Notes under the pieces: model-generated | Databases searched by the model: none | Told to the model about the DNA's origin: nothing | Seen by the model: the letters and a program-made list of their open reading frames with translations, nothing else | Translations under genes and position numbers: made by a program | In this document: one piece after another, positions 1 to 64,000 of the stretch | Layout of the letters: every line of letters begins with the position of its first letter | Numbering within the stretch: the stretch's first letter is position 1 | Assembly: GCF_003583365.1 (NCBI RefSeq) | Contig: NZ_QXED01000005.1 | Coordinates: 310,001-374,000, forward strand | Length of the DNA: 64,000 bases | Direction of reading: 5' to 3' | DNA from: Fibrisoma montanum | GTDB lineage: Bacteria > Bacteroidota > Bacteroidia > Cytophagales > Spirosomataceae

Positions 1-117
1 GACCCAGCTTTAAAGCGTGGAATGGAGCGGATTGCTAAAGCAATGCCCCAATGGAATCCGGGTCTGATCAACGGCAAAGGCGTGGAGACCCAGTTTCAGT
101 TTCTGGTTAGACGGTAA
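1..117 (+). CDS. TonB-like C-terminal domain (5' truncated by window edge)
   Basis: Frame 1 is open from the first base and stops at TAA 115-117, giving 38 residues. It contains AMPQWNPGLINGKGVETQF, which matches the end of TonB C-terminal domains in Bacteroidota (aMPkWxPGkxxGkxVxvxy followed by a short beta strand). TonB C-termini bind outer-membrane receptors in the periplasm and pass on proton-motive energy. The N-terminal part, and therefore the architecture (TonB, M56-TonB or other fusion), lies outside the window. The call is an inference from this short motif. Confidence 0.6.
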   Translation, partial: DPALKRGMERIAKAMPQWNPGLINGKGVETQFQFLVRR

Positions 118-124
118 CAGATCA

Positions 125-158
125 TTGTGTTGTCAGCGTTAAGAAGTTGACAACACAA
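125..158. terminator. Perfect 11-bp inverted repeat between convergent genes
   Basis: TTGTGTTGTCA (125-135) and TGACAACACAA (148-158) are perfect complements around a 12-nt loop. The repeat lies 7 bp after the TonB-like stop and before the 3' end of the convergent hydrolase gene. There is no clear U-run on either side, so it may be a factor-dependent terminator or an mRNA-stabilising hairpin. Confidence 0.4.
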
Positions 159-236
159 AACGAACTTTGAACAGCAACTTGTGTCGCAATGACCGTTGAC
201 AGACGAGCATTCGCTTCGCTGGTTGATCATTGCCCT

Positions 237-1109
237 TTACCGAATAAACGGACGTATTGACTCCCACACAGCGGGGAAGTTGCAGAAGATAACCACATGC
301 GGGCAGCCGGGAATGATACTGAGCTGGCTTCGGGGAATGAGTTTGGCGGCCGTTGTCACCCGATCAATCGTATGGTAAGTATCGCTATCTCCGCTCATGA
401 CCAACACCGGACATTTGATTTTTTCAAACGTTTCAGCACTTATGTAATCGTCGTTGTACAGCTTGTTGAGCATCGACAGGCTCTCGCCCCAGCGTTCCGG
501 CTCCGGCATGAGGGCTTTCCGGCTTTCGAAAAGAGTCCTGGCCTGACCCATCAGCATGTCGGGCGAATAGGTAAACGTATTAGTGCGGGAACCCTTCGGC
601 GTATCGCCCGCACCAATCGCGATGAGCTTCCTGACCGCCTGAGGATATAAAGCCGCCAGTTTATACCCCGCAAACGCTCCGTCACTGAACCCTAACACCA
701 GCACACTATCCTGCGTAAGGCTTCGGATCAGTTTGTAAGCATCTTCGGCGCGTTGCTGCCAGGTGTAGGGTTGCGAGCCGATCTGAGACTTGCCATGGCC
801 TCGGGTTGCTAAACAAATGACCTGATGGGTTTGGGAAAGCCTGGCGATCAACGGCTCAAATTCACTGATATAGCCGTAAACTCCGCCATGCAGCAATAGG
901 ATCGGCTTCCCTTTGCCGTACACTTCGTAGTAAAGCCTGGCGTCGCCCACGTCGATGTATCGGCCGGCACGTGGGTTATTGCCATACGGAATTTTATCGT
1001 CCTGCGTAGAGAGAAGCCCAGTTGCTCCAGCCCGGTTAAACGCGAAAGAAGCTACCAGACATAAACCCATCAATAGGGAACGGTTTAGAAAAAAATACTT
1101 GAGGTGCAT
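237..1109 (-). CDS. Secreted alpha/beta hydrolase
   Basis: A 290-residue alpha/beta hydrolase fold protein. Residues 1-29 look like a signal peptide with a hydrophobic core (LLMGLCLVASFAF). The oxyanion region LLLHGG is at 71-76 and the nucleophile elbow GFSDG at 140-144 puts the catalytic Ser at 142. The acid is Asp241 or Asp243 (SGDSD) and the His is 271 (CPHVV), so the triad is complete. The substrate cannot be told from sequence. The protein is probably periplasmic. The gene converges on the TonB-like gene. Confidence 0.85.
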   Translation of the reverse strand: MHLKYFFLNRSLLMGLCLVASFAFNRAGATGLLSTQDDKIPYGNNPRAGRYIDVGDARLYYEVYGKGKPILLLHGGVYGYISEFEPLIARLSQTHQVICLATRGHGKSQIGSQPYTWQQRAEDAYKLIRSLTQDSVLVLGFSDGAFAGYKLAALYPQAVRKLIAIGAGDTPKGSRTNTFTYSPDMLMGQARTLFESRKALMPEPERWGESLSMLNKLYNDDYISAETFEKIKCPVLVMSGDSDTYHTIDRVTTAAKLIPRSQLSIIPGCPHVVIFCNFPAVWESIRPFIR

Positions 1110-1246
1110 AGCTGTTTGAGGATGTTGGTCAGGGTATGGTTGGTTATCTATCAGCCGCCAAGTAACACGTATAATGCCTGAAATACGTTATTTTCACCTG
1201 TCCAAGTTTACGTCAAATTTGTTCAATCGGGTCTGATACGTGAAGT

Positions 1247-2560
1247 ATGCTTAAAAATTCGGAAGAAGAGTCGCTGCGTCAGTGTCTTCGGTTAATCGAA
1301 GCGCAGTTAGGCTGGGGGGATGGCACCGGCTGGACGCAGTACGACTTTGAAACGCTCAGCGAAGCCATTCAGGAGCGGACTCAGGTGCGGCTTAGCGTGA
1401 CTACGCTCAAACGAGTCTGGGGGAAGATCAGATACGACAGCGCGCCCACACTGACCACCCTGAACACGCTGGCCCGGTTTGCCGGGTACCCCGACTGGCG
1501 TGGCTTCAAACAGCGCCAGTCAGAACCGACTCACTACGTCTATGATGCGGACGTGGCTGCGGAGGAACCCGTCGTGAACTACCCAATTCCTGACAAAGAA
1601 CCGGACGTATCGACCCGCCGTTTGTTCCGGCGCTACTGGCTAGTGCTGGGCCTGGGGCTGGTAGTGGCAGGATGCCTGTTTATTGCATTCAAAGAAAAGT
1701 CAGGCGCAATTACCATCAACCCAAATCAGTTTGCGTTCAGGGCCAATAAAATGACTACGGTTGGTGTACCAAATTCGGTCGTGTTTAACTACGATGCTCG
1801 GGCGGCCAGAACGGACTCGGTGTTCATCGTCCAAACCTGGGATATCAGACGAAAAACCTTAATGGCCAAGGATAAGCATGCGCATTCCGCGATGTACTAT
1901 TATCCCGGTTTCTTTCGAACCAAACTGATTGTCGACGGGCAGGTTGCCAAAACGCACGACCTGTGTATCAACACCGACGGCTGGCTCGGGCTGGTTGAAA
2001 CCGAACCCGTACCGCTTTACTTCAAAAAAACGGATTACCTGAAGAACGACCGGGTCGAGATTGATGCCAGTACGTTGCAGGCATACAATCTGCCTCTGCA
2101 TCCCCGAGCCCCCAAAGTGCGGTTCTTCAATCAACGGGAAATGGGGGATCTCATGAGCGATACCTTCGTTTTTGAAACCTCGCTGAAAACGGATTTCAAG
2201 GACGGAGCCGGTGCTTGTCAGAAGGTGGAAGTGTTGATTCAGTGCAAAGACGACATCATTAGTATTCCTTTGTCGGTTAAGACGTGCATTGGTGAAATGA
2301 ACCTGTATTTCTGCGGGAAGAACATCAGCAGCAGAGACGCGGATTTATCGGGTTTTGGATGTGACCTGACCCAATGGACTACCTTACGGGTAGAAGCTAA
2401 AAACAAGCAGGTGGCTATCTACGTGAACGGGACGAAAGCGCAATCGTTTACGTTCCCCAATCAGGCCACGGGTATCGTCGGGTTGCAGTACCGGTTTGAC
2501 GGCTTGGGAGCCGTAAAAGATACCTGGTTTCAAGATAAGGGGGGTATCACCCGGTTGTGA
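1247..2560 (+). CDS. Membrane-anchored HTH / LamG-like protein, unknown function
   Basis: 437 residues in three parts. The N-terminal ~100 residues are soluble and helical, with TTLKRVWGK and a second helix; they resemble helix-turn-helix-like cytoplasmic domains found at the start of several Bacteroidota membrane proteins. One transmembrane segment follows at about 131-149 (YWLVLGLGLVVAGCLFIAF). The C-terminal ~280 residues should be periplasmic; the last third (FVFETSLKTDF, WTTLRVEAKNKQVAIYVNG) looks like a concanavalin/LamG beta sandwich. A signal-transducing role across the inner membrane is inference. Start ATG 1247 gives the full N-terminal domain. Confidence 0.6.
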   Translation: MLKNSEEESLRQCLRLIEAQLGWGDGTGWTQYDFETLSEAIQERTQVRLSVTTLKRVWGKIRYDSAPTLTTLNTLARFAGYPDWRGFKQRQSEPTHYVYDADVAAEEPVVNYPIPDKEPDVSTRRLFRRYWLVLGLGLVVAGCLFIAFKEKSGAITINPNQFAFRANKMTTVGVPNSVVFNYDARAARTDSVFIVQTWDIRRKTLMAKDKHAHSAMYYYPGFFRTKLIVDGQVAKTHDLCINTDGWLGLVETEPVPLYFKKTDYLKNDRVEIDASTLQAYNLPLHPRAPKVRFFNQREMGDLMSDTFVFETSLKTDFKDGAGACQKVEVLIQCKDDIISIPLSVKTCIGEMNLYFCGKNISSRDADLSGFGCDLTQWTTLRVEAKNKQVAIYVNGTKAQSFTFPNQATGIVGLQYRFDGLGAVKDTWFQDKGGITRL

Positions 2561-2571
2561 AATGGGCAGAA

Positions 2572-2598
2572 GCCCCTGACTGTCAAAGCAGCAGGGGC
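2572..2598. terminator. Hairpin between convergent genes
   Basis: GCCCCTG (2572-2578) pairs with CAGGGGC (2592-2598), in the 62-bp gap between two convergent genes. The U-tract is poor, so this is only a candidate terminator. Confidence 0.35.
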
Positions 2599-2622
2599 AA
2601 TGTTTGCCAGAAACAGGTATGC

Positions 2623-5292
2623 CTACTCCGAACGCAAACTTTTCACCGGGTTCATCAAAGCCGCTTTGATACTCTGGAAGCTGACCGTCAGCAGGGCGAT
2701 ACCAATGGCCAGCGAACCCGCCCCGGCAAACACCCACCACTCAATCTCGATCTTGTAGGCAAAATCCTGCAACCACTGATTCATTGCCCACCAGGCCAGC
2801 GGGGAGGCAACAAGGATGGCAATAATGACCAGTTTCAGGAAATCTCCGGACAGCAGGGCCACGATGCTGGTTACGGAAGCCCCCAGGACTTTGCGAATAC
2901 CGATTTCTTTCGTACGCTGTTCCGTAGTGAAGGTAGTCAGGGCAAATAGGCCCAGACAGGCGATGAAAATGGCCAGGCCAGCGAAAATACTGACGAGCGT
3001 AGACAAACGTTGTTCCGTCTGGTACTGGCGGTTAAAGTCCTCATCCAGAAAATAATAATCAAAATCATAGCCGGGAAAACGAGTTTGCCAGAACTGTTCA
3101 ATCCGCGCTACGGAGTTATGCACGTCGCCGGCACCCAGTCGAATGGCCAAATAGCGGTACGTATAGGCCGGGGTGATGAAGGTCAGAATGGGGGCAATTT
3201 TCTGCTGCAACCCGTGCTGATGAAAGTCTTTGATGACACCCACCACCTGCCCGTTTTCCAGTCCTGGTGTGCCAATTCCTTTGCCAACCGCTTCGTCGGG
3301 TTTCCAGCCGATGGCTTTACAGGCGGCTTCGTTCAGTAATACGGCATGACCGGCATCGGTGGTAAACTGGGTTGAGTAGTCGCGACCGGTACGGATAGTC
3401 AGGCCAAGCGTTTTGACGTAATCGTGGTCGACGGGAATGACTTCGAGCGAAAACGCCTGCTCACGCGGTCGTCCTTGTGGGTAGACCATCTGACCATTCC
3501 AGCCGTCGCGGCCGGGAAGCGCCGAAACCCCCGTTACAGCCTGTACGTTAGGTAAGGAAGCTACCTGCTGCTTAATCGTCTCGTAGTTGTTGATGAAATC
3601 CAGCCGGGGCAGCTTCCGAAGCTCAATCGTCAGAACGCGTTCTTTGTTGAAGCCGAGCTGCTGACCCTGCATAAACTGCAACTGCCGAACCACTACGATG
3701 GTGCCGACGATCAGGCCCAGTGAGATACAAAACTGGAACACCACTAATCCGCGTCGCAGCCAGGCGCCTTTGGTCCTGGCCACCCGACCTTTCAACGTTT
3801 CGACCGGCCGGAACCGCGCCAGCAGCAGGGCGGGGTACCAGCCCGCGAGCAGACCCGTCATAAACAGAAAAACAACGCCAATGCCTATCGTTATGGGATG
3901 AATCAGAATGCTGATCGGAATGGCTCTGTCAGTCAGGTGATTCAGGGCCGGTAGCGCGGCTGCCATCATCAGGACCGCCAGAAAGCCGGCTAAATAGGCC
4001 AGCAAAAGCGATTCGCCCAGAAACTGTCCGATCAGCGATGAGTAAGCCGCGCCGATCGCTTTTCGGATACCGACTTCTTTGGCCCGTTCGCCCTGATGAG
4101 CCGTCGTCAGGTTAATGAAGTTGATACCAGCCAACAATAACAGAAACAACCCAATGACACCCAGTACGTAAAGCTGTTTAGCACTGCCATACGACCGGTT
4201 GTTAGCCCCGCCCAGATCGGGCATCCCAAACGAATGCAGATAAATCCAGGGAAGCGGTTCCAGCGAGTGCGTTACGTACATCCCGTTGTTGCGATACTCC
4301 TGGCCGTTGTGTTTCATCGGTAAAGCGGCAATTTTCTTCTCTGCTGTCACCGGGTCGGCCTGCTCCGGAAGCAGCACATAACAGTATTCATCCCAGGTAA
4401 ACCATTGTCCATCCTCGTTGCCATTCATGGCGTAGAAAGTCGGCAGGGACAGCAGCAGTTTGAAATCGATATGCGATGGCTGCGGGTCGGCGGTAACACC
4501 CGTAACCCTGAATGGTAGGGTATCCTGAAGCATCAGGGTCTTTCCCAGCACAGCGGTAGTTCCGAAGTATTTGCGGGCTGTACTCTCTGTCAAAACCACC
4601 GTGTACGGATCGCGTAGGGCAGTTTGAGGGTTACCTGCGATCAACGGAAACGAGAACGTAGTCAGGAAGTCGTTGCCGACGAATAGTTCCTTGTCAAAGA
4701 AATAGCGGTTGTTTTGTTTGATAGAGAAGTTAGCCCGTCGCACAGGGATGACGGCTTCGACATCGGGTACTTCCTGCCGGATTGTTTCAGCCACGGGGCG
4801 CCCTACCGTATTGGAAGCCATCGTTGCCTCCCCTTTCTCGACGGTGTTGGTAACGACCCGGTATATCCGGTTGCCTTTTTCATGAAACCGGTCGACCCGC
4901 CATTCGGTGAAAATGTACAGGGCTATCAATCCGCAGGCTGCTAGGCCAACGGACAGGCCCGACAGGTTGGTAAAGGTGTATACCTTGTTTTTAGCCAGCG
5001 AACGAATTGCGACTTTTAAATAATTACGTATCATGGTAAAAGTTGAAGGACTTGGATACTCACTCTTTTCCCGTTTGATGACATAAGGCCTGACAAAGCC
5101 CAGCACCTCGCGCCAGTAGCGCCATCTGGCCCGGCGCTCACCCACGCGCTCGACCTGATACGCAAACTCCTCGTGCAGGTCACCTTGTAAGGTTTCCAGC
5201 AAGTGCGGAGCTACAAACCATTCCAACAAGCAGTCGGCGAAGCGCGGAGGGGTAGGGCGGTCCGGCGATCGGGCGGGGGGCTTGGGGTTCAT
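2623..5292 (-). CDS. FtsX/MacB-type permease with N-terminal prefix domain (array 1, last gene)
   Basis: 889 residues. Residues 1-75 form a soluble prefix domain (LLEWFVAPHLLETLQGDLHE, then RRARWRYWREVLGFVRPYV), ending before a second in-frame Met at 87 where the permease proper starts (MIRNYLKVAIRS). TM1 is near 103-128; a large periplasmic MacB-PCD-like domain follows, then three TM helices (GERAKEVGIRKAIGA before them), then a second copy of the unit ending in EQRTKEIGIRKVLGAS, three TM helices and the common tail MNPVKSLRSE. This is the duplicated orphan-permease layout. No ATP-binding domain is present. It is the promoter-distal gene of a seven-gene array led by PadR at 22 kb. Confidence 0.9.
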   Translation of the reverse strand: MNPKPPARSPDRPTPPRFADCLLEWFVAPHLLETLQGDLHEEFAYQVERVGERRARWRYWREVLGFVRPYVIKREKSEYPSPSTFTMIRNYLKVAIRSLAKNKVYTFTNLSGLSVGLAACGLIALYIFTEWRVDRFHEKGNRIYRVVTNTVEKGEATMASNTVGRPVAETIRQEVPDVEAVIPVRRANFSIKQNNRYFFDKELFVGNDFLTTFSFPLIAGNPQTALRDPYTVVLTESTARKYFGTTAVLGKTLMLQDTLPFRVTGVTADPQPSHIDFKLLLSLPTFYAMNGNEDGQWFTWDEYCYVLLPEQADPVTAEKKIAALPMKHNGQEYRNNGMYVTHSLEPLPWIYLHSFGMPDLGGANNRSYGSAKQLYVLGVIGLFLLLLAGINFINLTTAHQGERAKEVGIRKAIGAAYSSLIGQFLGESLLLAYLAGFLAVLMMAAALPALNHLTDRAIPISILIHPITIGIGVVFLFMTGLLAGWYPALLLARFRPVETLKGRVARTKGAWLRRGLVVFQFCISLGLIVGTIVVVRQLQFMQGQQLGFNKERVLTIELRKLPRLDFINNYETIKQQVASLPNVQAVTGVSALPGRDGWNGQMVYPQGRPREQAFSLEVIPVDHDYVKTLGLTIRTGRDYSTQFTTDAGHAVLLNEAACKAIGWKPDEAVGKGIGTPGLENGQVVGVIKDFHQHGLQQKIAPILTFITPAYTYRYLAIRLGAGDVHNSVARIEQFWQTRFPGYDFDYYFLDEDFNRQYQTEQRLSTLVSIFAGLAIFIACLGLFALTTFTTEQRTKEIGIRKVLGASVTSIVALLSGDFLKLVIIAILVASPLAWWAMNQWLQDFAYKIEIEWWVFAGAGSLAIGIALLTVSFQSIKAALMNPVKSLRSE

Positions 5293-5376
5293 TGCAAAGG
5301 GTTTAGGGCTAGGGGCGTAGGGCGGGGAGCTGGACTGGGTGTCACCCCTTGCCCCACGCCCCCAGCCCCAGGCGAT
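5293..5376. repeat. Array spacer palindrome 1
   Basis: Spacer between two permease genes. It holds a G-rich arm (GGGCTAGGGGCGTAGGGC) facing a C-rich arm (GCCCCACGCCCCCAGCCCC). The two can form a long stem in the transcript. The same layout recurs in the other spacers of this array. Confidence 0.7.
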
Positions 5377-8064
5377 TTACTCACTCCGTAACGACTTCAC
5401 CGGGTTCATCAAAGCCGCTTTGATGCTTTGGAAACTGACCGTTAGCAGGGAAATGCCAGCGGCTAACAAGCCGGCCAGCGCAAAGACCCACCACTCGATA
5501 TCAATCTTATAGGCGAAGTTTTGCAGCCATTGGTGCATGCCCCACCAGGCCATTGGCGAGGCTATGACGATAGCCACCAGGATCAGCTTTAGAAAGTCTC
5601 CGGAAAGCAGTACGACGAGGTTCGTCACACTGGCACCCATTACTTTCCGGATGCCAATCTCTTTCGTCCGTTGCTCGGCGGTGAACGCAGCCAGTCCAAA
5701 CAGGCCAAGACAGGCAATCAGAATAGCCAACCCGGCAAATATCAGGACAACCCGGGCGGTACGCTGCTCACTCCGGTACAGATTGTTTAAATACTGATCG
5801 AGGAAAACGTACTCAAAAGCGGCATCGGGCAGGTTTTTCTGGTAGGCTGCCTGCAACTGCCGCATCGTTTCCGGCAGATTACGGGTTTGGGTACGCACCA
5901 GCAGAAACGTACGGTTTTCCGTATTGGCGTTGTGAAAGCCGTACGCGCCGATGGGCTGGTGCAGCGACTGGAAATGAAAGTCGTCCACTACGCCTACAAT
6001 TTCGGCATTGTTATCAAACACACCCGGCGCTTTTTTGCCAATGGCCTGTTCGGGAGTGTAGCCTAAGAAATCAACCGCCGTTTTGTTCAACACGATTTGA
6101 ACCGTCGTGTCGCTTTCGTTGTCAGTGTCGAGTTTATCCGACTTAGCCGCAGGCAATGTTGTACCCGCCAGCAGTTTAAGGCCCAGAACTTTGATGAAGT
6201 CAGAGGTAACCCGGTTCGTTGTGATATACGTAGAGGCTTTGTCGTCGAGGGGTTTGTTGAGTGAACGCCCGCTTCCTGTCTTGCCCGGATACGTCTGCGC
6301 CCGGCACACTTCGTCGATGCTGCTCAACGACCGAAAATCGTTTGTCAAGGATTCCATGTGCTCTTTGGAGGGTACGGCTGCCGTTGACACCGCTACTACC
6401 TGAGTAGGTTCGTAACCCAGTTTTCGCTGCTGGATGTACTGTAGCTGCCGATAGAACAGGAACGTACTGATGATCAAAATAAGCGAAGCCGTGAACTGAG
6501 CCACCACCAGCGACCGTCTGAGCCAACCCGCACCTGTAGACGAACGGTAGCTGGGGTTCATCAGGTGTTTGGCCGAAAATCGCGACAAGTGCAAAGCGGG
6601 GTACAGGCCGGGTAGTAAAATAACGAGCAATCCCAGGACCAGCAGATTGCCTAGCATGTCGGGGGTAAGCAGCGAGCCAAGCGTAAGCTGTTTTTCGGCC
6701 AGATCATTGAAGAAAGGCAGGCTGATAACCACTAACCCGATTCCGAGCAGCAGGGACCCGGTCACAACCAGTGTTGTTTCCGTGTAAAAACGCCCGATTA
6801 GTTGCGTACGGGTAGCACCAACGGCCTTATTGATGCCTACCTCCCGACTCCGTACCTGTGATTGAGCAGTGGCCAGATTCATGTAATTAATTCCGGCGAT
6901 AACCAAAATCACAATGGCCAGTATGAGGAGAATGTTCACCTGGCTTTGGTCGCCCACCCGGTCCGTACTGGTGTTCGTGAAGCCGGGTGAGTGCAGATGT
7001 ACGTCCGTTAATGGCTGCAGACCGAGGGTGTAGAAGCGATCGCCCGGTTTGACGTTCCTTTCAAGGATTGCATTCATCTGCCCGGCGAGTCGGGTCAGGT
7101 CCGTTTCCGGCCGGACCAGCAGATACGTTTCAAAACTGGCATTGCTCCAGCTCTGGTTTGTTGGGTTACTGGCCCATTTGACGCTGGCCCACGAACCGAT
7201 AAGGTCAGCATCGAGTGTAGCGGTGGCGGGCAGATCGGCGTAGACGCCGGTTACTTCCAGTTTTTGTTGCCCATCCACGTTCAGCACATTGCCAAGCGGG
7301 TTAGCGGTGCCAAAGTACCGCCGGGCGGTCGATTGGCTCAGAATCACCCGGTCAGGTCCAGCCAACGCTGTGTTTGGATTACCCACGAGCAGCGGAATAT
7401 CAAACACCTTGAACAAGGTGCTATCGGCCCAGTATAACCGGGTCTCGGCAAATTTGCTGGCGAAGCCGATGGCGTTTACGAAGGCCGTCTGTCCGTAGTT
7501 GTGGCGTAGAAAGCGCACCTGCTCCTCGATACCGGGTAACTGAGCCTTCATGGTTGGGCCGACGATATTAGGCGCGTTGCCCCAGTGCATGGTTTCCCCG
7601 TCGAAAGAGGCCGTAAGCGTTATCCGGGCAATTCGGTCGGCGTTGGTGTAGTGCCGATCAAAGGCTCTTTCGTCGCGGACGTAAAGCAGAAGCAACAGAG
7701 CCACAGACAAACCAATGGCCAGCCCGGCACTGTTGAGGAGCGTAAAAAGACGATTTTTCCAGAGGCTTCTCCAGGCGATTTTTAGATAATTACGAATCAT
7801 AGCGGGACTGAGTAAATGAGGTGAGGAATATTCGTTTGGTTGACGCTTCATGACATAAGGCCTGACAAAGCCCAGCACCTCGCGCCAGTAGTGCCACCTG
7901 GCCCGGCGCTCACCCACGCGCCCGACCTGGTAGGCAAACTCCTCGTGCAGGTCGCCCTGCAGGGTTTCCAGCCGATGCGGAGCCACGAACCATTCCAGCA
8001 GGCGGTCGGCGGTGCGCGGAGGGGTAGGGCGGTCCGGCGATCCGGCAGGGGGCTTGGGGGTCAT
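5377..8064 (-). CDS. FtsX/MacB-type permease with prefix domain (array 1)
   Basis: 895 residues with the same plan: prefix domain 1-75, internal Met before RNYLKIAWRSLWKNRLF, TM1, MacB-like periplasmic domain, three TM helices after SREVGINKAVGA, second half ending EQRTKEIGIRKVMGAS and the tail MNPVKSLRSE. The first and last ~80 codons are very close to those of the neighbours, while the periplasmic domains differ strongly. Likely a non-transporting or mechanotransmitting type VII-like permease in the inner membrane; the substrate is unknown. No ATPase partner is adjacent. Confidence 0.9.
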   Translation of the reverse strand: MTPKPPAGSPDRPTPPRTADRLLEWFVAPHRLETLQGDLHEEFAYQVGRVGERRARWHYWREVLGFVRPYVMKRQPNEYSSPHLLSPAMIRNYLKIAWRSLWKNRLFTLLNSAGLAIGLSVALLLLLYVRDERAFDRHYTNADRIARITLTASFDGETMHWGNAPNIVGPTMKAQLPGIEEQVRFLRHNYGQTAFVNAIGFASKFAETRLYWADSTLFKVFDIPLLVGNPNTALAGPDRVILSQSTARRYFGTANPLGNVLNVDGQQKLEVTGVYADLPATATLDADLIGSWASVKWASNPTNQSWSNASFETYLLVRPETDLTRLAGQMNAILERNVKPGDRFYTLGLQPLTDVHLHSPGFTNTSTDRVGDQSQVNILLILAIVILVIAGINYMNLATAQSQVRSREVGINKAVGATRTQLIGRFYTETTLVVTGSLLLGIGLVVISLPFFNDLAEKQLTLGSLLTPDMLGNLLVLGLLVILLPGLYPALHLSRFSAKHLMNPSYRSSTGAGWLRRSLVVAQFTASLILIISTFLFYRQLQYIQQRKLGYEPTQVVAVSTAAVPSKEHMESLTNDFRSLSSIDEVCRAQTYPGKTGSGRSLNKPLDDKASTYITTNRVTSDFIKVLGLKLLAGTTLPAAKSDKLDTDNESDTTVQIVLNKTAVDFLGYTPEQAIGKKAPGVFDNNAEIVGVVDDFHFQSLHQPIGAYGFHNANTENRTFLLVRTQTRNLPETMRQLQAAYQKNLPDAAFEYVFLDQYLNNLYRSEQRTARVVLIFAGLAILIACLGLFGLAAFTAEQRTKEIGIRKVMGASVTNLVVLLSGDFLKLILVAIVIASPMAWWGMHQWLQNFAYKIDIEWWVFALAGLLAAGISLLTVSFQSIKAALMNPVKSLRSE

Positions 8065-8147
8065 AGCAAAGGGTTTAGGGCCGGGGGCATGGGGTGGGGA
8101 ACCGGGCGTGGTAGTACCCTTCGCCCCACGCCCCCGGCCCCAGGCGT
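8065..8147. repeat. Array spacer palindrome 2
   Basis: The clearest copy: GGGCCGGGGGCATGGGG (8078-8094) and CCCCACGCCCCCGGCCC (8124-8140) pair over 17 bp with one mismatch, around a ~29-nt loop. Confidence 0.75.
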
Positions 8148-10772
8148 TTATTCGTTACGTAGTGATTTCACTGGGTTCATCAGGGCGGCTTTGACACTGT
8201 GGAAACTGACCGTCAATACCGTAATGACTAGCGCACCAGCACCCGCTGCAGCAAAAATCCACCAGGTAATGTCGGAGCGGTATTGATACTGCTGCAACCA
8301 ATTACTCATAAAGTAATAGGCCAGCGGGTATGCGATCAGCAACGAGATCATGACTAACACCACAAAGTCTTTCGAGAGTAGTTGCCATAAATTGATTACC
8401 GAAGCCCCCAGCACTTTGCGGACGCCAATCTCTTTCGTCCGTTGCTCAGCCATAAAGGAAGCCAAGCCGAATAAGCCAAGGCAAGAGATAAAGATTGCCA
8501 GAAAAGCAAAAACGGTGGATAGCTGGCCAATACGCTCTTCGGTGCGGAATTTCTGGTCGTATTCGTCGCTGGCAAACTTGTAATCGAACGGGCTACCGGG
8601 GTTGTATTTGCGAAAGACGGGTTCAATCCGATTCAACGCTTCGCTGGCACTCAGTTGAGGGTTCAGTTTGACGAGGATCAAGTTGGCCCAGTCGTAGTCG
8701 AGCAGGAAAACGGTCGGCTTAACCGGCTCAAAGGGCGAACTCATAAGCACGTCTTTTACCACGCCGACGATGGAATAAGTCTTGCCGTTCCACGTAACAA
8801 ACTCGCCAATCGGGTTTTTGAACCCCATAAATTTCACGGCTTTTTCATTGACGATTATGCCGAGTGAATCGGTCGAAAAATCGCGTGAAAAGTCACGCCC
8901 CTGCTTGAACTGCCAACCCACTGTCCGGCCGAAGTCATGCGTAACGGCAACCGTACCAAAATCACCTATCTGGTTATGAGCTTTACCTTTCCAGCTAAAA
9001 CTTGCGTCCGTTGCCCATAGATCGGTGGTTGGACTCGAAGTTTCAGCCATGTTTACGGCAGCACCAGTACGCATCAGTTCATTGCGGATTGCGTCATAAT
9101 GTCCGTAAAAATCAGGAGTGTTCATTAACACAGTGAGCAGTCCGCTTCGGTCGTACCCAACCGGGCGGTCTTTGGCGTGTTGGATCTGACGAAAAACGAT
9201 AGTGGTACCAATGATAAGGGTGATCGATACCGTGAATTGTACAACAACCAACGCTTTACGGGGAATGGATGCCAGCCGCCCAACGCGAACGGTTCCTTTC
9301 AGCACTTTGACCGGCTGGAAGGAGGATAAGTAGAACGCCGGATAACTACCGGCAATAAAACCAGTTAATAAGCTCAGACCTAGGCCGATACCCCAAAGCA
9401 CTGGATTCGTCCACGGAATAGACGTCTTTTTATCGGCAATCTCGTTAAACCACGGTAGGGCGAGTTGAACAAGCAACAAGGACAACGACAAGGCAAGCAA
9501 TACTACCAGAAACGACTCGCTAAAAAACTGAGTGACCAGCTGACTTCGTAACGAACCAACCGCCTTGCGAATCCCAACTTCTTTAGCGCGTTTCTCAGAT
9601 CGGGCAGTACTTAAATTCATGAAGTTGATACAGGCCAGCAGCAGCACGAATACACCGATGGTGCCAAAAAGCCAGACGAATTGAATACGTCCCCGAAGCA
9701 GTACACCGTTCTCCCAATCTGAATACAGGTGCCAGCGGGACATGGGGTGGAGTATCTCAACAGGATTGAATCGGGCTTCATCCTTGGCATGTCGGGCTTT
9801 AATTTTACTGATTTTTGCCGAAACGTGCTCGAAATCGGTATTCGGGGCAATCTCTACAAACAGTTGAAAGGAGTTGTTGCCCCAGTTGTTTTCTGAGCGT
9901 TTCACCCAGGGCTGATCGACCAGATATTGTTGCCATGAAAGCAGAAACGTGACCAGCCGGAATTCAGTGTTGTAAGGGAAGTCTTCATAAACGCCCGTCA
10001 CCTTAACGTACTGTTTATTATTTACTTTGATGATTTTGTTGATTGGATCAGCCGTGCCGAAAAGTGCATTAGCTACTGATTCCGACAGTAGAATAGAAGC
10101 CGGGTTGTCAAGCCCATTCTGACTCCCTTTCACCATCTTCAAGGGCAGCATTCGGGCAAACTCAGACTCAACGTAGTTCCCCATTTTGGTGAACTTGTTC
10201 TCTCCAAAAGCAAGAATGTACTCCTGTGTCCAGGACGAAAGCGCCAGATGTGTAAAATCACTGCTATGTTCGTTTTGTAGGGCGGCCCGAAGGGGAATAG
10301 CAATGGCATTTGATGTAAAGGTTGTTCCGTTTGTAGTTTGCTGTTCGATTACTCTGGCAATCCGGCTATAGTTCGCGTAATAGTTGTCGAACGACAATTC
10401 GTCGTAAATCCACAAACCAATCAACATGGCCACGGCCATACCAGTAGCTAAACCACCAATATTGATAGCAGAATAACCTTTGTGCCTGACCAGATTCCGG
10501 AAAGCGACTTTGAGATAGTTGCGGAGCATAGTAAGATTGGTTGGGTTTGGATACTCACTCGATTTACGCCTAATCACATAGGGCCTGACAAAGCCCAGCA
10601 CCTCGCGCCAGTAGCGCCACCGCGCCCGGCGCTCACCCACGCGCTCGACCTGATAAGCGAACTCCTCGTGCAGGTCGCCCTGTAGGGTTTCCAGCCGGTG
10701 CGGAGCCACGAACCATTCCAACAGGCGGTCGGCGGTGCGTGGAGGGCGAGGGGGTTGGGGCGTGGGGTTCAT
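8148..10772 (-). CDS. FtsX/MacB-type permease with prefix domain (array 1; sister of the 19.1 kb gene)
   Basis: 874 residues. Prefix domain 1-70 with a shorter leader (MNPTPQPPRPP) than its neighbours, internal Met before LRNYLKVAFRNLVRHKGYS, TM1 (GMAVAMLIGLWIYDELSFD) and the usual two FtsX units, ending MNPVKSLRNE. Its body is much closer to the permease at 19091-21706 (both have INIGGLA, IGLW and KRAKEVGIRKAVGSLR) than to the adjacent genes, so the array was not built by simple neighbour-to-neighbour duplication. Confidence 0.9.
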   Translation of the reverse strand: MNPTPQPPRPPRTADRLLEWFVAPHRLETLQGDLHEEFAYQVERVGERRARWRYWREVLGFVRPYVIRRKSSEYPNPTNLTMLRNYLKVAFRNLVRHKGYSAINIGGLATGMAVAMLIGLWIYDELSFDNYYANYSRIARVIEQQTTNGTTFTSNAIAIPLRAALQNEHSSDFTHLALSSWTQEYILAFGENKFTKMGNYVESEFARMLPLKMVKGSQNGLDNPASILLSESVANALFGTADPINKIIKVNNKQYVKVTGVYEDFPYNTEFRLVTFLLSWQQYLVDQPWVKRSENNWGNNSFQLFVEIAPNTDFEHVSAKISKIKARHAKDEARFNPVEILHPMSRWHLYSDWENGVLLRGRIQFVWLFGTIGVFVLLLACINFMNLSTARSEKRAKEVGIRKAVGSLRSQLVTQFFSESFLVVLLALSLSLLLVQLALPWFNEIADKKTSIPWTNPVLWGIGLGLSLLTGFIAGSYPAFYLSSFQPVKVLKGTVRVGRLASIPRKALVVVQFTVSITLIIGTTIVFRQIQHAKDRPVGYDRSGLLTVLMNTPDFYGHYDAIRNELMRTGAAVNMAETSSPTTDLWATDASFSWKGKAHNQIGDFGTVAVTHDFGRTVGWQFKQGRDFSRDFSTDSLGIIVNEKAVKFMGFKNPIGEFVTWNGKTYSIVGVVKDVLMSSPFEPVKPTVFLLDYDWANLILVKLNPQLSASEALNRIEPVFRKYNPGSPFDYKFASDEYDQKFRTEERIGQLSTVFAFLAIFISCLGLFGLASFMAEQRTKEIGVRKVLGASVINLWQLLSKDFVVLVMISLLIAYPLAYYFMSNWLQQYQYRSDITWWIFAAAGAGALVITVLTVSFHSVKAALMNPVKSLRNE

Positions 10773-10868
10773 GGCAAAGGGTTTAGGGCAAAGGGTTTAG
10801 GGCTGGGGGCGTAGGGCGGGGGGCGGACTTGGTATTCCCCTTCGCCCTATGACCCCTGCTCCAGGCGT
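10773..10868. repeat. Array spacer palindrome 3
   Basis: Spacer of the same family. The element AAAGGGTTTAGGGC is present twice in tandem, suggesting slippage or partial duplication. The C-rich arm is degenerate (CGCCCTATGACCCCTG). Confidence 0.6.
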
Positions 10869-13553
10869 TTATTCGTTACGTAGCGATTTCACCGGGTTCA
10901 TCAGAGCCGCTTTGATAGCTTGAAAACAGACGGTTAAGATGGTGACTACCGTAGCCAGTACACCGGCCAGGGCAAACATCCACCACTCAATGTCAATCTT
11001 GTAGGCAAAACCTTGTAGCCATTGATGCATGCCGTACCAGGCAATGGGCGAGGCAATAATAATGGCGACCAGGACCAGTTTAAGGAAATCTTTGCTCAAC
11101 AACGCTACGATGCTGGCTACTGACGCGCCGAGGATTTTGCGGACGCCGATTTCTTTAGTGCGTTGAGTGGATATAAGGGTCGCCAACCCAAATAAACCAA
11201 AGCATGAAATCAGAATGGATACCGCCGTGGCCAAGTTGATGATCCGGCTTTGGGCCATCTCATTTTGATAAAAATCGGCTAACTGAGCGTCGTAAAACCG
11301 ATACTCAAATGGTTCATCCGGATAGAATTCCTTCCATTTGGTGGCTGCCTGTTCAAGGGTCTGTTGCCAGTAAGCCGGTTTATCAAAGGCTAATTTTATG
11401 TTGACGGTTAGAAGGTTACTTTTCGTCATTAACAGTACCGTTGGCGAAATCTTTTCGTGGAACGATTGACTATGGAAATCTTTTACAACGCCAACTACTG
11501 GAAACGAGGCTCCTTCTTCTTCAGTCAGAATTTTTCCGACTGCATCTTTGGGCTGCTTAAAGCCGAAAGCTTTCGCGGCCGCTTCATTGATGACATACTC
11601 ACGAATAGTATCGCTGGGTAAAACATTACGCCCAGCTAACAGAGGTATTCCGTAAAACTTGAGGTAATCAGTATCTATAAATTTTCGATAGAGCGATACA
11701 GATACTTTGCCTTTTTTGCCTTGGTAACTCCAGACGTTATTATTAAAGTAGTCCGTTGCGGGGGCATCTCCGAGACTTATAGCTGCTATTCCGGGCAACT
11801 TCTGGAGTTCGGTTTTCAATACAAACCGGCGCCCTTCGTCTTTGTAGTCCCAATACGGTGTTCGCGCCAGTACTACTGCTTCCCGGTTAAAACCCATTGG
11901 CTGACCGAGCGCAAAACGGAGTTGTTGCCCCATTAGTAACGTACCGACAATGAAGGTTTGTGAAATGATAAACTGAAAGACAATTAAGCTTTTACGTAAT
12001 GTAAGCGTTGAGGATCCAAGACCAATTCCCAGTCGCTTCTGTAATCCAGCAAGGGGTTGTAAACGGGCGATAAGCCAGCCAGGGTAGATGCCTGCTAGAC
12101 TGGTTACGACCAATGATAAGACAATCGCAAAACTAATAGCGAGTGGTGGATTGGTGTACTCGGCCGTTCCAGCAGGAAGCAGATCACCGAAGCCCGTAAA
12201 AAACAGGTTCGTCAGAGCGAAAGCGATAAGCATTGCCAGCGAAACCACCAGCAGCGTCTCACATAAAAAGTGGACGACCAGCAGCCAGCGGCTGCTGCCA
12301 AGCGTCTTACGAATGCTGATTTCCCGGGCGCGTTGCGGTACTAAAGCCGTGACCAGATTAACGTAATTGATAGTGGCTAATAGGAGAATAAATCCAGCCA
12401 GACTCATCAATCCGTACAATAGCTCTTTACTGGCGGTACGAGAATCGTTGGCGTAGTCGGCGTCAAAGTGCAAATCAGATAGAGGCTGAAGCAGATGCCA
12501 TCGGGTAAAAGGTACACCTTCTTTGTGGATAGTAGCTGTGTATTTTTGGGCAAGGGCGTTTAGGCGTCGTTCGACTGCCGACGGCTGCGCGTTCGCATTG
12601 AGCCTCACGAAGACTTGCGTAGTAGCACTAACTTCCCCCCACTCACTGACATCGGGTGTTAGGCGCATTGAGGAAAGAGAAAGAAATTCATGGCCGACAA
12701 AGTCTGTGTTGATGGGCGGGTCAGTCACCACACCTGCCACTCGAACCCGTAGCGTGTCCCAATAGATTATTTCCTGACCAATTACCTCTTTTGACGACAT
12801 CCCTGGAAAATATTGGGTAGCCCGGTTTTGGGTCAGAATTACCTGATATGGCTGGGAAAGTGCAGCAGCCGACCCAATTAAAAACGTGTTGGAGACCAGC
12901 GAGAAATAGTCCGGCTCGGTCGCGAAAATTCCTTTCGGTTTTTTGACGTTCTGAATTCCTTTTTTCGGTCGGAGTACCTGAAGATTCTGCATTCGCTGTT
13001 CAAACACCGGTACGGACAAGTCTGCACCGGGCAATTGAGCGCGTATAACGTTTAGCATTGGTATTGGTACACCAGGATTGCCTGATTCTTTGCCGTCGAA
13101 AATAGACCGGCTCACAACCCGGTAGATTCGATCATGGGCTGGGTGATTCGTGTTAAAGCTGAATTCGAAACTTGCCATTCGGTACACAACCCAACAAGTC
13201 GCTAATCCAATGCTTAGGCCCAGTACATTCAACAGAGTAACCATGCGATTGTACCATAGTTGGCGCAGCGTAATTTTAAGATAGTTCCGGATCATGTCGA
13301 AGTTGGTTGGGGTTGGATACTCACTCGATTTACGCTTAATCACATAGGGCCTAATGAATCCCAGCACCTCGCGCCAGTAGCGCCACCTGGCCCGCTGTTC
13401 ACCCACGCGCCCGACCTGGTAGGCAAACTCCTCGTGGAGGTCACCTTGCAGGGTCTCCAGCCGGTGGGGAGCTACGAACCATTCCAACAGGCGGTCGGCC
13501 AGGCGGGGTGGGGTAGGGCGGTCCGGCGATCCGGCAGGGGGCTTAGGGTTCAT
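10869..13553 (-). CDS. FtsX/MacB-type permease with prefix domain (array 1)
   Basis: 894 residues. Prefix 1-75 with the common leader (MNPKPPAGSPDRPTPPRLAD), then the permease core starting IRNYLKITLRQLWYNRM. The first periplasmic domain has the sequence IIYWDTLRVRVAGVV, shared with the permease at 25613-28300 (IYWDSIRVSVAGVV), so this subtype exists in both arrays. The second unit ends with STQRTKEIGVRKILGAS and tail MNPVKSLRNE. Inner-membrane protein; no nucleotide-binding domain in the gene or beside it. Confidence 0.9.
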   Translation of the reverse strand: MNPKPPAGSPDRPTPPRLADRLLEWFVAPHRLETLQGDLHEEFAYQVGRVGEQRARWRYWREVLGFIRPYVIKRKSSEYPTPTNFDMIRNYLKITLRQLWYNRMVTLLNVLGLSIGLATCWVVYRMASFEFSFNTNHPAHDRIYRVVSRSIFDGKESGNPGVPIPMLNVIRAQLPGADLSVPVFEQRMQNLQVLRPKKGIQNVKKPKGIFATEPDYFSLVSNTFLIGSAAALSQPYQVILTQNRATQYFPGMSSKEVIGQEIIYWDTLRVRVAGVVTDPPINTDFVGHEFLSLSSMRLTPDVSEWGEVSATTQVFVRLNANAQPSAVERRLNALAQKYTATIHKEGVPFTRWHLLQPLSDLHFDADYANDSRTASKELLYGLMSLAGFILLLATINYVNLVTALVPQRAREISIRKTLGSSRWLLVVHFLCETLLVVSLAMLIAFALTNLFFTGFGDLLPAGTAEYTNPPLAISFAIVLSLVVTSLAGIYPGWLIARLQPLAGLQKRLGIGLGSSTLTLRKSLIVFQFIISQTFIVGTLLMGQQLRFALGQPMGFNREAVVLARTPYWDYKDEGRRFVLKTELQKLPGIAAISLGDAPATDYFNNNVWSYQGKKGKVSVSLYRKFIDTDYLKFYGIPLLAGRNVLPSDTIREYVINEAAAKAFGFKQPKDAVGKILTEEEGASFPVVGVVKDFHSQSFHEKISPTVLLMTKSNLLTVNIKLAFDKPAYWQQTLEQAATKWKEFYPDEPFEYRFYDAQLADFYQNEMAQSRIINLATAVSILISCFGLFGLATLISTQRTKEIGVRKILGASVASIVALLSKDFLKLVLVAIIIASPIAWYGMHQWLQGFAYKIDIEWWMFALAGVLATVVTILTVCFQAIKAALMNPVKSLRNE

Positions 13554-13637
13554 GGCAAAGGGTTTAGGGCTGGGGGCGTAGGGCGGGGAGCCGGACTTGG
13601 TAGTACCCTTCGCCCTACACCCCCTGCCCCAAGCAAT
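13554..13637. repeat. Array spacer palindrome 4
   Basis: Same family: AAAGGGTTTAGGGCTGGGGG arm facing CGCCCTACACCCCCTGCCCC. The + strand carries several G-runs that could fold as a G-quadruplex. Confidence 0.65.
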
Positions 13638-16316
13638 TTATTCGTTACGTAAGGACTTCACTGGGTTCATCAGAGCCGCCTTAGCACTTTGGATGCTGAC
13701 CGTTAGCAAGGCTACAAATAGAGCGAATACACCCGCTAGAGCGAACACCCCCCACTCAATGGAAACCTTATAAGCAAAGTCTTGCAACCAGCGGTTCACT
13801 GCGTACCAGGCAACGGGAGAGGCAATTACGATAGCGACCAAGACCAGTTTTAAAAAATCTTTGGAAAGTAATGCGACGATGCTGGCGACCGATGCGCCGA
13901 GTACTTTGCGAATGCCAATTTCTTTCTGACGTTGCTCTGTAGAAAGGGCTGTTATACCTAACAAACCCATACAGGAAATCAGGATGCTCAGACCCGAAAT
14001 TATCGACATGAACTGTAGCGCCTTTGTATCGTTGCGGTAAAGCGCTTCGAACTCTTCGTCCATGAATGAATAAAACAAGGGCTGGTCGGGGAAAGCAGAT
14101 TTGAACGCTGCTATGGCTTGGTTCAACGCCGGGACAGCTTGACCAGGTTGCGTTTCGATTAGAAAAGAGCGGCTGTTGGGTAAGTTGGCTTTTATGACTA
14201 CCGGACCAATCTTTTCATGCATGTTTTGATAGTAAAAATCTTTAACTACCCCAATAATGACGCCCTCATTAAACCGTTTCCCAATAACGGGTTGGGTTAA
14301 GCCGAACTGCTTGACGGCGGTCTCATTAAGAATTGTGTTTTCTTTGTCCGAACTGATCGCTTTATCAAACCACCGACCTTGCACTAGTTTGAATTTCATG
14401 ATCGTATTGAGATCCGAGTCCGCTCCGTAACTGACGTAAGAGGGTTGGTAGTCGGGAGAACGACCGTCCCAGTCAATACCCCCCGATATTCTATAGCCAT
14501 CATTGACGACGGATTCCAGATTCATTCGCGCCACCTGTTTTATAGCCGCTTGGGTCAAAAGGTGCTGCTTCAAAGCTTCCAGCCGAAACTGTAACTTTTT
14601 GGTTTGTTCCTGAGCTTGCTCGAAGCTGGAAATTACTACGTGTTCATCGGGGACCTGGATGGTCAACAACTGACTGCGATTGTAGGCGTTGTGCTGCCGT
14701 TGCATATACTCAATCTGCCGGTACACGACAATTACCCCGATCACCATAAGAACGGTAATGCTGAATTGCACCGTTATCAGGCCTTTGCGAATGGAAGTGT
14801 TCCTGACCTGGAAGAGTCCGGCTCCTCTAAACAGATTGAGAGGATTAATGGAAGAGAGTAGCAACGCTGGATAGACACTGATGAGCAATAAAGTAACTAC
14901 CCACGTTCCAAGCAGTAGTTTACTAATATGCCATTCGGTCAGATCAAAGATGAATTGTTTATTGGTAAAAGTATTGAACGCCGGAAGACAAACGTTTGCC
15001 AGTAGGACGGACAGCATAATAGCAATAAGGCTGATTAACGCCGATTCAGCCATGATTTGACTGAATAACTGACTACGACCAGCCCCAACTATCTTTCGAA
15101 TACCGATTTCCTTGGAACGTATCCCCGTTCTGGCAATGGACAAATTCACATAGTTAACGCAGGCGCTCACTAGTAACACCAGAGCTAGCAGTGTGAAGAT
15201 GTTCACATTCCGAACGTCAGTATGTTCGAACGCTGTGATGTTGAAGTTCGTCTGGAAATGGAGTGCTTGTAAAGGGAGAAGGGATGGAGACAGGTCATCT
15301 TTATCTCGATTTGCTTTGTACAGGGCAGCAATCGCCTGTGCTGTCTGGGTTGGGTTAGCCGACGGGCGGAGCCGGACGAATGTTTTGTGAGTAGGGTACA
15401 ACCAGTATTGTGCTTCCTCTCGCTGGGTTTTGGTGATAAGTTTTACCGATAGTGGAATATAAACATCGAATTGAAAGCTGGAATTGACGGGATTATCTTT
15501 GACAACGGCCTGAACCACGTATTCCGTTGAGTCAATACGTATTCGTCTGCCCGTAACATTGATATCATTGAAAAGCTGCCGGGCTTTTGATTGTGTCAGC
15601 ATCAGGCTGTATGGATGGGCAAGAAAAGACTGCCAGCTTCCAGCCAGAAACTCATAACGAAACATCCGAAACCAGTCTTGATCTACATAGACAGTAAATT
15701 CCTCTGTGAAGTAGTTGCCATTAACGTTTAACGTTACTTCGTTTTTCTGTGACCTGGCCATGTGGGTAACCAGTTCAACGTCAGGCAACTGTTGCCTCAT
15801 AGCAGCTGCCAGTAGATAAGGACTATTTTCCACAATAACATTCTGAGCGATGTCTGACTGGTGCTGATTAGTAACCAGAAAAATCCGATCGATACTTGAG
15901 TGATAGGTATCAAACCGTAACTCGTTTTGCACCCACATCATAATCAGGATGGCTGCGGTTATTGCTACAGATAGGCTACCAACGCTTAATACACTGTGCA
16001 TCTTTTGATTGATGCTGTTGCGCCAGGCGATTTTGAAATAATTACGTAGCATAACAGAACTTAGTAAAAAAGGACTTGTGTACTCACTTTTAGCACGCTT
16101 AATCACATAGGGCCTAATGAATCCCAGCACCTCGCGCCAGTAGCGCCACCTGGCCCGTTGCTCACCCACGCGCCCGACCTGGTAGGCAAACTCCTCGTGG
16201 AGGTCACCTTGCAGGGTCTCCAGCCGGTGGGGAGCTACGAACCATTCCAACAGGCGGTCGGCCAGGCGGGGTGGGGTAGGGCGGTCCGGCGATCCGGCAG
16301 GGGGCTTAGGGTTCAT
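13638..16316 (-). CDS. FtsX/MacB-type permease with prefix domain (array 1, most divergent core)
   Basis: 892 residues. The prefix is almost identical to that of the 10.9 kb gene, but the core is the most divergent of the array: RNYFKIAWRNSINQKMHSVL, TM1 SVAITAAILIMMWVQNEL, then a first periplasmic domain with few shared motifs. The second half carries EQRQKEIGIRKVLGAS and the common tail MNPVKSLRNE. A near-identical prefix on a divergent core suggests exchange of the 5' end between array members. Confidence 0.9.
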   Translation of the reverse strand: MNPKPPAGSPDRPTPPRLADRLLEWFVAPHRLETLQGDLHEEFAYQVGRVGEQRARWRYWREVLGFIRPYVIKRAKSEYTSPFLLSSVMLRNYFKIAWRNSINQKMHSVLSVGSLSVAITAAILIMMWVQNELRFDTYHSSIDRIFLVTNQHQSDIAQNVIVENSPYLLAAAMRQQLPDVELVTHMARSQKNEVTLNVNGNYFTEEFTVYVDQDWFRMFRYEFLAGSWQSFLAHPYSLMLTQSKARQLFNDINVTGRRIRIDSTEYVVQAVVKDNPVNSSFQFDVYIPLSVKLITKTQREEAQYWLYPTHKTFVRLRPSANPTQTAQAIAALYKANRDKDDLSPSLLPLQALHFQTNFNITAFEHTDVRNVNIFTLLALVLLVSACVNYVNLSIARTGIRSKEIGIRKIVGAGRSQLFSQIMAESALISLIAIMLSVLLANVCLPAFNTFTNKQFIFDLTEWHISKLLLGTWVVTLLLISVYPALLLSSINPLNLFRGAGLFQVRNTSIRKGLITVQFSITVLMVIGVIVVYRQIEYMQRQHNAYNRSQLLTIQVPDEHVVISSFEQAQEQTKKLQFRLEALKQHLLTQAAIKQVARMNLESVVNDGYRISGGIDWDGRSPDYQPSYVSYGADSDLNTIMKFKLVQGRWFDKAISSDKENTILNETAVKQFGLTQPVIGKRFNEGVIIGVVKDFYYQNMHEKIGPVVIKANLPNSRSFLIETQPGQAVPALNQAIAAFKSAFPDQPLFYSFMDEEFEALYRNDTKALQFMSIISGLSILISCMGLLGITALSTEQRQKEIGIRKVLGASVASIVALLSKDFLKLVLVAIVIASPVAWYAVNRWLQDFAYKVSIEWGVFALAGVFALFVALLTVSIQSAKAALMNPVKSLRNE

Positions 16317-16392
16317 GGCAAAGGGTTTAGGGCTGGGGGCGTAGGGCCGGACTTGGTATTAGCCTTCGCCCTATGCCCCTGCCCCCAGCTAT
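16317..16392. repeat. Array spacer palindrome 5
   Basis: Shortened member of the family (AAAGGGTTTAGGGCTGGGGG arm, partly lost C-rich arm CGCCCTATGCCCCTGCCCCC). Confidence 0.6.
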
Positions 16393-19086
16393 CTATTCAC
16401 TCCGTAAGGATTTGACCGGATTCATCAACGCGGCCTTAATACTTTGGAAACTAACCGTTAGCAGGGTAATGCCAACCGCCAGCAAACCCGCTACGGCAAA
16501 TACCCACCATTCGATGTCGATGCGATAGGTGAAGTCCTGAAGCCACTGGCTCATTAGATACCAGGCAATTGGCGATGCTATGCCGATCGCAATGACAACC
16601 AGTTTGAGAAAATCTTTGCTTAGCAGAGCCACAATACCGGCCACGGACGCACCGAGTACTTTCCGGATGCCAATCTCTTTCGTGCGCTGCTCGGCAGTGA
16701 AGGCCGCTAAGCCGAACAAGCCCAGGCAGGCAATGAAGATGGTCAGTCCGGCGAAGGCGCGGTAAAGCCAGCCCATCTGCTCTTCCGCTTTGTAATACGC
16801 ATTCAGGCTTTCTTCGTAAAAACGGCCGACAAACGCCACTTCGGGAAAGACACGGGCATGGGTAGCCTTAATACGTTCTACCGTTTGCGCCAGGTTTTGC
16901 GAACGTATTTTCACACTACCTGCATAATAGAACTTCTGTGATGGCGTAAGAAGAAGCGGCTGAACGCCCCCGTCCCGCGCCGAGTTGGTGTGGAAATCCT
17001 TTACTACACCTACAATGGGACCGGTAGCACCGCCTAATCGTAGGTTTCTACCCACGACCGAGGCCGGGTTCTTCACCCCCAGCTTCTTGAGCAGTGTTTC
17101 GTTCACCACAAACTTGGGAAGCGTATCATTGACCGCGTAAGGGGCACCTGCCAGAAAGGTTATACCGTGGGTTTTGAAGTAGTTGCCGTCGGCCATCTTC
17201 AGCGATGCGATGAAATCTTCGTTTTTCGAAAGATTAGTGAAGGCAAACGTGCTTTGCCACCGGCTGTCGGACGACGGCACATCCGACGAAAACGTAACGG
17301 CGGAAACGCCTGGAATCCGCAGTAGTTCATTGCGTAAGGTGGCATTTCGGGTACCGTATTCGGTATCCATCCCGAAATTAAAAATGCCCTCTTTATTAAA
17401 GCCTAAATCCATGCGGCTCAGATAGTCCATCTGACGCAGGTTAATCACCGTACTGATGATGAGCACCATCGCCGAAGCAAACTGAAACACAATCAGGCTC
17501 TGACGGAGCGAAATGCCTCGGAGTAACGGCTGCCGGAGCCAGCCCCGCGAAATTTGCTTGCGGAACATGTCGAGCGGAGAAAACGACGATAAAATCAAGG
17601 CCGGATACAGACCTGCCAGCAATGTAAGTAGTACGAGTAACCCGAGTAGCGGTAAACCTAAGCCGGGGCCAAAATACAGCGATGCCTGCGCAGGGATGTT
17701 GAACAGGGTGCTGACGAAAGGCAGGGCTACATAGGCCAGTCCAACGCCCAGCAGCAACGATACGAACACCATCAGAAACGTTTCAGTGAGAAACTGTAGA
17801 ATCAACTGGCCCTTCTGACTACCGAGTACCTTCCGAACGCTCACTTCTTTGGCCCGCCGGGTAGCCAGTGCCGAGGCAATGTTAACGAAGTTAACGCAGG
17901 CCATCAGCAGCAACAGTCCACCTACGATGGCCAGGTTCCAGATACGTTGTAGAGACACGACAGCCACTTTGTTGGAAAACGTATCGTATCGGTTATCGTG
18001 GTGCAGGTCGGCCAGCGGACTGAGAAAGTGCGTTTTTTTATCTTTGTCGCGCCCGTCGTAGTGTTTGCGCGAAAATTTTTCTAGAAGAGCATCGGCTGAA
18101 GATACAGGGAAATTACGCGGCAACCGGATAAAAATCTGGTCGTTGCTCGATGTACTGCCCCAATCATCAAACGAACCAAACCCAAACCGCTCCGCAGACT
18201 TATCTGCTTGTTTCGTCGCATACGAAATCACGATATTCATCGGGAACGAGGTATTGAGTGGAGCATCGGCGAGTACGCCCACCACGCGCATGGTCGTGTG
18301 GTTGTTGATGCGCAGGAACTTACCCACCGCCTGCTGTGCATCACCGAAATATTTCTCGGCAAACGTTTTCGACAACGCCATTACATTCGGTTGCGCCAGC
18401 GCGTCGGGCTGACCAATGAGCCAGCGGAAGTTAAAGAGTTGGAAAAATTCCGGCCCGACGATCATGCCTTCGTCGTCCTCAAGAAACTTGGTAGCCGAGT
18501 TCGTCGCGTTAGGGTTGCTGCCCAGTACGGTAATCTGCGGGTCAAGCGTCCCAAAAACGGGTACGATTGTCTCAAACTGCGGAATATCCGTTTTCAGCGC
18601 AGCCGCCATCGGCAGCGGATTCCCCGGCGTAACCTCCTTGTCGCCGTTGGCGAGTACCTGCTCCCGCACGACGCGGTAGATGCGGTCTGGTTCAGTGTGG
18701 AATCTATCAAAACTGAGCTCGTAGCGCACTGTCATGAACAGCAAAAGGGCTGCGGCCACGCCCACGCTCAGCCCCAGTACATTCAACGCGGTGAAACTCC
18801 GATTGCGCTTTAAGCTGCGCCAGGCAATCAGCAGGTTATTGAGAATCATGTCCGTATTTGTTGGGTTTGGATATTCATTTGTTTTACGCTTGATGATGTA
18901 AGGCCGCACAAAGCCCAACACGTCGCGCCAGTAGCGCCACCGCGCCCGCCGTTCGCCCACGCGCTCGACCTGATAAGCGAACTCCTCATGCAGGTCACCC
19001 TGCAGGGTTTCCAGCCGGTGCGGAGCCACGAACCATGCCAACAGACGGTCAGCCAGACGGGGTGGGGGCTTTGGTGAGTGCTGCAT
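16393..19086 (-). CDS. FtsX/MacB-type permease with prefix domain (array 1)
   Basis: 897 residues. It starts MQHSPKPPPRLADRLLAWF, so it lacks the usual leader, but the prefix domain itself is complete. Core: ILNNLLIAWRSLKRNRSF, TM1, periplasmic domain, three TM helices after RRAKEVSVRKVLGSQ, and a second unit ending EQRTKEIGIRKVLGAS and MNPVKSLRSE. It is separated from the upstream permease by only 4 bp, without a palindromic spacer, so it is probably translated together with that gene. Confidence 0.9.
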   Translation of the reverse strand: MQHSPKPPPRLADRLLAWFVAPHRLETLQGDLHEEFAYQVERVGERRARWRYWRDVLGFVRPYIIKRKTNEYPNPTNTDMILNNLLIAWRSLKRNRSFTALNVLGLSVGVAAALLLFMTVRYELSFDRFHTEPDRIYRVVREQVLANGDKEVTPGNPLPMAAALKTDIPQFETIVPVFGTLDPQITVLGSNPNATNSATKFLEDDEGMIVGPEFFQLFNFRWLIGQPDALAQPNVMALSKTFAEKYFGDAQQAVGKFLRINNHTTMRVVGVLADAPLNTSFPMNIVISYATKQADKSAERFGFGSFDDWGSTSSNDQIFIRLPRNFPVSSADALLEKFSRKHYDGRDKDKKTHFLSPLADLHHDNRYDTFSNKVAVVSLQRIWNLAIVGGLLLLMACVNFVNIASALATRRAKEVSVRKVLGSQKGQLILQFLTETFLMVFVSLLLGVGLAYVALPFVSTLFNIPAQASLYFGPGLGLPLLGLLVLLTLLAGLYPALILSSFSPLDMFRKQISRGWLRQPLLRGISLRQSLIVFQFASAMVLIISTVINLRQMDYLSRMDLGFNKEGIFNFGMDTEYGTRNATLRNELLRIPGVSAVTFSSDVPSSDSRWQSTFAFTNLSKNEDFIASLKMADGNYFKTHGITFLAGAPYAVNDTLPKFVVNETLLKKLGVKNPASVVGRNLRLGGATGPIVGVVKDFHTNSARDGGVQPLLLTPSQKFYYAGSVKIRSQNLAQTVERIKATHARVFPEVAFVGRFYEESLNAYYKAEEQMGWLYRAFAGLTIFIACLGLFGLAAFTAEQRTKEIGIRKVLGASVAGIVALLSKDFLKLVVIAIGIASPIAWYLMSQWLQDFTYRIDIEWWVFAVAGLLAVGITLLTVSFQSIKAALMNPVKSLRSE

Positions 19087-19090
19087 AAGT

Positions 19091-21706
19091 TTACTCGCTG
19101 CGTAAAGACTTGACTGGATTCATCAACGCGGCTTTAATGCTTTGATAACTGACGGTCAATAGAGTTATCAGGACAGCCCCTGAACCCGTCACGCCGAAAA
19201 TCCACCACGAGATATTCGTGTGGTAGTCGTATTGCTGAAGCCAGTTGCTGAGGAAATACCAGGCGACGGGAGTGGCAATGCCGAAGGCGATGGCAACCAG
19301 TCCGACAAAGTCTCTGGAAAGTAACCCCCACAAGTTGAGTACGGACGCCCCCAGCACTTTTCGGACACCGATCTCCTTCGTGCGTTGCTCAGCCGTAAAC
19401 GAAGCTAAGCCGAATAGCCCCAGGCAGGAAATGAAAATAGCGAGTACCGCAAAGATGGACGCCAGGGTACCGATTCGCTCTTCGTCGCCAAATTTTCGGG
19501 CGTATTCCTGATCGATAAACCGGTAGTCGAACGGAATAGCCGGGTTGTATTTTTTGAATACGGTTTCGATACCCGCCAATGCCTGACCGGTGCTAACCGC
19601 CGGGTTGATTCTGACAATTACAAAACTGCCGTTGTTCGGGTCTAAATGGTAAATGGATGGACGGATGGATTGATAAGGTGATTCAACAACCATATCCTTC
19701 ACCACCCCGATGATGGTGAATGGATGCCCGTCCCAGCGGACAATTTCACCCAGCGGATTTTTGAAACCCATGAACTTCGCAGCCGTTTCGTTGATGATGA
19801 ACCCGGCGGAGTCCGTGCCGAACGCCCGCGAAAAATCCCGGCCGGCCACGAGTTGCCAGCCAAGCGTTTGGCCAAACTCATAGGATACGCCCGCATTCGG
19901 AAAGTCTACCGATAGACCAGGGTCTTTACCCCGCCACTCAAAACCACCGTTGGTACTCCAGACATCGGTGGCTGGTGTACCTGACTCCGCCAGTTCGGCA
20001 ATGACCCCCGCTGTTTTTAGCTCACTTCGGATCACATCAATGTATTTGTGCGTGTTTTCTGTACCCGCCAGCCTTACCAGTCCGGCCCGGCTGTAACCAA
20101 CGGGTCGATTTTTGGCAAACTGAATCTGACGAAATACGATGAGGGTGCCGACAATCAGCGTGATGGAAACAGTGAACTGAACAACGACCAGCACCCGACG
20201 CGGAACGGCCGCAAAACGCCCTGCTCTGAAGGTTCCTTTCAAGACATTGAGGGGTTTGAACGCCGACAGATACAAGGCCGGATAGCTGCCCGCAATCAGT
20301 CCCGTGAACACCGTAATACCCAGACCCAATAGCCAGAAAACAGGATTGGTCCACGGCAGGGGTATCTGCTTATCAGCTACCTGATTAAAAGTGGGCAGGG
20401 TGAGCACTACCACTGCTAACGCCAGCCCGAATGCCAGGGCTACCACCAGGAGCGATTCGCCGAAAAACTGCGTAATCAACTGCCCCCGCAACGAGCCAAC
20501 AGCTTTGCGGATGCCGACCTCCTTCGCCCGTTTTTCCGAGCGGGCCGTGCTGAGGTTCATGAAATTGATACAGGCCAGCAACAGCACGAACACGCCAATA
20601 CTGCCGAACAACCACACGAACTGAATGAGGCCACCAGTGCGAATGCCTCCTGTAAACTCGGAGTACAGATGCCATTGCCGCATTGGATTCAGGAACACCT
20701 GCGGCTGATACCGTCGCTCTTCGGGCCGAATGTTTTTCATCTTAACATCCCTGATTTTGGCCGACACCTTACCAATATCCGCCTGCTCGGTCAACTGAAC
20801 GAATAACTGGAAGGAGTTGGAACGCCACGGATTTTCCATAGCCCGAACCCAGGTTCGTTCGGACAGAAACAACTCCCAGGGTGTTATAAAGGACATCGTG
20901 CTAAACGACGAGTTTTGCGGTAGGTCTTCGTACACGCCGGTTACTTTCACCGTCGTTTTATCATCGAGCCGGATGAGTTTGTTCATGGGATCAGCCTCGC
21001 CGAATAGGTCGCGGGCGGTCGATTCGGACAGCAGGATCGACGCGGTCTCGGTTAGTCCGGCCCATGTGCCTTTACGCATGGACAGCGTGAGCATGGCGGG
21101 AGCCTGCGGCTCAATCGCAAGGCCGCTCTTCGAGATGGTTTTATCCCCAACGGTCAACACACGCGGCTCTATCCAGGTCGCCATCAGAACGTGTTTGAAC
21201 GATTCGCCATAGTTCCGGCGTAATTCATCACCCAGCGGAAACGGAATAGCTGTCTGGGTGCCAATCTTGCCGTTGTAGGTCTGATGCTGCATCACCTGCG
21301 CAATGCGGTCGTAATTGGCAAATGATTTATCAAAATTCAGTTCGTCCCAAACCCACAGACCAATCAGCATCGCCACAGCCATGCCTACGGCCAACCCACC
21401 AATGTTGATGAGTGCATAGCCCTTCGCCCGGATCAGATTGCGCCAGGCGATTTTGAAATAATTTTCGATCATGTCCGTGTTTGTTGGGTTTGGATATTCA
21501 TTTCTTTGACGCTTAATCACATAAGGCCTAATGAATCCCAGCACATCCCGCCAATAGCGCCACCGCGCCCGCCAAACACCCACGCGCTCGACCTGATACG
21601 TGAACTCCTCGTGCAGGTCACCTTGCAGGGTTTCCAACTGGTGCGGAGCCACGAACCACTCCAGCAGGCGGTCGGCGAGGTGGGGTGGATGGCACTTGGG
21701 GTTCAT
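19091..21706 (-). CDS. FtsX/MacB-type permease with prefix domain (array 1, first permease after PadR)
   Basis: 871 residues. Short leader (MNPKCHPPHLADRLLEWF), prefix domain, then IENYFKIAWRNLIRAKGYA, TM1 (GMAVAMLIGLWVWDELNFD) and two FtsX units, ending MNPVKSLRSE. Its ATG overlaps the PadR stop codon by 4 bp (ATGA), which points to translational coupling with the regulator. Sister of the 8.1 kb gene by core sequence. As in the other members, no ATPase domain is present. Confidence 0.9.
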   Translation of the reverse strand: MNPKCHPPHLADRLLEWFVAPHQLETLQGDLHEEFTYQVERVGVWRARWRYWRDVLGFIRPYVIKRQRNEYPNPTNTDMIENYFKIAWRNLIRAKGYALINIGGLAVGMAVAMLIGLWVWDELNFDKSFANYDRIAQVMQHQTYNGKIGTQTAIPFPLGDELRRNYGESFKHVLMATWIEPRVLTVGDKTISKSGLAIEPQAPAMLTLSMRKGTWAGLTETASILLSESTARDLFGEADPMNKLIRLDDKTTVKVTGVYEDLPQNSSFSTMSFITPWELFLSERTWVRAMENPWRSNSFQLFVQLTEQADIGKVSAKIRDVKMKNIRPEERRYQPQVFLNPMRQWHLYSEFTGGIRTGGLIQFVWLFGSIGVFVLLLACINFMNLSTARSEKRAKEVGIRKAVGSLRGQLITQFFGESLLVVALAFGLALAVVVLTLPTFNQVADKQIPLPWTNPVFWLLGLGITVFTGLIAGSYPALYLSAFKPLNVLKGTFRAGRFAAVPRRVLVVVQFTVSITLIVGTLIVFRQIQFAKNRPVGYSRAGLVRLAGTENTHKYIDVIRSELKTAGVIAELAESGTPATDVWSTNGGFEWRGKDPGLSVDFPNAGVSYEFGQTLGWQLVAGRDFSRAFGTDSAGFIINETAAKFMGFKNPLGEIVRWDGHPFTIIGVVKDMVVESPYQSIRPSIYHLDPNNGSFVIVRINPAVSTGQALAGIETVFKKYNPAIPFDYRFIDQEYARKFGDEERIGTLASIFAVLAIFISCLGLFGLASFTAEQRTKEIGVRKVLGASVLNLWGLLSRDFVGLVAIAFGIATPVAWYFLSNWLQQYDYHTNISWWIFGVTGSGAVLITLLTVSYQSIKAALMNPVKSLRSE

Positions 21707-22041
21707 AGACTGGTGGCCAGTTTTGGTGTAATGGGTACGGTGCTCCAGAGCTGCGCCCGCACAGCCTTAATTTCCTGCAGGGTTCGGTAGCCGTAGGCCG
21801 TTACGGTGAACAGCAGCTTCCGGCGGCCACCGCGCTCGGGTGTGGGGTCGCCCAGCCGCGACGCGACCATGCCTTTCTCCTGCAGGCGGTGCAGGGCCGC
21901 GTGGACCTGATTGAGCCGTACCGACCGGTCGGTTTCCTCGTTTAGTTTGTGCGTAATGCCGACGCCGTACGCTTCCCCGTCCATCCCCGCGACCATCAGC
22001 AGCACAATCTCTTCAAACTCGCCTAAGTAGGTTCGTTTCAT
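21703..22041 (-). CDS. PadR-family transcriptional regulator heading array 1
   Basis: 112 residues with the PadR winged helix: LGEFEEIVLLMVAGMDGEAY, then VRLNQVHAALHRLQEKGMVA (recognition helix) and the beta wing RRKLLFTVTAYG. PadR proteins usually repress the operon they head and often respond to small molecules. It lacks a long C-terminal dimerisation helix, as in the short PadR-s1 subgroup. It is the first gene of the 20-kb permease operon and overlaps the first permease by 4 bp. Confidence 0.9.
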   Translation of the reverse strand: MKRTYLGEFEEIVLLMVAGMDGEAYGVGITHKLNEETDRSVRLNQVHAALHRLQEKGMVASRLGDPTPERGGRRKLLFTVTAYGYRTLQEIKAVRAQLWSTVPITPKLATSL

Positions 22042-22355
22042 AGCTAAGTATTAAATCTATTTTTGCTGAGCAAATAGGTTGCCAATACGAAAAAATCTCA
22101 GTATACGTAGTAGAATGCAGGTTTTGCAAAAACCGGCCGTTGTCAGATGTCCGCTACCGGACACGTAAACGTACGCTTCAGGACAAAACTGTTCGGCTTA
22201 TAGATGCGAACCGTTCGGCCACGTTGGGGAAATTATCTATTGTAGTACTGCGCTAAGAAATAATTATGTTTGGTCAATAACCTGTTTGCAGATGCCTATT
22301 TCCCGGTGATTGGTGACTAACTTGGGAGATTATTACTTTCCCCTGATTTATAAGC
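22042..22355. promoter_or_regulatory. Divergent promoter region of PadR array 1 and the M28 peptidase
   Basis: 314 bp without a gene. CAAATAGGTTGCCAA starts 30 bp upstream of PadR (22071), and a matching block (CAAATGCCTTGCCAA) starts 32 bp upstream of the second PadR gene. Farther out, AAACGTACGCTTC (22167-22179) also recurs upstream of the second PadR (AAACGTACACTTC). A small palindrome TGTCCGctacCGGACA lies at about 22149-22164. These shared blocks are the best candidates for the PadR operator and promoter. Confidence 0.5.
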
Positions 22356-23930
22356 ATGAAAAACAAATTACTAGTTGCTGGGCTGTTGCTGGGCAGTTCG
22401 GTGCTGGCCTACGGGCAGGATGAAAAACTCGACATGGCAACCCTCGATAAGATTCGTCAGGAGGGTATGCAGCGGTCGCAGGTGATGGAAACGGCGTTCT
22501 ACCTTACCGACGTCAACGGGCCACGCATTCAGGGGCCGGGCTACGTTAAAGCGGCCAACTGGTGCAAAGACAAACTGACCGGATGGGGGTTGCAGAACGC
22601 TAAGCTGGAAGCCTGGGGTGACTGGGGTAAAGGCTGGGCCGTTGAGCGCTGCTACTTAGCCATGACCGCGCCCTATTACAAGTCGATGATCGCCGTGCCC
22701 CGCGCCTGGAGTGGCAGCACCAATAAACTACAGGCCGCCGATATTCTGTTCATCAGCGAAACCGATACGACCGCCCTCGAAAACTACCGCAGTAAACTAA
22801 AAAATAAAGTTATTCTGCTGGATCAGTCCTTCAGAATATCCCCTTCGTTCAAGGCCGATGCCGACCGGTTCACCGATGAAGAACTCCAGAAAATGGCCGG
22901 TGAAGCCGCCGGATCGCGCGGGCAGCGGATGCAGGGCGACTCCAGTATGCGCCGGCTGATGCAGGCCATGCGGTCGCGCAACGTGTTCAACCAGAAAATG
23001 CGCAAACTGGCCAAGCAGGAAGGAGCGCTGGGTATTCTGAACACCACCCAGACCAGCAAAGACGGTACGCTGTTCGTCAGCGGTGACTACGCCAACGCGG
23101 CTCTGGGGTCTACGCCCGACGATCTGGCAGACCTCTCGATTGCGGTGGAAGATTACCTCATGCTTTGCCGGTTGATGAAAGCGAACGTACCGGTAAAACT
23201 GGAACTGGACGTAAAAACCAAGTTTTTCGCCGACGACATCAAAGGGTACAACGTACTGGCCGATATTCCCGGCACCGACCCGAAGCTAAAGGAGGAAGTG
23301 GTTATGTTGGGGGCTCACCTCGACTCATGGCATGCCGCCACCGGTGCTACCGACAACGCGGCCGGCAGCGCCGTGATGATGGAGGCTGTGCGCATTCTGA
23401 AAACGCTCGGTGTCAAACCCCGCCGGACAATCCGCCTGGCGCTGTGGAGTGGCGAGGAGCAGGGACTGCATGGCTCAAAGAACTACGTAGCGAATCATCT
23501 GGTCAACACCGCGACGAACCAGTTGACCAAAGAAGGACAGAACGTATCCGCTTACTTTAACGTCGATAACGGAACCGGCAAGATTCGGGGTATCTATCTC
23601 CAAGGCAACGAAGCCGCCGGACCTATTTTCTCGCAGTGGCTGAAGCCAGTCAATGACCTGGGTGCTACGACCGTCACAATTCAGAATACCGGCGGCACCG
23701 ACCACCTTTCGTTCGATCGATTTGGCATACCGGGTTTCCAGTTTATTCAGGATCGTATCGAATATAACACCCGGACGCACCACACCAATATGGACACCTA
23801 CGATCACCTGCAGCCCGACGATCTGAAACAGGCTGCCATCATCGTGGCCAGTTTCGTGTACAACGCGGCTATGCGTGATCAGAAAATTCCGGCCAAACAG
23901 CCCGTTACGGCTCAGCAGGCCACCCGGTAA
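22356..23930 (+). CDS. Secreted M28-family zinc peptidase
   Basis: 524 residues. Signal peptide 1-20 (LLVAGLLLGSSVLAYGQ). The C-terminal half is an M28 metallopeptidase with the expected zinc ligands and catalytic Glu: His321 (GAHLDSWH), Asp333 (GATDNAAG), Glu367-Glu368 (WSGEEQG), Asp404 (FNVDNGTG) and His450 (GGTDHLSF). The middle (about 100-260) resembles a PA-like insert. It should be a periplasmic or outer-membrane aminopeptidase or carboxypeptidase. It is divergent from the PadR/permease operon and followed by a strong terminator. Confidence 0.93.
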   Translation: MKNKLLVAGLLLGSSVLAYGQDEKLDMATLDKIRQEGMQRSQVMETAFYLTDVNGPRIQGPGYVKAANWCKDKLTGWGLQNAKLEAWGDWGKGWAVERCYLAMTAPYYKSMIAVPRAWSGSTNKLQAADILFISETDTTALENYRSKLKNKVILLDQSFRISPSFKADADRFTDEELQKMAGEAAGSRGQRMQGDSSMRRLMQAMRSRNVFNQKMRKLAKQEGALGILNTTQTSKDGTLFVSGDYANAALGSTPDDLADLSIAVEDYLMLCRLMKANVPVKLELDVKTKFFADDIKGYNVLADIPGTDPKLKEEVVMLGAHLDSWHAATGATDNAAGSAVMMEAVRILKTLGVKPRRTIRLALWSGEEQGLHGSKNYVANHLVNTATNQLTKEGQNVSAYFNVDNGTGKIRGIYLQGNEAAGPIFSQWLKPVNDLGATTVTIQNTGGTDHLSFDRFGIPGFQFIQDRIEYNTRTHHTNMDTYDHLQPDDLKQAAIIVASFVYNAAMRDQKIPAKQPVTAQQATR

Positions 23931-23961
23931 TACGTTGCCGACTAACCAGTCAACTTCTCGG

Positions 23962-23998
23962 AAGGCGGTTTTGGCCCACTGGCCAGGCCGCCTTTTTT
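23962..23998 (+). terminator. Rho-independent terminator of the M28 peptidase gene
   Basis: AAGGCGG (23962-23968) pairs with CCGCCTT (23988-23994), with an inner GGCC/GGCC stem, followed by a T-run to 23998. Confidence 0.85.
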
Positions 23999-24135
23999 AC
24001 TGGCTGGACGGGCAACGGGCTGGATAGACAACTACTTCCGCTCGTTAACAAAGCTGTCCGGAGGGGTGCGGTAATTTTCGGTGAGTAACGACGCGTCAGA
24101 ACCCGCTTTTAGTGGTTACCAGCCCCCAGTTTACT

Positions 24136-25599
24136 ATGCCGTTTCGACTCCTTCTGGCGCTTCTGGCCAGCTTATGTGCAACCCCTGCGCAGACTCAGAC
24201 CTTGAACCAGAAAGCTACAGGCTACCGGGGCATCTGGTATTTCATCGGGAAGACGGGCAACGAATATACGCATAAGTACAGCGGTGGATTAGGTACGTAC
24301 CCGGCCAATCACTACCCCTTTTCAGTCTATGCCCCGGCCGTGCAGCGGACATTCTTCTGCTACGGGGGCGTTATGGATTCTTCGTCGAAGGAGCTATGCC
24401 ACATGGTCGGCTTTTATGACCACCGAACCGGTCAGGTATCGCGGCCGACGCTGCTGCTCAACAAACAAACCGACGACGCTCACGATAATCCCGTCATCCA
24501 ACTTGACGACAAAGGCTACATCTGGATCTTCTCCACCTCGCACGGTACCGAACGGCCGTCGTTCATCCACCGCAGCCGCCGGCCGTATACGATTGATGCG
24601 TTCGAACAGGTGCCGGCTACGCGCTTAGATAGTGCCGGGAAACGGGTGGCATTCGACAATTTTTCGTATGTGCAGAGCTATTACCAGTCGGGCCGGGGCT
24701 TCCTGAACCTGATGACGCATTACGACCGGGGTGTTTTGCGGTACGGTGCCAATAAACCCCGCCGGACGATCAGCTTCATCACCAGCCCGGATGGCGTCAG
24801 CTGGTCGGCCTGGCAGGACATTGGCGTGATTGAGGAAGGACATTACCAGACCAGCGGGCAATCGGGAAACAAAATTGGCAGTTCGTTCAATTTCCACCCG
24901 GACACGAAGACCGGCAGTGGCCTGGATTACCGCACGAACCTGTACTACGTCGAAACGAATGACTTCGGCAAAACCTGGCGTACGGCCGGTGGTAAGCCAG
25001 TTACCCTACCGCTGACCAACGTTCAGAACAGCGCCCTGGTGAAAGACTACCAAAGCGCAGGGCAGAATGTGTACATCAGTGACCTGAACTACGATGCCGC
25101 CGGGCGGCCAATTATCCTCTACATCACCAGCCAGGGCCCCGAACCCGGCCCACAGAACGGCCCCTACGCATGGCACGTCGCGCACTGGGCTGGTACGGGC
25201 TGGTCGATCCATGACGTAGCGCAGTCGGATCACAACTACGATATGGGGTCGCTGTACGTGGACAAAAACGTCTGGCGCATCATCGGGCCGGTCGAGGCTG
25301 GGCCGCAGGCGTTCGGAACCGGCGGTAATCTGCTGCTGCTCGAAAGTCGCGATGCGGGCAAAACCTGGCAGCGGATTCGGACGCTTACGCCCGGAAGTAC
25401 GCGCAATCATTCGTATCCGCGCCGACCGGTAAACCACCAGCCGGGGTTCGTCGCGCTCTGGGCCGACGGAAACGCCCGGCTGATGTCGGCGTCGAACCTG
25501 TATTTTTGCGATGACAAAGGCCGGGTGTTTCAACTGCCGCCTGTAATGACAGCGGAGATGGAAAAACCGATACCCGTCTTTTCGCAACCGGTCCGATGA
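24136..25599 (+). CDS. Secreted BNR_4 family protein (polysaccharide-active beta-propeller-like)
   Basis: 487 residues from ATG 24136. I prefer this start to the GTG at 24112 because it places the signal peptide (MPFRLLLALLASLCATPAQT) at the N-terminus. The mature protein begins GYRGIWYFIGKTGNEYTHKY and has repeated sialidase-like blades (SPDGVSWSAW, TNDFGKTWRTA, SRDAGKTWQRI), the BNR_4 pattern seen in putative sialidases and some polysaccharide lyases. The substrate is unknown. A box close to the Bacteroidota -7 consensus (TAATTTTC, 24072-24079) lies upstream. It converges on the second permease array with a 13-bp gap. Confidence 0.8.
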   Translation: MPFRLLLALLASLCATPAQTQTLNQKATGYRGIWYFIGKTGNEYTHKYSGGLGTYPANHYPFSVYAPAVQRTFFCYGGVMDSSSKELCHMVGFYDHRTGQVSRPTLLLNKQTDDAHDNPVIQLDDKGYIWIFSTSHGTERPSFIHRSRRPYTIDAFEQVPATRLDSAGKRVAFDNFSYVQSYYQSGRGFLNLMTHYDRGVLRYGANKPRRTISFITSPDGVSWSAWQDIGVIEEGHYQTSGQSGNKIGSSFNFHPDTKTGSGLDYRTNLYYVETNDFGKTWRTAGGKPVTLPLTNVQNSALVKDYQSAGQNVYISDLNYDAAGRPIILYITSQGPEPGPQNGPYAWHVAHWAGTGWSIHDVAQSDHNYDMGSLYVDKNVWRIIGPVEAGPQAFGTGGNLLLLESRDAGKTWQRIRTLTPGSTRNHSYPRRPVNHQPGFVALWADGNARLMSASNLYFCDDKGRVFQLPPVMTAEMEKPIPVFSQPVR

Positions 25600-25612
25600 A
25601 TGATTGTGGTGT

Positions 25613-28300
25613 CTATTCGGTTCGCAAACTTTTCGCCGGATCCATCAGGGCGGCTTTCACGCTCTGGAAACTCACCGTTAGCAGCGCTATGCCCATCGCC
25701 AGCAGTCCCGCCAGGACAAATACCCACCAGGTGATGTCGGCTTTGTAGGCAAAATCCTGCAACCATTTGTCCGTCGCCCACCAGGCAACCGGCGAAGCAA
25801 TCAGGATGGCGATAAACACCAGCCTGATAAAATCAGCCGACAGCAGGGCGATGATGCTCGACACCGAAGCTCCCAGCACTTTCCGGACGCCAATCTCCTT
25901 GGTGCGCTGCTGGGCGGTGAAGGTAGCCAGACCGAACAGCCCCAGGCAGGAGATCAGAATGGCGATGGCCGTAGCGGTGTTGACGAGCCGGGCGGTTTTC
26001 TGCTCTTTTTCGTAAAACTGAGCGAGCGTATCGTCCATGAAGCTGTATTCAAATTTGGTGTCGGGATACACTTCCTGCCACAACTGCCTGATTTCGCCCA
26101 GTGTCATGTAAAATTGTTCGCCCTGCACATGGCTTAATTTGACGGCCAGGTCCCGGGCGTACGGCACGGTCGTAATGAAGGTCGGCGCAATTTTCTCGTG
26201 CATACTCTGCTGGTGAAAATCAGCGACTACGCCCACAATGGGGTACAGTTTATCCCGCCATTGCAATGACTTGTTCAATGCCTCGGCTGGTTGTTTGAAA
26301 CCCAGTGCTTTGACAAAACTCTCGTTGACGACCAACTCCCGGGAAGAGTCGCTTTTCACCAACGTCCGCCCGGCCAGCAGCTTCATCTCGTAGAACGGAA
26401 TGTAGTTTTCGTCCCCCATTTTATACGCGGCCTCGAGCGTCTGAACCGTCTTGCCTTTGTAGGTCACCTTGTCGAGGCCGTAGCTGATGCCCATTGGTTC
26501 CAGCACCTGCAGCGTAGCTTTCTGTACACCCGATAACTGCCGGACTTTATCGTACAGTACCGACAGCTTATTGCCGGCCCCTTTGGGCGGAGAAAGCACC
26601 AGAACGGCATCCGAACGAAACCCGAGGTCTTTGTTCCGCATGAAGTTCAGTTGCCGTCCTACGATGATCGTGCCGATGATGAACACCAGCGAGACCGTAA
26701 ACTGAAACACAATCAGTCCCTGACGCAACCGGCCTTTCTGATTACCCAGCAAGGCATTCTGGCCTTTGAGCGTAATGACCGGCCGATACGACGACAGGGC
26801 CAGCGAGGGGTACAGGCCGGCCATAATCATGGTCAGTATGGTCAATGCACCCAGAAATACCAGCACGCGAGGAGCCGTTGGGTTGATGTCAACGCCCGCC
26901 GGAATGAATGATTGGAACGAAGTCAGTATCGGTTTTACCAACAGTAGTGACGTCACTACCGCGAGGGCCGTAAGGATAAAGGTTTCGCTCATGAACTGGC
27001 CTATCAAACTCCTTCGGCTACTCCCCAGTACCTTGCGAATGCCGACCTCCTTAGCTCGCTCAACGGATTGGGCGGTCGACAAATTGATGAAGTTTATCGC
27101 TGCAATCAGCAGAATAAACACGGCCACGCCCATCAGGCCATAGAGGGTGGGTAAATGGGCTTTGCGGGCATAATTGTCGCCGTAATCGGCATTGAAATGC
27201 AGATCTGACAGAGGCTGCAGGTCAAGCTCAAAGTTGAAGTTTTTCGGGAAGTGTCTTTGGGCGAATTGCCGGAACGCCGGAGCAAACTGAGCCGTCGTCG
27301 CTCCTTCCGGGAGTTTGACGAATGCCTGCGAAGCTGACCAGATGTCGTTCCATTCGTCCAGGTTTATGCTCCGTTTCATTTGGGCACTGGCCCGAATGGT
27401 CGGGAATGAGATAAAGTCAGTAAAGGTCAGATCCGTTGACTGATCCCAGTCCTTCACAACGCCGGCAACGCTAACACGTATTGAATCCCAGTAGATTACC
27501 TCTTTGCCCAGGACCTGATCGGGAGGGAGGTCGCCAAAGTACGTACGCGCCTTTTTCTCCGACAACACCATTTTGAAAGGTTCACGTAGCGCTGTTTGGG
27601 GATTACCGGCCAGCCACTGGTACTTGAAAATGTCGAAGTACTGCGGCTCGACAATGATGATTTCGGCGTTGTCGACGCCATGTTTTCGCTGGTCAAATTG
27701 TTTCGGCTTTTCCCGGCCATTCGGAATCAGCACCTCCGATTCGATATTGTGAAATGCCGCTACCGTTTCGAACCCGGAAATCTCCTCCCGAACGGCTTTG
27801 GGTACCGCGTTCGGAACAAACCCCATCGGACTTTTTTCACCGGTGGTCGGGTTTGTAAACGTGCCTACCATCCGGTAGATGCGTTCACCATCGGGATGGA
27901 ACGTATCGAAACCCAATTCAAAGCTGGTGATGACGTAAATGACCAGACAGGCCGTTACGCCCAGCGTAAGCCCCGACAGGTTGATAAGCGTACTGGCCTT
28001 GTGTTTGGTCAGGTTGCGGTAAGCGATTTTAAGGTAATTCCGAAGCATGTCCATGTTGGTTGGGGTTGGATACGGGTTAGGTTGACGCTTAATGGCGAAC
28101 GGCTTGGTGATGAAACCCAGCACCTCCCAGACGTACTGGCGCCGGGCACTGCGCTCCCCGAACAGCGCCACGCGCCGGTGGAAGCGCTCATGCAGATCGC
28201 CCTGGACTTCTTCCAGCAGCTCAGGGGCGCAGCACCAGGCCAGCAGGCGCTCGGCGAGCAGGGGCGGGGTTGGGCGAGGAGGTTGGGGCATGGGGTTCAT
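25613..28300 (-). CDS. FtsX/MacB-type permease with prefix domain, subtype 2 (array 2)
   Basis: 895 residues from ATG 28300 (MNPMPQPPRPTPPLLAERLL). An upstream in-frame ATG at 28354 would add 18 Pro-rich residues read from the palindromic spacer; I reject it because all paralogues start at the MNP position. The prefix differs from array 1: LLAWCCAPELLEEVQGDLHE and RRQYVWEVLGFITKPFAIKR. Core from Met LRNYLKIAYRNLTKHKAS; first unit ends ERAKEVGIRKVLGSS, second QQRTKEIGVRKVLGAS; tail MDPAKSLRTE. No ATPase domain. Confidence 0.9.
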   Translation of the reverse strand: MNPMPQPPRPTPPLLAERLLAWCCAPELLEEVQGDLHERFHRRVALFGERSARRQYVWEVLGFITKPFAIKRQPNPYPTPTNMDMLRNYLKIAYRNLTKHKASTLINLSGLTLGVTACLVIYVITSFELGFDTFHPDGERIYRMVGTFTNPTTGEKSPMGFVPNAVPKAVREEISGFETVAAFHNIESEVLIPNGREKPKQFDQRKHGVDNAEIIIVEPQYFDIFKYQWLAGNPQTALREPFKMVLSEKKARTYFGDLPPDQVLGKEVIYWDSIRVSVAGVVKDWDQSTDLTFTDFISFPTIRASAQMKRSINLDEWNDIWSASQAFVKLPEGATTAQFAPAFRQFAQRHFPKNFNFELDLQPLSDLHFNADYGDNYARKAHLPTLYGLMGVAVFILLIAAINFINLSTAQSVERAKEVGIRKVLGSSRRSLIGQFMSETFILTALAVVTSLLLVKPILTSFQSFIPAGVDINPTAPRVLVFLGALTILTMIMAGLYPSLALSSYRPVITLKGQNALLGNQKGRLRQGLIVFQFTVSLVFIIGTIIVGRQLNFMRNKDLGFRSDAVLVLSPPKGAGNKLSVLYDKVRQLSGVQKATLQVLEPMGISYGLDKVTYKGKTVQTLEAAYKMGDENYIPFYEMKLLAGRTLVKSDSSRELVVNESFVKALGFKQPAEALNKSLQWRDKLYPIVGVVADFHQQSMHEKIAPTFITTVPYARDLAVKLSHVQGEQFYMTLGEIRQLWQEVYPDTKFEYSFMDDTLAQFYEKEQKTARLVNTATAIAILISCLGLFGLATFTAQQRTKEIGVRKVLGASVSSIIALLSADFIRLVFIAILIASPVAWWATDKWLQDFAYKADITWWVFVLAGLLAMGIALLTVSFQSVKAALMDPAKSLRTE

Positions 28301-28392
28301 GGGCGTGGGGCGTGGGGCAGAGGGCTTGGGGCGTGGGGCAGGGTGTTGGGCCATCCTTTACCCCACGCCCCCAGCCCCACGCCCCCAGCGGT
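28301..28392. repeat. Array spacer palindrome 6 (array 2)
   Basis: G-rich units related to GGGCTTGGGGCGTGGGGC are repeated in tandem and face ACCCCACGCCCCCAGCCCC. This is the same family as the spacers of array 1, so the element is shared between two separate operons. Confidence 0.7.
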
Positions 28393-31041
28393 TCATTCAC
28401 TACGTAACGACTTGACGGGGTTCATCAGCGCGGCCCGGATACTTTGAAAGCTGATCGTCAGCAAAGCGATTACGACCGCCAGTATGCCTGCTGCGGCAAA
28501 CACCCACCACTCGACACCGATCTTGTACTCGAAGTTCTGCATCCATCTGTTCATGGCGTACCAGGCCAGGGGGGAGGCAATCAGGATCGCAATCAGCACC
28601 AGCTTCAGGAAGTCGGCCGACAGCAGCGTGATGATGTTGGTGACGGTAGCCCCCAGGACTTTGCGGACCCCGATCTCTTTAGTACGCTGCTCGGCGGTGA
28701 AGGCGGCTAAGCCAAACAGGCCTAAGCAGGAGATGAAGATGGCCAGAAAGGCAAAGTAATTGGCCAGACTTCCCACAACCGTTTCGCTTTTATAAAGATT
28801 AGTGTACTCTTCATCAGCGAAGCGGTAGGCAAACGGAAATTTCGGGTTCATCTGCTTCCATACGCGTTCGATGCTCGCCAGGGCCTGTTGCGTCTGGCCG
28901 GACTGCGTCCGAATCATAAAGTTTTGCGAGCTCGGCTCGGTGCTCAATCGAAAGATCAACGGCGCGATTGGCGTGTGCAGCGACTGGAAATGAAAATCTT
29001 CAATGACGCCGATAATCTTGCCGGGTCTTCCCCACATGGTCAGCGGCTGCCCCACCGGATCTTTGTAGCCAATGCGCCGGGCGGCTGTCTGATTGATCAG
29101 GTAATTGGTTGTGTCGGTGCTGAATGCAGGCGAAAAATCACGCCCGCTTATCTTCAACTGCATCGTTCTGGCAACGTCGTAGCCAACGGAGGTTTGCGTA
29201 AATTCGATGAGTACGTTCGGGTCTTTGCCCGGCCAGTTGACGCCCCCCGTGCTGCTGCCGATGTTGTGGGGCGCTTCCTGTATGGACGATACCGAGGCTA
29301 TGCCGGGCAGTCGCAGCAGTTCGTCGCGAAAGGTTTTGTAGGCCGATTGGGTAGCCAGGTCGCCTTCAACCGGTACGTACAGCAGATTCTCGCGGTCGTA
29401 GCCGAGGTTTTTGGTCTGTATAAAATTCACCTGCCGATACACCACAATCGTGCCGATAATCAGCAGTGTTGACAGCACAAACTGGAACACCACCAGACCC
29501 TGCCGGAAGAGCCGCGCACCGGAACCAAACTTCAACGCTCCCTTCAACACCCGAACCGGATTCAGCGACGACAGGAACAAGGCCGGATAACTACCCGCCA
29601 GCAGGCCCGTCACGACGGTGATACCACCCAGCATCAACCAGAATCGAACGTCTGTGATTTGTAGGCTGATGTGTTTGCCAGTCAGCGAATTGAACGACGG
29701 CAGGATAAGGTAAATGAACCCAAGGCCAATCAACAGGGCCAGCGACGTAAGCAACAGCGCTTCGCCGATGAACTGCCCCACCAGTAAACTCCGCATGGCA
29801 CCGACCACCTTCCGAACGCCCACTTCCCGGGCCCGTTTGACCGACCGCGCCGTGGCTAAGTTCATGAAGTTGATGCAGGCAATCAGTAGCAGAAAAGCGG
29901 CTACGATACCGAACAGACGAACGTATTCAATGCGGCCGCCATCCTGCTGTCCGTTCTTGAAGTTTGAATATAAATAAGCGTCGGGCAGGGCGTGCAAAAA
30001 GAGTTCGGCGTCGAAACTGCGGCCCATTTCTTTGTTGTATTTTCTTAAGAAGGGTTTCAGTTTCGCGTTGAGAGCGGCAACGTTGGCATCCGGGCGAACC
30101 TGAATCCGGGTGTGCGGACCGTTGTTACCCCACTCCTTCATCCACGGGTTTCGCGTGATGCAATCCTGCCAGTTGAGCAGGAAGTCGTACGTATCGGATG
30201 AGTTTGCGGGTAAGTTCTCGAATACGGCCGTGACCTGATAATCCGTTTTGTTGTCGATGCGGATGCTCTTGCCAAGTGCCGACGTCGGTTCGCCAAAGTA
30301 GAATTCGGCTACTTTTCTGGAAATAGCCAGACTATTCGGCGTACTGAGTGCCGTTGCGGGCGTACCGGCCAGCAGCGGTATGCTGAACATCTTAAACCAA
30401 TCGGCTCCGGCCCAGTGACCACTTTCCTTGTTGATTTTGTCGCCCACGGCGAATGTCATCCGGGCGTCCCAGCCAGTGTATCCCGCGGCATGAACAATTT
30501 CAGGAAACTGTTTCTTTAGTTCATCGGGCAGTACACCCGGCGTAAAACGACCCGTTTCTACTTTACCGTCGTACGACTGCCGCTGCATGACGTGGTACAA
30601 CTGCGGCCCGTTGGCGTGGTAACTATCGACGCTCAATTCGTCCTGAATCCAAAGAAGAATCAGCAGGCTGCAAGCCATACCCAGGGCAAGCCCCAGAATG
30701 TTAATGGCCGAAAAGGTTTTGTTGTGGGCGATGTTGCGCCAGGCAATCTTGACATAATTACGAATCATAGCTGGGTGTACTAAAATAGGTGATGGTAACG
30801 TATCGATATCTTGTTGAGCCGATCTACGCTTAATGGCGAACGGCTTGGTGATGAAACCCAGCACCTCCCAGACGTACTGGCGCCGGGCACTGCGCTCCCC
30901 GAACAGCGCCAGGCGCCGGTGGAAGCGCTCATGCAGATCGCCCTGGACTTCTTCCAGCAGCTCAGGGGCGCAGCACCAGGCCAGCAGGCGCTCGGCGAGC
31001 AGGGGCGGGGTTGGGCGAGGAGGTTGGGGCATGAGGTTCAT
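28393..31041 (-). CDS. FtsX/MacB-type permease with prefix domain, subtype 2 (array 2, first permease)
   Basis: 882 residues. Prefix of subtype 2 (PPLLAERLLAWCCAPELLEE), nearly identical to the downstream neighbour, then core IRNYVKIAWRNIAHNKTFS, TM1, periplasmic domain 1 (ATALSTPNSLAISRKVAEFY), three TM helices after RAREVGVRKVVGA, and a second unit ending EQRTKEIGVRKVLGAT and MNPVKSLRSE. It lies 89 bp downstream of the second PadR gene with a palindromic spacer between. No nucleotide-binding partner is seen. Confidence 0.9.
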   Translation of the reverse strand: MNLMPQPPRPTPPLLAERLLAWCCAPELLEEVQGDLHERFHRRLALFGERSARRQYVWEVLGFITKPFAIKRRSAQQDIDTLPSPILVHPAMIRNYVKIAWRNIAHNKTFSAINILGLALGMACSLLILLWIQDELSVDSYHANGPQLYHVMQRQSYDGKVETGRFTPGVLPDELKKQFPEIVHAAGYTGWDARMTFAVGDKINKESGHWAGADWFKMFSIPLLAGTPATALSTPNSLAISRKVAEFYFGEPTSALGKSIRIDNKTDYQVTAVFENLPANSSDTYDFLLNWQDCITRNPWMKEWGNNGPHTRIQVRPDANVAALNAKLKPFLRKYNKEMGRSFDAELFLHALPDAYLYSNFKNGQQDGGRIEYVRLFGIVAAFLLLIACINFMNLATARSVKRAREVGVRKVVGAMRSLLVGQFIGEALLLTSLALLIGLGFIYLILPSFNSLTGKHISLQITDVRFWLMLGGITVVTGLLAGSYPALFLSSLNPVRVLKGALKFGSGARLFRQGLVVFQFVLSTLLIIGTIVVYRQVNFIQTKNLGYDRENLLYVPVEGDLATQSAYKTFRDELLRLPGIASVSSIQEAPHNIGSSTGGVNWPGKDPNVLIEFTQTSVGYDVARTMQLKISGRDFSPAFSTDTTNYLINQTAARRIGYKDPVGQPLTMWGRPGKIIGVIEDFHFQSLHTPIAPLIFRLSTEPSSQNFMIRTQSGQTQQALASIERVWKQMNPKFPFAYRFADEEYTNLYKSETVVGSLANYFAFLAIFISCLGLFGLAAFTAEQRTKEIGVRKVLGATVTNIITLLSADFLKLVLIAILIASPLAWYAMNRWMQNFEYKIGVEWWVFAAAGILAVVIALLTISFQSIRAALMNPVKSLRSE

Positions 31042-31130
31042 GGGCTGGGGGCAGAGGGCTTGGGGCGGAGGGCGTGGGGGGTAGGGCGTAGTACTTTACC
31101 CCATGCCCCACGCCCCCAGCCCCACGCGAT
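31042..31130. repeat. Array spacer palindrome 7 (PadR-permease gap)
   Basis: GGGCTGGGGGCAGAGGGC and related G-rich units face CCCCACGCCCCCAGCCCC. Here the element separates the regulator from the permease rather than two permeases. Confidence 0.65.
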
Positions 31131-31469
31131 TCATATACTGATGGCCGGTAGCGTGTTGGGTAGAATCGAATTCCAGAGTTGCTCCCGTACCGCCCGGATG
31201 TCGTGGAGGGCCCGACTGCCCAGTACGGTTACCGTAAACAGGCGTTTGCGCCGACCCCCGCGCTCGGCGGTAGCATCACCCATCCGCGACGAAAGCATAC
31301 CTTTTTCTTCCAGCCGGTGCAGGGCTGCGTGAACGGCGCTGATGCTGACCGATCGGCCGGTTTGCTGCTCCAGCTCGTCGGTGATCGCCACGCCGTAGGC
31401 TCCGCTGCCGAGCACCGCAACGGTGAGCAGCACGATCTCTTCAAACTCCCCCAGATAGGATCGTTTCAT
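31131..31469 (-). CDS. PadR-family transcriptional regulator heading array 2
   Basis: 112 residues, clearly homologous along its length to the PadR protein at 21.7 kb: LGEFEEIVLLTVAVLGSGAY, VSISAVHAALHRLEEKGMLS and the wing RRKRLFTVTVLG. Likely a repressor of its own operon with two permeases. The recognition helix differs from the other PadR (SISAVHAALHRLEEKG versus RLNQVHAALHRLQEKG), so the two may read different or overlapping sites. Confidence 0.9.
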   Translation of the reverse strand: MKRSYLGEFEEIVLLTVAVLGSGAYGVAITDELEQQTGRSVSISAVHAALHRLEEKGMLSSRMGDATAERGGRRKRLFTVTVLGSRALHDIRAVREQLWNSILPNTLPAISI

Positions 31470-31617
31470 AGATAAGAGGGTTATTTCAACTTTAGTAGAA
31501 CAAATGCCTTGCCAAAAGCCAGAATACGCGTTTCTGGCTTAAATTCTGGCTTTTTGTGCGAATTGGTCTGTCCGAAAACGTACACTTCCTGTCCGAACGT
31601 GAACGAACCCAACCCCG
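31470..31617. promoter_or_regulatory. Promoter/operator region of PadR array 2
   Basis: Contains CAAATGCCTTGCCAA starting 32 bp upstream of PadR (31501), and AAACGTACACTTC near 31576 flanked by two TGTCCG sites. Both blocks match the region upstream of the first PadR gene. The stretch also holds the 3' border of the neighbouring minus-strand gene. Confidence 0.45.
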
Positions 31618-32322
31618 TTAGCGGATCTCGTCGAGCCGGTAGGGTACCGAACCCCGGCCGATAGTTAGCCGATACGTTCGGGTCTGTTGTTTGGTAGCGA
31701 TCATGAACCGGAAAGTCCCCTCGGGCAAATGACTCACGTCGATAGCCCGCTTGTAGGCCGGGAGCGAACTGATATCCCGGTAGATTGGATTGAACGAGCT
31801 ATCGTCGATGGATATAAAGACCCGGTCCTGCCCGGGATTCAGAAAAATGACGCGAAGTTTTCCCTCGCTGTTGACTAGTGGCTGGCTTACGAATCGATTC
31901 GTCCCGTCGGGGCTGACCGTCGTTTCGTCGCGCAGCGTACTGGGGCGCAGGAACGCGTTGATGGGCAGGCGTTCGTTATCGGCCAGCAGTTCATGCGTTT
32001 TCATGTGCGGTGACAGAAGCTGGTTATTCACCAGGCGGTTCAGCATGGAATCAAACAGGCGGATAGTCCGCTTTCTGAGCTTTACGTACCGGCCGCTGAG
32101 CGTCTCCTGATAAATCAAGTGGCGGTCGCGGTCATAGAACCGGATCATTGTGCTGCGGCTGGCGTAGTCGGTGTGCAGGCGCCAGTAGCCGTTCGAAGAA
32201 TCGGCCGGATAGGCATAATGAGCATTGGGTGTCTGGCCAATAGCTGCTGTTGGCAACGCAGACAAAACAAAAGCGAGGAGCCGGAGCCGGGCTGCGTTGG
32301 CGATGGAGTAGTAGCGCTTCAT
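31618..32322 (-). CDS. Secreted protein of unknown function
   Basis: 234 residues with a signal peptide (LLAFVLSALPTAAIG, cleavage near residue 30). The C-terminal ~80 residues (LRVIFLNPGQDRVFISIDDS, then LPEGTFRFMIATKQQTRTYR) resemble the short Ig-like or sorting-type beta domains of Bacteroidota secreted proteins, but I cannot assign a family. The middle holds charged helices without catalytic motifs. It is the last minus-strand host gene before the prophage. Periplasmic or surface location is inferred from the signal peptide only. Confidence 0.6.
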   Translation of the reverse strand: MKRYYSIANAARLRLLAFVLSALPTAAIGQTPNAHYAYPADSSNGYWRLHTDYASRSTMIRFYDRDRHLIYQETLSGRYVKLRKRTIRLFDSMLNRLVNNQLLSPHMKTHELLADNERLPINAFLRPSTLRDETTVSPDGTNRFVSQPLVNSEGKLRVIFLNPGQDRVFISIDDSSFNPIYRDISSLPAYKRAIDVSHLPEGTFRFMIATKQQTRTYRLTIGRGSVPYRLDEIR

Positions 32323-32653
32323 TAGCTTTATTAGTAGTTGTTGGTTGTTTGGATAATAGCCTGCCGGGCCCGAAAGCGCCGATGCCGCCGGGATCTGAAC
32401 GTAATGAACGCGATGGAAGAGAGGTTAGAAAGGTAGACTTCGTTTGTCTCCGGACGCTACTCGGCCCTGAATGAGACGTAGTTTGACAGGTGTTGTCAAC
32501 TGCCCGAAAGATGCAGGTTTGAGCGCCAGGGTTGCATGAGCAGCTGCCTGAATTCTGTTAAAATTGATAAATAGGTCCGCAGGTCGGTCCGGCAAAACGG
32601 TTACCTTCGCAGTAGAATGGTTAAAACGCACCATTCCCGTTTGTTTTACACGC
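32323..32653 (+). promoter_or_regulatory. 331-bp intergenic region with a candidate -7 box
   Basis: No gene is supported here. TACCTTCG (32602-32609) matches the Bacteroidota -7 consensus TAnnTTTG at 7 of 8 positions, 45 bp before the start of the TrpF-like gene. No convincing -33 TTTG box stands at the usual distance. I see nothing else in the region. Confidence 0.35.
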
Positions 32654-33274
32654 ATGGCCCTTCAGACAATCGTAAAAATTTCTAACGTTACCAATTTAAG
32701 CGATGCCCGCTACTGCGCCGGCATGGGCGTTGACATGCTCGGCTTTTCGATGGACGACGACACGCCGGAGTACGTTGAGCCCAAAAAATTCGAAGAGATC
32801 CGTTCGTGGGTAGCGGGTGTGAAAATTGTTGGCGAAACCACGGCTACGGATACCGAACACATCGAGCGGCTGCTCGATACTTACCAGCCCGACGTATTGC
32901 AGGTCGATGAAGCTGCGCTCCTGCCGTTTCTCAGCACATTTGGCAAACCCCTCATCCTCCGCGTTGACCTGTCGCAGTTTACCCTTGATCAGTTGGAAAC
33001 GCTGTTCCAGACCAGCAGCGCCGGGGCTGATTTCGTGCTGCTCGAAAGCCGTGCGCCCCTCCACATCGACGACGATCTGAAGAATACGCTCCAGCCGTTA
33101 GCCGTTCGCTATCCGGTTCTGCTCGGAACGGGTATCTCGGCTCAGAACGTCCATGAGCTCCTGGCCGAATTACCCGTTCAGGGCATTGCCCTCAGCGGGG
33201 GCGAAGAAGAGCGGCCCGGTAACAAGGAGTTTGGCGAACTGATGGATATTCTCGAAGCCATTGAAGTAGAGTAG
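32654..33274 (+). CDS. TrpF-like TIM-barrel protein lacking the catalytic cysteine
   Basis: 206 residues from ATG 32654. The frame is open upstream to 32564, but that extension has no family similarity. The opening IVKISNVTNLSDARYCAGMG aligns with phosphoribosylanthranilate isomerases (KICGLT..eDA..a...GaD.lGF), and the end LSGGEEERPGNKE with the phosphate-binding DVSSGVE..PG.KD. The catalytic Cys of the KICG motif is replaced (KISN). It therefore keeps the phosphate-binding end but probably not isomerase activity. Tryptophan pathway membership is uncertain, and no trp gene is next to it. Confidence 0.65.
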   Translation: MALQTIVKISNVTNLSDARYCAGMGVDMLGFSMDDDTPEYVEPKKFEEIRSWVAGVKIVGETTATDTEHIERLLDTYQPDVLQVDEAALLPFLSTFGKPLILRVDLSQFTLDQLETLFQTSSAGADFVLLESRAPLHIDDDLKNTLQPLAVRYPVLLGTGISAQNVHELLAELPVQGIALSGGEEERPGNKEFGELMDILEAIEVE

Positions 33275-33613
33275 GCCAGAGAGTTTAGGGTAAACGCAAA
33301 CCGGCCCCGTGTATTAGGGGTAGCACCAAAAAGAAAGAATGGTTTTTTTATTTTTTGCCCGAATTGCGCAAACAAATCTGATAATCAGCATGTTATGAAG
33401 CAGGTTTGAAGGCTGGGCAAAATGCACCAAAAGTTAATTTTGGATCGGGCTTAAACTGGAGTTGCAGCATCAGGCTGACCAGGCGCTCAAATACGGGGAA
33501 AACTTGAATCGGATTGGAGGGATTGAGCGTATAAGAGCAATAATCTACTGAAATGGACGGATAACCGGGGAACTGGCTATCTTTACTATTAATACAAGTT
33601 ACGGTGGGTATTG
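33275..33613. other. Intergenic region at the host-prophage border
   Basis: About 340 bp without a supported gene on either strand. It is AT-rich in places (33340-33355), without clear repeats. The left prophage end may lie here or in the ~60 bp after the following terminator. I could not identify a target-site duplication because the right end is outside the window. Confidence 0.4.
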
Positions 33614-33645
33614 AAAGCCGTCTTCGCGATGAAAGACGGCTTTTT
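33614..33645. terminator. Rho-independent terminator, bidirectional
   Basis: AAAGCCGTCTT (33614-33624) pairs with AAGACGGCTTT (33633-33643) around an 8-nt loop and is followed by T-rich sequence. On the minus strand the stem also ends in a U-run. Confidence 0.85.
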
Positions 33646-33709
33646 CGTTCATCACAACGAAATAAACCTATAGTGGTTAAATAAGGCTAAAAACGGCGTT
33701 AAATACCGC

Positions 33710-34090
33710 TTAATTCAGCACATTTTGGGCTAATACCCTCTGAACGTCGTAGATATTAACCTGCTTATTAAACTTCTTCTGGATGCTCGGAGCTGATTCG
33801 CCAGAAATCCAGATTTTAAGCTCTGCATCAAGATCGAAGTCGCCAACGGTTTCTATACTGAACCGCGAAATGCTCTTGTAAGCGATGGATAGGTAGTCAA
33901 TTTTGCGGCCTGTAAGCCCTTGCTTGTCCACCAGGATCAGCCGTTTGTTCGTGAACATAAAAACGTCACGGATCAGCTTAAATCCAATCTCAATGCGTTC
34001 ACCATCAGCCAGAAGACGGCCATAATCTTTGTTCAATTCATCGGACGATACTGCGCCCGCGTTACCAAGTAGTGAGGATAGAAATCCCAT
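33710..34090 (-). CDS. Bacterial PH-domain protein
   Basis: 126 residues matching the bacterial pleckstrin-homology fold: beta-rich, with RLLADGERIEIGFKLIRDVF, MFTNKRLILVDKQGLTGRK and SISRFSIETVG, ending in a helix. Family members are small cytoplasmic proteins of unknown role. The gene lies at the left edge of the prophage, downstream of iterons and a TTTAAA doublet (34104-34195), so it is probably phage cargo under its own control. Confidence 0.75.
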   Translation of the reverse strand: MGFLSSLLGNAGAVSSDELNKDYGRLLADGERIEIGFKLIRDVFMFTNKRLILVDKQGLTGRKIDYLSIAYKSISRFSIETVGDFDLDAELKIWISGESAPSIQKKFNKQVNIYDVQRVLAQNVLN

Positions 34091-34103
34091 AAATCTGAAA
34101 TAA

Positions 34104-34195
34104 AGGTTTAAAAATTGGTTTAAATAGGCTGAATTGTATACCTAATCTTGACATTACAAATTAGGTATACAATTAGGTATACAATTAGGTATACA
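34104..34195. repeat. 12-bp iterons (3 direct, 1 inverted) plus TTTAAA doublet
   Basis: ATTAGGTATACA occurs three times back to back at 34160-34171, 34172-34183 and 34184-34195. The complement TGTATACCTAAT stands at 34135-34146. A pair of TTTAAA motifs lies at 34104-34127. The block sits upstream of the PH-domain gene and may bind a repressor or the transposase. Confidence 0.85.
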
Positions 34196-34207
34196 CCTGA
34201 AATTAGA

Positions 34208-34606
34208 TTAGTCCAACTGAACAGGTATGCCGTCTGCTTCGACTAAAAGCCTGCGATTTCGAGCAACACCCGTTTCTTCCCAGTACTTCGTGAAGCTGTT
34301 GGCAGCGACGGCAAGTTGGTATGCCTGGTCGCTGGTAAGAAGTCTTTGCGTTTCGACAATGAGGGTGAATTCGCGCTTGCCTAATTCGTCAGGTAGAATC
34401 CCTACTAAGTCGTCTGCTTGTTCGTTGCCAATGAAATAATGATACTCTGGAGCCTGGAGCCGGAAGGCACTGGCAAAGTGAGCAAAGCAGGGTGTCTTAC
34501 GTTGTAGATAGGCTTGGAAATCGGACGGCTTTGCGTCTACTGAGACCTCAAAACGAACTTTACAGGTTACATTATCGAGTGTACCAACAGTAATTGTTTT
34601 ACTCAT
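34208..34606 (-). CDS. Hypothetical protein near the prophage left end
   Basis: 132 residues, soluble, mixed alpha/beta, no signal peptide. I do not recognise a family. Visible segments: an N-terminal beta pair (VGTLDNVTCKVRFEVSVDAK), an aromatic-rich centre (APEYHYFIGNEQADD) and a C-terminal helix (DQAYQLAVAANSFTKYW). It is read in the same direction as the repressor and the PH-domain gene and may form a lysogeny-expressed group with them. Confidence 0.6.
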   Translation of the reverse strand: MSKTITVGTLDNVTCKVRFEVSVDAKPSDFQAYLQRKTPCFAHFASAFRLQAPEYHYFIGNEQADDLVGILPDELGKREFTLIVETQRLLTSDQAYQLAVAANSFTKYWEETGVARNRRLLVEADGIPVQLD

Positions 34607-34720
34607 AGATAAGAACTGGTTGAATGAATATGTACAAACTTAGCTGTTCATATCTTATTATTACATCGCTTTTGTTCATTTATCATATAAATTATATAAA
34701 TGGTTTAAGTTGCTGATGCT

Positions 34721-35104
34721 CTAAGCGGCTTTTTGGTGACCCGAACGAGTCGTAAGGAGTTCTTTATATAAATTGATGCTATCCTTTAGCGCCTTTATTA
34801 ATTCATCCTTCTCTTTTAGGCGGTCTTCATAGATATTTTTTTCGGGTATCTCTTCCTCTTTGATGTGAGATCGTGGCTCCTGGGCTACGTATTCGCCTTG
34901 TGACAGGTCCTTAAAGATGATGTCGTCGGCGCTGACTCCAAATAATTTTACGATATCTACAAATGTTTTGAAGTCTGGATAGCTGGTCCCTGTCTCATAG
35001 TTTGATATTGTTCCCCCTCTGACATCCAGTAGAGTAGCTAATTTTTCCTGCGACCATTTCTTGGCCTGCCGTAATGCCCGAATGTTTCCAGCGAAGTAAG
35101 TCAT
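34721..35104 (-). CDS. XRE-family phage repressor (Mu c-like role)
   Basis: 127 residues from ATG 35104; the longer frame to 35167 would run into the divergent promoter. The N-terminal HTH_XRE domain is clear: IRALRQAKKWSQEKLATLLD, then GTISNYETGTSYPDF. The C-terminal half is a charged coiled coil (EDRLKEKDELIKALKDSINL), likely for dimerisation. It is divergent from the small HTH protein and transposase, as the repressor is in Mu-like phages, so it probably keeps the early operon silent. Confidence 0.85.
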   Translation of the reverse strand: MTYFAGNIRALRQAKKWSQEKLATLLDVRGGTISNYETGTSYPDFKTFVDIVKLFGVSADDIIFKDLSQGEYVAQEPRSHIKEEEIPEKNIYEDRLKEKDELIKALKDSINLYKELLTTRSGHQKAA

Positions 35105-35182
35105 CAAAAATTTTAGTCTAAATATTTTGTAGTTCCAATATTTTTTAAACCTTTGTACTGTTGACAAACGGCAACAAAGGAA
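35105..35182. promoter_or_regulatory. Divergent early promoter/operator region
   Basis: 78 AT-rich bp between the repressor and the first early gene. It contains TGTTG and CAACA in inverted order (within 35159-35176), an AAAGG ribosome-binding site just before ATG 35183, and stretches resembling Bacteroidota promoters (CCTTTGTACTGTTG). Probable repressor operator. Confidence 0.5.
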
Positions 35183-35368
35183 ATGAAGACAGTACAGGAA
35201 GTCAAATCCTATTTACGAAACGGCGACATGACGAAGATCGCTAAGATGGCCGGTGTAACCCGTAAACATGCCGATGTGATACTTCGTCGTCCGACCTCAA
35301 AGCGGTTTGAGATTGTCTTCAAAGCCGCCAAAAAAATCGCGTCAGCTAATCAGCGCCTGGGTATATGA
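35183..35368 (+). CDS. Small HTH protein (Ner-like position)
   Basis: 61 residues, basic, with a helix-turn-helix-like segment (MTKIAKMAGVTRKHADVILR). The place, first early gene divergent from the repressor, is that of Ner in Mu, which limits early transcription. Sequence similarity to Ner itself is not evident. The stop codon overlaps the transposase start by 4 bp (ATGA). Confidence 0.65.
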   Translation: MKTVQEVKSYLRNGDMTKIAKMAGVTRKHADVILRRPTSKRFEIVFKAAKKIASANQRLGI

Positions 35369-37485
35369 AGAAGGTCGCCGACATATGGTATTGCAGCTTT
35401 AACGAGGTAGTTAACTGCTGTGGTATTAAGGAAGTTACGGTTAAGATGGGTTGCCTTCGCGGTTCGTCGTACTGGCAAACTATCCCTGATCCTGACGACC
35501 GTCGTCGGCGGCTGATCCGGTATGATACGCTGGCTGTAAAGTATCGGCGAATGGTTGAATCGGCCCTGTGTGGTGGCCTGACTCCAGACGTTTGGTTCTC
35601 GGAAGCGAGACGCAAAGTTTTGAGCGAACGGTCATTGCCTGAACTACTTGAAATCGCCCTCCAAACAGATTGGAGACGTTACGTAGGGTTGTATAAGATC
35701 ACCGACCGAAACGAACGTAGTACAGAGAAGCGGGTACGCTCCCTGGCTATGGCGGCTGCTGTGATCGAAACACTAGGCAACTACATCCAGGATCACGACA
35801 TCGACCCACGGAGCTACGTACCCTACCGGGAAGCTCTTGCCTGGTTGGGCGACCACTGGGTCTACTACAGCGCCTATAAGGACGTACCGACCAATGAAGT
35901 ACGCCTAAAGGAGAAGGTGAACCAACGCTTCGTAGATCGGCTGCCGATTCAGGAAGTGGTCAAGTTACCCAGGCAGGGCAACCGGAGCCGGGAACAGTTC
36001 GCCAACGATCCCGAACTCATGGCCTGGATTGCGATGGCCAGAAGCCAGGGCACCAACGACCCGAACGCTTACATTATTCGCAAGATCAGCGAGGTATGCC
36101 GGATCGTAGGGCGCGAAGTGCCTTCTAATAGCTGGTTTTCGCAAGTGCTGGCCAGTCCGAAGATGAAGCAACTCACGGCGAACGGTCGGTTTGGCGCTGG
36201 TACCAAGTACGCCGGTCGCTACACCCATTCAATCACGATGGCCAGGGCGATGTACGCGGGCGATTGCTGGATGATGGACGCGACGCGGGTCAATATGGTC
36301 GAACACCAGACCCAGGAGAAGGGAAAACAGGCGTTTTTGTTCGTAATCGCCATTCGGGACGCTTATTCGGGCGACATCGTAGGGTGCCACTTCGATACGA
36401 AGGAAGACCGCTGGGGTTACACAAATGCCTTAAAAATGGCGGTCAAAGTGACCGGCTACCTACCCCATACGCTCGTTTATGACCGTTTTCCGGGTCATAT
36501 CAGCGACGAAATGCAGTCGATTCTAGGGTCGATGGAAGCCAAAGGGGTTCAACTGGTATGCACCCACAAGGCGACCGGAAAAGCCTTACTGGAACGGTGG
36601 TTCGATACGCTCCAGACGGTGTTTTTCTCGCAGTCGCGGTACTACTACGGGCAAGGGATCATGTCAACCCGGCCGTATGCCCATCGGTCGCCTGACTACC
36701 TGGTCAAACTACGCAAGGAAGCCCGTAATGAAGGCTGGGACTTTGATAAAGCCTGGCAAGAAGCATGGCGACGTATAGAAGAGTACCGTCAGACGCCGGT
36801 CAGCTACTACAGCCGCAAACATGCGAAGCTGGATTTAAGCCCTTCGACACTACACGAACAGAGCGAAAAGCCGAACGTGATCCGGGTGGAGGTATGGGAA
36901 CAGGCGTCGCTTTTCTGGATGACCAAAATTCTGGACATCCGACGCAACCGGATCGAACAGGAGGTCCACGGCGTCCGCTACGAATACCTGATCTACGACA
37001 CGCAGATCATGTACCGATACAGCCGGGTAGCGGTTCGCTACGAAGAAAGCGACCCAAGCAAGGTAATGCTGTTTGCGGTCGGCGCTGACGACCGGGTGAG
37101 CGACTTCTTTATCGCTGAACTGACTCATGCCAAGCCGATTCCGATGTATGGTCCTGACGCTGATCCGGGCCGGTTGGCCGGTCGTCAGGCGAAGATCGAC
37201 AAGTTCGAGCAACAGAAGCGGGCTGATCTGGAGGAACTGACCAGCGGGGCGACGGTCGATCCGGAATACCTGCTGACGCTGGGCGGTCGGGTGTCGAAAG
37301 ACGAGTACGAATCAGTCGCTACGGCGGTGATCTACGAACAGATGGGGGTGTCGATTCAGGCAGACGCGCAGACGCCCGCCAAACAGAAACGAACGAAGCC
37401 AGCGCCCCCGATTCTTCCCGACGCTGACGAGGTATTCGACCCGAAAGACTTTGTGAATCAATCTTTTTTCAACAATAACCCCTAA
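35365..37485 (+). CDS. Mu-type DDE transposase (MuA-like)
   Basis: 706 residues. The N-terminal ~250 residues are DNA-binding (HTH segments, basic RRRRLIRYDT). The RNase H-like catalytic core carries Asp305 (GDCWMMDATR), Asp373 (LVYDRFPGH) and Glu410 (GKALLERWFDT), a plausible complete DDE triad. A Mu C-terminal-like beta domain follows (YEYLIYDTQIMYRYSRV), then an acidic/Pro-rich tail that may contact the MuB-like ATPase. It joins phage ends to target DNA in integration and replicative transposition. A little longer than MuA (663 residues). Confidence 0.92.
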   Translation: MKKVADIWYCSFNEVVNCCGIKEVTVKMGCLRGSSYWQTIPDPDDRRRRLIRYDTLAVKYRRMVESALCGGLTPDVWFSEARRKVLSERSLPELLEIALQTDWRRYVGLYKITDRNERSTEKRVRSLAMAAAVIETLGNYIQDHDIDPRSYVPYREALAWLGDHWVYYSAYKDVPTNEVRLKEKVNQRFVDRLPIQEVVKLPRQGNRSREQFANDPELMAWIAMARSQGTNDPNAYIIRKISEVCRIVGREVPSNSWFSQVLASPKMKQLTANGRFGAGTKYAGRYTHSITMARAMYAGDCWMMDATRVNMVEHQTQEKGKQAFLFVIAIRDAYSGDIVGCHFDTKEDRWGYTNALKMAVKVTGYLPHTLVYDRFPGHISDEMQSILGSMEAKGVQLVCTHKATGKALLERWFDTLQTVFFSQSRYYYGQGIMSTRPYAHRSPDYLVKLRKEARNEGWDFDKAWQEAWRRIEEYRQTPVSYYSRKHAKLDLSPSTLHEQSEKPNVIRVEVWEQASLFWMTKILDIRRNRIEQEVHGVRYEYLIYDTQIMYRYSRVAVRYEESDPSKVMLFAVGADDRVSDFFIAELTHAKPIPMYGPDADPGRLAGRQAKIDKFEQQKRADLEELTSGATVDPEYLLTLGGRVSKDEYESVATAVIYEQMGVSIQADAQTPAKQKRTKPAPPILPDADEVFDPKDFVNQSFFNNNP

Positions 37486-37490
37486 AACAC

Positions 37491-37754
37491 ATGCAAGTAG
37501 AGCTATCTGATTTTCAAGTGCATCTGTGCGTTAAGGCACTCAACACGTTCGTCGCCCAACTGCCTGTTCCACCGGAGACAAGAAATGGGGTTGTAAACCC
37601 ACTTGACGAGACGGTCCACATGGTACGCTACGAAATTACCGACTTGGTGAAACTGCTTCAGAAGCCGGTTGATACGACGCCAAAGAATACGTTCCGAGTC
37701 GATAAAGATAAAGTGATTCTTTCAGACCCATTATCGAAGAGGGACATCAATTGA
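37491..37754 (+). CDS. Small early phage protein, unknown
   Basis: 87 residues, between the transposase and the MuB-like gene. Helical start (VHLCVKALNTFVAQL), then a short Pro-rich turn and IVRYEI-type segment. I recognise no family. Its place in an operon of DNA-transposition genes suggests an accessory role; this is inference. Confidence 0.6.
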   Translation: MQVELSDFQVHLCVKALNTFVAQLPVPPETRNGVVNPLDETVHMVRYEITDLVKLLQKPVDTTPKNTFRVDKDKVILSDPLSKRDIN

Positions 37755-37758
37755 CTGC

Positions 37759-37781
37759 CGTTTAAACACTCGTTAAATACC
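37759..37781 (+). promoter_or_regulatory. TTTAAA doublet upstream of the MuB-like gene
   Basis: CGTTTAAACACTCGTTAAAT, 20 bp before the ATPase start. The same arrangement (CGTTTAAATACTGTTTAAAT on the minus strand) occurs upstream of late genes at 54.07 and 61.19 kb. Confidence 0.45.
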
Positions 37782-37800
37782 CTTTTTAATCCTAACTGAG

Positions 37801-38793
37801 ATGATTACAGACCTTCAAAAAAGCGAAATCGGGCGGTTGCTGGAGATTGAATCCGGACGCCTGGGCGGTTGGCGGCAAGTGGCCAACAAACTGGGCGTTA
37901 ACCAGGTGACGATCCGGTACAACATGGTCGAACGTGAGAAGTGGCACCTGGTATCAGATCAAATGTGGGCGCGGGTAGCTCATAAGCTGGGCTATAAGCT
38001 CAATGAAGAACGCTGGAACTGGGTATCGACCACGAACACGAACGTAATGTTCGAGCTACTGGAGCGGGCACAATTTGAAAGCCTGTTTACCTGCATTAGC
38101 CACGATGCCGGGCATGGTAAAACGACCGGGGCGCTGATGTACACGTTGCAAAAGGAAGCGGTTTTCTATCTGGAGTGTGAAGAGAGCTGGAGCCATAAGC
38201 GGTTCGTGCAAAAGATCGCCGAAACGCTGGGTGTTCGGACGGAACGCTACAACGTATCGGATTTGACTGATCTGATCGTGTCGGTCCTGAAGCAACGGGC
38301 AGCCACGGCCCGGCCCCTGCTGATTATCGATGAAGCCAATAAGCTGAAACCGTCGTCGCTACGTCTGTTCATTCCCCTGTACAACAAGCTACATGATGAG
38401 GTTGGTATGGTGCTGATCGGGGCGCATGACCTGAAGCGACATATACAGGCAGGCGTTCGCCGGGATGCGCGGGGCTTCGATGAATTGGAAAGTCGATTAG
38501 GACGCGCTTACATGCCCTTAGTTGGCATTTTCCGTCAGGATGTTGTTGCGATCTGCAATGCCAACGGCCTGAAGAATCCGGACGCCCAGGAGCGGGTTTG
38601 GCTGCATCTGAATCCACGTAAGGAGTCGATTCGGGGTAAGTACGTCTGGGTTGCAGATCGTGACTATCGGGTACTGCAACAGGCCATCAAACACGAGCGT
38701 GTACGGGCGCAAGAGAAGGCGACAAAAAAGGAGCTGGCCCCTACGGAGATGGAAGCGGATATGGGTGGGCGGGTTGTCGCTCTGAGCGCGTAA
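37801..38793 (+). CDS. AAA ATPase transposition protein (MuB-like)
   Basis: 330 residues. An N-terminal HTH domain (GGWRQVANKLGVNQVTIRYN) is followed by an AAA/AAA-22-type ATPase: Walker A HDAGHGKTTG (101-110), Walker B PLLIIDEAN (Asp177-Glu178) and sensor segment VLIGAHDL. MuB-type proteins coat target DNA, activate the transposase and give target immunity. Placement two genes after the transposase agrees. The C-terminal ~60 residues are basic, as expected for DNA binding. Confidence 0.9.
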   Translation: MITDLQKSEIGRLLEIESGRLGGWRQVANKLGVNQVTIRYNMVEREKWHLVSDQMWARVAHKLGYKLNEERWNWVSTTNTNVMFELLERAQFESLFTCISHDAGHGKTTGALMYTLQKEAVFYLECEESWSHKRFVQKIAETLGVRTERYNVSDLTDLIVSVLKQRAATARPLLIIDEANKLKPSSLRLFIPLYNKLHDEVGMVLIGAHDLKRHIQAGVRRDARGFDELESRLGRAYMPLVGIFRQDVVAICNANGLKNPDAQERVWLHLNPRKESIRGKYVWVADRDYRVLQQAIKHERVRAQEKATKKELAPTEMEADMGGRVVALSA

Positions 38794-38830
38794 GGGAATT
38801 GGGAATGCGTCAACCTAATCAATTAGAACG

Positions 38831-39187
38831 ATGGATGGCAAAGTCATTCGGTTCTATCCCAACCAAAACCGACCAATACAACCAATGGACATGCTCACGA
38901 TAGATGACCTGAAAGCGGCTGGTTTCGTAGAATACCAGTACTGGGGGGTTCAGCACAATCAGCAATGCGTCGTTACAGACCCGAACCGCCTGGTACACAA
39001 GTCGGCTGCTGAATGGTGTAAAGGGAAGCATCAGTTCCAGCGAGAACACCCGGTTATTCAACACGAACTCGGTAATGGCTGGATAGCTCGTTGGGGCGCA
39101 ATGACCTTCCATCTGAAAAACGAGGTTGCTTTCTGGCGCTTCATGAAAACGTTCGGGTATCCACTTCCAATTGATGCAGCACAATGA
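38831..39187 (+). CDS. Hypothetical early phage protein
   Basis: 118 residues, rich in aromatic residues (VEYQYWGVQHNQQCVVTD, WRFMKTFGYPLPI). No family recognised and no catalytic motif. The stop overlaps the next start by 4 bp (ATGA), so both are probably translated together. Confidence 0.6.
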   Translation: MDGKVIRFYPNQNRPIQPMDMLTIDDLKAAGFVEYQYWGVQHNQQCVVTDPNRLVHKSAAEWCKGKHQFQREHPVIQHELGNGWIARWGAMTFHLKNEVAFWRFMKTFGYPLPIDAAQ

Positions 39188-39444
39188 AGATTCTAAGCGA
39201 AGAACAGAAGAACCGCTTACAAGATGAGTTAGGCAGCCTACTCCAATCCTACGGCCTGACAGCGGGGTATCTGGTGGCTGAGAGTGTGCCAGATCAGCAA
39301 CAGTCGGACGGTTACAGCCTGGTCGTAGTAGGCAAAACGCCGGGTAAGGAATTGAGCAAGTTCCTGGACTCAATGGGTGCTCAGACCTACGGAATCATTT
39401 GCCAAATCAGCGGGTCCGTTGCCCCGAAGATCAACGATAATTAA
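39184..39444 (+). CDS. Hypothetical early phage protein
   Basis: 86 residues in alpha/beta alternation (LQDELGSLLQSYGLTAGYLV, then YSLVVVGKTPGKELSKFL). It resembles small regulator folds but has no diagnostic motif. It overlaps the preceding gene by 4 bp. Confidence 0.6.
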   Translation: MKILSEEQKNRLQDELGSLLQSYGLTAGYLVAESVPDQQQSDGYSLVVVGKTPGKELSKFLDSMGAQTYGIICQISGSVAPKINDN

Positions 39445-39474
39445 TCTCCCCTAAAACACAAATCCCTTACACGT

Positions 39475-39897
39475 ATGAGTAACAAAGTCAATAACGCCCT
39501 GAAGGGGCGTATAGCCCGCCTTTTTGCCTTAAAAAGCGAAATCGCCCTAAAAGAGGCTGAATTGGAGAAGCTGAATAAGGAGTTGAAAGCCGAGTTCGAC
39601 CGGATGGCTGGTCAGAACAAGTTCGTTAACGGACGGCTCGAATTGCCGGGCTTGGCGAAGGTTTCGGTTAAGCTTAACCCGCCGAAACTGATCTGGGCAA
39701 ACGATGCCGAGAACCTGACGCCTGAAGATCGTGAGGGGGTTGCCCTGCTGTTGGATGATCGCTTTACGAAGGTCGATGTGAACGTTCCGGAGATCATGAA
39801 GGCGATTGACCGGGGGGATAATAAGTTATCCGCCCTGCTAACTGAGAAGGGAATCAAGGTAGTACAGGGATCACGCTATGAGGTCAAGCCGGTATGA
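39475..39897 (+). CDS. Possible Gam-like host-nuclease inhibitor
   Basis: 140 residues: N-terminal coiled coil (residues ~10-45, KSEIALKEAELEKLNKELKA), a beta segment VSVKLNPPKLIW, then VPEIMKAIDRGDNKLSALLT, GIKVVQGSRYEVKP. The layout (long coiled coil, then 'kpPk', then a helix before a final 'Gikv...' strand) matches Mu Gam, which binds DNA ends and blocks host exonucleases, and so does its place after the MuB-like gene. Similarity is at the level of pattern only. Confidence 0.5.
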   Translation: MSNKVNNALKGRIARLFALKSEIALKEAELEKLNKELKAEFDRMAGQNKFVNGRLELPGLAKVSVKLNPPKLIWANDAENLTPEDREGVALLLDDRFTKVDVNVPEIMKAIDRGDNKLSALLTEKGIKVVQGSRYEVKPV

Positions 39898-40151
39898 GTA
39901 CGATCACGCGGCAACGCCTGGCCGAACTGACCGACGACGATCTACGCGATCTGACCGACTTCGTGGAACGGGCGATTACGGAAAAGGATCGCTTTGACCG
40001 GAACGTCATGCGGACGCTGGTCTGTGACATCCTGGGGGTATGTCTGGGTAAACCGGACTGGGATGTACTGCCGATCCTGCTGATTAACGAGACCCGACGA
40101 CGCGCTGAAAAGAAGGCTATCGAAATCCAATTCAATCTCTGTCTGAACTGA
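39894..40151 (+). CDS. Hypothetical early phage protein
   Basis: 85 residues, mainly helical and charged (ELTDDDLRDLTDFVERAITE), with a C-terminal helix rich in Arg/Lys/Glu. Overlaps its neighbours by 4 bp upstream and 1 bp downstream. No family recognised. Confidence 0.6.
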   Translation: MSTITRQRLAELTDDDLRDLTDFVERAITEKDRFDRNVMRTLVCDILGVCLGKPDWDVLPILLINETRRRAEKKAIEIQFNLCLN

Positions 40152-40438
40152 TGAACCAACACCAAGCAAGTGTATATGCCAAGCTGGACGCCCTGACGAC
40201 CTACGAAGTACGAGCTATGTACTACCTGGTGCGGGCGATGGACGAAGCAGACGCCTATCGAAGCCTTCGGGTACTGACCGCGATAGAAGGGTTAGTTGGT
40301 AAGCTGACTAATGATGAAGCGTTTGCCTTACCGCCTGCTTTGATGCAGGTGATCGCTGAAAAAGACCCGGACATCGTAGCCAGGCAAGCGATCAAGGAAG
40401 CCTACCAATTCGAGCAAAACACTGACGGACGAGTGTAA
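40151..40438 (+). CDS. Hypothetical early phage protein
   Basis: 95 residues, helical (YEVRAMYYLVRAMDEADAYR). No family recognised. It ends 7 bp before a tRNA-like element. Confidence 0.6.
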   Translation: MNQHQASVYAKLDALTTYEVRAMYYLVRAMDEADAYRSLRVLTAIEGLVGKLTNDEAFALPPALMQVIAEKDPDIVARQAIKEAYQFEQNTDGRV

Positions 40439-40445
40439 CAGTCCT

Positions 40446-40546
40446 GGGACGGTGGTGCAAGGGTAGCATAGCTGGGCGGTCTTCTCCAATTAAGGGGTTA
40501 GTTGGTTGCCGCTCCAGTGATCCGGGTTCGACCCCTGGCCGTCTCG
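40446..40546 (+). ncRNA. tRNA-like cloverleaf with an extended, non-standard anticodon arm
   Basis: Acceptor stem 40446-40452 with 40539-40545 (7 bp, one G-U), U8/G9, D-stem 40455-40458 with 40466-40469 around a loop with GGG, and a canonical T arm 40522-40538 with loop TTCGACC. The variable region is 3 nt. Instead of a 7-nt anticodon loop, stem 40471-40475/40514-40518 continues into GCGG/CCGC (40476-40479/40509-40512), an internal loop, and an 8-bp stem CCAATTAA/TTAGTTGG (40486-40493/40498-40505) closed by GGGG. CTCCAA (40484-40489) equals the core of a Trp anticodon loop. No CCA is encoded (CAA follows). It fills a 148-bp gap between early phage genes. Confidence 0.75.
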
Positions 40547-40586
40547 CAATGGCAATACTGCCAGATACTCAAATCCTTTTACAATC

Positions 40587-40829
40587 ATGGCCAAACAACA
40601 GGCTACCAACGCCAAGCCGACATCGGTAAAGGCAAAATTTCAATGTACCCGGGTTGCGGACGATCCGGAGCGGGCTTTCTTCAAGACCATCGACGGGCCG
40701 GATGCGTCAGGCAATAACGACAATCAGGTGCTTGGCGGGGCCGAACTGATGATCTCGAAAGACGACACGGCTGGGTTCTTCGCGGCCGGTGGTGAATACA
40801 TGTTCGAGATCACTCCAGTAGGAAAGTAA
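40587..40829 (+). CDS. Hypothetical early phage protein
   Basis: 80 residues; small beta-rich protein (VKAKFQCTRVADD, GGEYMFEITPVGK), possibly an OB-like or nucleic-acid-binding fold. No family recognised. Its TAA shares its last base with the next ATG (TAATG). Confidence 0.6.
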   Translation: MAKQQATNAKPTSVKAKFQCTRVADDPERAFFKTIDGPDASGNNDNQVLGGAELMISKDDTAGFFAAGGEYMFEITPVGK

Positions 40830-41035
40830 TGCAGAACGCTGAAGACGTAATCAAGACCACGTTCCACATCATGCAGGACGGCAAGCCGGTCAGCAAGGAA
40901 GTTCACATGACCCGCGCCAAGTTCTTGGAATACAATCAGCGGACTTGGAATAGAAAGAAATGGTCGGAGATGTACGAGTTGATCGTAGCGGAAAAAGCGT
41001 ACATCCAGATCGTGGACGTAGGGAACAGTAACTAA
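40829..41035 (+). CDS. Hypothetical early phage protein
   Basis: 68 residues, charged, beta-strand start (VIKTTFHIMQDGKPV) followed by a helix (RAKFLEYNQRTWNRKKW). Coupled to the preceding gene by a 1-bp overlap. No family recognised. Confidence 0.55.
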   Translation: MQNAEDVIKTTFHIMQDGKPVSKEVHMTRAKFLEYNQRTWNRKKWSEMYELIVAEKAYIQIVDVGNSN

Positions 41036-41041
41036 TCAAGT

Positions 41042-41085
41042 CGGCCGGTTGACGGAAGAAAGTTTCGAGATCCGTCAGCCGGCCG
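41042..41085. other. Long GC-rich hairpin before a small gene
   Basis: CGGCCGGTTGACGGA (41042-41056) pairs with TCCGTCAGCCGGCCG (41071-41085): 15 pairs including one G-U, around a 14-nt loop. There is no U-run after it. It ends 3 bp before ATG 41089 and would block that start unless unfolded, so it may control translation or process the early mRNA. Confidence 0.75.
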
Positions 41086-41088
41086 TCC

Positions 41089-41259
41089 ATGGAAACCAAA
41101 GAATGTATGGCGATCAAGAGCATTACAATCAAGGTCATTGAAAAGGAGGTAGGTCAGTCGATCAAAATTGAGATCAGAACGAAGCAAAGCGAGAAGGTGT
41201 ATACTTCTGAAGCGGTTTCTGTCCTGGCTGAAGCTATTCAAATGATCGTAAAACAGTAA
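41089..41259 (+). CDS. Small early phage protein (56 residues)
   Basis: A short frame that fits the gap between its neighbours: METKECMAIKSITIKVIEKE, then a strand and a helix (SVLAEAIQMIVKQ). An alternative start is ATG 41107 (MAIKSITIK), which lies farther from the upstream hairpin. No family recognised. Confidence 0.55.
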   Translation: METKECMAIKSITIKVIEKEVGQSIKIEIRTKQSEKVYTSEAVSVLAEAIQMIVKQ

Positions 41260-41263
41260 GGAT

Positions 41264-41632
41264 ATGAACGCACAATTCACAGACGACGAACTGATAATGG
41301 AGCCAAAGCTGACGGTCGAGAAGTTCGACACGAAGCGGAACTACTGTGAACTGAAGATCATCGTTGAGATCGACCGACTAATCACGTTCGATTGCATCTC
41401 AACGCTGGCAGGCTTTGAGCGTGAACTACGCAAATGGATGAACGAAGCATCGACGGGCACGAACGGTACCTTCCACGGCCTGTATCGGGTAGAACGTAAA
41501 CCGGGTTGGGTTGACATCTGGCACCGTTCGGATGCGAAGGGCGACCGCTTGGTATGCAAAGTGACGTATATCGACAAGTCGTCTGATCCGGTGGTCGAGG
41601 ACGAAGACTACTTTCTAAACTATCAATTCTGA
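41264..41632 (+). CDS. Hypothetical early phage protein
   Basis: 122 residues with an AAGG ribosome-binding site upstream of the ATG. Alternating strands (NYCELKIIVEIDRLITFDCI) and an acidic end (VVEDEDYFLNY). No family recognised. Confidence 0.6.
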   Translation: MNAQFTDDELIMEPKLTVEKFDTKRNYCELKIIVEIDRLITFDCISTLAGFERELRKWMNEASTGTNGTFHGLYRVERKPGWVDIWHRSDAKGDRLVCKVTYIDKSSDPVVEDEDYFLNYQF

Positions 41633-41633
41633 G

Positions 41634-42008
41634 ATGGAAGCCACACGAAAGAAAGCTGTAGTGTTTGATGACTTCAATTTTCACTTACTGAAAGTTGACA
41701 GCGAAGACCTGATGTACGACCTGATAACTTGCCGAAAGTCTTTTGAGTATCGGCGTAATGATCGAGAGTTTGCCGAAGGCGATGTACTATGTCTGGTTTA
41801 CTGGAATGGGCTTCAATTCACGAATAGCTATGTATTTAAGGTAGTAGACTACATACATTATGGCGGTCATTATGGTGTTCCAATCGAATACTGCATCATG
41901 GCAATCAGCGAATTTAGGCGCTATGGTTTAGGGCTAAGTAATGATGAGTTGGTCGATCATTTAATACTGAATTATTATGACGCTACGCACCCTATCCCAG
42001 AACAGTAG
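41634..42008 (+). CDS. DUF3850 (ASCH/PUA-like) protein
   Basis: 124 residues. The segment HLLKVDSEDLMYDLITCRKS, FEYRRNDREFAEGDVLCL and then VVDYIHYGGHYGV fits DUF3850 (HxLKi..eyf..v..G.K.fElRkNDRdf.vGD.L.L). This belongs to the ASCH/PUA-like superfamily, thought to bind RNA or modified nucleotides. Such genes are common in phages; the exact role is unknown. Confidence 0.75.
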   Translation: MEATRKKAVVFDDFNFHLLKVDSEDLMYDLITCRKSFEYRRNDREFAEGDVLCLVYWNGLQFTNSYVFKVVDYIHYGGHYGVPIEYCIMAISEFRRYGLGLSNDELVDHLILNYYDATHPIPEQ

Positions 42009-42387
42009 GTTTCACACGCTGCTGACCCAGCGTAAGTTCGACGCCTACGAAAAACGCGAACTGGTACTGGCCTGCACCAATGGCCGAACCGACTCCAGTA
42101 AGTTGATGACGGTCGATGAGATGGCAGCGGCAATCAAGCATCTGGAAGACGACCAGATGACCAGTATCAAGAAGATGAGGGCCAAGATCATCAACATTGC
42201 GAAGGACATCTTCAGCGTGACCGACTGGGAACAAAAGGACTACGACGCCCTGAATACCTTCCTGGTCAAGAAGTTCCGAGCCCCCTTGCACAAGCTGAGC
42301 TATAACCAGCTTGTCGATGCCACGACAGCAATGGAGAAATGGCGGGAAAGTGCGCAGAATAAGATGATTGAAAAACTATTTAACTAG
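41977..42387 (+). CDS. Early phage protein, possibly gp16/GemA-like
   Basis: 136 residues overlapping the DUF3850 gene by 32 bp. Helical, with SSKLMTVDEMAAAIKHLED, which resembles the 'SSkdMt..eL' part of Mu gp16 (DUF1018/GemA), a middle-gene regulator. The remaining residues (IINIAKDIFSVTDWEQKDYD) do not settle the matter. Its place late in the early operon agrees with a regulatory protein. Confidence 0.45.
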   Translation: MTLRTLSQNSRFHTLLTQRKFDAYEKRELVLACTNGRTDSSKLMTVDEMAAAIKHLEDDQMTSIKKMRAKIINIAKDIFSVTDWEQKDYDALNTFLVKKFRAPLHKLSYNQLVDATTAMEKWRESAQNKMIEKLFN

Positions 42388-42397
42388 CGTTTAAACC

Positions 42398-42523
42398 ATG
42401 ATTTGGGTCTATATAATCGGGACAATATTCTTTGGGGCCTTCTGCTACGTAGCGGGTTGGGCGTTCGGCGTTAACCATGCCGACAAGAACGGCTGGAATA
42501 AATTAGACAGCGACGGCCTATGA
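42398..42523 (+). CDS. Small single-pass membrane protein
   Basis: 41 residues: MIWVYIIGTIFFGAFCYVAG is a transmembrane segment, followed by a short polar tail (NHADKNGWNKLDSDGL). Overlaps the next gene by 4 bp. A GTTTAAAC site stands directly before the ATG. Possible roles are lysis or superinfection control; neither is shown by sequence. Confidence 0.6.
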   Translation: MIWVYIIGTIFFGAFCYVAGWAFGVNHADKNGWNKLDSDGL

Positions 42524-42903
42524 AACTGAAGATGAAACTTAACCACAGTGAACTGGTAGCGTTAAACTCGCATCTGTATTTGACGCTGACCAGTCAGCCG
42601 ATTGAAGAGCTTCGCCGGTACCCGGCTGATTTTGTAATCAACTCGAATGTCGCGGAAGTGTACCAGCGGACGAACCGGATGGTCGAAGACGCCCGGATGT
42701 TTCCCAGTAAGACCGACAAGATTTATTCGTTGTCGCTGACTCGTTCGCAGGCGATTGCTGTCCTGTGTACGATTATGACGGAACAAACAATTGATACCGG
42801 ACAGTCTGCAACGATGGACTTGTTGCCCTTCTCAGATGACAGCTACGAAGCGGCCATCCTGCAACAGATTGTAAGTACAATTCACCAAACCTACTTAGTG
42901 TGA
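42520..42903 (+). CDS. Hypothetical early/middle phage protein
   Basis: 127 residues, helical, with 'LNSHLYLTLTSQPIEELRRY' and a C-terminal helix. 4-bp overlaps with both neighbours (the downstream one if GTG 42900 is used). No family recognised. Confidence 0.6.
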   Translation: MKLKMKLNHSELVALNSHLYLTLTSQPIEELRRYPADFVINSNVAEVYQRTNRMVEDARMFPSKTDKIYSLSLTRSQAIAVLCTIMTEQTIDTGQSATMDLLPFSDDSYEAAILQQIVSTIHQTYLV

Positions 42904-42905
42904 CC

Positions 42906-43187
42906 ATGTTCAATAATGTTAATATATTAGCGTTACGATTATGCCCCGAATCTCCCCGTAACGTTTTGAAGACTTCCAACCCTGCTACTGAACAGCGACG
43001 TTCTGAACGTAACGTTGCTATCCGTCTGGCCTTCCGTCAATTGAGCGAAAAGGGGCTTCGTTCTGGCTTCATTTATCGCCAACTCGCTGACCGCTACTGT
43101 CTGAGCGAGGAAACTGTCGAGCAAATCGTTTGGGAACGCGGTCGGTATCGGTCGCTGTCTGAAACACTTCAGCAACAGGCAGCATGA
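42906..43187 (+). CDS. Possible HTH middle regulator
   Basis: 93 residues from ATG 42906; GTG 42900 is an alternative that overlaps the preceding stop. The centre RNVAIRLAFRQLSEKGLRSG and the end YRQLADRYCLSEETVEQIVW form a plausible helix-turn-helix near the C-terminus. Mor/C-type activators of Mu-like phages stand at a similar position before the late genes, so it is a candidate late activator, but I cannot align it with Mor. Confidence 0.5.
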   Translation: MFNNVNILALRLCPESPRNVLKTSNPATEQRRSERNVAIRLAFRQLSEKGLRSGFIYRQLADRYCLSEETVEQIVWERGRYRSLSETLQQQAA

Positions 43188-43357
43188 GCGACTATTACTT
43201 CATTGTGCTGTGGGTAACGTTGGCGGTCGTGCTGGCGGCTCTGGGTGGCTTCGTAATCGGCATGGTCTATATGGACAACCGCCGACGACTTGATGATGCG
43301 TACAATCCAAAATTTCGCCCTGACGACTATGCGCCCCGACGTTTATCCGGGCTGTAA
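43184..43357 (+). CDS. Small single-pass membrane protein
   Basis: 57 residues: MSDYYFIVLWVTLAVVLAAL, a transmembrane segment (about 6-28), then a basic cytoplasmic tail (MDNRRRLDDAYNPKFRP). Start overlaps the preceding stop by 4 bp. Too short for a normal holin, unknown role. Confidence 0.6.
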   Translation: MSDYYFIVLWVTLAVVLAALGGFVIGMVYMDNRRRLDDAYNPKFRPDDYAPRRLSGL

Positions 43358-43376
43358 TCCTGGAAAATACGATTTT

Positions 43377-43829
43377 ATGAAGCATCGGTACACGATTACG
43401 TCAACGTCTTTTGAAGGAGAATTGACGTTTACTTATAACGAAGAGGGGATTTTGACCGGGTTTTTTAACGACGCTACGCTGAGCGAAAAACACCTGGACT
43501 GGTTGCATAGGAATTTTCCGGTGGTGCAAGTGCTACTGGAGCGGATGGCTGGAAACAGCGAAACGCTGACGATTCGGCTGACGACCAATGAGGTTACGTT
43601 TGAACAGTTCTGGGAAGCGTACAACTATAAGGTGGATAAGCAGGAAGCGAAAAAGGCGTTCGACAAACTGACGAAGGACGAGCAGATCAAGGCGTTCGAG
43701 ACGATTCCGTCGTACAATTTTTATCTGATGATGCGGCCCAACACCAACCGACTCTACCCGGCAACGTATCTTCGCGGGAAGTTCGAGAACGATTACAAGT
43801 CGCTGGCAAAGGCTACACAACAAAGTTAG
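43377..43829 (+). CDS. Last early gene, replication-organiser-like C-terminus
   Basis: 150 residues from ATG 43377; the upstream frame to 43290 overlaps the preceding gene and has no family-like sequence. The C-terminal half FEQFWEAYNYKVDKQEAKKA, with ATYLRGKFENDY, is the pattern found at the end of phage replication organisers and helicase loaders. The N-terminal half is beta-rich. It ends just before a bidirectional terminator. Confidence 0.6.
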   Translation: MKHRYTITSTSFEGELTFTYNEEGILTGFFNDATLSEKHLDWLHRNFPVVQVLLERMAGNSETLTIRLTTNEVTFEQFWEAYNYKVDKQEAKKAFDKLTKDEQIKAFETIPSYNFYLMMRPNTNRLYPATYLRGKFENDYKSLAKATQQS

Positions 43830-43871
43830 GTCGGACCGCCGAAGCGGTTAGAATTTAGTGAGTGTTTAAGT

Positions 43872-43904
43872 AAAAAGGCCGGACGCATTGCATCCGGCCT
43901 TTTT
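43872..43904. terminator. Bidirectional terminator between early and late operons
   Basis: AAAAAGGCCGGA (43872-43883) and TCCGGCCTTTTT (43893-43904) form a perfect 12-bp stem with A- and T-runs on the two sides. It stops rightward early and leftward late transcripts. Confidence 0.95.
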
Positions 43905-43925
43905 TAATTACAACGCATTAACTGT

Positions 43926-44849
43926 TCACTTTAAGAATCCGATCCAATATCGACCCCCTGTACGGGCTGTCCAGCTCGTTGTTAGATCGACCTGACCAGA
44001 CAAGGGAATATCGGTCGAGTTTTTTTGCATGTAGCGGATAGGGGCCGCAGACATGTCGAGGTTCACGATAGATAGACCCGACAGGTTGGCAAAGCCACGG
44101 AGACCGGCCGGGGTAGTACCCGTCGAGACGAACAGGATCGTATACTGTTGTCCGGCCGTAACGACCACGTTATTAGACAGCGCAACCGTCTTTAGCCCAA
44201 CCGTCGCGAATGCGGTCTGGCAGTTGGCCGTAGCCAGTACATTCCGATTGGCGTCCAAAAGGGCGATGCCGTTTTTCAGGGTTGCCCCGTTTGCCGTAAG
44301 TCCCGAACCATTTCCCGACACTTCAAATCCGACCCGCGTGATGGTCTCCGATACAGGAGCCGTTACCAGCATCGCTACCAGTTGGTTGCTGGTTGACGAG
44401 ATCGACGCATTGACATCGTTGATGTCGGCCGTCTTGATAACGACGCTATTGTAGGTATAGTCGTCGTCTATGTAGGTATAGCTGGCCGGGGCGCTGACCG
44501 TCTGCCAACTGGCCGCGAAGTCGGTGGAACTGGTCTTGGTCAGGACCTGACCCGTCGTTCCGCCTGTGGGAAGACCATTGGCAGCCGCGCCGGGCGTTGT
44601 CCAGGCCACGGCTCCGTTGGCTCCTGATGTCTTCGCCAGTACTTGCCCGGTGGTTCCGCCCGCTGGCAAGTTGATCCGGCTGGTGTTGCCGGTTTTGGGT
44701 CGGATGTAATAGTTGCCCCCCATCTCCCTGATCTGGAACCATCCGGCCGGAAAGTTCGTGCTGGTGGTGTCGTTCGCCTTGTTGAGCGCCTGGCCATTAA
44801 CGATGGGGCCCCATAAAAGAGCAATGACTAAAATCAGTAAATTCTTCAT
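43926..44849 (-). CDS. Fibre-like protein with signal peptide
   Basis: 307 residues. The N-terminus MKNLLILVIALLWGPIVNGQ is a clear signal peptide, unusual for a tail fibre. Two fibre-type repeats follow (LPAGGTTGQVLAKTSGANGA, LPTGGTTGQVLTKTSS), then a beta-rich C-terminal domain (QQYTILFVSTGTTPAGLRGF). It is the last gene of the leftward late operon and 1 bp from the spike gene. It could be a host-surface decoy or a fibre that passes through the periplasm. Confidence 0.65.
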   Translation of the reverse strand: MKNLLILVIALLWGPIVNGQALNKANDTTSTNFPAGWFQIREMGGNYYIRPKTGNTSRINLPAGGTTGQVLAKTSGANGAVAWTTPGAAANGLPTGGTTGQVLTKTSSTDFAASWQTVSAPASYTYIDDDYTYNSVVIKTADINDVNASISSTSNQLVAMLVTAPVSETITRVGFEVSGNGSGLTANGATLKNGIALLDANRNVLATANCQTAFATVGLKTVALSNNVVVTAGQQYTILFVSTGTTPAGLRGFANLSGLSIVNLDMSAAPIRYMQKNSTDIPLSGQVDLTTSWTARTGGRYWIGFLK

Positions 44850-44850
44850 G

Positions 44851-47103
44851 TTATAGGGTGGTTTTCGACAGCCGTTCGAGGGATGTCGGCGTTTTTAAAT
44901 AGAGTGCGTTCGTGTCGTTATAATCGACGTCAGTTGATACCAGGATCAGGGTAGGCAACTGAACCGTCAGGGCTTGCGCGGCCGTCAGGTTGGCGACGGT
45001 TGGTAAGGTCGGATCAGCGGGACGGCCGGGCGCATACACTTCCAGTTGTTTGATCTGGAGAATATAGGCGCTGTTGCCTGGGTCCTGCCATAGCTTCGTT
45101 GATCGGAGCCGAACGGCGTCGGCCTGAACCGCTGGGAAGGTGATCCGTTCGCGGTAACTCACTGACGAGGGTTTGACCTGGTTCGTCCGGGTGGCCACGG
45201 TCTGCCAGGTTGATCCCCCGTTCGTACTGACTTCAATCACGTAGCTGACTGGCCAGCCATCGCCTACGTTGGCGTCGCCACGGGGTGCGATCACCACTTC
45301 GCCAATTGTCTGCCGGTACTTCAGATAGACCCCAACAAACTCGTTGGTACTTTCACTGAAGCTATAGGGCGACGAATAGAAGTTGGCATTGGCATAGTTG
45401 TCGGTAATGACCGACGAGCTGAAGAGGGTGTTGGCCGCGAAGGTTGATTCGCCCAGGGCAAAGTTTGCGCCTGGTAGCTTTGGCCAAACGGTACCGTCGT
45501 CCAGGTGGTTGTTTGACACAATGACCTGCTGACGAAGACCGGCCGTTGGCTGGCCAACGATCACGTTACCCGCCCCGAACGTATTGCCCCGAACGTATCG
45601 CTTCAGCGAAGCCGTCGCGTTGGCGGCTGTGGCTTTCAGGTCGAGATCGTTGGTAAAGCCGATGATCCGGTTGCCTTCGATGTATTCAGCGTTGCAATAG
45701 GCTCCGTCTGAGTTGAAGATCGACAGACCAACGTTTCCCCCCGCTGTGGTGGTGATCGTATTGTTGCGAACAATCAGAAGCGGCTTTTCGGTAGCGGTAC
45801 CGACCACAGTTCCGCAGGTCGGGCCGTCTTCAGCGACGGTGTATTCGACCGTGTTATCCCGGATGATCTGCTTTCGGCTCCCTACTTCATGCCAGTACCA
45901 GCGGGCGTTCTTGAAGGTGTTGCCGATGATGTTGACCGATTTGAAGGCGGTCCCATCCGGACGGATGACGCCAACCTGACCCGCGATTTTACAATCAAAG
46001 GTGTTATCCTGTATGGTGATGTCTTCAGCGGTATTGTCAGCCATGATCGGAGAACCGAAGAACGCGCCAAACTTTGCGCCCGCCTGGGTGATCTCAATGG
46101 TGCAGTTGATTATCTTATGCCCCTTCACATGCCCGAACGTAGCGATAACGCCCGCGTTGAAGGCGTCTCGAAGGGTGCAATGAACCGCCCGGCAATTTAT
46201 GCCGCCTTCGTCGTCCCAACATGTATCCCCCCAATTCTCGATGGTACAGAAGCTGGCCACGATGTCGTTGCCGCGTGATCCCCACGCGCCCCCGCCCGAT
46301 CCGTTTTTGATGAAGCCGCCCACAATCCGGCCGGGGCCTACTGGCCGACTGGCCGTCAAGTCGGCATACCCATTGGTGTAGCCCGCTCCGGATGCTTCGT
46401 TGGTTCCCCCGTCCCAGTGTACGCCATGCCCGAAACCGTCGATCTCCGGATTGATAACCCAGAAGTTAGTCGTGTAGGGGAATAAGAGGAAACTTTCAAA
46501 GCCGCCTTGCTGGTAGTTGATTCCGGTTTCGGTGTTAGTCCCCTTCGGATTGAAGACCTTAATATTGTTTCCGAACGGAAAACGGCCCAACGTACAGCCA
46601 ACACATTCCATGTCGATCAGCTTCAGATCAGAACAGCCATGCGCTGACAGGATGCGAACCTTATAGGCACACTTGCCGAAATTGCCGCCCTCGTTCGGAT
46701 CGCCTGCACATACCCACTTGCCGCCCCTGATCGTGAACCCCTGCTTACTGTTGCCATCGAATATGACACCGTTCGACTGCACCCAATTGGCTCCTGCAGG
46801 AAGGCTTACGTTGATGATGGAGCCGGTAAAGTCCAGCGTCACGCGGTCGTTCGGGATCGACAGGACGCCGGTTCTGAGGGTGTAGGTGCCTGGTAAAAAT
46901 TTAAGGGTGGTTCCGGCTGGGATGCCGCTATCAAATACAGCATCCAGCAAAGCGGTCATATCGCCCGGTAGCATGAGGGGCGTAATGACACGCTGACCAA
47001 CGACCGATTCGACGGCTACCTGTTTAGCCTTCTGATCGGTGTCAGTCGTAACCAGATAATGCGGCTGTGAGACGAGTAATTCGTCAAGATCAAGAAACGA
47101 CAT
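44851..47103 (-). CDS. Tail spike: parallel beta-helix plus discoidin-like domain
   Basis: 750 residues. The N-terminal ~50 residues are probably the virion attachment. Residues ~55-530 form a right-handed beta-helix (repeated IxNNxI/IxxNTFxN rungs such as ITIQDNTFDCKI, IRDNTVEYTV and IVRNNTITTT). Residues ~555-710 resemble an F5/8 type C (discoidin) carbohydrate-binding domain (WPVSYVIEVSTNGGSTWQTV, ADAVRLRSTKLW). Likely a surface-polysaccharide-binding or depolymerising spike; active residues are not evident. Confidence 0.8.
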   Translation of the reverse strand: MSFLDLDELLVSQPHYLVTTDTDQKAKQVAVESVVGQRVITPLMLPGDMTALLDAVFDSGIPAGTTLKFLPGTYTLRTGVLSIPNDRVTLDFTGSIINVSLPAGANWVQSNGVIFDGNSKQGFTIRGGKWVCAGDPNEGGNFGKCAYKVRILSAHGCSDLKLIDMECVGCTLGRFPFGNNIKVFNPKGTNTETGINYQQGGFESFLLFPYTTNFWVINPEIDGFGHGVHWDGGTNEASGAGYTNGYADLTASRPVGPGRIVGGFIKNGSGGGAWGSRGNDIVASFCTIENWGDTCWDDEGGINCRAVHCTLRDAFNAGVIATFGHVKGHKIINCTIEITQAGAKFGAFFGSPIMADNTAEDITIQDNTFDCKIAGQVGVIRPDGTAFKSVNIIGNTFKNARWYWHEVGSRKQIIRDNTVEYTVAEDGPTCGTVVGTATEKPLLIVRNNTITTTAGGNVGLSIFNSDGAYCNAEYIEGNRIIGFTNDLDLKATAANATASLKRYVRGNTFGAGNVIVGQPTAGLRQQVIVSNNHLDDGTVWPKLPGANFALGESTFAANTLFSSSVITDNYANANFYSSPYSFSESTNEFVGVYLKYRQTIGEVVIAPRGDANVGDGWPVSYVIEVSTNGGSTWQTVATRTNQVKPSSVSYRERITFPAVQADAVRLRSTKLWQDPGNSAYILQIKQLEVYAPGRPADPTLPTVANLTAAQALTVQLPTLILVSTDVDYNDTNALYLKTPTSLERLSKTTL

Positions 47104-47151
47104 GGGACGGTGGGTTATGGCCGCGACTGGGCTAGTCGCGGCCGGTACTGA

Positions 47152-47976
47152 TTACTTCGCTACGACCACGACCGTAACGTTGTTACGGGCTTTGGCCGCG
47201 TTGATGCTGATGGTATTGGCATTGGTAATGGTCCACTTATAGAGAACCGGACCATTCGCTTCGTAGGTCGAGACAACCAGGGCCGACGAATTCAGGTTGT
47301 GGCTGATGCCGTTGGCTCCAGCCGCAATATTGAGCGTCGTCGTGTAGGACTTCACGCGCCCCAAAGCGGCTTCCCAGGCGTTGAGCTGAGCGACCGTAAT
47401 GACCTTGTTGGCGTCGCCCCCCGCGTTGCCCTGAATCTGGGCCAACGTTGCCAGAATGACCAAACCGAGAACCGACGTACTGGCAGCATCGGCGTTGCCC
47501 TGAATGACGACCCACTGGGTAGCGTCGGTGGATGATGCACCCGACACTTTGGGTAACAGCATATCGCCGACCTGGAGTACCAACCCCTGAACGGTACCGG
47601 CTGAGGATGCCCGGTAGCGATCCTTCAGCGTTGCGCCCGATGGCAGGTTCGTAGCGTTGGCGGCATCAAAGTCAGAGATCGGGTTCTGGCCTGAACTGAC
47701 GACTGAATCGACGTACTGCTTAACGGCCTTCTGGGATGCCAGAATTACGTCGGATGCTGATGCCCCGCCCAGGGTGCTGTCGGTGCTGATGTCGTTATCC
47801 TGGAGTAATTTCCGGATGGTGGTACCATCGAAGATTTTGGCGCGTTGCAGGGTGGTATCGTACCCCATTTCACCGATGACGGTCAGGCCAGCATCCAGCG
47901 CGGCCGTTACTGCCTTTTCGAGTACCAGATTAAGGGCCTGGTTGCCATCGAAATTCAAATCCGATCCTAAAATCAT
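47152..47976 (-). CDS. Tail fibre-like protein
   Basis: 274 residues. Typical tail-fibre features: an N-terminal segment with LNFDGNQALNLVLEKAVTAA, the motif LASQKAVKQYVDSVVSSG shared by many fibres, and a small beta-rich C-terminal domain (YTTTLNIAAGANGISHNLNS). Gene order (baseplate-side proteins, fibre, spike) supports the assignment. Confidence 0.7.
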   Translation of the reverse strand: MILGSDLNFDGNQALNLVLEKAVTAALDAGLTVIGEMGYDTTLQRAKIFDGTTIRKLLQDNDISTDSTLGGASASDVILASQKAVKQYVDSVVSSGQNPISDFDAANATNLPSGATLKDRYRASSAGTVQGLVLQVGDMLLPKVSGASSTDATQWVVIQGNADAASTSVLGLVILATLAQIQGNAGGDANKVITVAQLNAWEAALGRVKSYTTTLNIAAGANGISHNLNSSALVVSTYEANGPVLYKWTITNANTISINAAKARNNVTVVVVAK

Positions 47977-47994
47977 TGTGCTACAGTGGTTAAA

Positions 47995-48294
47995 TTAAAA
48001 GATTATGATAAAGCCGGTCAGCGGTTTGCTGCTGTGGAAATACACGTCGTCGGTTTCGGGGTCGATCCGGATGTCGGTCAGGATGATCGCCCCGTTCTCG
48101 TTGGTGACGGTGACGCCCGATACATGCGCAATCTTGTGTTCACTCTTTCGGATCACCAGGTCGGCCGTGTTGGTGATCGGAAGCGTGAAGTCGGGGCCGT
48201 CGTGACCCGGCCGGGTGACGGTGACGGGGCGTTCAGATCGGGCGGGAATGCTGACCTGTTGCGCCGGGCCGGTTTTGATGGTGAGCTTAGCCAT
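47995..48294 (-). CDS. Small beta-rich phage protein
   Basis: 99 residues from ATG 48294 (MAKLTIKTGP); the longer frame to 48339 would overlap the upstream gene deeply. Beta-rich (VTVTNENGAIILTDIRIDPE), ends with hydrophobic GFIIIF. Possibly a structural or adaptor protein. Family not recognised. Overlaps the preceding gene by 8 bp. Confidence 0.55.
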   Translation of the reverse strand: MAKLTIKTGPAQQVSIPARSERPVTVTRPGHDGPDFTLPITNTADLVIRKSEHKIAHVSGVTVTNENGAIILTDIRIDPETDDVYFHSSKPLTGFIIIF

Positions 48295-48607
48295 TGATCG
48301 ACGGTTGAACGATGAGTTTGCCAAAGAAGATGTTTTCACTACGACCGTCGGCTTCTTGCGTCAGGTTGTAGTCGTAGACGCCGGTCGGCATGTTCATATC
48401 GGTATGGCTCCGACTGATCCGTAGCTGCTGACCAACTTTGTCCACCGGAATCGTAAAGCCGGTACCGCCCGCTTCCGGTGTTGCCGTCAGGACGTAGGTA
48501 CCAGCCAGCGGCCGGTCTACGTCGATCTGGAGATCGAACGTTCGGAGCCGTTTACAGAAGATCGTTAGCTCGTTGGCTTCGTCAATGTTGATGCTGAGTC
48601 GTTTCAT
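48287..48607 (-). CDS. Small phage tail-region protein
   Basis: 106 residues, beta-rich, Ig-like appearance (FDLQIDVDRPLAGTYVLTAT, MNMPTGVYDYNLTQEADGRS). The DIDRPL/L.G.Y pattern is common in adaptor-like phage proteins next to fibres. Overlaps the membrane protein gene by 4 bp. Confidence 0.55.
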   Translation of the reverse strand: MKRLSINIDEANELTIFCKRLRTFDLQIDVDRPLAGTYVLTATPEAGGTGFTIPVDKVGQQLRISRSHTDMNMPTGVYDYNLTQEADGRSENIFFGKLIVQPSING

Positions 48608-49107
48608 CGGCGGGCAATGCTGATTCTAAAGATGTAGGTGAACAGAACGAACAACAGGGTTAAGACCAGCAAGGCCAGGGCTACGAAGAAACCGACTCGG
48701 TACCAGGCCGCGACACCGAACTGAGCAACGGGCGGGCACTTCTGTCTGATGGTTTTTGTCCGGCTGATGACCCGGATCACCGTGTCGGGTTTGGCTTCAG
48801 CGGTTAGCCTGGTCAATCCTTTGCTGCGTTCGAATGTCAGCTTCGCCCGTTTGCCTTCTACCACTTTGTACAGATACGTCGTATCGGTTTGTACACTGAG
48901 CGTAACTGTATCGCCCGGAATCGTCAGGGTGTCGTGGATCACAATAGGGACGGTGGTCGTGACTTCAACGCTGTCTTTGGCCATGTGTGCGTACTTGCGG
49001 ACAGCCCGCTTGTAGGTCATGCAAGAGTTCATGGCCAGCACCAACAGGAGGGCAAGGGCCAGTAACAGGATGTTGGCTATGGTATAGCCGATGCGTTCGG
49101 TTTTCAT
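48604..49107 (-). CDS. Phage membrane protein with two TM segments
   Basis: 167 residues. TM1 about 9-27 (IANILLLALALLLVLAMN) followed directly by SC, lipobox-like (LAMNSC); a beta-rich region of ~95 residues with many T/V (TVTLSVQTDTTYLYKVVEGK); TM2 about 137-162 (VGFFVALALLVLTLLFVLFT). It could be a lysis (spanin-like) or baseplate-associated membrane protein. Overlaps both neighbours by 4 bp. Confidence 0.55.
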   Translation of the reverse strand: MKTERIGYTIANILLLALALLLVLAMNSCMTYKRAVRKYAHMAKDSVEVTTTVPIVIHDTLTIPGDTVTLSVQTDTTYLYKVVEGKRAKLTFERSKGLTRLTAEAKPDTVIRVISRTKTIRQKCPPVAQFGVAAWYRVGFFVALALLVLTLLFVLFTYIFRISIARR

Positions 49108-49580
49108 GCTACGGATGGGTTATGTAAAAACGGATTGATTTTGGCGGTAACGGGGACGGCCTTCAGGTTGGGCCCGAACTTAAACGAACAGTCGTAAATC
49201 TGTTCGACTACGTAGAACATGCCAGCGGGGTAATCATTGGAGTGGCGACGACCCACCACGCCGGGGACTTGACTGACGGCGAGGTTGATTTCGTTGGCCA
49301 GTTCGATGTCCTTCAGGTTGGCCAGCAACAGCGGATCGGTTAAGTGGGTCTGATGTGATAAGCGTAGGACCAGCTTGACGGTGATCTTTCCGTCGCCTTC
49401 CTGACTCAATCCCCTAAGATTCTTCCAGTCCACTTCGGACGTGCCGATCAGGACGGCCGGGACAATCAGGCTGTTGAAGTTTTCCGGGTTCTCAACCTGC
49501 CCTTTGTCGAGGTCGAACCATAGAATGCCCGGTGCCTGGTCTTTAATAGCCTGGGCTATGGCAACATAATTTTCAAGCAT
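49104..49580 (-). CDS. Tail terminator-like protein
   Basis: 158 residues from ATG 49580 (MLENYVAIAQAIKDQ); the longer frame has no good start. Helix first, then strands (FNSLIVPAVLIGTSEVDWKN, GKITVKLVLRL) and a C-terminal YDCSFKFGP. This fits the tail terminator/gp37-like fold that completes the tail tube. Placed just after the tail chaperone in transcription order. Moderate certainty, since the fold is judged from pattern alone. Confidence 0.5.
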   Translation of the reverse strand: MLENYVAIAQAIKDQAPGILWFDLDKGQVENPENFNSLIVPAVLIGTSEVDWKNLRGLSQEGDGKITVKLVLRLSHQTHLTDPLLLANLKDIELANEINLAVSQVPGVVGRRHSNDYPAGMFYVVEQIYDCSFKFGPNLKAVPVTAKINPFLHNPSVA

Positions 49581-49652
49581 TACGGTAGGCGGTATTGGGT
49601 TGCACTTATCAGTAATCCTTCGTTTATTTAACCTCTGCACAAACTATCATTT

Positions 49653-50042
49653 ATGAAGAAGTCGTACTTTCATGCTATCGGCACCTTTCTTTTGCTTTCA
49701 TGTTCTCAGAGTCGGGTAAAAGAATCTGACCTGATCGGCAAGACCTTTAGGGTCAAATACCATCTAGATCAGGTTAAGGCAGAAACCGAAGCGCAAAAGC
49801 AGTTATTAACTTCTATAGCCAGCCTCAACTATTCATACTCTTTTCAGTCCGAAGGCAAGGGGACTTATACGGCGCTTGGTATGCAGGTGCCAATGCAATG
49901 GGGGTTAATCGGTGACTCTATCAAAATCGACCTCAGCTTACCGGACATGGAACAGAGCAACCAGTACCATATCGAACCCAGCGAAGGCGGTTATCTAATG
50001 AAGTCGGATTCATTGACGGTCAGCCTTTCGGCGTCAGAATAA
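49653..50042 (+). CDS. Lipoprotein moron, antisense among tail genes
   Basis: 129 residues. Signal peptide with lipobox (GTFLLLSC, Cys17), then a beta-rich domain (TFRVKYHLDQ, YSYSFQSEGKGTYTALGM). It stands alone on the plus strand between two minus-strand tail genes and has its own terminator. Such isolated lipoprotein genes in prophages are often expressed from the lysogen and can block superinfection or alter the host surface. This role is inferred from context. Confidence 0.7.
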   Translation: MKKSYFHAIGTFLLLSCSQSRVKESDLIGKTFRVKYHLDQVKAETEAQKQLLTSIASLNYSYSFQSEGKGTYTALGMQVPMQWGLIGDSIKIDLSLPDMEQSNQYHIEPSEGGYLMKSDSLTVSLSASE

Positions 50043-50046
50043 TTTT

Positions 50047-50084
50047 AAGAAGTGGTGGAGATGCCTCTACCTCCACCACTTCTT
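50047..50084 (+). terminator. Terminator of the lipoprotein gene
   Basis: AAGAAGTGGTGGAG (50047-50060) pairs with CTCCACCACTTCTT (50071-50084), a perfect 14-bp stem with a 10-nt loop, directly after the stop codon. It is followed by a short T-rich stretch. Confidence 0.8.
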
Positions 50085-50087
50085 ATT

Positions 50088-50276
50088 TCATCGTTGATCT
50101 TTCTGGAAAGGACGGACTTGCTTAAGTACCCATTGCAGTTCACGCCATCGCCGAAAGAAATCTTCGTCGGACAAGGCGTCCGGGTCAATATGAAAGAAGT
50201 AACGTAGTAAGGCGCTTATGCCTGCGAGATCACACGACTCAGCGGAACCCGCGAGTTCGGGTGTCTCGTCTAAAGC
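50088..50276 (-). CDS. Tail chaperone -1 frameshift extension (gpT-like)
   Basis: After slippage on the heptamer at 50276-50282 the -1 frame continues for 62 codons to TGA at 50088-50090. It encodes ALDETPELAGSAES and then LRYFFHIDPDALSDEDFFRR, RWRELQWVLKQ. This resembles the second half of G-T type chaperones ('..yf.i.pd.LsdeeF...w.eL.w'). Without frameshifting this stretch has no start codon in frame that explains it, and no other gene covers it. Confidence 0.75.
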   Translation of the reverse strand, partial: ALDETPELAGSAESCDLAGISALLRYFFHIDPDALSDEDFFRRWRELQWVLKQVRPFQKDQR

Positions 50277-50608
50277 TTTTTTAGCTCACCCCGTTTTACT
50301 TCCATCAATTCATTGAGCGCCTGAGCCGCACCCAACATATAACGGTCATCATCCATTATCACCTTATCACCTCCCAGCCAGCAAGCGGAAACAAAGGTGT
50401 GTTGCATCTTAAAGGGTTGATTGTGAAACGTACTGATGAAATTCATCTCAGTACGATTAGGCTTCCGAAAATAGCCCTTTAAGGTCTGGCCTTCGTTATC
50501 TTCAAATTCGACAGCGAAAATGTCGCCGTGCTTTTTCTTCCATTCGGCAAGCTGATTTTCGGTTGCGCTCTTTGAAGTTTCGACTGGCAAATTTGTTTCT
50601 GTGTTCAT
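50270..50608 (-). CDS. Tail assembly chaperone, zero-frame product (gpG-like)
   Basis: 112 residues: ENQLAEWKKKHGDIFAVEFE, a strand pair (LKGYFRKPNRTEM) and SACWLGGDKVIMDDDRYMLG. This pattern is that of small tail assembly chaperones of phages in Bacteroidota. Near its end the frame reads CTA AAA AAG CTT TAG, which contains an A-AAA-AAG slippery heptamer, with an open -1 frame beyond. The tape measure gene lies upstream, whereas chaperones usually precede it. Confidence 0.75.
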   Translation of the reverse strand: MNTETNLPVETSKSATENQLAEWKKKHGDIFAVEFEDNEGQTLKGYFRKPNRTEMNFISTFHNQPFKMQHTFVSACWLGGDKVIMDDDRYMLGAAQALNELMEVKRGELKKL

Positions 50609-50659
50609 GTGTGAAAATTGGTTTGTAACTTATTTATGATTGATAAAAATTATAGATAA

Positions 50660-53431
50660 TCACCACGCACGATCTATTGCGTTTGCTGAGTCTAATACTC
50701 GGATCAGGGTTTCTTTAACCCGTTCCTCAAAGTCATCAATCCCCTCATTTACGGTGGACGTATGCAGGTGAACCCCGCCTTCGATAAGACTCTTTAGATT
50801 GATCGTTATGTTCGTTGACTTAGCGCCCGTAACACCCGACTGAATGCCGCTCGATTTTGCCTTATCGACCGAACTGCTCGATGAGACTGTATTACCGAAT
50901 GGCTTGTTGGCAAATACCGAGTTTGCGCCCGCAACAGGCTTATAGGGCTTTTTTCGGTCATCGCGTTCATTTTCAGCCTGCGCCCGTTTATCCTCCTGCC
51001 GCTTGGTTTCGAGTATTGTGCCCGCCGAATTCCAAGCCTTTCCAACCACATCGAAAGCCGCTTTCAGATTGCCCGGTGTTGGCATGATGATCGCCCGAAG
51101 CACGACACCGATGTTATTGAAGATACCCTTCATGGTTAACCAAGCCCTATCCACCGCATTGCGGAACCAGTCTACATTATCGTAAGCCGTTTTGAGAAGT
51201 GTGCCCAACGCCACAAACCCCACCAGAATAGCCGTAATGGGATTGGCCAGCATCACCGCCCAAAGCGCCTGCAAGCCTGTAGCCAGCGACACAATGCCCT
51301 GAGCGCGTAAGGCCATCAGACCCGCGTTAAACAGCATAGCCCCCTTTAGTGCCCCCGCAAACAGTAAGACCAGTTGACCGAACGGAGACGCTACCACCTC
51401 AACCGCCGTTGTCAGTAGGTTGATACCTGTCGTCAGGGCGCTAACGATACCTGTTACGCCTGACCCCTGTTCGGAGACCAGACCCAGCGATACGGCCAGA
51501 CCAAACAGCGAATCACCGATGGGCTTAAAAGCTTGTAGTAACCCCGTGAAAGCCACTTCAAGCGGCTGCATCTGCGAAAGAAAGCTGGTCCCAAAGTCGA
51601 AGACCGTACCCAGAAAGGTGTTTTCTGAAGCCGCCCAGGTCGCTATCTTATCCTCGAATGTACCCAGCATCGTAGACAGCTTACCACCCGCCGTTTTGCT
51701 GAGCTTTTCCAAGCCGCCTTCATAAGCACCGCCTTTGGCGGATAGGTCAGCGATAGCCTTATCTATATCAGCAAAACGGATTTGCCGTTTTTCGGCCATC
51801 TTGAACAGTCCTTCCCCGTCAACGCCTAAGTTTTTCTTAAGCTGGTCCATGAGTAGGGTTCCACCGAACTCCTGATGAAGTTCCCCGCTGTCAGCAAACC
51901 CTTTCGCTTTGATCTTGGCGTAGGAGGATGTTAGTTCCAGAAAATCTTTCTGGCTAACAGCGGCCATGTTCCCCACGTTGGTAAGCTTCTGATTCAGTTC
52001 ACCCGGCCCAACTTTAGCGGCCAACAGGTTTCGCCCGGCTCCGTATACCTCATCGTTCGTATAGGGGGTCACGTTGGCGAAGGTGTTAAGCTGGCTCATC
52101 ATGGGGGCAATGCCCTGCTTGCCGACGAACTGCTCAAAGGCCACACCGACCTGTTCACGCTGCATACCCTTCTGCGCAAAGTGCATAGCCCCGCTTACCA
52201 AGCCCCCCGCTACCAGCATTCCGGCGGCTGGTTTGAGCCAGTCCATAAACCCTCCACTCCCCGACGAAGAGCCGCTACGCCCGGTATTGCGCATTCGGTC
52301 CATGCGCCGTTCCAGTTCCTGAATTTCCCGGTTGGCGCGGGCAATATCAGCCGTGTTGACCATCAAATCCCGACGCCGGGTTAGCTCGTTCAGGCGCTGG
52401 TTCAACTGATCGACGGACTGGCGGGGTGAAGCCAGTGAACCCACCATGCGTCTTGCTCCACTAACCAGGGAGTTAAAGAAGCCTGACGCGGGCCGGTTGG
52501 CTTGGCTTTGCGCCCGAACCAGTTGGCGTTCGAGCCGGGCAATTTCCCGGTCGGCACGAACGGCCTGTTCATAGTCTACCACAAGCGTTCGCCTAGCCGT
52601 CAGGTCCACCAGCCGATGTTCAAGCTGTTCTACTTCACTGCCTGCGCTTGGAAGCAACCCCGTAAGCCGGTTGACGCCCGACCGCATGGCATCAAACAGA
52701 CCCGACGCGGGCCGGTTGGCAGTGTTGTGTAGATTGGTTAACTGATCCTGTGTCCGGGCAATCAGCCGGTCGGCTCGTTCCAGATCGGCACTATCCACCA
52801 GTAAAGCCCGGTTAGTGGTCAGTTCATTGAGCTTGGTTTGAAGCCGATCTGCCTGAGCCGACGTATTGTCAAACATGCTTCCCCACTGCTTTGCCATATC
52901 CAGAAAGCCTCCTGAACGGGGCCGTGGTTGGGTCATATCCGGTGCTTGTCGTTCGGGCATCGGAGCGGACCAGCTTGGACGCGAACTGGCTAATGGAGCA
53001 ACGGGCTTAGCCGCCTGCTCAAAGGAAAGGTTTGGCATAGCCCATCGCCCCATGCCGTGTTCGACAACGCGAGTCGGCTGGTAGGATCGGTCGGGCGGGG
53101 CAACGGGCGCACTGGCCGACATAGCCTGCATGAAGCCGGGTGCTTTAGCGGGCCGCTTCTGTAGGCTGTCGATATGCCGCTGGAGCTTGGCAATATCCCG
53201 GTCGGCGGCTTCAATGGCTGACGAATCAACCATCAGCTTGCGTCTGGCCTGTAGCCGGTTGAGTTTGTCGCTAAGGTCGTCTACGTTTTCGCCTGTCTGG
53301 GAAAACAGATTGGCGAACTTGGCGGCTGACTTCATCCACCCCGCTTCAACCCCCTTGAAGGTCTTAGCGAAGTTGAGCACCGGACCAGATGCCAGGTCAT
53401 TAATCTTTATATCAAAAGAATAAGGCTCCAT
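50660..53431 (-). CDS. Tape measure protein
   Basis: 923 residues. The N-terminal part contains four copies of a coiled-coil unit (about 50-100, 192-247, 266-325 and 340-384; pattern LxxLxxRRxLxVDxxxxxxADRxIAxL) joined by Pro/Ala-rich linkers. A tape-measure core follows (about 400-610; TFANVTPYTNDEVYGAGRNL, GELHQEFGGTLLMDQL), then hydrophobic helices (about 625-740). Tape measure proteins set tail length and help DNA pass the membrane. A length of 923 residues would suit a tail of moderate length. Confidence 0.88.
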   Translation of the reverse strand: MEPYSFDIKINDLASGPVLNFAKTFKGVEAGWMKSAAKFANLFSQTGENVDDLSDKLNRLQARRKLMVDSSAIEAADRDIAKLQRHIDSLQKRPAKAPGFMQAMSASAPVAPPDRSYQPTRVVEHGMGRWAMPNLSFEQAAKPVAPLASSRPSWSAPMPERQAPDMTQPRPRSGGFLDMAKQWGSMFDNTSAQADRLQTKLNELTTNRALLVDSADLERADRLIARTQDQLTNLHNTANRPASGLFDAMRSGVNRLTGLLPSAGSEVEQLEHRLVDLTARRTLVVDYEQAVRADREIARLERQLVRAQSQANRPASGFFNSLVSGARRMVGSLASPRQSVDQLNQRLNELTRRRDLMVNTADIARANREIQELERRMDRMRNTGRSGSSSGSGGFMDWLKPAAGMLVAGGLVSGAMHFAQKGMQREQVGVAFEQFVGKQGIAPMMSQLNTFANVTPYTNDEVYGAGRNLLAAKVGPGELNQKLTNVGNMAAVSQKDFLELTSSYAKIKAKGFADSGELHQEFGGTLLMDQLKKNLGVDGEGLFKMAEKRQIRFADIDKAIADLSAKGGAYEGGLEKLSKTAGGKLSTMLGTFEDKIATWAASENTFLGTVFDFGTSFLSQMQPLEVAFTGLLQAFKPIGDSLFGLAVSLGLVSEQGSGVTGIVSALTTGINLLTTAVEVVASPFGQLVLLFAGALKGAMLFNAGLMALRAQGIVSLATGLQALWAVMLANPITAILVGFVALGTLLKTAYDNVDWFRNAVDRAWLTMKGIFNNIGVVLRAIIMPTPGNLKAAFDVVGKAWNSAGTILETKRQEDKRAQAENERDDRKKPYKPVAGANSVFANKPFGNTVSSSSSVDKAKSSGIQSGVTGAKSTNITINLKSLIEGGVHLHTSTVNEGIDDFEERVKETLIRVLDSANAIDRAW

Positions 53432-53443
53432 GTTACCCAGTGG

Positions 53444-53827
53444 TTACAGGTTATGGACAGAATAGAAGTTAGGCTGCTGCTCCGGCCTTTTGATCGTAAG
53501 TACCTCGTCTTCAAACGTCAGGTTGAAGCTTTGGCCTTCGTAGGTAAAAGATTGGGTTTGCGTGATCTGTAGAACCAATGGTTCGCCATTGTTAATAGTC
53601 CCAATTAATACCAGCGAGCCGGGCAAGGGTGTAGCTAAGAGTGTGCCCGGTTCGGTATCTTCGTCCGTTGCCCTGTAGAGCCGAACACCATCTAAAATGA
53701 GCGATGAACCAAGAACTTGTACGGTACACGTTTCGCCTTCAACAGAGATAAGTCGAGTTGCCCAGGCGCGAATCGTGTGTTTTGCGTTCAGCCGCTCAAG
53801 CTGTTTACGTTGCTGTTTGGTAAGCAT
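53444..53827 (-). CDS. Baseplate/spike OB-fold-like protein
   Basis: 127 residues from ATG 53827 (MLTKQQRKQ). The upstream frame (to 53884) enters the regulatory repeat and is rejected. Pattern WATRLISVEGETCTVQVLGS, then VRLYRATDEDTEPGTLLATP and LPGSLVLIGTINN resembles the OB-fold domain of phage spike/baseplate assembly proteins (gpV type). First late gene after the cargo block, with a promoter-like repeat 5' of it. Confidence 0.6.
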   Translation of the reverse strand: MLTKQQRKQLERLNAKHTIRAWATRLISVEGETCTVQVLGSSLILDGVRLYRATDEDTEPGTLLATPLPGSLVLIGTINNGEPLVLQITQTQSFTYEGQSFNLTFEDEVLTIKRPEQQPNFYSVHNL

Positions 53828-53882
53828 AAGTACGTACGGGGGGTATTGGTAGATAAAGGTCGGCGGCTTGTGGCAGGTCGCC

Positions 53883-53930
53883 AAATCGTTTCTAACTGGT
53901 TACGCGAAACCCGGTACTGGTCACGCTTTT
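53883..53930 (-). promoter_or_regulatory. Late regulatory element A, copy 1
   Basis: Reading on the minus strand: AAAAAGCGTGACCAGTACCG, then TCGCGTAACCAGTTAGA. GCGTGACCAGT and GCGTAACCAGT are direct repeats with 21-bp spacing (53916-53926 and 53895-53905). ~86% identical over 49 bp to the element upstream of the gene at 63,950, and oriented towards its gene in the same way. Confidence 0.75.
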
Positions 53931-54030
53931 TACCGTATCCGATTGGTAGGGGGTGGAAGAGGGAGGATCAAATAAACGCGCTATGAGAGACTTTGGGGAG
54001 TAGCCAACAAAAGGGTCGGCTTTTGGATTT

Positions 54031-54071
54031 GCGTCGATTCTCGACCAATTTAAACAGTATTTAAACGGGTG
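54031..54071. repeat. Element B, copy 1 (41 bp)
   Basis: Pattern GCGTnGAnTCTCGA, 2 nt, AATTTAAACAGTATTTAAAC and GGGTG. The last 25 bp are identical to copy 2 at 61167-61191. It lies upstream of both the minus-strand baseplate-like gene and the plus-strand cargo gene at 54140. On the minus strand it reads as a TTTAAA doublet. Confidence 0.8.
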
Positions 54072-54139
54072 CTCAATTGGTATTGCTTTTTAGCATCCTT
54101 TATAGGTTCTTGTGAGTGCAATAAACAGATGAAGAATCA

Positions 54140-55027
54140 ATGAGCGAAGAGCGCAAGAGTTACGCTATCCAGTTTGAAATTAGCAATGAAAAAAAGCGGT
54201 GTTTTGTAATAACCCCTATCGGGCCGGATGGGAGTGAGATAAGAAGGGCAACAAACGGCCTGCTACAGTCAGTGCTTCGACCCGTTCTGGTTGAGTTTGG
54301 CTATGAAGTCAAGGCGGCTCACGAAATGGAAGAAGGTGGCTCGATTACCAATCAGGTCGTAAAGGCAATCTTGGAAGATGACCTAGTGGTAGCGAATCTG
54401 ACCGGGCTTAATCCTAATGTCATGTATGAGCTTGCTATTCGGCATGGAGTCAATAAGCCGGTTATTGCCATTGTTGAAAAAGGAACCTCGCTACCCTTTG
54501 ATATTAACCAGGAGCGTACAATCTTCTTTGTTAATGACTTTGAGGGCGGTGAAGAATTGAGGTCAGCACTTCGGAAGGCGGTTCGGCGTATCACAGAAGG
54601 TTCAAGCAAGGAGACTGACAACCCCATCACTAGGGTTGTTAAGGATACCCTTATAAAGAAAGACTTGGATATAAAGCATGGGTCAGTAAATGATTATATG
54701 CTTGAAAAGCTGGATTTGATACTTAGCAAGGTTGAGCGAAATAATATACCTGCCAGTTCTCGATTAGAAGACCATTCTATTTTTAGTGCCTCTTATACAA
54801 TTACGTCAAAGGACAAGAAGTTGCCTACATTAGAGCAAGCTATTGAGATAGTGAGTTCAATTTTTGGCTCAATTCCAGCAGGTAGCATGACATTTGATAG
54901 ATACAATGATTCGTGCGAATTATTCCTAAAGTATGAAATTGATCTCTACCCGACTAGTGCCATTGAAGTTTACGCTAGACTATATGATCTTGGATATGAT
55001 GTTACAATGAGCTTAGGTTTGGTATAG
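54140..55027 (+). CDS. TIR/nucleoside-deoxyribosyltransferase-like protein, candidate defence effector
   Basis: 295 residues. Residues ~18-150 form a Rossmann-like domain: CFVITPIGPDGSEIRRATNG, AHEMEEGGSITNQVVKAILE, DDLVVANLTGLNPNVMYELA, VNKPVIAIVEKGTSLPFDI. The NPNVMYELA motif with Glu97 is the catalytic position in deoxyribosyltransferase-like and TIR-like folds. A linker helix (145-205) and a C-terminal alpha/beta domain (IFSASYTITSKDKKLPTLEQ) follow. Proteins of this type act in anti-phage systems as nucleotide- or NAD-processing effectors. The role here is inferred from family and cargo position. Confidence 0.6.
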   Translation: MSEERKSYAIQFEISNEKKRCFVITPIGPDGSEIRRATNGLLQSVLRPVLVEFGYEVKAAHEMEEGGSITNQVVKAILEDDLVVANLTGLNPNVMYELAIRHGVNKPVIAIVEKGTSLPFDINQERTIFFVNDFEGGEELRSALRKAVRRITEGSSKETDNPITRVVKDTLIKKDLDIKHGSVNDYMLEKLDLILSKVERNNIPASSRLEDHSIFSASYTITSKDKKLPTLEQAIEIVSSIFGSIPAGSMTFDRYNDSCELFLKYEIDLYPTSAIEVYARLYDLGYDVTMSLGLV

Positions 55028-55081
55028 GCTATATGATTGAAATGTCATTTTAATCCACCTTAACAAGACAACAATAGTAAT

Positions 55082-55375
55082 ATGGCAGAGCTAATCCAGG
55101 TGCATGATCGCTTCGTTAGAGGGCCAAAGGATGGCCGGAAAGACCTCGACTTAGGTGACACAATAAATAAAGCCTATGAGGATGATATGAAACAAATGGA
55201 GCGATTGGCATTCATGCTCAATAGTAAGCAAGTGCCTATTAAATTGACCTTTTACGGCAATGTAAAGAAAGGTTTATTTTTTGAAGTAGAGTGCGAAGAC
55301 GCAGAAACTAAAGAGAAAGTTGATAAGGTGTTGAATAAATATAAGGCAGATCAGGATGATTTGTTTAACTTCTAA
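55082..55375 (+). CDS. Small cargo protein, unknown
   Basis: 97 residues, acidic and helical (DLGDTINKAYEDDMKQMERL), with a central strand pair (VPIKLTFYGNVKKGLFFEVE). 54 bp downstream of the TIR-like gene, so possibly its partner. No family recognised. Confidence 0.55.
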   Translation: MAELIQVHDRFVRGPKDGRKDLDLGDTINKAYEDDMKQMERLAFMLNSKQVPIKLTFYGNVKKGLFFEVECEDAETKEKVDKVLNKYKADQDDLFNF

Positions 55376-55446
55376 TTAACCTACGGCAAGGGGGCGATAA
55401 GCCGGTTACGAAAAAGGCAGGTGACAAACCCCGGCTAGGCCGTCTA

Positions 55447-55674
55447 ATGGTTATATTAGCGCCGGATATGGAGGATATAAAGAAACGGGTAGGCCAACAG
55501 ATACGCGACGCCCGAAAAGCAAAGGGGTTGACCCTGAAAGAGCTTGGCGAAAAGGTGGGCGTTGCTGAATCGACATTTAGTTTATACGAGTCAGGAAAAC
55601 AGAACCTTACAATTGAAACTTTGCAGAAAATTGCCGAAGCGCTTGGGGTAGAATTTGACCCAACCTTTAAGTAG
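55447..55674 (+). CDS. Small XRE-family regulator in the cargo block
   Basis: 75 residues, nearly all HTH_XRE: VGQQIRDARKAKGLTLKELG, AESTFSLYESGKQNLTIETL. An alternative start at ATG 55468 (MEDIKKR) would keep the full domain. It may control the cargo genes through the palindrome that follows it (55692-55714). Confidence 0.85.
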   Translation: MVILAPDMEDIKKRVGQQIRDARKAKGLTLKELGEKVGVAESTFSLYESGKQNLTIETLQKIAEALGVEFDPTFK

Positions 55675-55820
55675 GTAAATATTTTTTTGCCTTTAAACTT
55701 TGTATTTGTACAAAGTTATGTTATTTTTACAGAGTCAAACGACAACAAAAACCCCCGCGTTTTGATCTTGCCGGATACAACGCAGGGGCGATGTGTACCA
55801 ATTAAACGCCTTACGTTCAA
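55675..55820. promoter_or_regulatory. AT-rich promoter/operator of downstream cargo genes
   Basis: Contains the imperfect palindrome AACTTTGTATTTGTACAAAG within about 55694-55716, a plausible operator for the adjacent XRE protein. TTTAAACTTTGTA resembles the early operator region (TTTAAACCTTTGTA). Confidence 0.45.
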
Positions 55821-56096
55821 ATGAACACTCTGCAAAACTACGCCCTGCAACGCCAAGTTGCAACTTCTGTTGAGCCAATGGCAGCCCCGCTTGCCGACCA
55901 GTGGCCCACCCTGACCGATTGTCTTGATCTACTCCAAGATGTACGGTTGCTCGCTGACCACCCCGCGTTTCAGGCGAGCCGGAATTATCACCTGCACCGT
56001 TCGGTAGACGAATTGACCGCTGGCCTGCATGGGCTGATTGCCCGGCTTGACCCCGAAATCCTGCAAGCTGTCCAGTATCAACCGGCGCACGCCTAA
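55821..56096 (+). CDS. Small cargo protein, unknown
   Basis: 91 residues, helical (LTDCLDLLQDVRLLADHPAF, HRSVDELTAGLHGLIARL). No family recognised. Stop lies 12 bp before the next start, so it is probably co-transcribed. Confidence 0.5.
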   Translation: MNTLQNYALQRQVATSVEPMAAPLADQWPTLTDCLDLLQDVRLLADHPAFQASRNYHLHRSVDELTAGLHGLIARLDPEILQAVQYQPAHA

Positions 56097-56108
56097 CCGT
56101 AGATTGAT

Positions 56109-56474
56109 ATGGTACGCTTTGAGAAGCACGCGCTGATAATTGAGATTCCCATTGAGGATGGGGACCCGGTTGAGTACTACGAAGGCTTGCAGAATGCGCT
56201 GTATGATGTGTTCTGGCAAGTAACTACAGGCAAAGAACACCTGCAACCCCGCAACGGAGCCAACTGGATAGCGGCCTACCTGGGTCCGGCCATCTCGGAA
56301 CTGGAACCCTCGGCCCGTGAGGTATTGAAAGGGCTATCTCAGACCCCGCCCGAACACCGCCCCCTATCGGCGTCGGATTATACCGACGCTCAGCTATTAA
56401 GCCTGTTAACCGATTTGACCGCTTCCCGCTTTGCTTGGCTGATGGGTCAGCTTGAGAAACCCAGTAAACAGTAA
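56109..56474 (+). CDS. Small cargo protein, unknown
   Basis: 121 residues, an acidic beta-helix mixture (FEKHALIIEIPIEDGDPVEY, YTDAQLLSLLTDLTASRFAW). No family recognised. Its stop codon ends 4 bp before the TnpB start, as in a normal operon. Confidence 0.5.
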   Translation: MVRFEKHALIIEIPIEDGDPVEYYEGLQNALYDVFWQVTTGKEHLQPRNGANWIAAYLGPAISELEPSAREVLKGLSQTPPEHRPLSASDYTDAQLLSLLTDLTASRFAWLMGQLEKPSKQ

Positions 56475-56478
56475 GGTT

Positions 56479-57654
56479 ATGATGTACAAACGCTATCGCT
56501 ACCGGATTTATCCGACCAAAGTGCAGGCTCAGACCCTGAACCGGCACTTTGGGGCGGTGCGTTACATCTATAACTGGGGACTGGCAACCAAGAAACGGGC
56601 GTGGGAAGAAAGCAAAGAGCGGGTCTCTTACAATGACCTGCAACGGCAGTTGCCTATCCTGAAAAAAGAACTTACTTGGCTCAGTGACCCTTATTCGCAG
56701 TCCCTGCAAATCAGTTTGCAGAATCTAGAAAATGCTTACGCTGGTTTCTTTGCCGGAAATGGCTACCCTGCCTTTAAAACCAAGTTTAGTAAGCAATCGT
56801 TGGCTTATTGTCCACCCCCTAGCCGCAGTTACATTAACTTTGATTCGAGTCTTATTCAGGTGCCAAAGGTTGGTCCCGTCAAATGCGTTATCTCCCAGCG
56901 ATTTGAAGGAAAACTTAAAACCGTCACTATCAGTAGAACCCCGACCGGCAAGTACTTCGCGTCTTGTCTGGTTGAAGAAGACATTAACCCGGCTGCCAAA
57001 ACCGAACCCATTGAAAGCGGGGCCGTTGGCGTTGATCTGGGTATCAAGTACTTTGCAACGCTCAGTACGGGCGAAACCATCGCCAACCCCCGGCACCTGT
57101 CGAAATCTCTGAAAGCCCTGCGCCGGGCTAGTAGACAGCATTCCAAGAAAAAGAAGGGCGGCAAGAACCGGGAAAAGTCCCGTAAGAAACTGGCGCGAAT
57201 CCATGAGCGCGTTACCAACCAGCGAACCGATTTTCTGCACAAAGTCACTACCCGACTTGTCCGTGAGAACCAAACGGTGTGCATTGAAGATTTAAACGTT
57301 GCTGGTATGGGCAAAAACCACAAGCTGGCCCGGCACATTAAAGATGCGGGGTTCGGCACGTTCCGCCGGATGCTGGAATACAAAGCGGGCTGGTACGGTG
57401 TGAACGTACTGGTTATCGACCGCTTTGCGCCAAGCAGTAAGCAATGTAGTTGTGGCCATAAGAACGACGCCCTTACCCTGAAAGATCGGGTTTGGACGTG
57501 CGTTAGTTGTGGCACGACTCACGACCGGGACCAGCTTGCGGCTAAGAATATTGTCAGATTTGCGTTTCATCCTGAAATAGTAGTTAAGACATTAGTAGGG
57601 CGGGGTGCGCCCGAATTGACGCCTGTGGAGACCTTAGCACTAGCGGGTCGGTGA
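56479..57654 (+). CDS. tnpB: TnpB (OrfB) RNA-guided nuclease family, no TnpA nearby
   Basis: 391 residues from ATG 56479 (a second ATG follows directly). N-terminal RIYPTKVQAQTLNRHFGAVR; RuvC motifs Asp186 (GVDLGIKYFA), Glu270 (CIEDLNVAGM) and a final Asp351 (HDRDQLAAKNI); zinc ribbon CSCGH...CVSCG (Cys323, 325, 341, 344). All catalytic residues are present. No transposase TnpA exists around it. After the stop, GTGAAACAGGAATCC in the next frame would read VKQES, the usual end of IS605-type TnpB, so a 1-base change may have shortened the tail. Confidence 0.92.
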   Translation: MMYKRYRYRIYPTKVQAQTLNRHFGAVRYIYNWGLATKKRAWEESKERVSYNDLQRQLPILKKELTWLSDPYSQSLQISLQNLENAYAGFFAGNGYPAFKTKFSKQSLAYCPPPSRSYINFDSSLIQVPKVGPVKCVISQRFEGKLKTVTISRTPTGKYFASCLVEEDINPAAKTEPIESGAVGVDLGIKYFATLSTGETIANPRHLSKSLKALRRASRQHSKKKKGGKNREKSRKKLARIHERVTNQRTDFLHKVTTRLVRENQTVCIEDLNVAGMGKNHKLARHIKDAGFGTFRRMLEYKAGWYGVNVLVIDRFAPSSKQCSCGHKNDALTLKDRVWTCVSCGTTHDRDQLAAKNIVRFAFHPEIVVKTLVGRGAPELTPVETLALAGR

Positions 57655-57727
57655 AACAGGAATCCGTACTTTGGACTGCCATACGCCTACCGTAATGCTC
57701 TCTATGGTACCTCCTACCAAACGGCGG
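57655..57727 (+). other. Candidate right end / guide-RNA region of the TnpB element
   Basis: 73 bp between tnpB and the 3' end of the gpG-like gene. In IS605-like elements the omegaRNA covers the 3' end of tnpB and this flank. I cannot fix the element boundary, because no clear subterminal hairpin or target motif is visible. Confidence 0.35.
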
Positions 57728-58150
57728 TTATCGTTTGAAAATCTTGGCCAGCTCCTTTTCGATCTTGCCGATAATCTTCTTCTCCAGTTGCTTCGACGGC
57801 CCCATGAACTGACGCTTCGGCATTCCCTTTAACCCTTCGTTGTGCCGCTGGGCGTAGGGGACATCGGTTGATACCACTACCTTATCGCCTTCTTCCGAGT
57901 AGGTCAGCGAGTCGCCCAGGTCGCCGGAGTCGGTCAGGATCGGCGGTAGGTCGCCGTTGGCCCGTCGCTTCTGCACCTTGCGCGGTTCGCCGATGTCGTC
58001 CCATTCTTCGAGCTTGTCGTCGGTAAAGCCTTCGTCGCGGAATGACCGCTTAAAGTGCTTTGTCGCTTCGATACCGATGATCTTAGGCACTTTCTGCTGA
58101 ATGAACCGTCTGATCTCGTTTGCCGATGACTCAAAATCTTGGGGCGACAT
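57728..58150 (-). CDS. Phage virion morphogenesis protein (gpG/tail-completion-like)
   Basis: 140 residues: NEIRRFIQQKVPKIIGIEAT, FRDEGFTDDKLEEWDDIGEP, ILTDSGDLGDSLTYSEEGDK, YAQRHNEGLKGMPKRQFMGP. This is the pattern of the Mu gpG / P2 gpS-like tail completion and head-tail joining family. It follows the MuF gene in late order, as in Mu. Confidence 0.8.
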   Translation of the reverse strand: MSPQDFESSANEIRRFIQQKVPKIIGIEATKHFKRSFRDEGFTDDKLEEWDDIGEPRKVQKRRANGDLPPILTDSGDLGDSLTYSEEGDKVVVSTDVPYAQRHNEGLKGMPKRQFMGPSKQLEKKIIGKIEKELAKIFKR

Positions 58151-58202
58151 GATCGAATTCGTCTAAAACTTTGTTATACTTGATGCACCAATTACAAATC
58201 TC

Positions 58203-58391
58203 ATGGCCACTAAAACGAACCCCCATGCTGCCCCTGACGGCGGTCCCAAAGAGGGACGGTTCGATGCGTGGTGGGAATGGGAAAAAGAACGTGAACAAGA
58301 ACGCCGGGATGCGTTGACCACAGAAGAGCGCGACCAGGAGGACAAAGAAGCCCGCCAGATACGTCGTCGTCGTGCCAGCGAATTATCTTGA
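58203..58391 (+). CDS. Small charged protein, antisense in head operon
   Basis: 62 residues, extremely charged (RFDAWWEWEKEREQERRDAL, EEREDQEDK-type segments). It fills a 233-bp gap between gpG-like and MuF genes on the opposite strand, and a TATACTTG box (near the -7 consensus) lies upstream. A long helix is likely. No family recognised. Confidence 0.45.
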   Translation: MATKTNPHAAPDGGPKEGRFDAWWEWEKEREQERRDALTTEERDQEDKEARQIRRRRASELS

Positions 58392-59777
58392 TTTGGTTTC
58401 CTTCAGGTAAATCCATAGCAGCCCGTCTTTTGTCTCCATTTTTTCCACCAGGAACCACGTTCCTGCATCGAACAGTACTTCTTCCTCGGATTTGAAGTCA
58501 CTCAATTCCTTAATCTTGCGGCCGGTCTTCGACTTGATGACAAATCGTTGGGGACCCTCAAATGCTTTATTGGCACTTGCCGACGTTGACGTGAAGCCCT
58601 TGTGCTGAATGGGTACCTTTCGGCTGAGGGCGTCACGATACCCGTCGATGACCGATTGCGGTAGATCATCACCCCGATAGACCCGTTTCGTGTACTTCGG
58701 TAGCTTGTTAAGCAGGGAAGATAAGACCCGCGTAAACGCACCGAAGTATTGCTCCTGATCGGGCCTTGCACCCCGAAAGTTCCCCCTTAGCCATCGGTTC
58801 AAATCGTAGTATGCACTTCGCGAATAATCGAAGGTGGCCGCCAGCTCTTCATGATCGGCGGTCGGGAACTGGCTTTGCAACGAATCCGTCTTATTGAGCG
58901 CATCCATGAACGATGGACTTAGCCGAAGCGTCTGATAGTCGGCTTCGCGCTGGAGCCGTTCGCCGTCCTGGTCGATGGCGTCGATGTCAGCCTTCTCTTC
59001 CTGAAGTTGCACCGTGTACGGGTGCGAATCACTGAAGACCTGTTCAGTCTGTCCGGGGTTATGATCCAGACCAGGCGCTGGCTTGGGTTGGACTTCCGGA
59101 AGGGGCGTTTCGTCTTCGTCGGTGGGTTCAGCTCCACACACACAGTTGTAGTCTGAGGGTGGGTAATGCGTGGCCCAGAACGGATCATCGAACGCCCGAA
59201 TGACGTGGTAGAACGGCTTATGCTCTTCGCGGGGCGTTGCGGCCCGGCTGGGCAAATACTCCAGATTCGGATACAGGTCGCTGTTGGCAGCAAACTCCTG
59301 CCAGCGGCTCCCCATCCGGGCGGCCCGGATCGCCGTGTTGTATTCCGTCTTCAGCCATCGTTCGTTGTAGGCTCCGACTATACCTTGCGCGGCCTTTTTG
59401 AATTCACGCCACGGCCGTTTCGTCGTGCCGTCTTCCGACATCAACAGCTTGGCTAACTCCTGCTGCTGCACATAGGATTTGCGGGCGCTGAACCAGGTGC
59501 CCGTCTTGTGCATGTGTCCCAAAAACGCCGGGTTCGGTTTGCCGTACTGGAGTACGCCGACCGTTATGCCGTGTCCAATCGCTTCGTTAGTCAGCTTGAA
59601 GAGGTTGGGTTCGACCAGACCGCTAAAGCCATCATACACGTTCTTTAGTGCCGCTTCCGACATCTTCTTTACGTCGATGAAATCAGGCAGGTCCTGCAAC
59701 TCGTCGTCGCCCGCAGCCAAGTGGACGTGATCGACATGATCGCAGTAGTACAAATGGCGAATGGTTGCCCCGATCAC
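58383..59777 (-). CDS. MuF head protein fused to an ADP-ribosyltransferase domain
   Basis: 464 residues. The MuF-type minor head domain spans about 40-215 (TEYNTAIRAARMGSRWQEF, ending HYPPSDYNCVCG). The C-terminal ~150 residues form an R-S-E class ADP-ribosyltransferase: YSRSAYYDLNRWLRG near 318-332, Arg368 (RVYRGDD), Ser397-Thr-Ser (GFTSTSAS), and Glu431-x-Glu433 (SEEEVLF) followed by FDAGTWFLVE. The protein is expected in the capsid and may be injected with DNA to modify host targets. Portal and terminase genes lie just upstream in the operon. Confidence 0.88.
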   Translation of the reverse strand: MIGATIRHLYYCDHVDHVHLAAGDDELQDLPDFIDVKKMSEAALKNVYDGFSGLVEPNLFKLTNEAIGHGITVGVLQYGKPNPAFLGHMHKTGTWFSARKSYVQQQELAKLLMSEDGTTKRPWREFKKAAQGIVGAYNERWLKTEYNTAIRAARMGSRWQEFAANSDLYPNLEYLPSRAATPREEHKPFYHVIRAFDDPFWATHYPPSDYNCVCGAEPTDEDETPLPEVQPKPAPGLDHNPGQTEQVFSDSHPYTVQLQEEKADIDAIDQDGERLQREADYQTLRLSPSFMDALNKTDSLQSQFPTADHEELAATFDYSRSAYYDLNRWLRGNFRGARPDQEQYFGAFTRVLSSLLNKLPKYTKRVYRGDDLPQSVIDGYRDALSRKVPIQHKGFTSTSASANKAFEGPQRFVIKSKTGRKIKELSDFKSEEEVLFDAGTWFLVEKMETKDGLLWIYLKETKSR

Positions 59778-59785
59778 AGGATCAG

Positions 59786-61087
59786 TTACCGGGTCGGGGC
59801 TTCGGCGAAAAAATCGCGAAACAGGTTTAAAAAGCGTTTAAACGACATTTCGTCCAACGCCTGTTCCACTTTCTTACCTTTTCCAGTCGGCGCTTTCTTC
59901 TTGGCGGCTGGTGGTTGCGGCTCCTGTTCCTGCTGTTCCTTGCGCTCCTGAAGGGCCGCTTCGTCAATCGGTACGTTGTACTCTTCGGCGAAGTAGTCGA
60001 TCTGGAGCGGTGCCACTTCCTTGTGAATCCGCAGGTCCATTTCTAACCGTTCCTTCTTGGTTAGTTTGGCTTCTTCTTCCACGAACTTGAACTCACCGTT
60101 GGCCGCAGATGCAAAGCCCTGGGCGACCAGCATGTTCCGCACGTGGTGGTTCAGGTAGCGAAGAACAAACCGTTGATCGGCGATGGCGATCTTGTCGGCA
60201 ACGCGCTCATGGACTTCCGCCTGGCTTCGACTTGACCCTTTGTCAGTCGTCATAGTCTGACCGATAATAAGCTTGGAGATGGCTTCGTCCATCCGTTTGG
60301 CGAACCGTTCGTAGGTGTCGGCTGACGAGGTTTGATACGTAGACTGGAACGTGATCTCTGATCCAATCGGAAGGACGCCATAGGCCATTGATCCCATTGA
60401 CTCCAATCCCTTTGCCACTTGCTCCCGGTTGCCGGGGATGTTGGGGTCATACTTGCCGACACGGAGCGGCTGACCGAATACTTCGTTGAACGTTGCCCAG
60501 TCCGACACGTCGCCCCGTTTTAGCAGGACCAACGGAGCCGCCTTCAGGAGTAAACCCAGATCGTTCTTTTTGCCGACGCCCAGGCATAGCTTATCGTAAG
60601 GGGCGACGGTGTAGTCGATGCCGGTCGAGTCGGACGGGTTGGCGACTACGATCCCGAATTCAGGTCGGACGTGAGGGCGCGGTACCAGTTCAATCTTACC
60701 GTTAGCGAAATCGCATTGTGACAAGGAATAGCCGTAGAACTTACTGTCCAGGATATTGACAAGTAAGTCCTCGAAGCACTCCTGGTCGATGATCGCCTGA
60801 ATGTCGTCAATGGGTTCGCCATCCTTTTGAAAGGTGAGGGTTGAATTGGTAAGCGTAAGACGGCGCTGATCCAGCACGCTCGAAAGCTGGTCGTCCAGAA
60901 CGATGTCGGCATATAGATCATATAGCAGCTTGCGGACTGGATTGACAATGGACTCTGCTGACTGGAGGGCGGTCTTCCAGGACTGTAGCGACTTCTTCGA
61001 CCTGTCGAGCGACCGGACCTGTAGCGATTGGTCAATGACGGTTAGCGCAGGATTTTTTGCTTTCGGTTTAGTGGTTGACTTCGCCAT
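59786..61087 (-). CDS. Portal protein, DUF935 (Mu gp29-like)
   Basis: 433 residues. Portal features: DLYADIVLDDQLSSVLDQRR, ECFEDLLVNILDSKFYGYSL, GLLLKAAPLVLLKRGDVSDW, FNEVFGQPLRVGKYDPN, IIGQTMTTDKGSSRSQAEVH. These are hallmarks of DUF935 portal proteins. The C-terminal tail is Lys/Gln/Pro-rich. The stop is 8 bp before the MuF gene in the same operon, the usual portal-MuF pair. Confidence 0.93.
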   Translation of the reverse strand: MAKSTTKPKAKNPALTVIDQSLQVRSLDRSKKSLQSWKTALQSAESIVNPVRKLLYDLYADIVLDDQLSSVLDQRRLTLTNSTLTFQKDGEPIDDIQAIIDQECFEDLLVNILDSKFYGYSLSQCDFANGKIELVPRPHVRPEFGIVVANPSDSTGIDYTVAPYDKLCLGVGKKNDLGLLLKAAPLVLLKRGDVSDWATFNEVFGQPLRVGKYDPNIPGNREQVAKGLESMGSMAYGVLPIGSEITFQSTYQTSSADTYERFAKRMDEAISKLIIGQTMTTDKGSSRSQAEVHERVADKIAIADQRFVLRYLNHHVRNMLVAQGFASAANGEFKFVEEEAKLTKKERLEMDLRIHKEVAPLQIDYFAEEYNVPIDEAALQERKEQQEQEPQPPAAKKKAPTGKGKKVEQALDEMSFKRFLNLFRDFFAEAPTR

Positions 61088-61150
61088 GTCAAAACGTGCG
61101 TTTTAAGGCACTCAAATAGTTAGGTGGGTACTGCTACGTTTTTTTAGAGA

Positions 61151-61191
61151 GCGTAGAATCTCGAAGAATTTAAACAGTATTTAAACGGGTG
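61151..61191. repeat. Element B, copy 2 (41 bp)
   Basis: Pattern GCGTnGAnTCTCGA, then AATTTAAACAGTATTTAAAC and GGGTG. 25 bp are identical to copy 1 at 54047-54071. It lies between the gp36-like gene and the portal, 64 bp 5' of the portal start on the minus strand. Confidence 0.8.
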
Positions 61192-61196
61192 TCGCC

Positions 61197-61616
61197 CTAC
61201 AGGTCGAGCGGTGGACGGCGGGGGTTGCTGCTAAAGGTCACTTGCCCGCCAACAACCGGCTCTTCTGGTATAGGAGCCGGGGCAACGCCTGCCAGCTTGA
61301 TCTTTCCATTAGCCAGCATTTCGAGCGTCTTCAGCGAGCGTTCATACGCCTTGTCTACCTTCGTGGGAATCGTCTCCTGATTGCCATATAAATAGTAGAT
61401 AGCGATGTTGACGCTAAGCTGAAGTAGCAGCTTATGGCGGGCGGTGCCGGTCTTCTCCAGTTCGGGCCGGATGTCATAGAGTTGACCTAAATAGGTCTCC
61501 AGTTCGGATTCAGCCGTTTGACAATGCACCATCACGCCTTCATCGGAGTAGCGGGAAATAGCCGCGATGATTTCAGGGTAGGCGTTGGCCGTTAAATCGG
61601 GCTTGTTTAAAAACAT
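61197..61616 (-). CDS. gp36-like protein (DUF1320)
   Basis: 139 residues from ATG 61616, 1 bp after the terminase stop; a GTG at 61634 inside the terminase gene is less likely. Helical: LTANAYPEIIAAISRYSDEG, AESELETYLGQLYDIRPELE, ARHKLLLQLSVNIAIYYLYG. This matches DUF1320 head-completion proteins of Mu-like phages. In Mu it stands further downstream, here directly after the terminase. Confidence 0.75.
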   Translation of the reverse strand: MFLNKPDLTANAYPEIIAAISRYSDEGVMVHCQTAESELETYLGQLYDIRPELEKTGTARHKLLLQLSVNIAIYYLYGNQETIPTKVDKAYERSLKTLEMLANGKIKLAGVAPAPIPEEPVVGGQVTFSSNPRRPPLDL

Positions 61617-61617
61617 A

Positions 61618-63243
61618 TCAGTAGCGGTTATCACGGCGCATGGGGCCGGGCGTCATGGGTACGTCAATCTTTGCCTTGCGGTTGATCTGCCAGATACCCC
61701 CTTCGAGGGCATCGGGACCGTCGTCGTGCGCGGCCGGGAAGCCGATGAGCTGGTCTTTAAAGTTTCGGAAGTCAACCGACTTCTTGATCTCTTCATTGAA
61801 GCGAATCACGCCCCGTTCAAAAAGCGGTGTCAGGTTTTCGATCCGGCCGTACTTGTCGGGCTTCTTGCGGTCGTCGCCCCTGATCGGTAGCATATACCCG
61901 CGTGGAGTGGACTCGGTAACGTAGTCTACCAGAATCAAATCCTGAATGAAGTTGGCTTCCATGTAGTGGGTTACGAGTCTCGCCCCGTTCTCTTCAAGCC
62001 ATTCGTGCAGATCATAATGCGCCTTCACCATTGCGCCGGTCGTTGCCTGCCGAACCGACATATTCAGCACATCGTAATACCTGCCGATCTTACCGACCGC
62101 GACGATGGCTTTATAGTCATTCTTCTTGGTGTCTTTGAATGACGGGTCGTTATAGGTGACGATGTGATCGTAGACGTAGAGCTTGGCGGGTTTGGTCCAC
62201 AGGATATGTTCGTTCTTGAAAATCCGGCCGACCTGAATGTGCTTATGGAAGTATTCGCGTTGGCTGGAGAGATAGCCGATCTTACCGAATAGTTCTTCCA
62301 GATCAGTACGGGCGAAATTTTCCTTCCAGGCCGGAACACCCTTTTCGCTCTGATCTTCCTTATGGGTCTTCGGGTTCTCCAGCGCGAATACTTTGAGATG
62401 ATAGATGCTGGGGTTGACAACATCGGTGTCTTCGACATCACCCACTAGATGCGCCAATATGGAAGCCCGGTGTATCCGGTTGCCGACAATGACCATACGA
62501 CTCCGTTTCCCATCGAAACAACCATATAAATCTTCTCGCACCCAGTCAACCGCTTCAGTAACCCGGTCCTGATTCTTGACGATCTCCTTGTCGTCAATAT
62601 CGTCAACGACGATGTAATCGGGCCGCTTTTCTCCTCTACGAGTTCCACGAGGGCTTTGCCCCCGACCGAATGCCCAGAAGCCAATACCGTCCTGGGTAGC
62701 GAATTGGCCTTCCGCCCAGTCACCATGCGAGTACTGTTCCCCGTAATCGGCAATGTAACGGGCATTGCCCTCCAGTTCCAGTTGAATGTCGATCAGTAGT
62801 CCAACGGCTTTTGCGTAGTTGTTAGATACGACGATCATGCCGTTCAGCTCACCCTTTGCCTTCAGATATAAGGGAAGCATCACGTTCGCAAAAACTGATT
62901 TTGCGTGAGCGCGTGGCCATTCCAGAACCGCCATGATACGGCAATCAGCCGTTATTTTTTTGGCCGCTTGTTTGTGGAACCAGCCGAAGGGCGACTTGCA
63001 ATATTTGGGAAAGTAATACTGACAGAACTCGCTGAAGTTTCCTTTCAGCCGTTCGATCCGGGCAAGCCGCTGTTCGGTTGACTCGTTGAGGTCAGCGGTC
63101 GCGGAGTCACTGACGATCTTCTTTCGGAGATCGTAGTAGTCTTGAAGTTCCTGACGCTCTTTAAAGTTCAGTCGGCTCATGCCGGTACCGGCAAGCTGAG
63201 CATCTTCTTTCTTCTGGTTGCGGGCTTTGTCTAACTGGCTCAT
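61618..63243 (-). CDS. Terminase large subunit (Mu gp28-like)
   Basis: 541 residues. ATPase: Walker A-like EWPRAHAKSV near 109-117, Walker B YIVVDDIDD near 210-218. Nuclease: Asp367 (TYNDPSFKDT) and DDGPDALEGG near 519-526. It cuts and packages DNA into the head. The start overlaps the small terminase gene by 4 bp. The Walker A variant lacks the usual GKS and has HAKS, as in several Mu-like terminases. Confidence 0.93.
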   Translation of the reverse strand: MSQLDKARNQKKEDAQLAGTGMSRLNFKERQELQDYYDLRKKIVSDSATADLNESTEQRLARIERLKGNFSEFCQYYFPKYCKSPFGWFHKQAAKKITADCRIMAVLEWPRAHAKSVFANVMLPLYLKAKGELNGMIVVSNNYAKAVGLLIDIQLELEGNARYIADYGEQYSHGDWAEGQFATQDGIGFWAFGRGQSPRGTRRGEKRPDYIVVDDIDDKEIVKNQDRVTEAVDWVREDLYGCFDGKRSRMVIVGNRIHRASILAHLVGDVEDTDVVNPSIYHLKVFALENPKTHKEDQSEKGVPAWKENFARTDLEELFGKIGYLSSQREYFHKHIQVGRIFKNEHILWTKPAKLYVYDHIVTYNDPSFKDTKKNDYKAIVAVGKIGRYYDVLNMSVRQATTGAMVKAHYDLHEWLEENGARLVTHYMEANFIQDLILVDYVTESTPRGYMLPIRGDDRKKPDKYGRIENLTPLFERGVIRFNEEIKKSVDFRNFKDQLIGFPAAHDDGPDALEGGIWQINRKAKIDVPMTPGPMRRDNRY

Positions 63244-63716
63244 TGTTGCATGACTTCGCGTTTAGTGACCAGATAGTCGTCCGAATAAGGGACAATAGCC
63301 TTTGCCAAATCAGGCGACTTGGCATTGATGAACTCAACTAATTCCCGCACGATGCCGACGATATTGGCCCAGCTCAGTTCCTTTCCTTTGATGGTGGCGA
63401 ACATCTTGGCCAGGGCGTCTACTTCGCCTTTGTCGATGAGGACCAGAGCAGCTTCGGGATCGTCGGTAATAGCCTGTCGATTGGCTTTAACCCGTTGGTG
63501 CATGGCTTCGAGCTGATAGTCGATCAGATCGCCCATTAAGTCCATACGGTTGCGCTTGCGGGAAATAGCGCCAGCCCGCTCTTCGTGCCAGCCTTCCGCT
63601 GTCGTCCAGTTTGAAACGGTCGTTGCCGATACGTCCAGAATCCGGGCGATCTCGTTGGCCGGAATCTTTATCATGAAGAGTTCCTTCCCGATCTCCTTCT
63701 TGTCGCGATTGCTCAT
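63240..63716 (-). CDS. Terminase small subunit-like protein (gp27-like)
   Basis: 158 residues from ATG 63716 (MSNRDKKEIGKELF); the longer frame to 63860 runs into the divergent regulatory element and is rejected. HTH: IPANEIARILDVSATTVSNW followed by TTAEGWHEER. The remaining part is helical. Position before the large terminase and the HTH suit a DNA-recognising terminase subunit. Confidence 0.8.
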   Translation of the reverse strand: MSNRDKKEIGKELFMIKIPANEIARILDVSATTVSNWTTAEGWHEERAGAISRKRNRMDLMGDLIDYQLEAMHQRVKANRQAITDDPEAALVLIDKGEVDALAKMFATIKGKELSWANIVGIVRELVEFINAKSPDLAKAIVPYSDDYLVTKREVMQQ

Positions 63717-63949
63717 ATAAGTACGGTGGTGGGCGTTGACTGCCTGACCAAAGTTGGTCGGTAGCGGGGGAATTGGGAAAAGTGATCCTAACTGGTTATC
63801 GGAAAAAGCGTGACCAGTATCGGATGTCGCGTAACCAGTTAGAGACGGTTTTGCGACCATCGGCCGGGCTTCTCAACTTTCGGTCCTAAAGCACGACGCG
63901 GTTCCCCGCCGGGACCCGGCCGTACACGATCAGTACCCACCGTACACAC
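63717..63949. promoter_or_regulatory. Divergent late promoter region with element A, copy 2
   Basis: CTAACTGGTTA (63788-63798) and TAACCAGTTAG (63832-63842) form a perfect 11-bp inverted repeat. Between and overlapping are direct repeats GCGTGACCAGT (63808-63818) and GCGTAACCAGT (63829-63839), 21 bp apart. Terminase genes run left and a new operon runs right from here. The region 63802-63850 matches copy 1 at 53883-53930. Confidence 0.75.
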
Positions 63950-64000
63950 ATGAGCAAAACCGCGAAGTCAAAGACCTTCCTGGCCAGTGATGAAAGCATC
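63950..64000 (+). CDS. Start of the rightward late operon (possible phage protease), truncated
   Basis: Open frame of 17 codons (MSKTAKSKTFLASDESI) to the window edge. The opening fLASDESi resembles the start of protease/scaffold-type proteins in Mu-like phages of Bacteroidota, which precede the capsid gene. It is preceded by the element A promoter region. The function is a guess from this short piece and from the absence of capsid genes elsewhere in the window. Confidence 0.4.
   Translation, partial: MSKTAKSKTFLASDESI

What the first reader, a model, noticed from the sequence alone, without database searches (positions are those of the whole stretch)
40446..40546. Phage tRNA-like RNA with the anticodon loop replaced by a long hairpin
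Acceptor, D and T arms fit a tRNA (T loop TTCGACC, acceptor 7 bp). The anticodon stem continues as GCGG/CCGC and then an 8-bp stem with a GGGG loop, so no 7-nt anticodon loop exists. The T arm and acceptor pair so well that chance is unlikely, and it exactly fills an intergenic gap of early genes. CTCCAA inside the insert equals the core of a Trp anticodon loop, suggesting descent from tRNA-Trp. It could be a decoy for a host tRNA nuclease or tRNA-modifying defence, a substrate for an RNA ligase or intron removal, or a regulatory mimic.
Basis: partly seen in the sequence, partly recalled or inferred. Interest (0 to 1): 0.85.

Follow-up and report, generated by a model that had tools for sequence, protein, structure and literature searches.

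The report
tRNA mimic between two phage genes
A prophage carries a tRNA-shaped RNA with no usable anticodon between two of its genes, and many other phages carry similar or stripped-down tRNA mimics in the same kind of place, probably so that the cell's own tRNA-cutting enzymes chop the long phage message into single-gene pieces.

Summary
Window 40446-40546 folds as a tRNA (acceptor 7/7, D 4/4, anticodon stem 5/5, T arm 5/5) with a 38-nt structured insert instead of the anticodon loop. It is the only such hit in the window; 60 Markov-resampled windows gave one hit in all.

It is not a lone oddity. Seven distinct spacers before homologues of the same small gene hold tRNA-like bodies of differing kinds, or a bare acceptor + T-arm minihelix, each followed by C-A-A and a short hairpin. 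The minihelix belongs to a large phage family: 90 distinct copies in 2.1 Mb of fetched loci, none in reversed controls. It has a covarying 2-bp mini D-stem and often a tail hairpin of changing sequence. In the isolated Gordonia phage VanLee, 15 of 17 long spacers of one operon carry it (controls 2 of 1700).

Best explanation: cis-acting tRNA mimics that punctuate polycistronic phage mRNA, probably cut by RNase P and/or RNase Z. No cleavage was measured. Decoy, intron and Trp-descent ideas are not supported. Ten searches of an open-access library found no description.

The parts
40446..40546 (+). tRNA-like RNA, acceptor base 1 to discriminator
40455..40469 (+). D arm (GTGC/GCAT, loop with GG)
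40471..40518 (+). anticodon stem GCTGG/CCAGT enclosing the insert
40476..40513 (+). 38-nt structured insert in place of the anticodon loop
   Evidence: no relative with the same insert found
40522..40538 (+). T arm with loop TTCGACC
   Evidence: energy folding prefers a shifted hairpin
40547..40549 (+). C-A-A after the discriminator (place of CCA)
40550..40563 (+). tail hairpin TGGCA-ATAC-TGCCA
40151..40438 (+). upstream gene (95 aa), stop codon 7 nt before the RNA
   Evidence: no family in Pfam or PHROGs up to E 0.1
40587..40829 (+). downstream gene g9 (80 aa), start 40 nt after the RNA; homologues follow the same kind of element
35365..37485 (+). Mu-like transposase (phrog_310)
37801..38793 (+). 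transposition ATPase (phrog_296)

Best explanation
It is a cis-acting tRNA mimic in the spacer of a polycistronic phage mRNA. The fold presents the tRNA top half (acceptor/T-stem helix, D-loop GG against the T loop) to the host's tRNA-maturation enzymes: RNase P cutting before base 1 and/or RNase Z cutting after the discriminator. This separates upstream and downstream mRNA; the downstream one would begin 5'-CAAUGGCA..UGCCA, with a hairpin beside its new end. Decoding plays no part, so the anticodon domain is free to decay, grow (38 nt here, more in L025) or vanish (minihelix forms). SHOWN: the structure, its conservation as structure, sense orientation, the place between stop and start codon, repeated copies per phage, and interchange of full and mini forms before the same gene. 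INFERRED: co-transcription, cleavage, which enzyme, and the role of the tail hairpin.
For: Full and mini forms occupy the orthologous spacer before g9. Acceptor pairing was not in the search pattern, yet 63 of 89 distinct hits pair 7/7 against 3.6 expected, max 8. 90 distinct copies, 0 in reversed controls. Mini D-stem around UGG/CGG: both pairs in 65 of 74, shuffled mean 20.6, max 33 of 1000. Upstream stop codon ends on acceptor bases 1-4 in 37 of 80, random places 6 of 154; next start at a median of 30 nt in 83 of 90. Tail hairpin in 35 of 85, shuffled mean 1.6, max 6 of 200. VanLee: 15 of 17 long spacers, controls 2 of 1700, 0 of 17 on the opposite strand; Morgana 6 of 7. RNase P cuts model substrates made of acceptor, T stem and T loop, measures 12 bp from the T loop, and cuts phage M3 and C4 RNAs and some mRNAs (PMC11143913 passages); RNase P and Z free mRNAs at tRNAs in mitochondria (PMC4394434 passages).
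Against: No RNA data. In many minis the acceptor holds the last bases of the upstream stop codon (U|AA in 29 of 80), so a 5' cut would break it. Mini helices are 13 bp, not 12, and have CWA rather than CCA, which should weaken RNase P binding. 50 of 85 minis have no tail hairpin by my rule. The mini model R1 does not match the window element itself up to E = 5, and no second copy was seen in the window. Four of 11 loci chosen by the g9 protein have no element before g9 and one has only a plain hairpin. Phages GMA2 and EagleEye gave none or only a T-arm piece.
Confidence: 0.62

Rival explanations
1. Translation element: the tRNA-like fold beside a stop codon helps the terminating ribosome to leave or to restart at the next gene, or aids initiation there, without any cut.
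For: It lies between stop and start; the stop codon is built into the acceptor of many minis (37 of 80) and the next start is near.
Against: The kept features (D-loop GG, T loop, long acceptor/T helix, C74) are those read by tRNA-processing enzymes (PMC11143913 passages), and copies stand before many different genes. In VanLee and Morgana the spacers also hold a Shine-Dalgarno-like stretch.
Confidence: 0.14
2. 3'-end device: only the 3' side is cut (RNase Z), leaving the upstream mRNA with a tRNA-like, perhaps CCA-tailed, protective end.
For: Explains the stop codon inside the acceptor and the absence of CCA in the DNA.
Against: In VanLee the copies start after an intact stop codon, leaving room for a 5' cut.
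Confidence: 0.12
3. Trans-acting decoy or sponge for a tRNA-targeting host defence or for a tRNA-modifying enzyme.
For: tRNA shape in a phage; a decoy of the elbow or acceptor would not need an anticodon.
Against: Fixed cis layout, sense orientation, many copies per operon, fusion with stop codons, tail hairpins. No anticodon loop is left for anticodon nucleases in the window or the minis.
Confidence: 0.06
4. Decayed captured tRNA, attachment site, or intron-containing tRNA without present function as a mimic.
For: Window and L024 look like tRNAs with an insert; a halovirus tRNA-like gene is proposed as attP (PMC8707807 passages); L104 holds a normal-looking tRNA-Gln with the same kind of tail.
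Against: Paired changes in D and tail stems; several copies per phage, mostly with different letters; minis have nothing to splice. That a Mu-like phage needs no tRNA attachment site is recalled.
Confidence: 0.04

Closest known systems
tRNA punctuation of mitochondrial transcripts (model of Ojala 1981, as cited in PMC4394434, passages read)
   Same: tRNA folds between genes of a polycistronic message; compact spacing; stop codons that run into the tRNA are recalled for mitochondria.
   Different: Mitochondria use real, decoding tRNAs; here the anticodon domain is changed or missing, the genomes are phages, and cleavage is not shown.
Phage RNAs cut by RNase P (M3 RNA, C4 antisense RNA) and RNase P cuts in operon mRNAs (PMC11143913, passages)
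   Same: Phage or mRNA substrates for the tRNA 5'-processing enzyme.
   Different: Single cases; no repeated tRNA mimic per gene spacer is described in the passages I saw.
SAS/ESAS repeats of cluster K mycobacteriophages (PMC3203893, passages) and repeated intergenic regions of Gordonia phage CaiB (PMC9302106, first of two parts shown)
   Same: Repeated elements in front of many phage genes, some with inverted repeats.
   Different: Described as sequence motifs near start codons, not as tRNA-like folds; I did not fold them here.
Viral tRNA-like structures (review PMC5723415, passages) and tmRNA
   Same: tRNA top half without a normal anticodon arm.
   Different: The known cases in the passages are RNA viruses and cellular mRNAs. 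Here elements lie inside DNA-phage operons; the only Rfam tmRNA match was a 17-nt T-arm piece, 13.4 bits against a cut-off of 47.

Membership tests
canonical tRNA | acceptor, D and T arms with TTCRA T loop and GG in the D loop | tested here: met
canonical tRNA | 7-nt anticodon loop with an anticodon | tested here: not met
   38 nt between the stem halves; ARAGORN none
canonical tRNA | recognised by the Rfam tRNA model | tested here: not met
   no match up to E = 5
tRNA punctuation of polycistronic mRNA | tRNA fold between genes, sense strand | tested here: met
tRNA punctuation of polycistronic mRNA | cleavage by RNase P and RNase Z at the fold | not testable with these tools
   no RNA data available
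tRNA punctuation of polycistronic mRNA | the marks are working tRNAs | tested here: not met
   window and minis have no anticodon loop; a few relatives (L104, L064) pass ARAGORN
intron-containing tRNA | insert is a known self-splicing intron | tested here: not met
   Rfam no match; an unknown intron type cannot be excluded
phage mini-tRNA family (model R1, this work) | 47-position minihelix model matches | tested here: not met
   window element not found up to E = 5; linked instead by shared spacer, gene g9 and tail
tmRNA | tag reading frame and full model match | tested here: not met
   ARAGORN none in the window; no Rfam match
SAS/ESAS repeats | 13-bp GGGATAGGAGCCC before start codons with 17-bp inverted repeats | not tested
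   feature taken from passages of PMC3203893

The most novel reading that the evidence does not exclude
Double-stranded DNA phages of more than one host phylum (Bacteroidota prophages, Gordonia phages) use an unrecognised punctuation code: anticodon-free tRNA mimics, from full tRNA bodies down to a 44-nt minihelix with a 2-bp D stem, repeated from spacer to spacer. They hand the phage's long transcripts to the host's tRNA-maturation enzymes and give each downstream mRNA its own start, often with a hairpin; in many minis even the upstream stop codon is built into the acceptor stem.
Probability: 0.55. Interest if true: 0.92.

Novelty: new variant of a known kind. Interest (0 to 1): 0.86.

Why it matters
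If right, phages have a parallel to mitochondrial tRNA punctuation and make host RNase P and/or RNase Z part of phage gene expression. How phage operons set level and half-life of single genes then becomes testable spacer by spacer. It also offers a natural minimal tRNA (2-bp D stem, UGG triloop) for structural work, and may explain odd tRNA calls and 80-120-nt spacers in annotated phages. No Rfam 15 family matched above its cut-off in the stretches scanned.

Tried and rejected
The transposase search of genome contigs found no relative. DNA search of 222 family genomes gave, beside the window itself, only pieces of 18-36 nt. Relatives came from the transposase protein and from gene order. My first idea, that CAATGGCA is a conserved signal or a leaderless start (MA[I/T]xP), was dropped: the string was in my own patterns, and copies found without it carry other hairpins. 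L100, L102, L103, L107, L109, L111, L114 and L115 have incomplete T stems and look like chance hits; L113 is a host tRNA-Ser whose match is about what chance gives (my estimate); L105 was not shown and not judged. Klebsiella phage Miami is an annotated terminator; SPO1 and Littlefix were left open. L096, L232, L239 and L248 were dropped as likely chance before the counts, but are inside the 90; one search also leaves out one copy with under 45 nt of downstream sequence. Alignment A1 holds only copies with perfect 7+6 pairing and an 11-nt linker (56 of 90), so its 99.3% paired cells are by construction; only its D stem is a free test. The T loop and UGG were in the pattern, so their conservation is partly by choice. 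Many copies come from related phages and are not independent events. Sub-threshold Rfam matches on the minis (tmRNA piece; plastid ycf2 5'UTR on the opposite strand) were taken as chance.

Full report
WHAT IS THERE. Window 40446-40546 is a tRNA-shaped RNA without an anticodon loop. The stems of the cloverleaf are present, and a 38-nt structured insert stands where the 7-nt loop should be. A scan that requires a T stem of 5/5 with a TTCRA loop, acceptor 7/7, a D stem with GG in its loop and a 5-bp anticodon stem finds this place alone in the window; 60 Markov-resampled windows gave one hit in all. ARAGORN and Rfam do not report it. Minimum-energy folding is not unusual and shifts the T arm, so geometry and relatives carry the argument.

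WHERE IT LIES. It sits 7 nt after the stop codon of a 95-aa gene and 40 nt before the start of an 80-aa gene, here called g9, in the early region of a Mu-like prophage: transposase phrog_310 E 1.7e-21, transposition protein phrog_296 E 1.2e-34. The host genome, 7.8 Mb, holds one copy. DNA search of 222 genomes of the host family found no other relative by sequence, only pieces of 18-36 nt. The transposase protein matched in 9 of 222 genomes, the window's own included. I fetched seven places in six of the other eight. Two prophages of one genome, G181, hold a tRNA-like element at the same place. L024 has a body with a long variable arm (Leu-like by recalled features), a CAAGT/ACTTG anticodon stem and about 42 nt in between; in L025 the acceptor starts 220 nt before the T loop. 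The acceptor letters differ in the window, L024 and L025 but pair fully. L026-L030 showed no convincing element.

THE SAME SPACER WITH DIFFERENT tRNA BODIES. Pattern scans on the 3' part found more phage contigs. In L064 the spacer before the g9 homologue (33% identity, E 4e-6 to the window's g9 in a single comparison) holds only acceptor, linker and T arm, with the tail CAATGGCAATAATGCCAG. A full body that ARAGORN calls tRNA-Asn, with the same tail, stands before the next gene, and a third, mini copy before a later one. In L099 the g9 homologue (E 6e-9 to that of L025) follows a full body. To avoid my own pattern I then fetched loci by the g9 protein of L099 alone: 11 loci. Six carry a tRNA-like element before the gene (L278, L280, L281, L282, L283, L284). 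Of these, L280/L281 and L283/L284 are alike there, and L278 and L282 are the contigs of L099 and L064 already known, so L280 and L283 are the new ones. One locus has a plain 10-bp hairpin with a similar tail (L279), and four have none (L285-L288). L278 and L280 differ on both sides of a D-stem pair (GCTC/GAGC against GATC/GATC), and L283 has the tail pairs turned round (TGCCA/TGGCA). The fold, not the letters, is kept, and the anticodon domain is the free part.

A LARGE FAMILY OF MINIHELICES. Of 89 distinct hits in those loci, 79 pair at least 6/7 and 63 pair 7/7 in the acceptor; with shuffled upstream letters the means are 31.5 and 3.6, the maxima 47 and 8. A mechanical scanner finds 90 distinct copies in 2.11 Mb of loci (partly overlapping, and mostly fetched for such elements) and none in the same sequence reversed. 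The usual 11-nt linker begins with a 2-bp stem around UGG or CGG: both pairs stand in 65 of the 74 copies with that motif (of 86 tested), against 20.6 expected and 33 at most in 1000 shuffles, in seven pair combinations. In alignment A1 the D pairs hold in 94.6% of cells and both change on both sides. The stop codon of the upstream frame ends on acceptor bases 1-4 in 37 of the 80 copies with an upstream frame of 50 or more codons (random places 6 of 154), 29 times as U|AA or U|AG; a start codon follows at a median of 30 nt in 83 of 90. After the discriminator comes C in 26 of the 29 copies that no pattern selected, then mostly U or A. A hairpin of 5 bp or more starting within 5 nt of the 3' end stands in 35 of 85 copies, shuffled mean 1.6, max 6 of 200, with many different stems. 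Several contigs hold 3 to 5 copies, mostly with different stems; the three in L150 are the same.

ISOLATED PHAGES. Gordonia phage VanLee (NC_073474.1) shows the pattern best. Of the 17 spacers of 60 nt or more between its leftward genes 132-163, 15 carry the element by script (14 with a helix of 12 bp or more), a 16th (29485-29659 of L298) by eye with a T-stem mismatch, and the 17th (37062-37423) does not. Control stretches of the same lengths elsewhere in the genome gave 2 of 1700, the same spacers reversed 0 of 17, the opposite strand 0 of 17. These copies start after an intact stop codon, mostly have A then C after the acceptor, and 9 of the 15 have a tail hairpin of 7 bp or more; then often comes GGCACCCAAC, a Shine-Dalgarno-like stretch and the start codon. 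In Gordonia phage Morgana 6 of 7 such spacers (genes 144-161) pass by script, the seventh by eye. The VanLee record annotates one tRNA elsewhere and nothing in these spacers. In the host phylum of the window, model R1 finds a match in 1 of 395 genomes, which fits a phage element, though R1 covers only the mini form and does not match the window's own element. GMA2 (L304) gave no match and EagleEye (L305) a T-arm piece. Of nine other phage stretches, eight gave only T-arm pieces and L301 none.

HOW IT MAY WORK. What is kept is what tRNA-processing enzymes read: the acceptor/T helix, the T loop, the D-loop GG, C after the discriminator. [quoted passage not shown] it also cuts phage M3 and C4 RNA and some mRNAs (PMC11143913, passages). 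In mitochondria RNase P and RNase Z free mRNAs at tRNAs (PMC4394434, passages). I therefore think these are punctuation marks. Cut behind the discriminator, the window's downstream mRNA would begin CAAUGGCA..UGCCA, a hairpin next to the end, of the kind that slows 5'-dependent decay (recalled). The awkward points are the stop codon built into the acceptor of many minis, their 13-bp helix, and CWA in place of CCA; they could mean a 3' cut only. The range of bodies, from a tRNA-Gln by ARAGORN with the same kind of tail (L104) through bodies with odd anticodon arms to minihelices, suggests repeated capture of tRNAs followed by loss of decoding; this order of events is inference.

WHAT IS KNOWN. 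Ten searches of an open-access library listed no paper that I could recognise as an account of tRNA mimics in phage gene spacers. The library lacks most subscription papers and holds no bioRxiv preprints, so this is weak evidence of absence. Seen: PMC9302106 (first of two parts, which covers the main text), PMC11143913, PMC3203893, PMC8707807, PMC5723415 and PMC4394434 (passages); others in listings only. Repeated elements before phage genes are known (SAS/ESAS, CaiB regions) but are described there as sequence motifs. I call this a new variant of a known kind (tRNA mimicry, tRNA punctuation), with a good chance of being new to phage biology.

Noticed in passing
L024 about 5210-5117 (- strand) and L025 about 6584-6680: Directly upstream of the tRNA-like element both G181 prophages share a block of about 95 nt (GTTTTTGAGCG .. 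CCAAACTCATGCC .. GGCAAAA) with two inverted repeats; the window lacks it. Rfam shows nothing there.
   Followed up: partly
window 41042-41085: A 15-bp inverted repeat (CGGCCGGTTGACGGA / TCCGTCAGCCGGCCG, letters) lies in the next spacer, two genes after the RNA; by eye the same spacer of L024 and L025 also has inverted repeats of other sequence.
   Followed up: no
window about 34114-34200: Repeated TTAGGTATACA motifs before the repressor-like gene; L024 has AGGTGTGT repeats in a like place. Possibly phage-end or operator repeats.
   Followed up: no
L292 (Yersinia phage phiR1-RT, HE956709.1): An unannotated tRNA-like stretch lies between a tRNA-Met gene and the next coding gene, just before its ribosome-binding site.
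   Followed up: partly
L299 (Gordonia phage Kvothe), L300 (Streptomyces phage Abt2graduatex2), L302 (Cyanophage Cy-LDV1), L294 (Tortoise microvirus 74): Unannotated T-arm-bearing structures in spacers before genes; R1 finds only the T arm. Other kinds of tRNA-like spacer may exist.
   Followed up: partly
L146 11638-11709; L041 9937-10031; L278 2374-2465; L048 6453-6541: ARAGORN calls these elements tRNA-Phe, tRNA-His, tRNA-Arg and tRNA with a 4-base anticodon; the first overlaps a minihelix, so routine annotation may hide the family.
   Followed up: partly
L279 just upstream of 2501: A 10-bp hairpin without a T loop, followed by TCCA and ATGGCATAAGCCA, stands where relatives have the tRNA-like element: perhaps a step towards a plain hairpin.
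   Followed up: no
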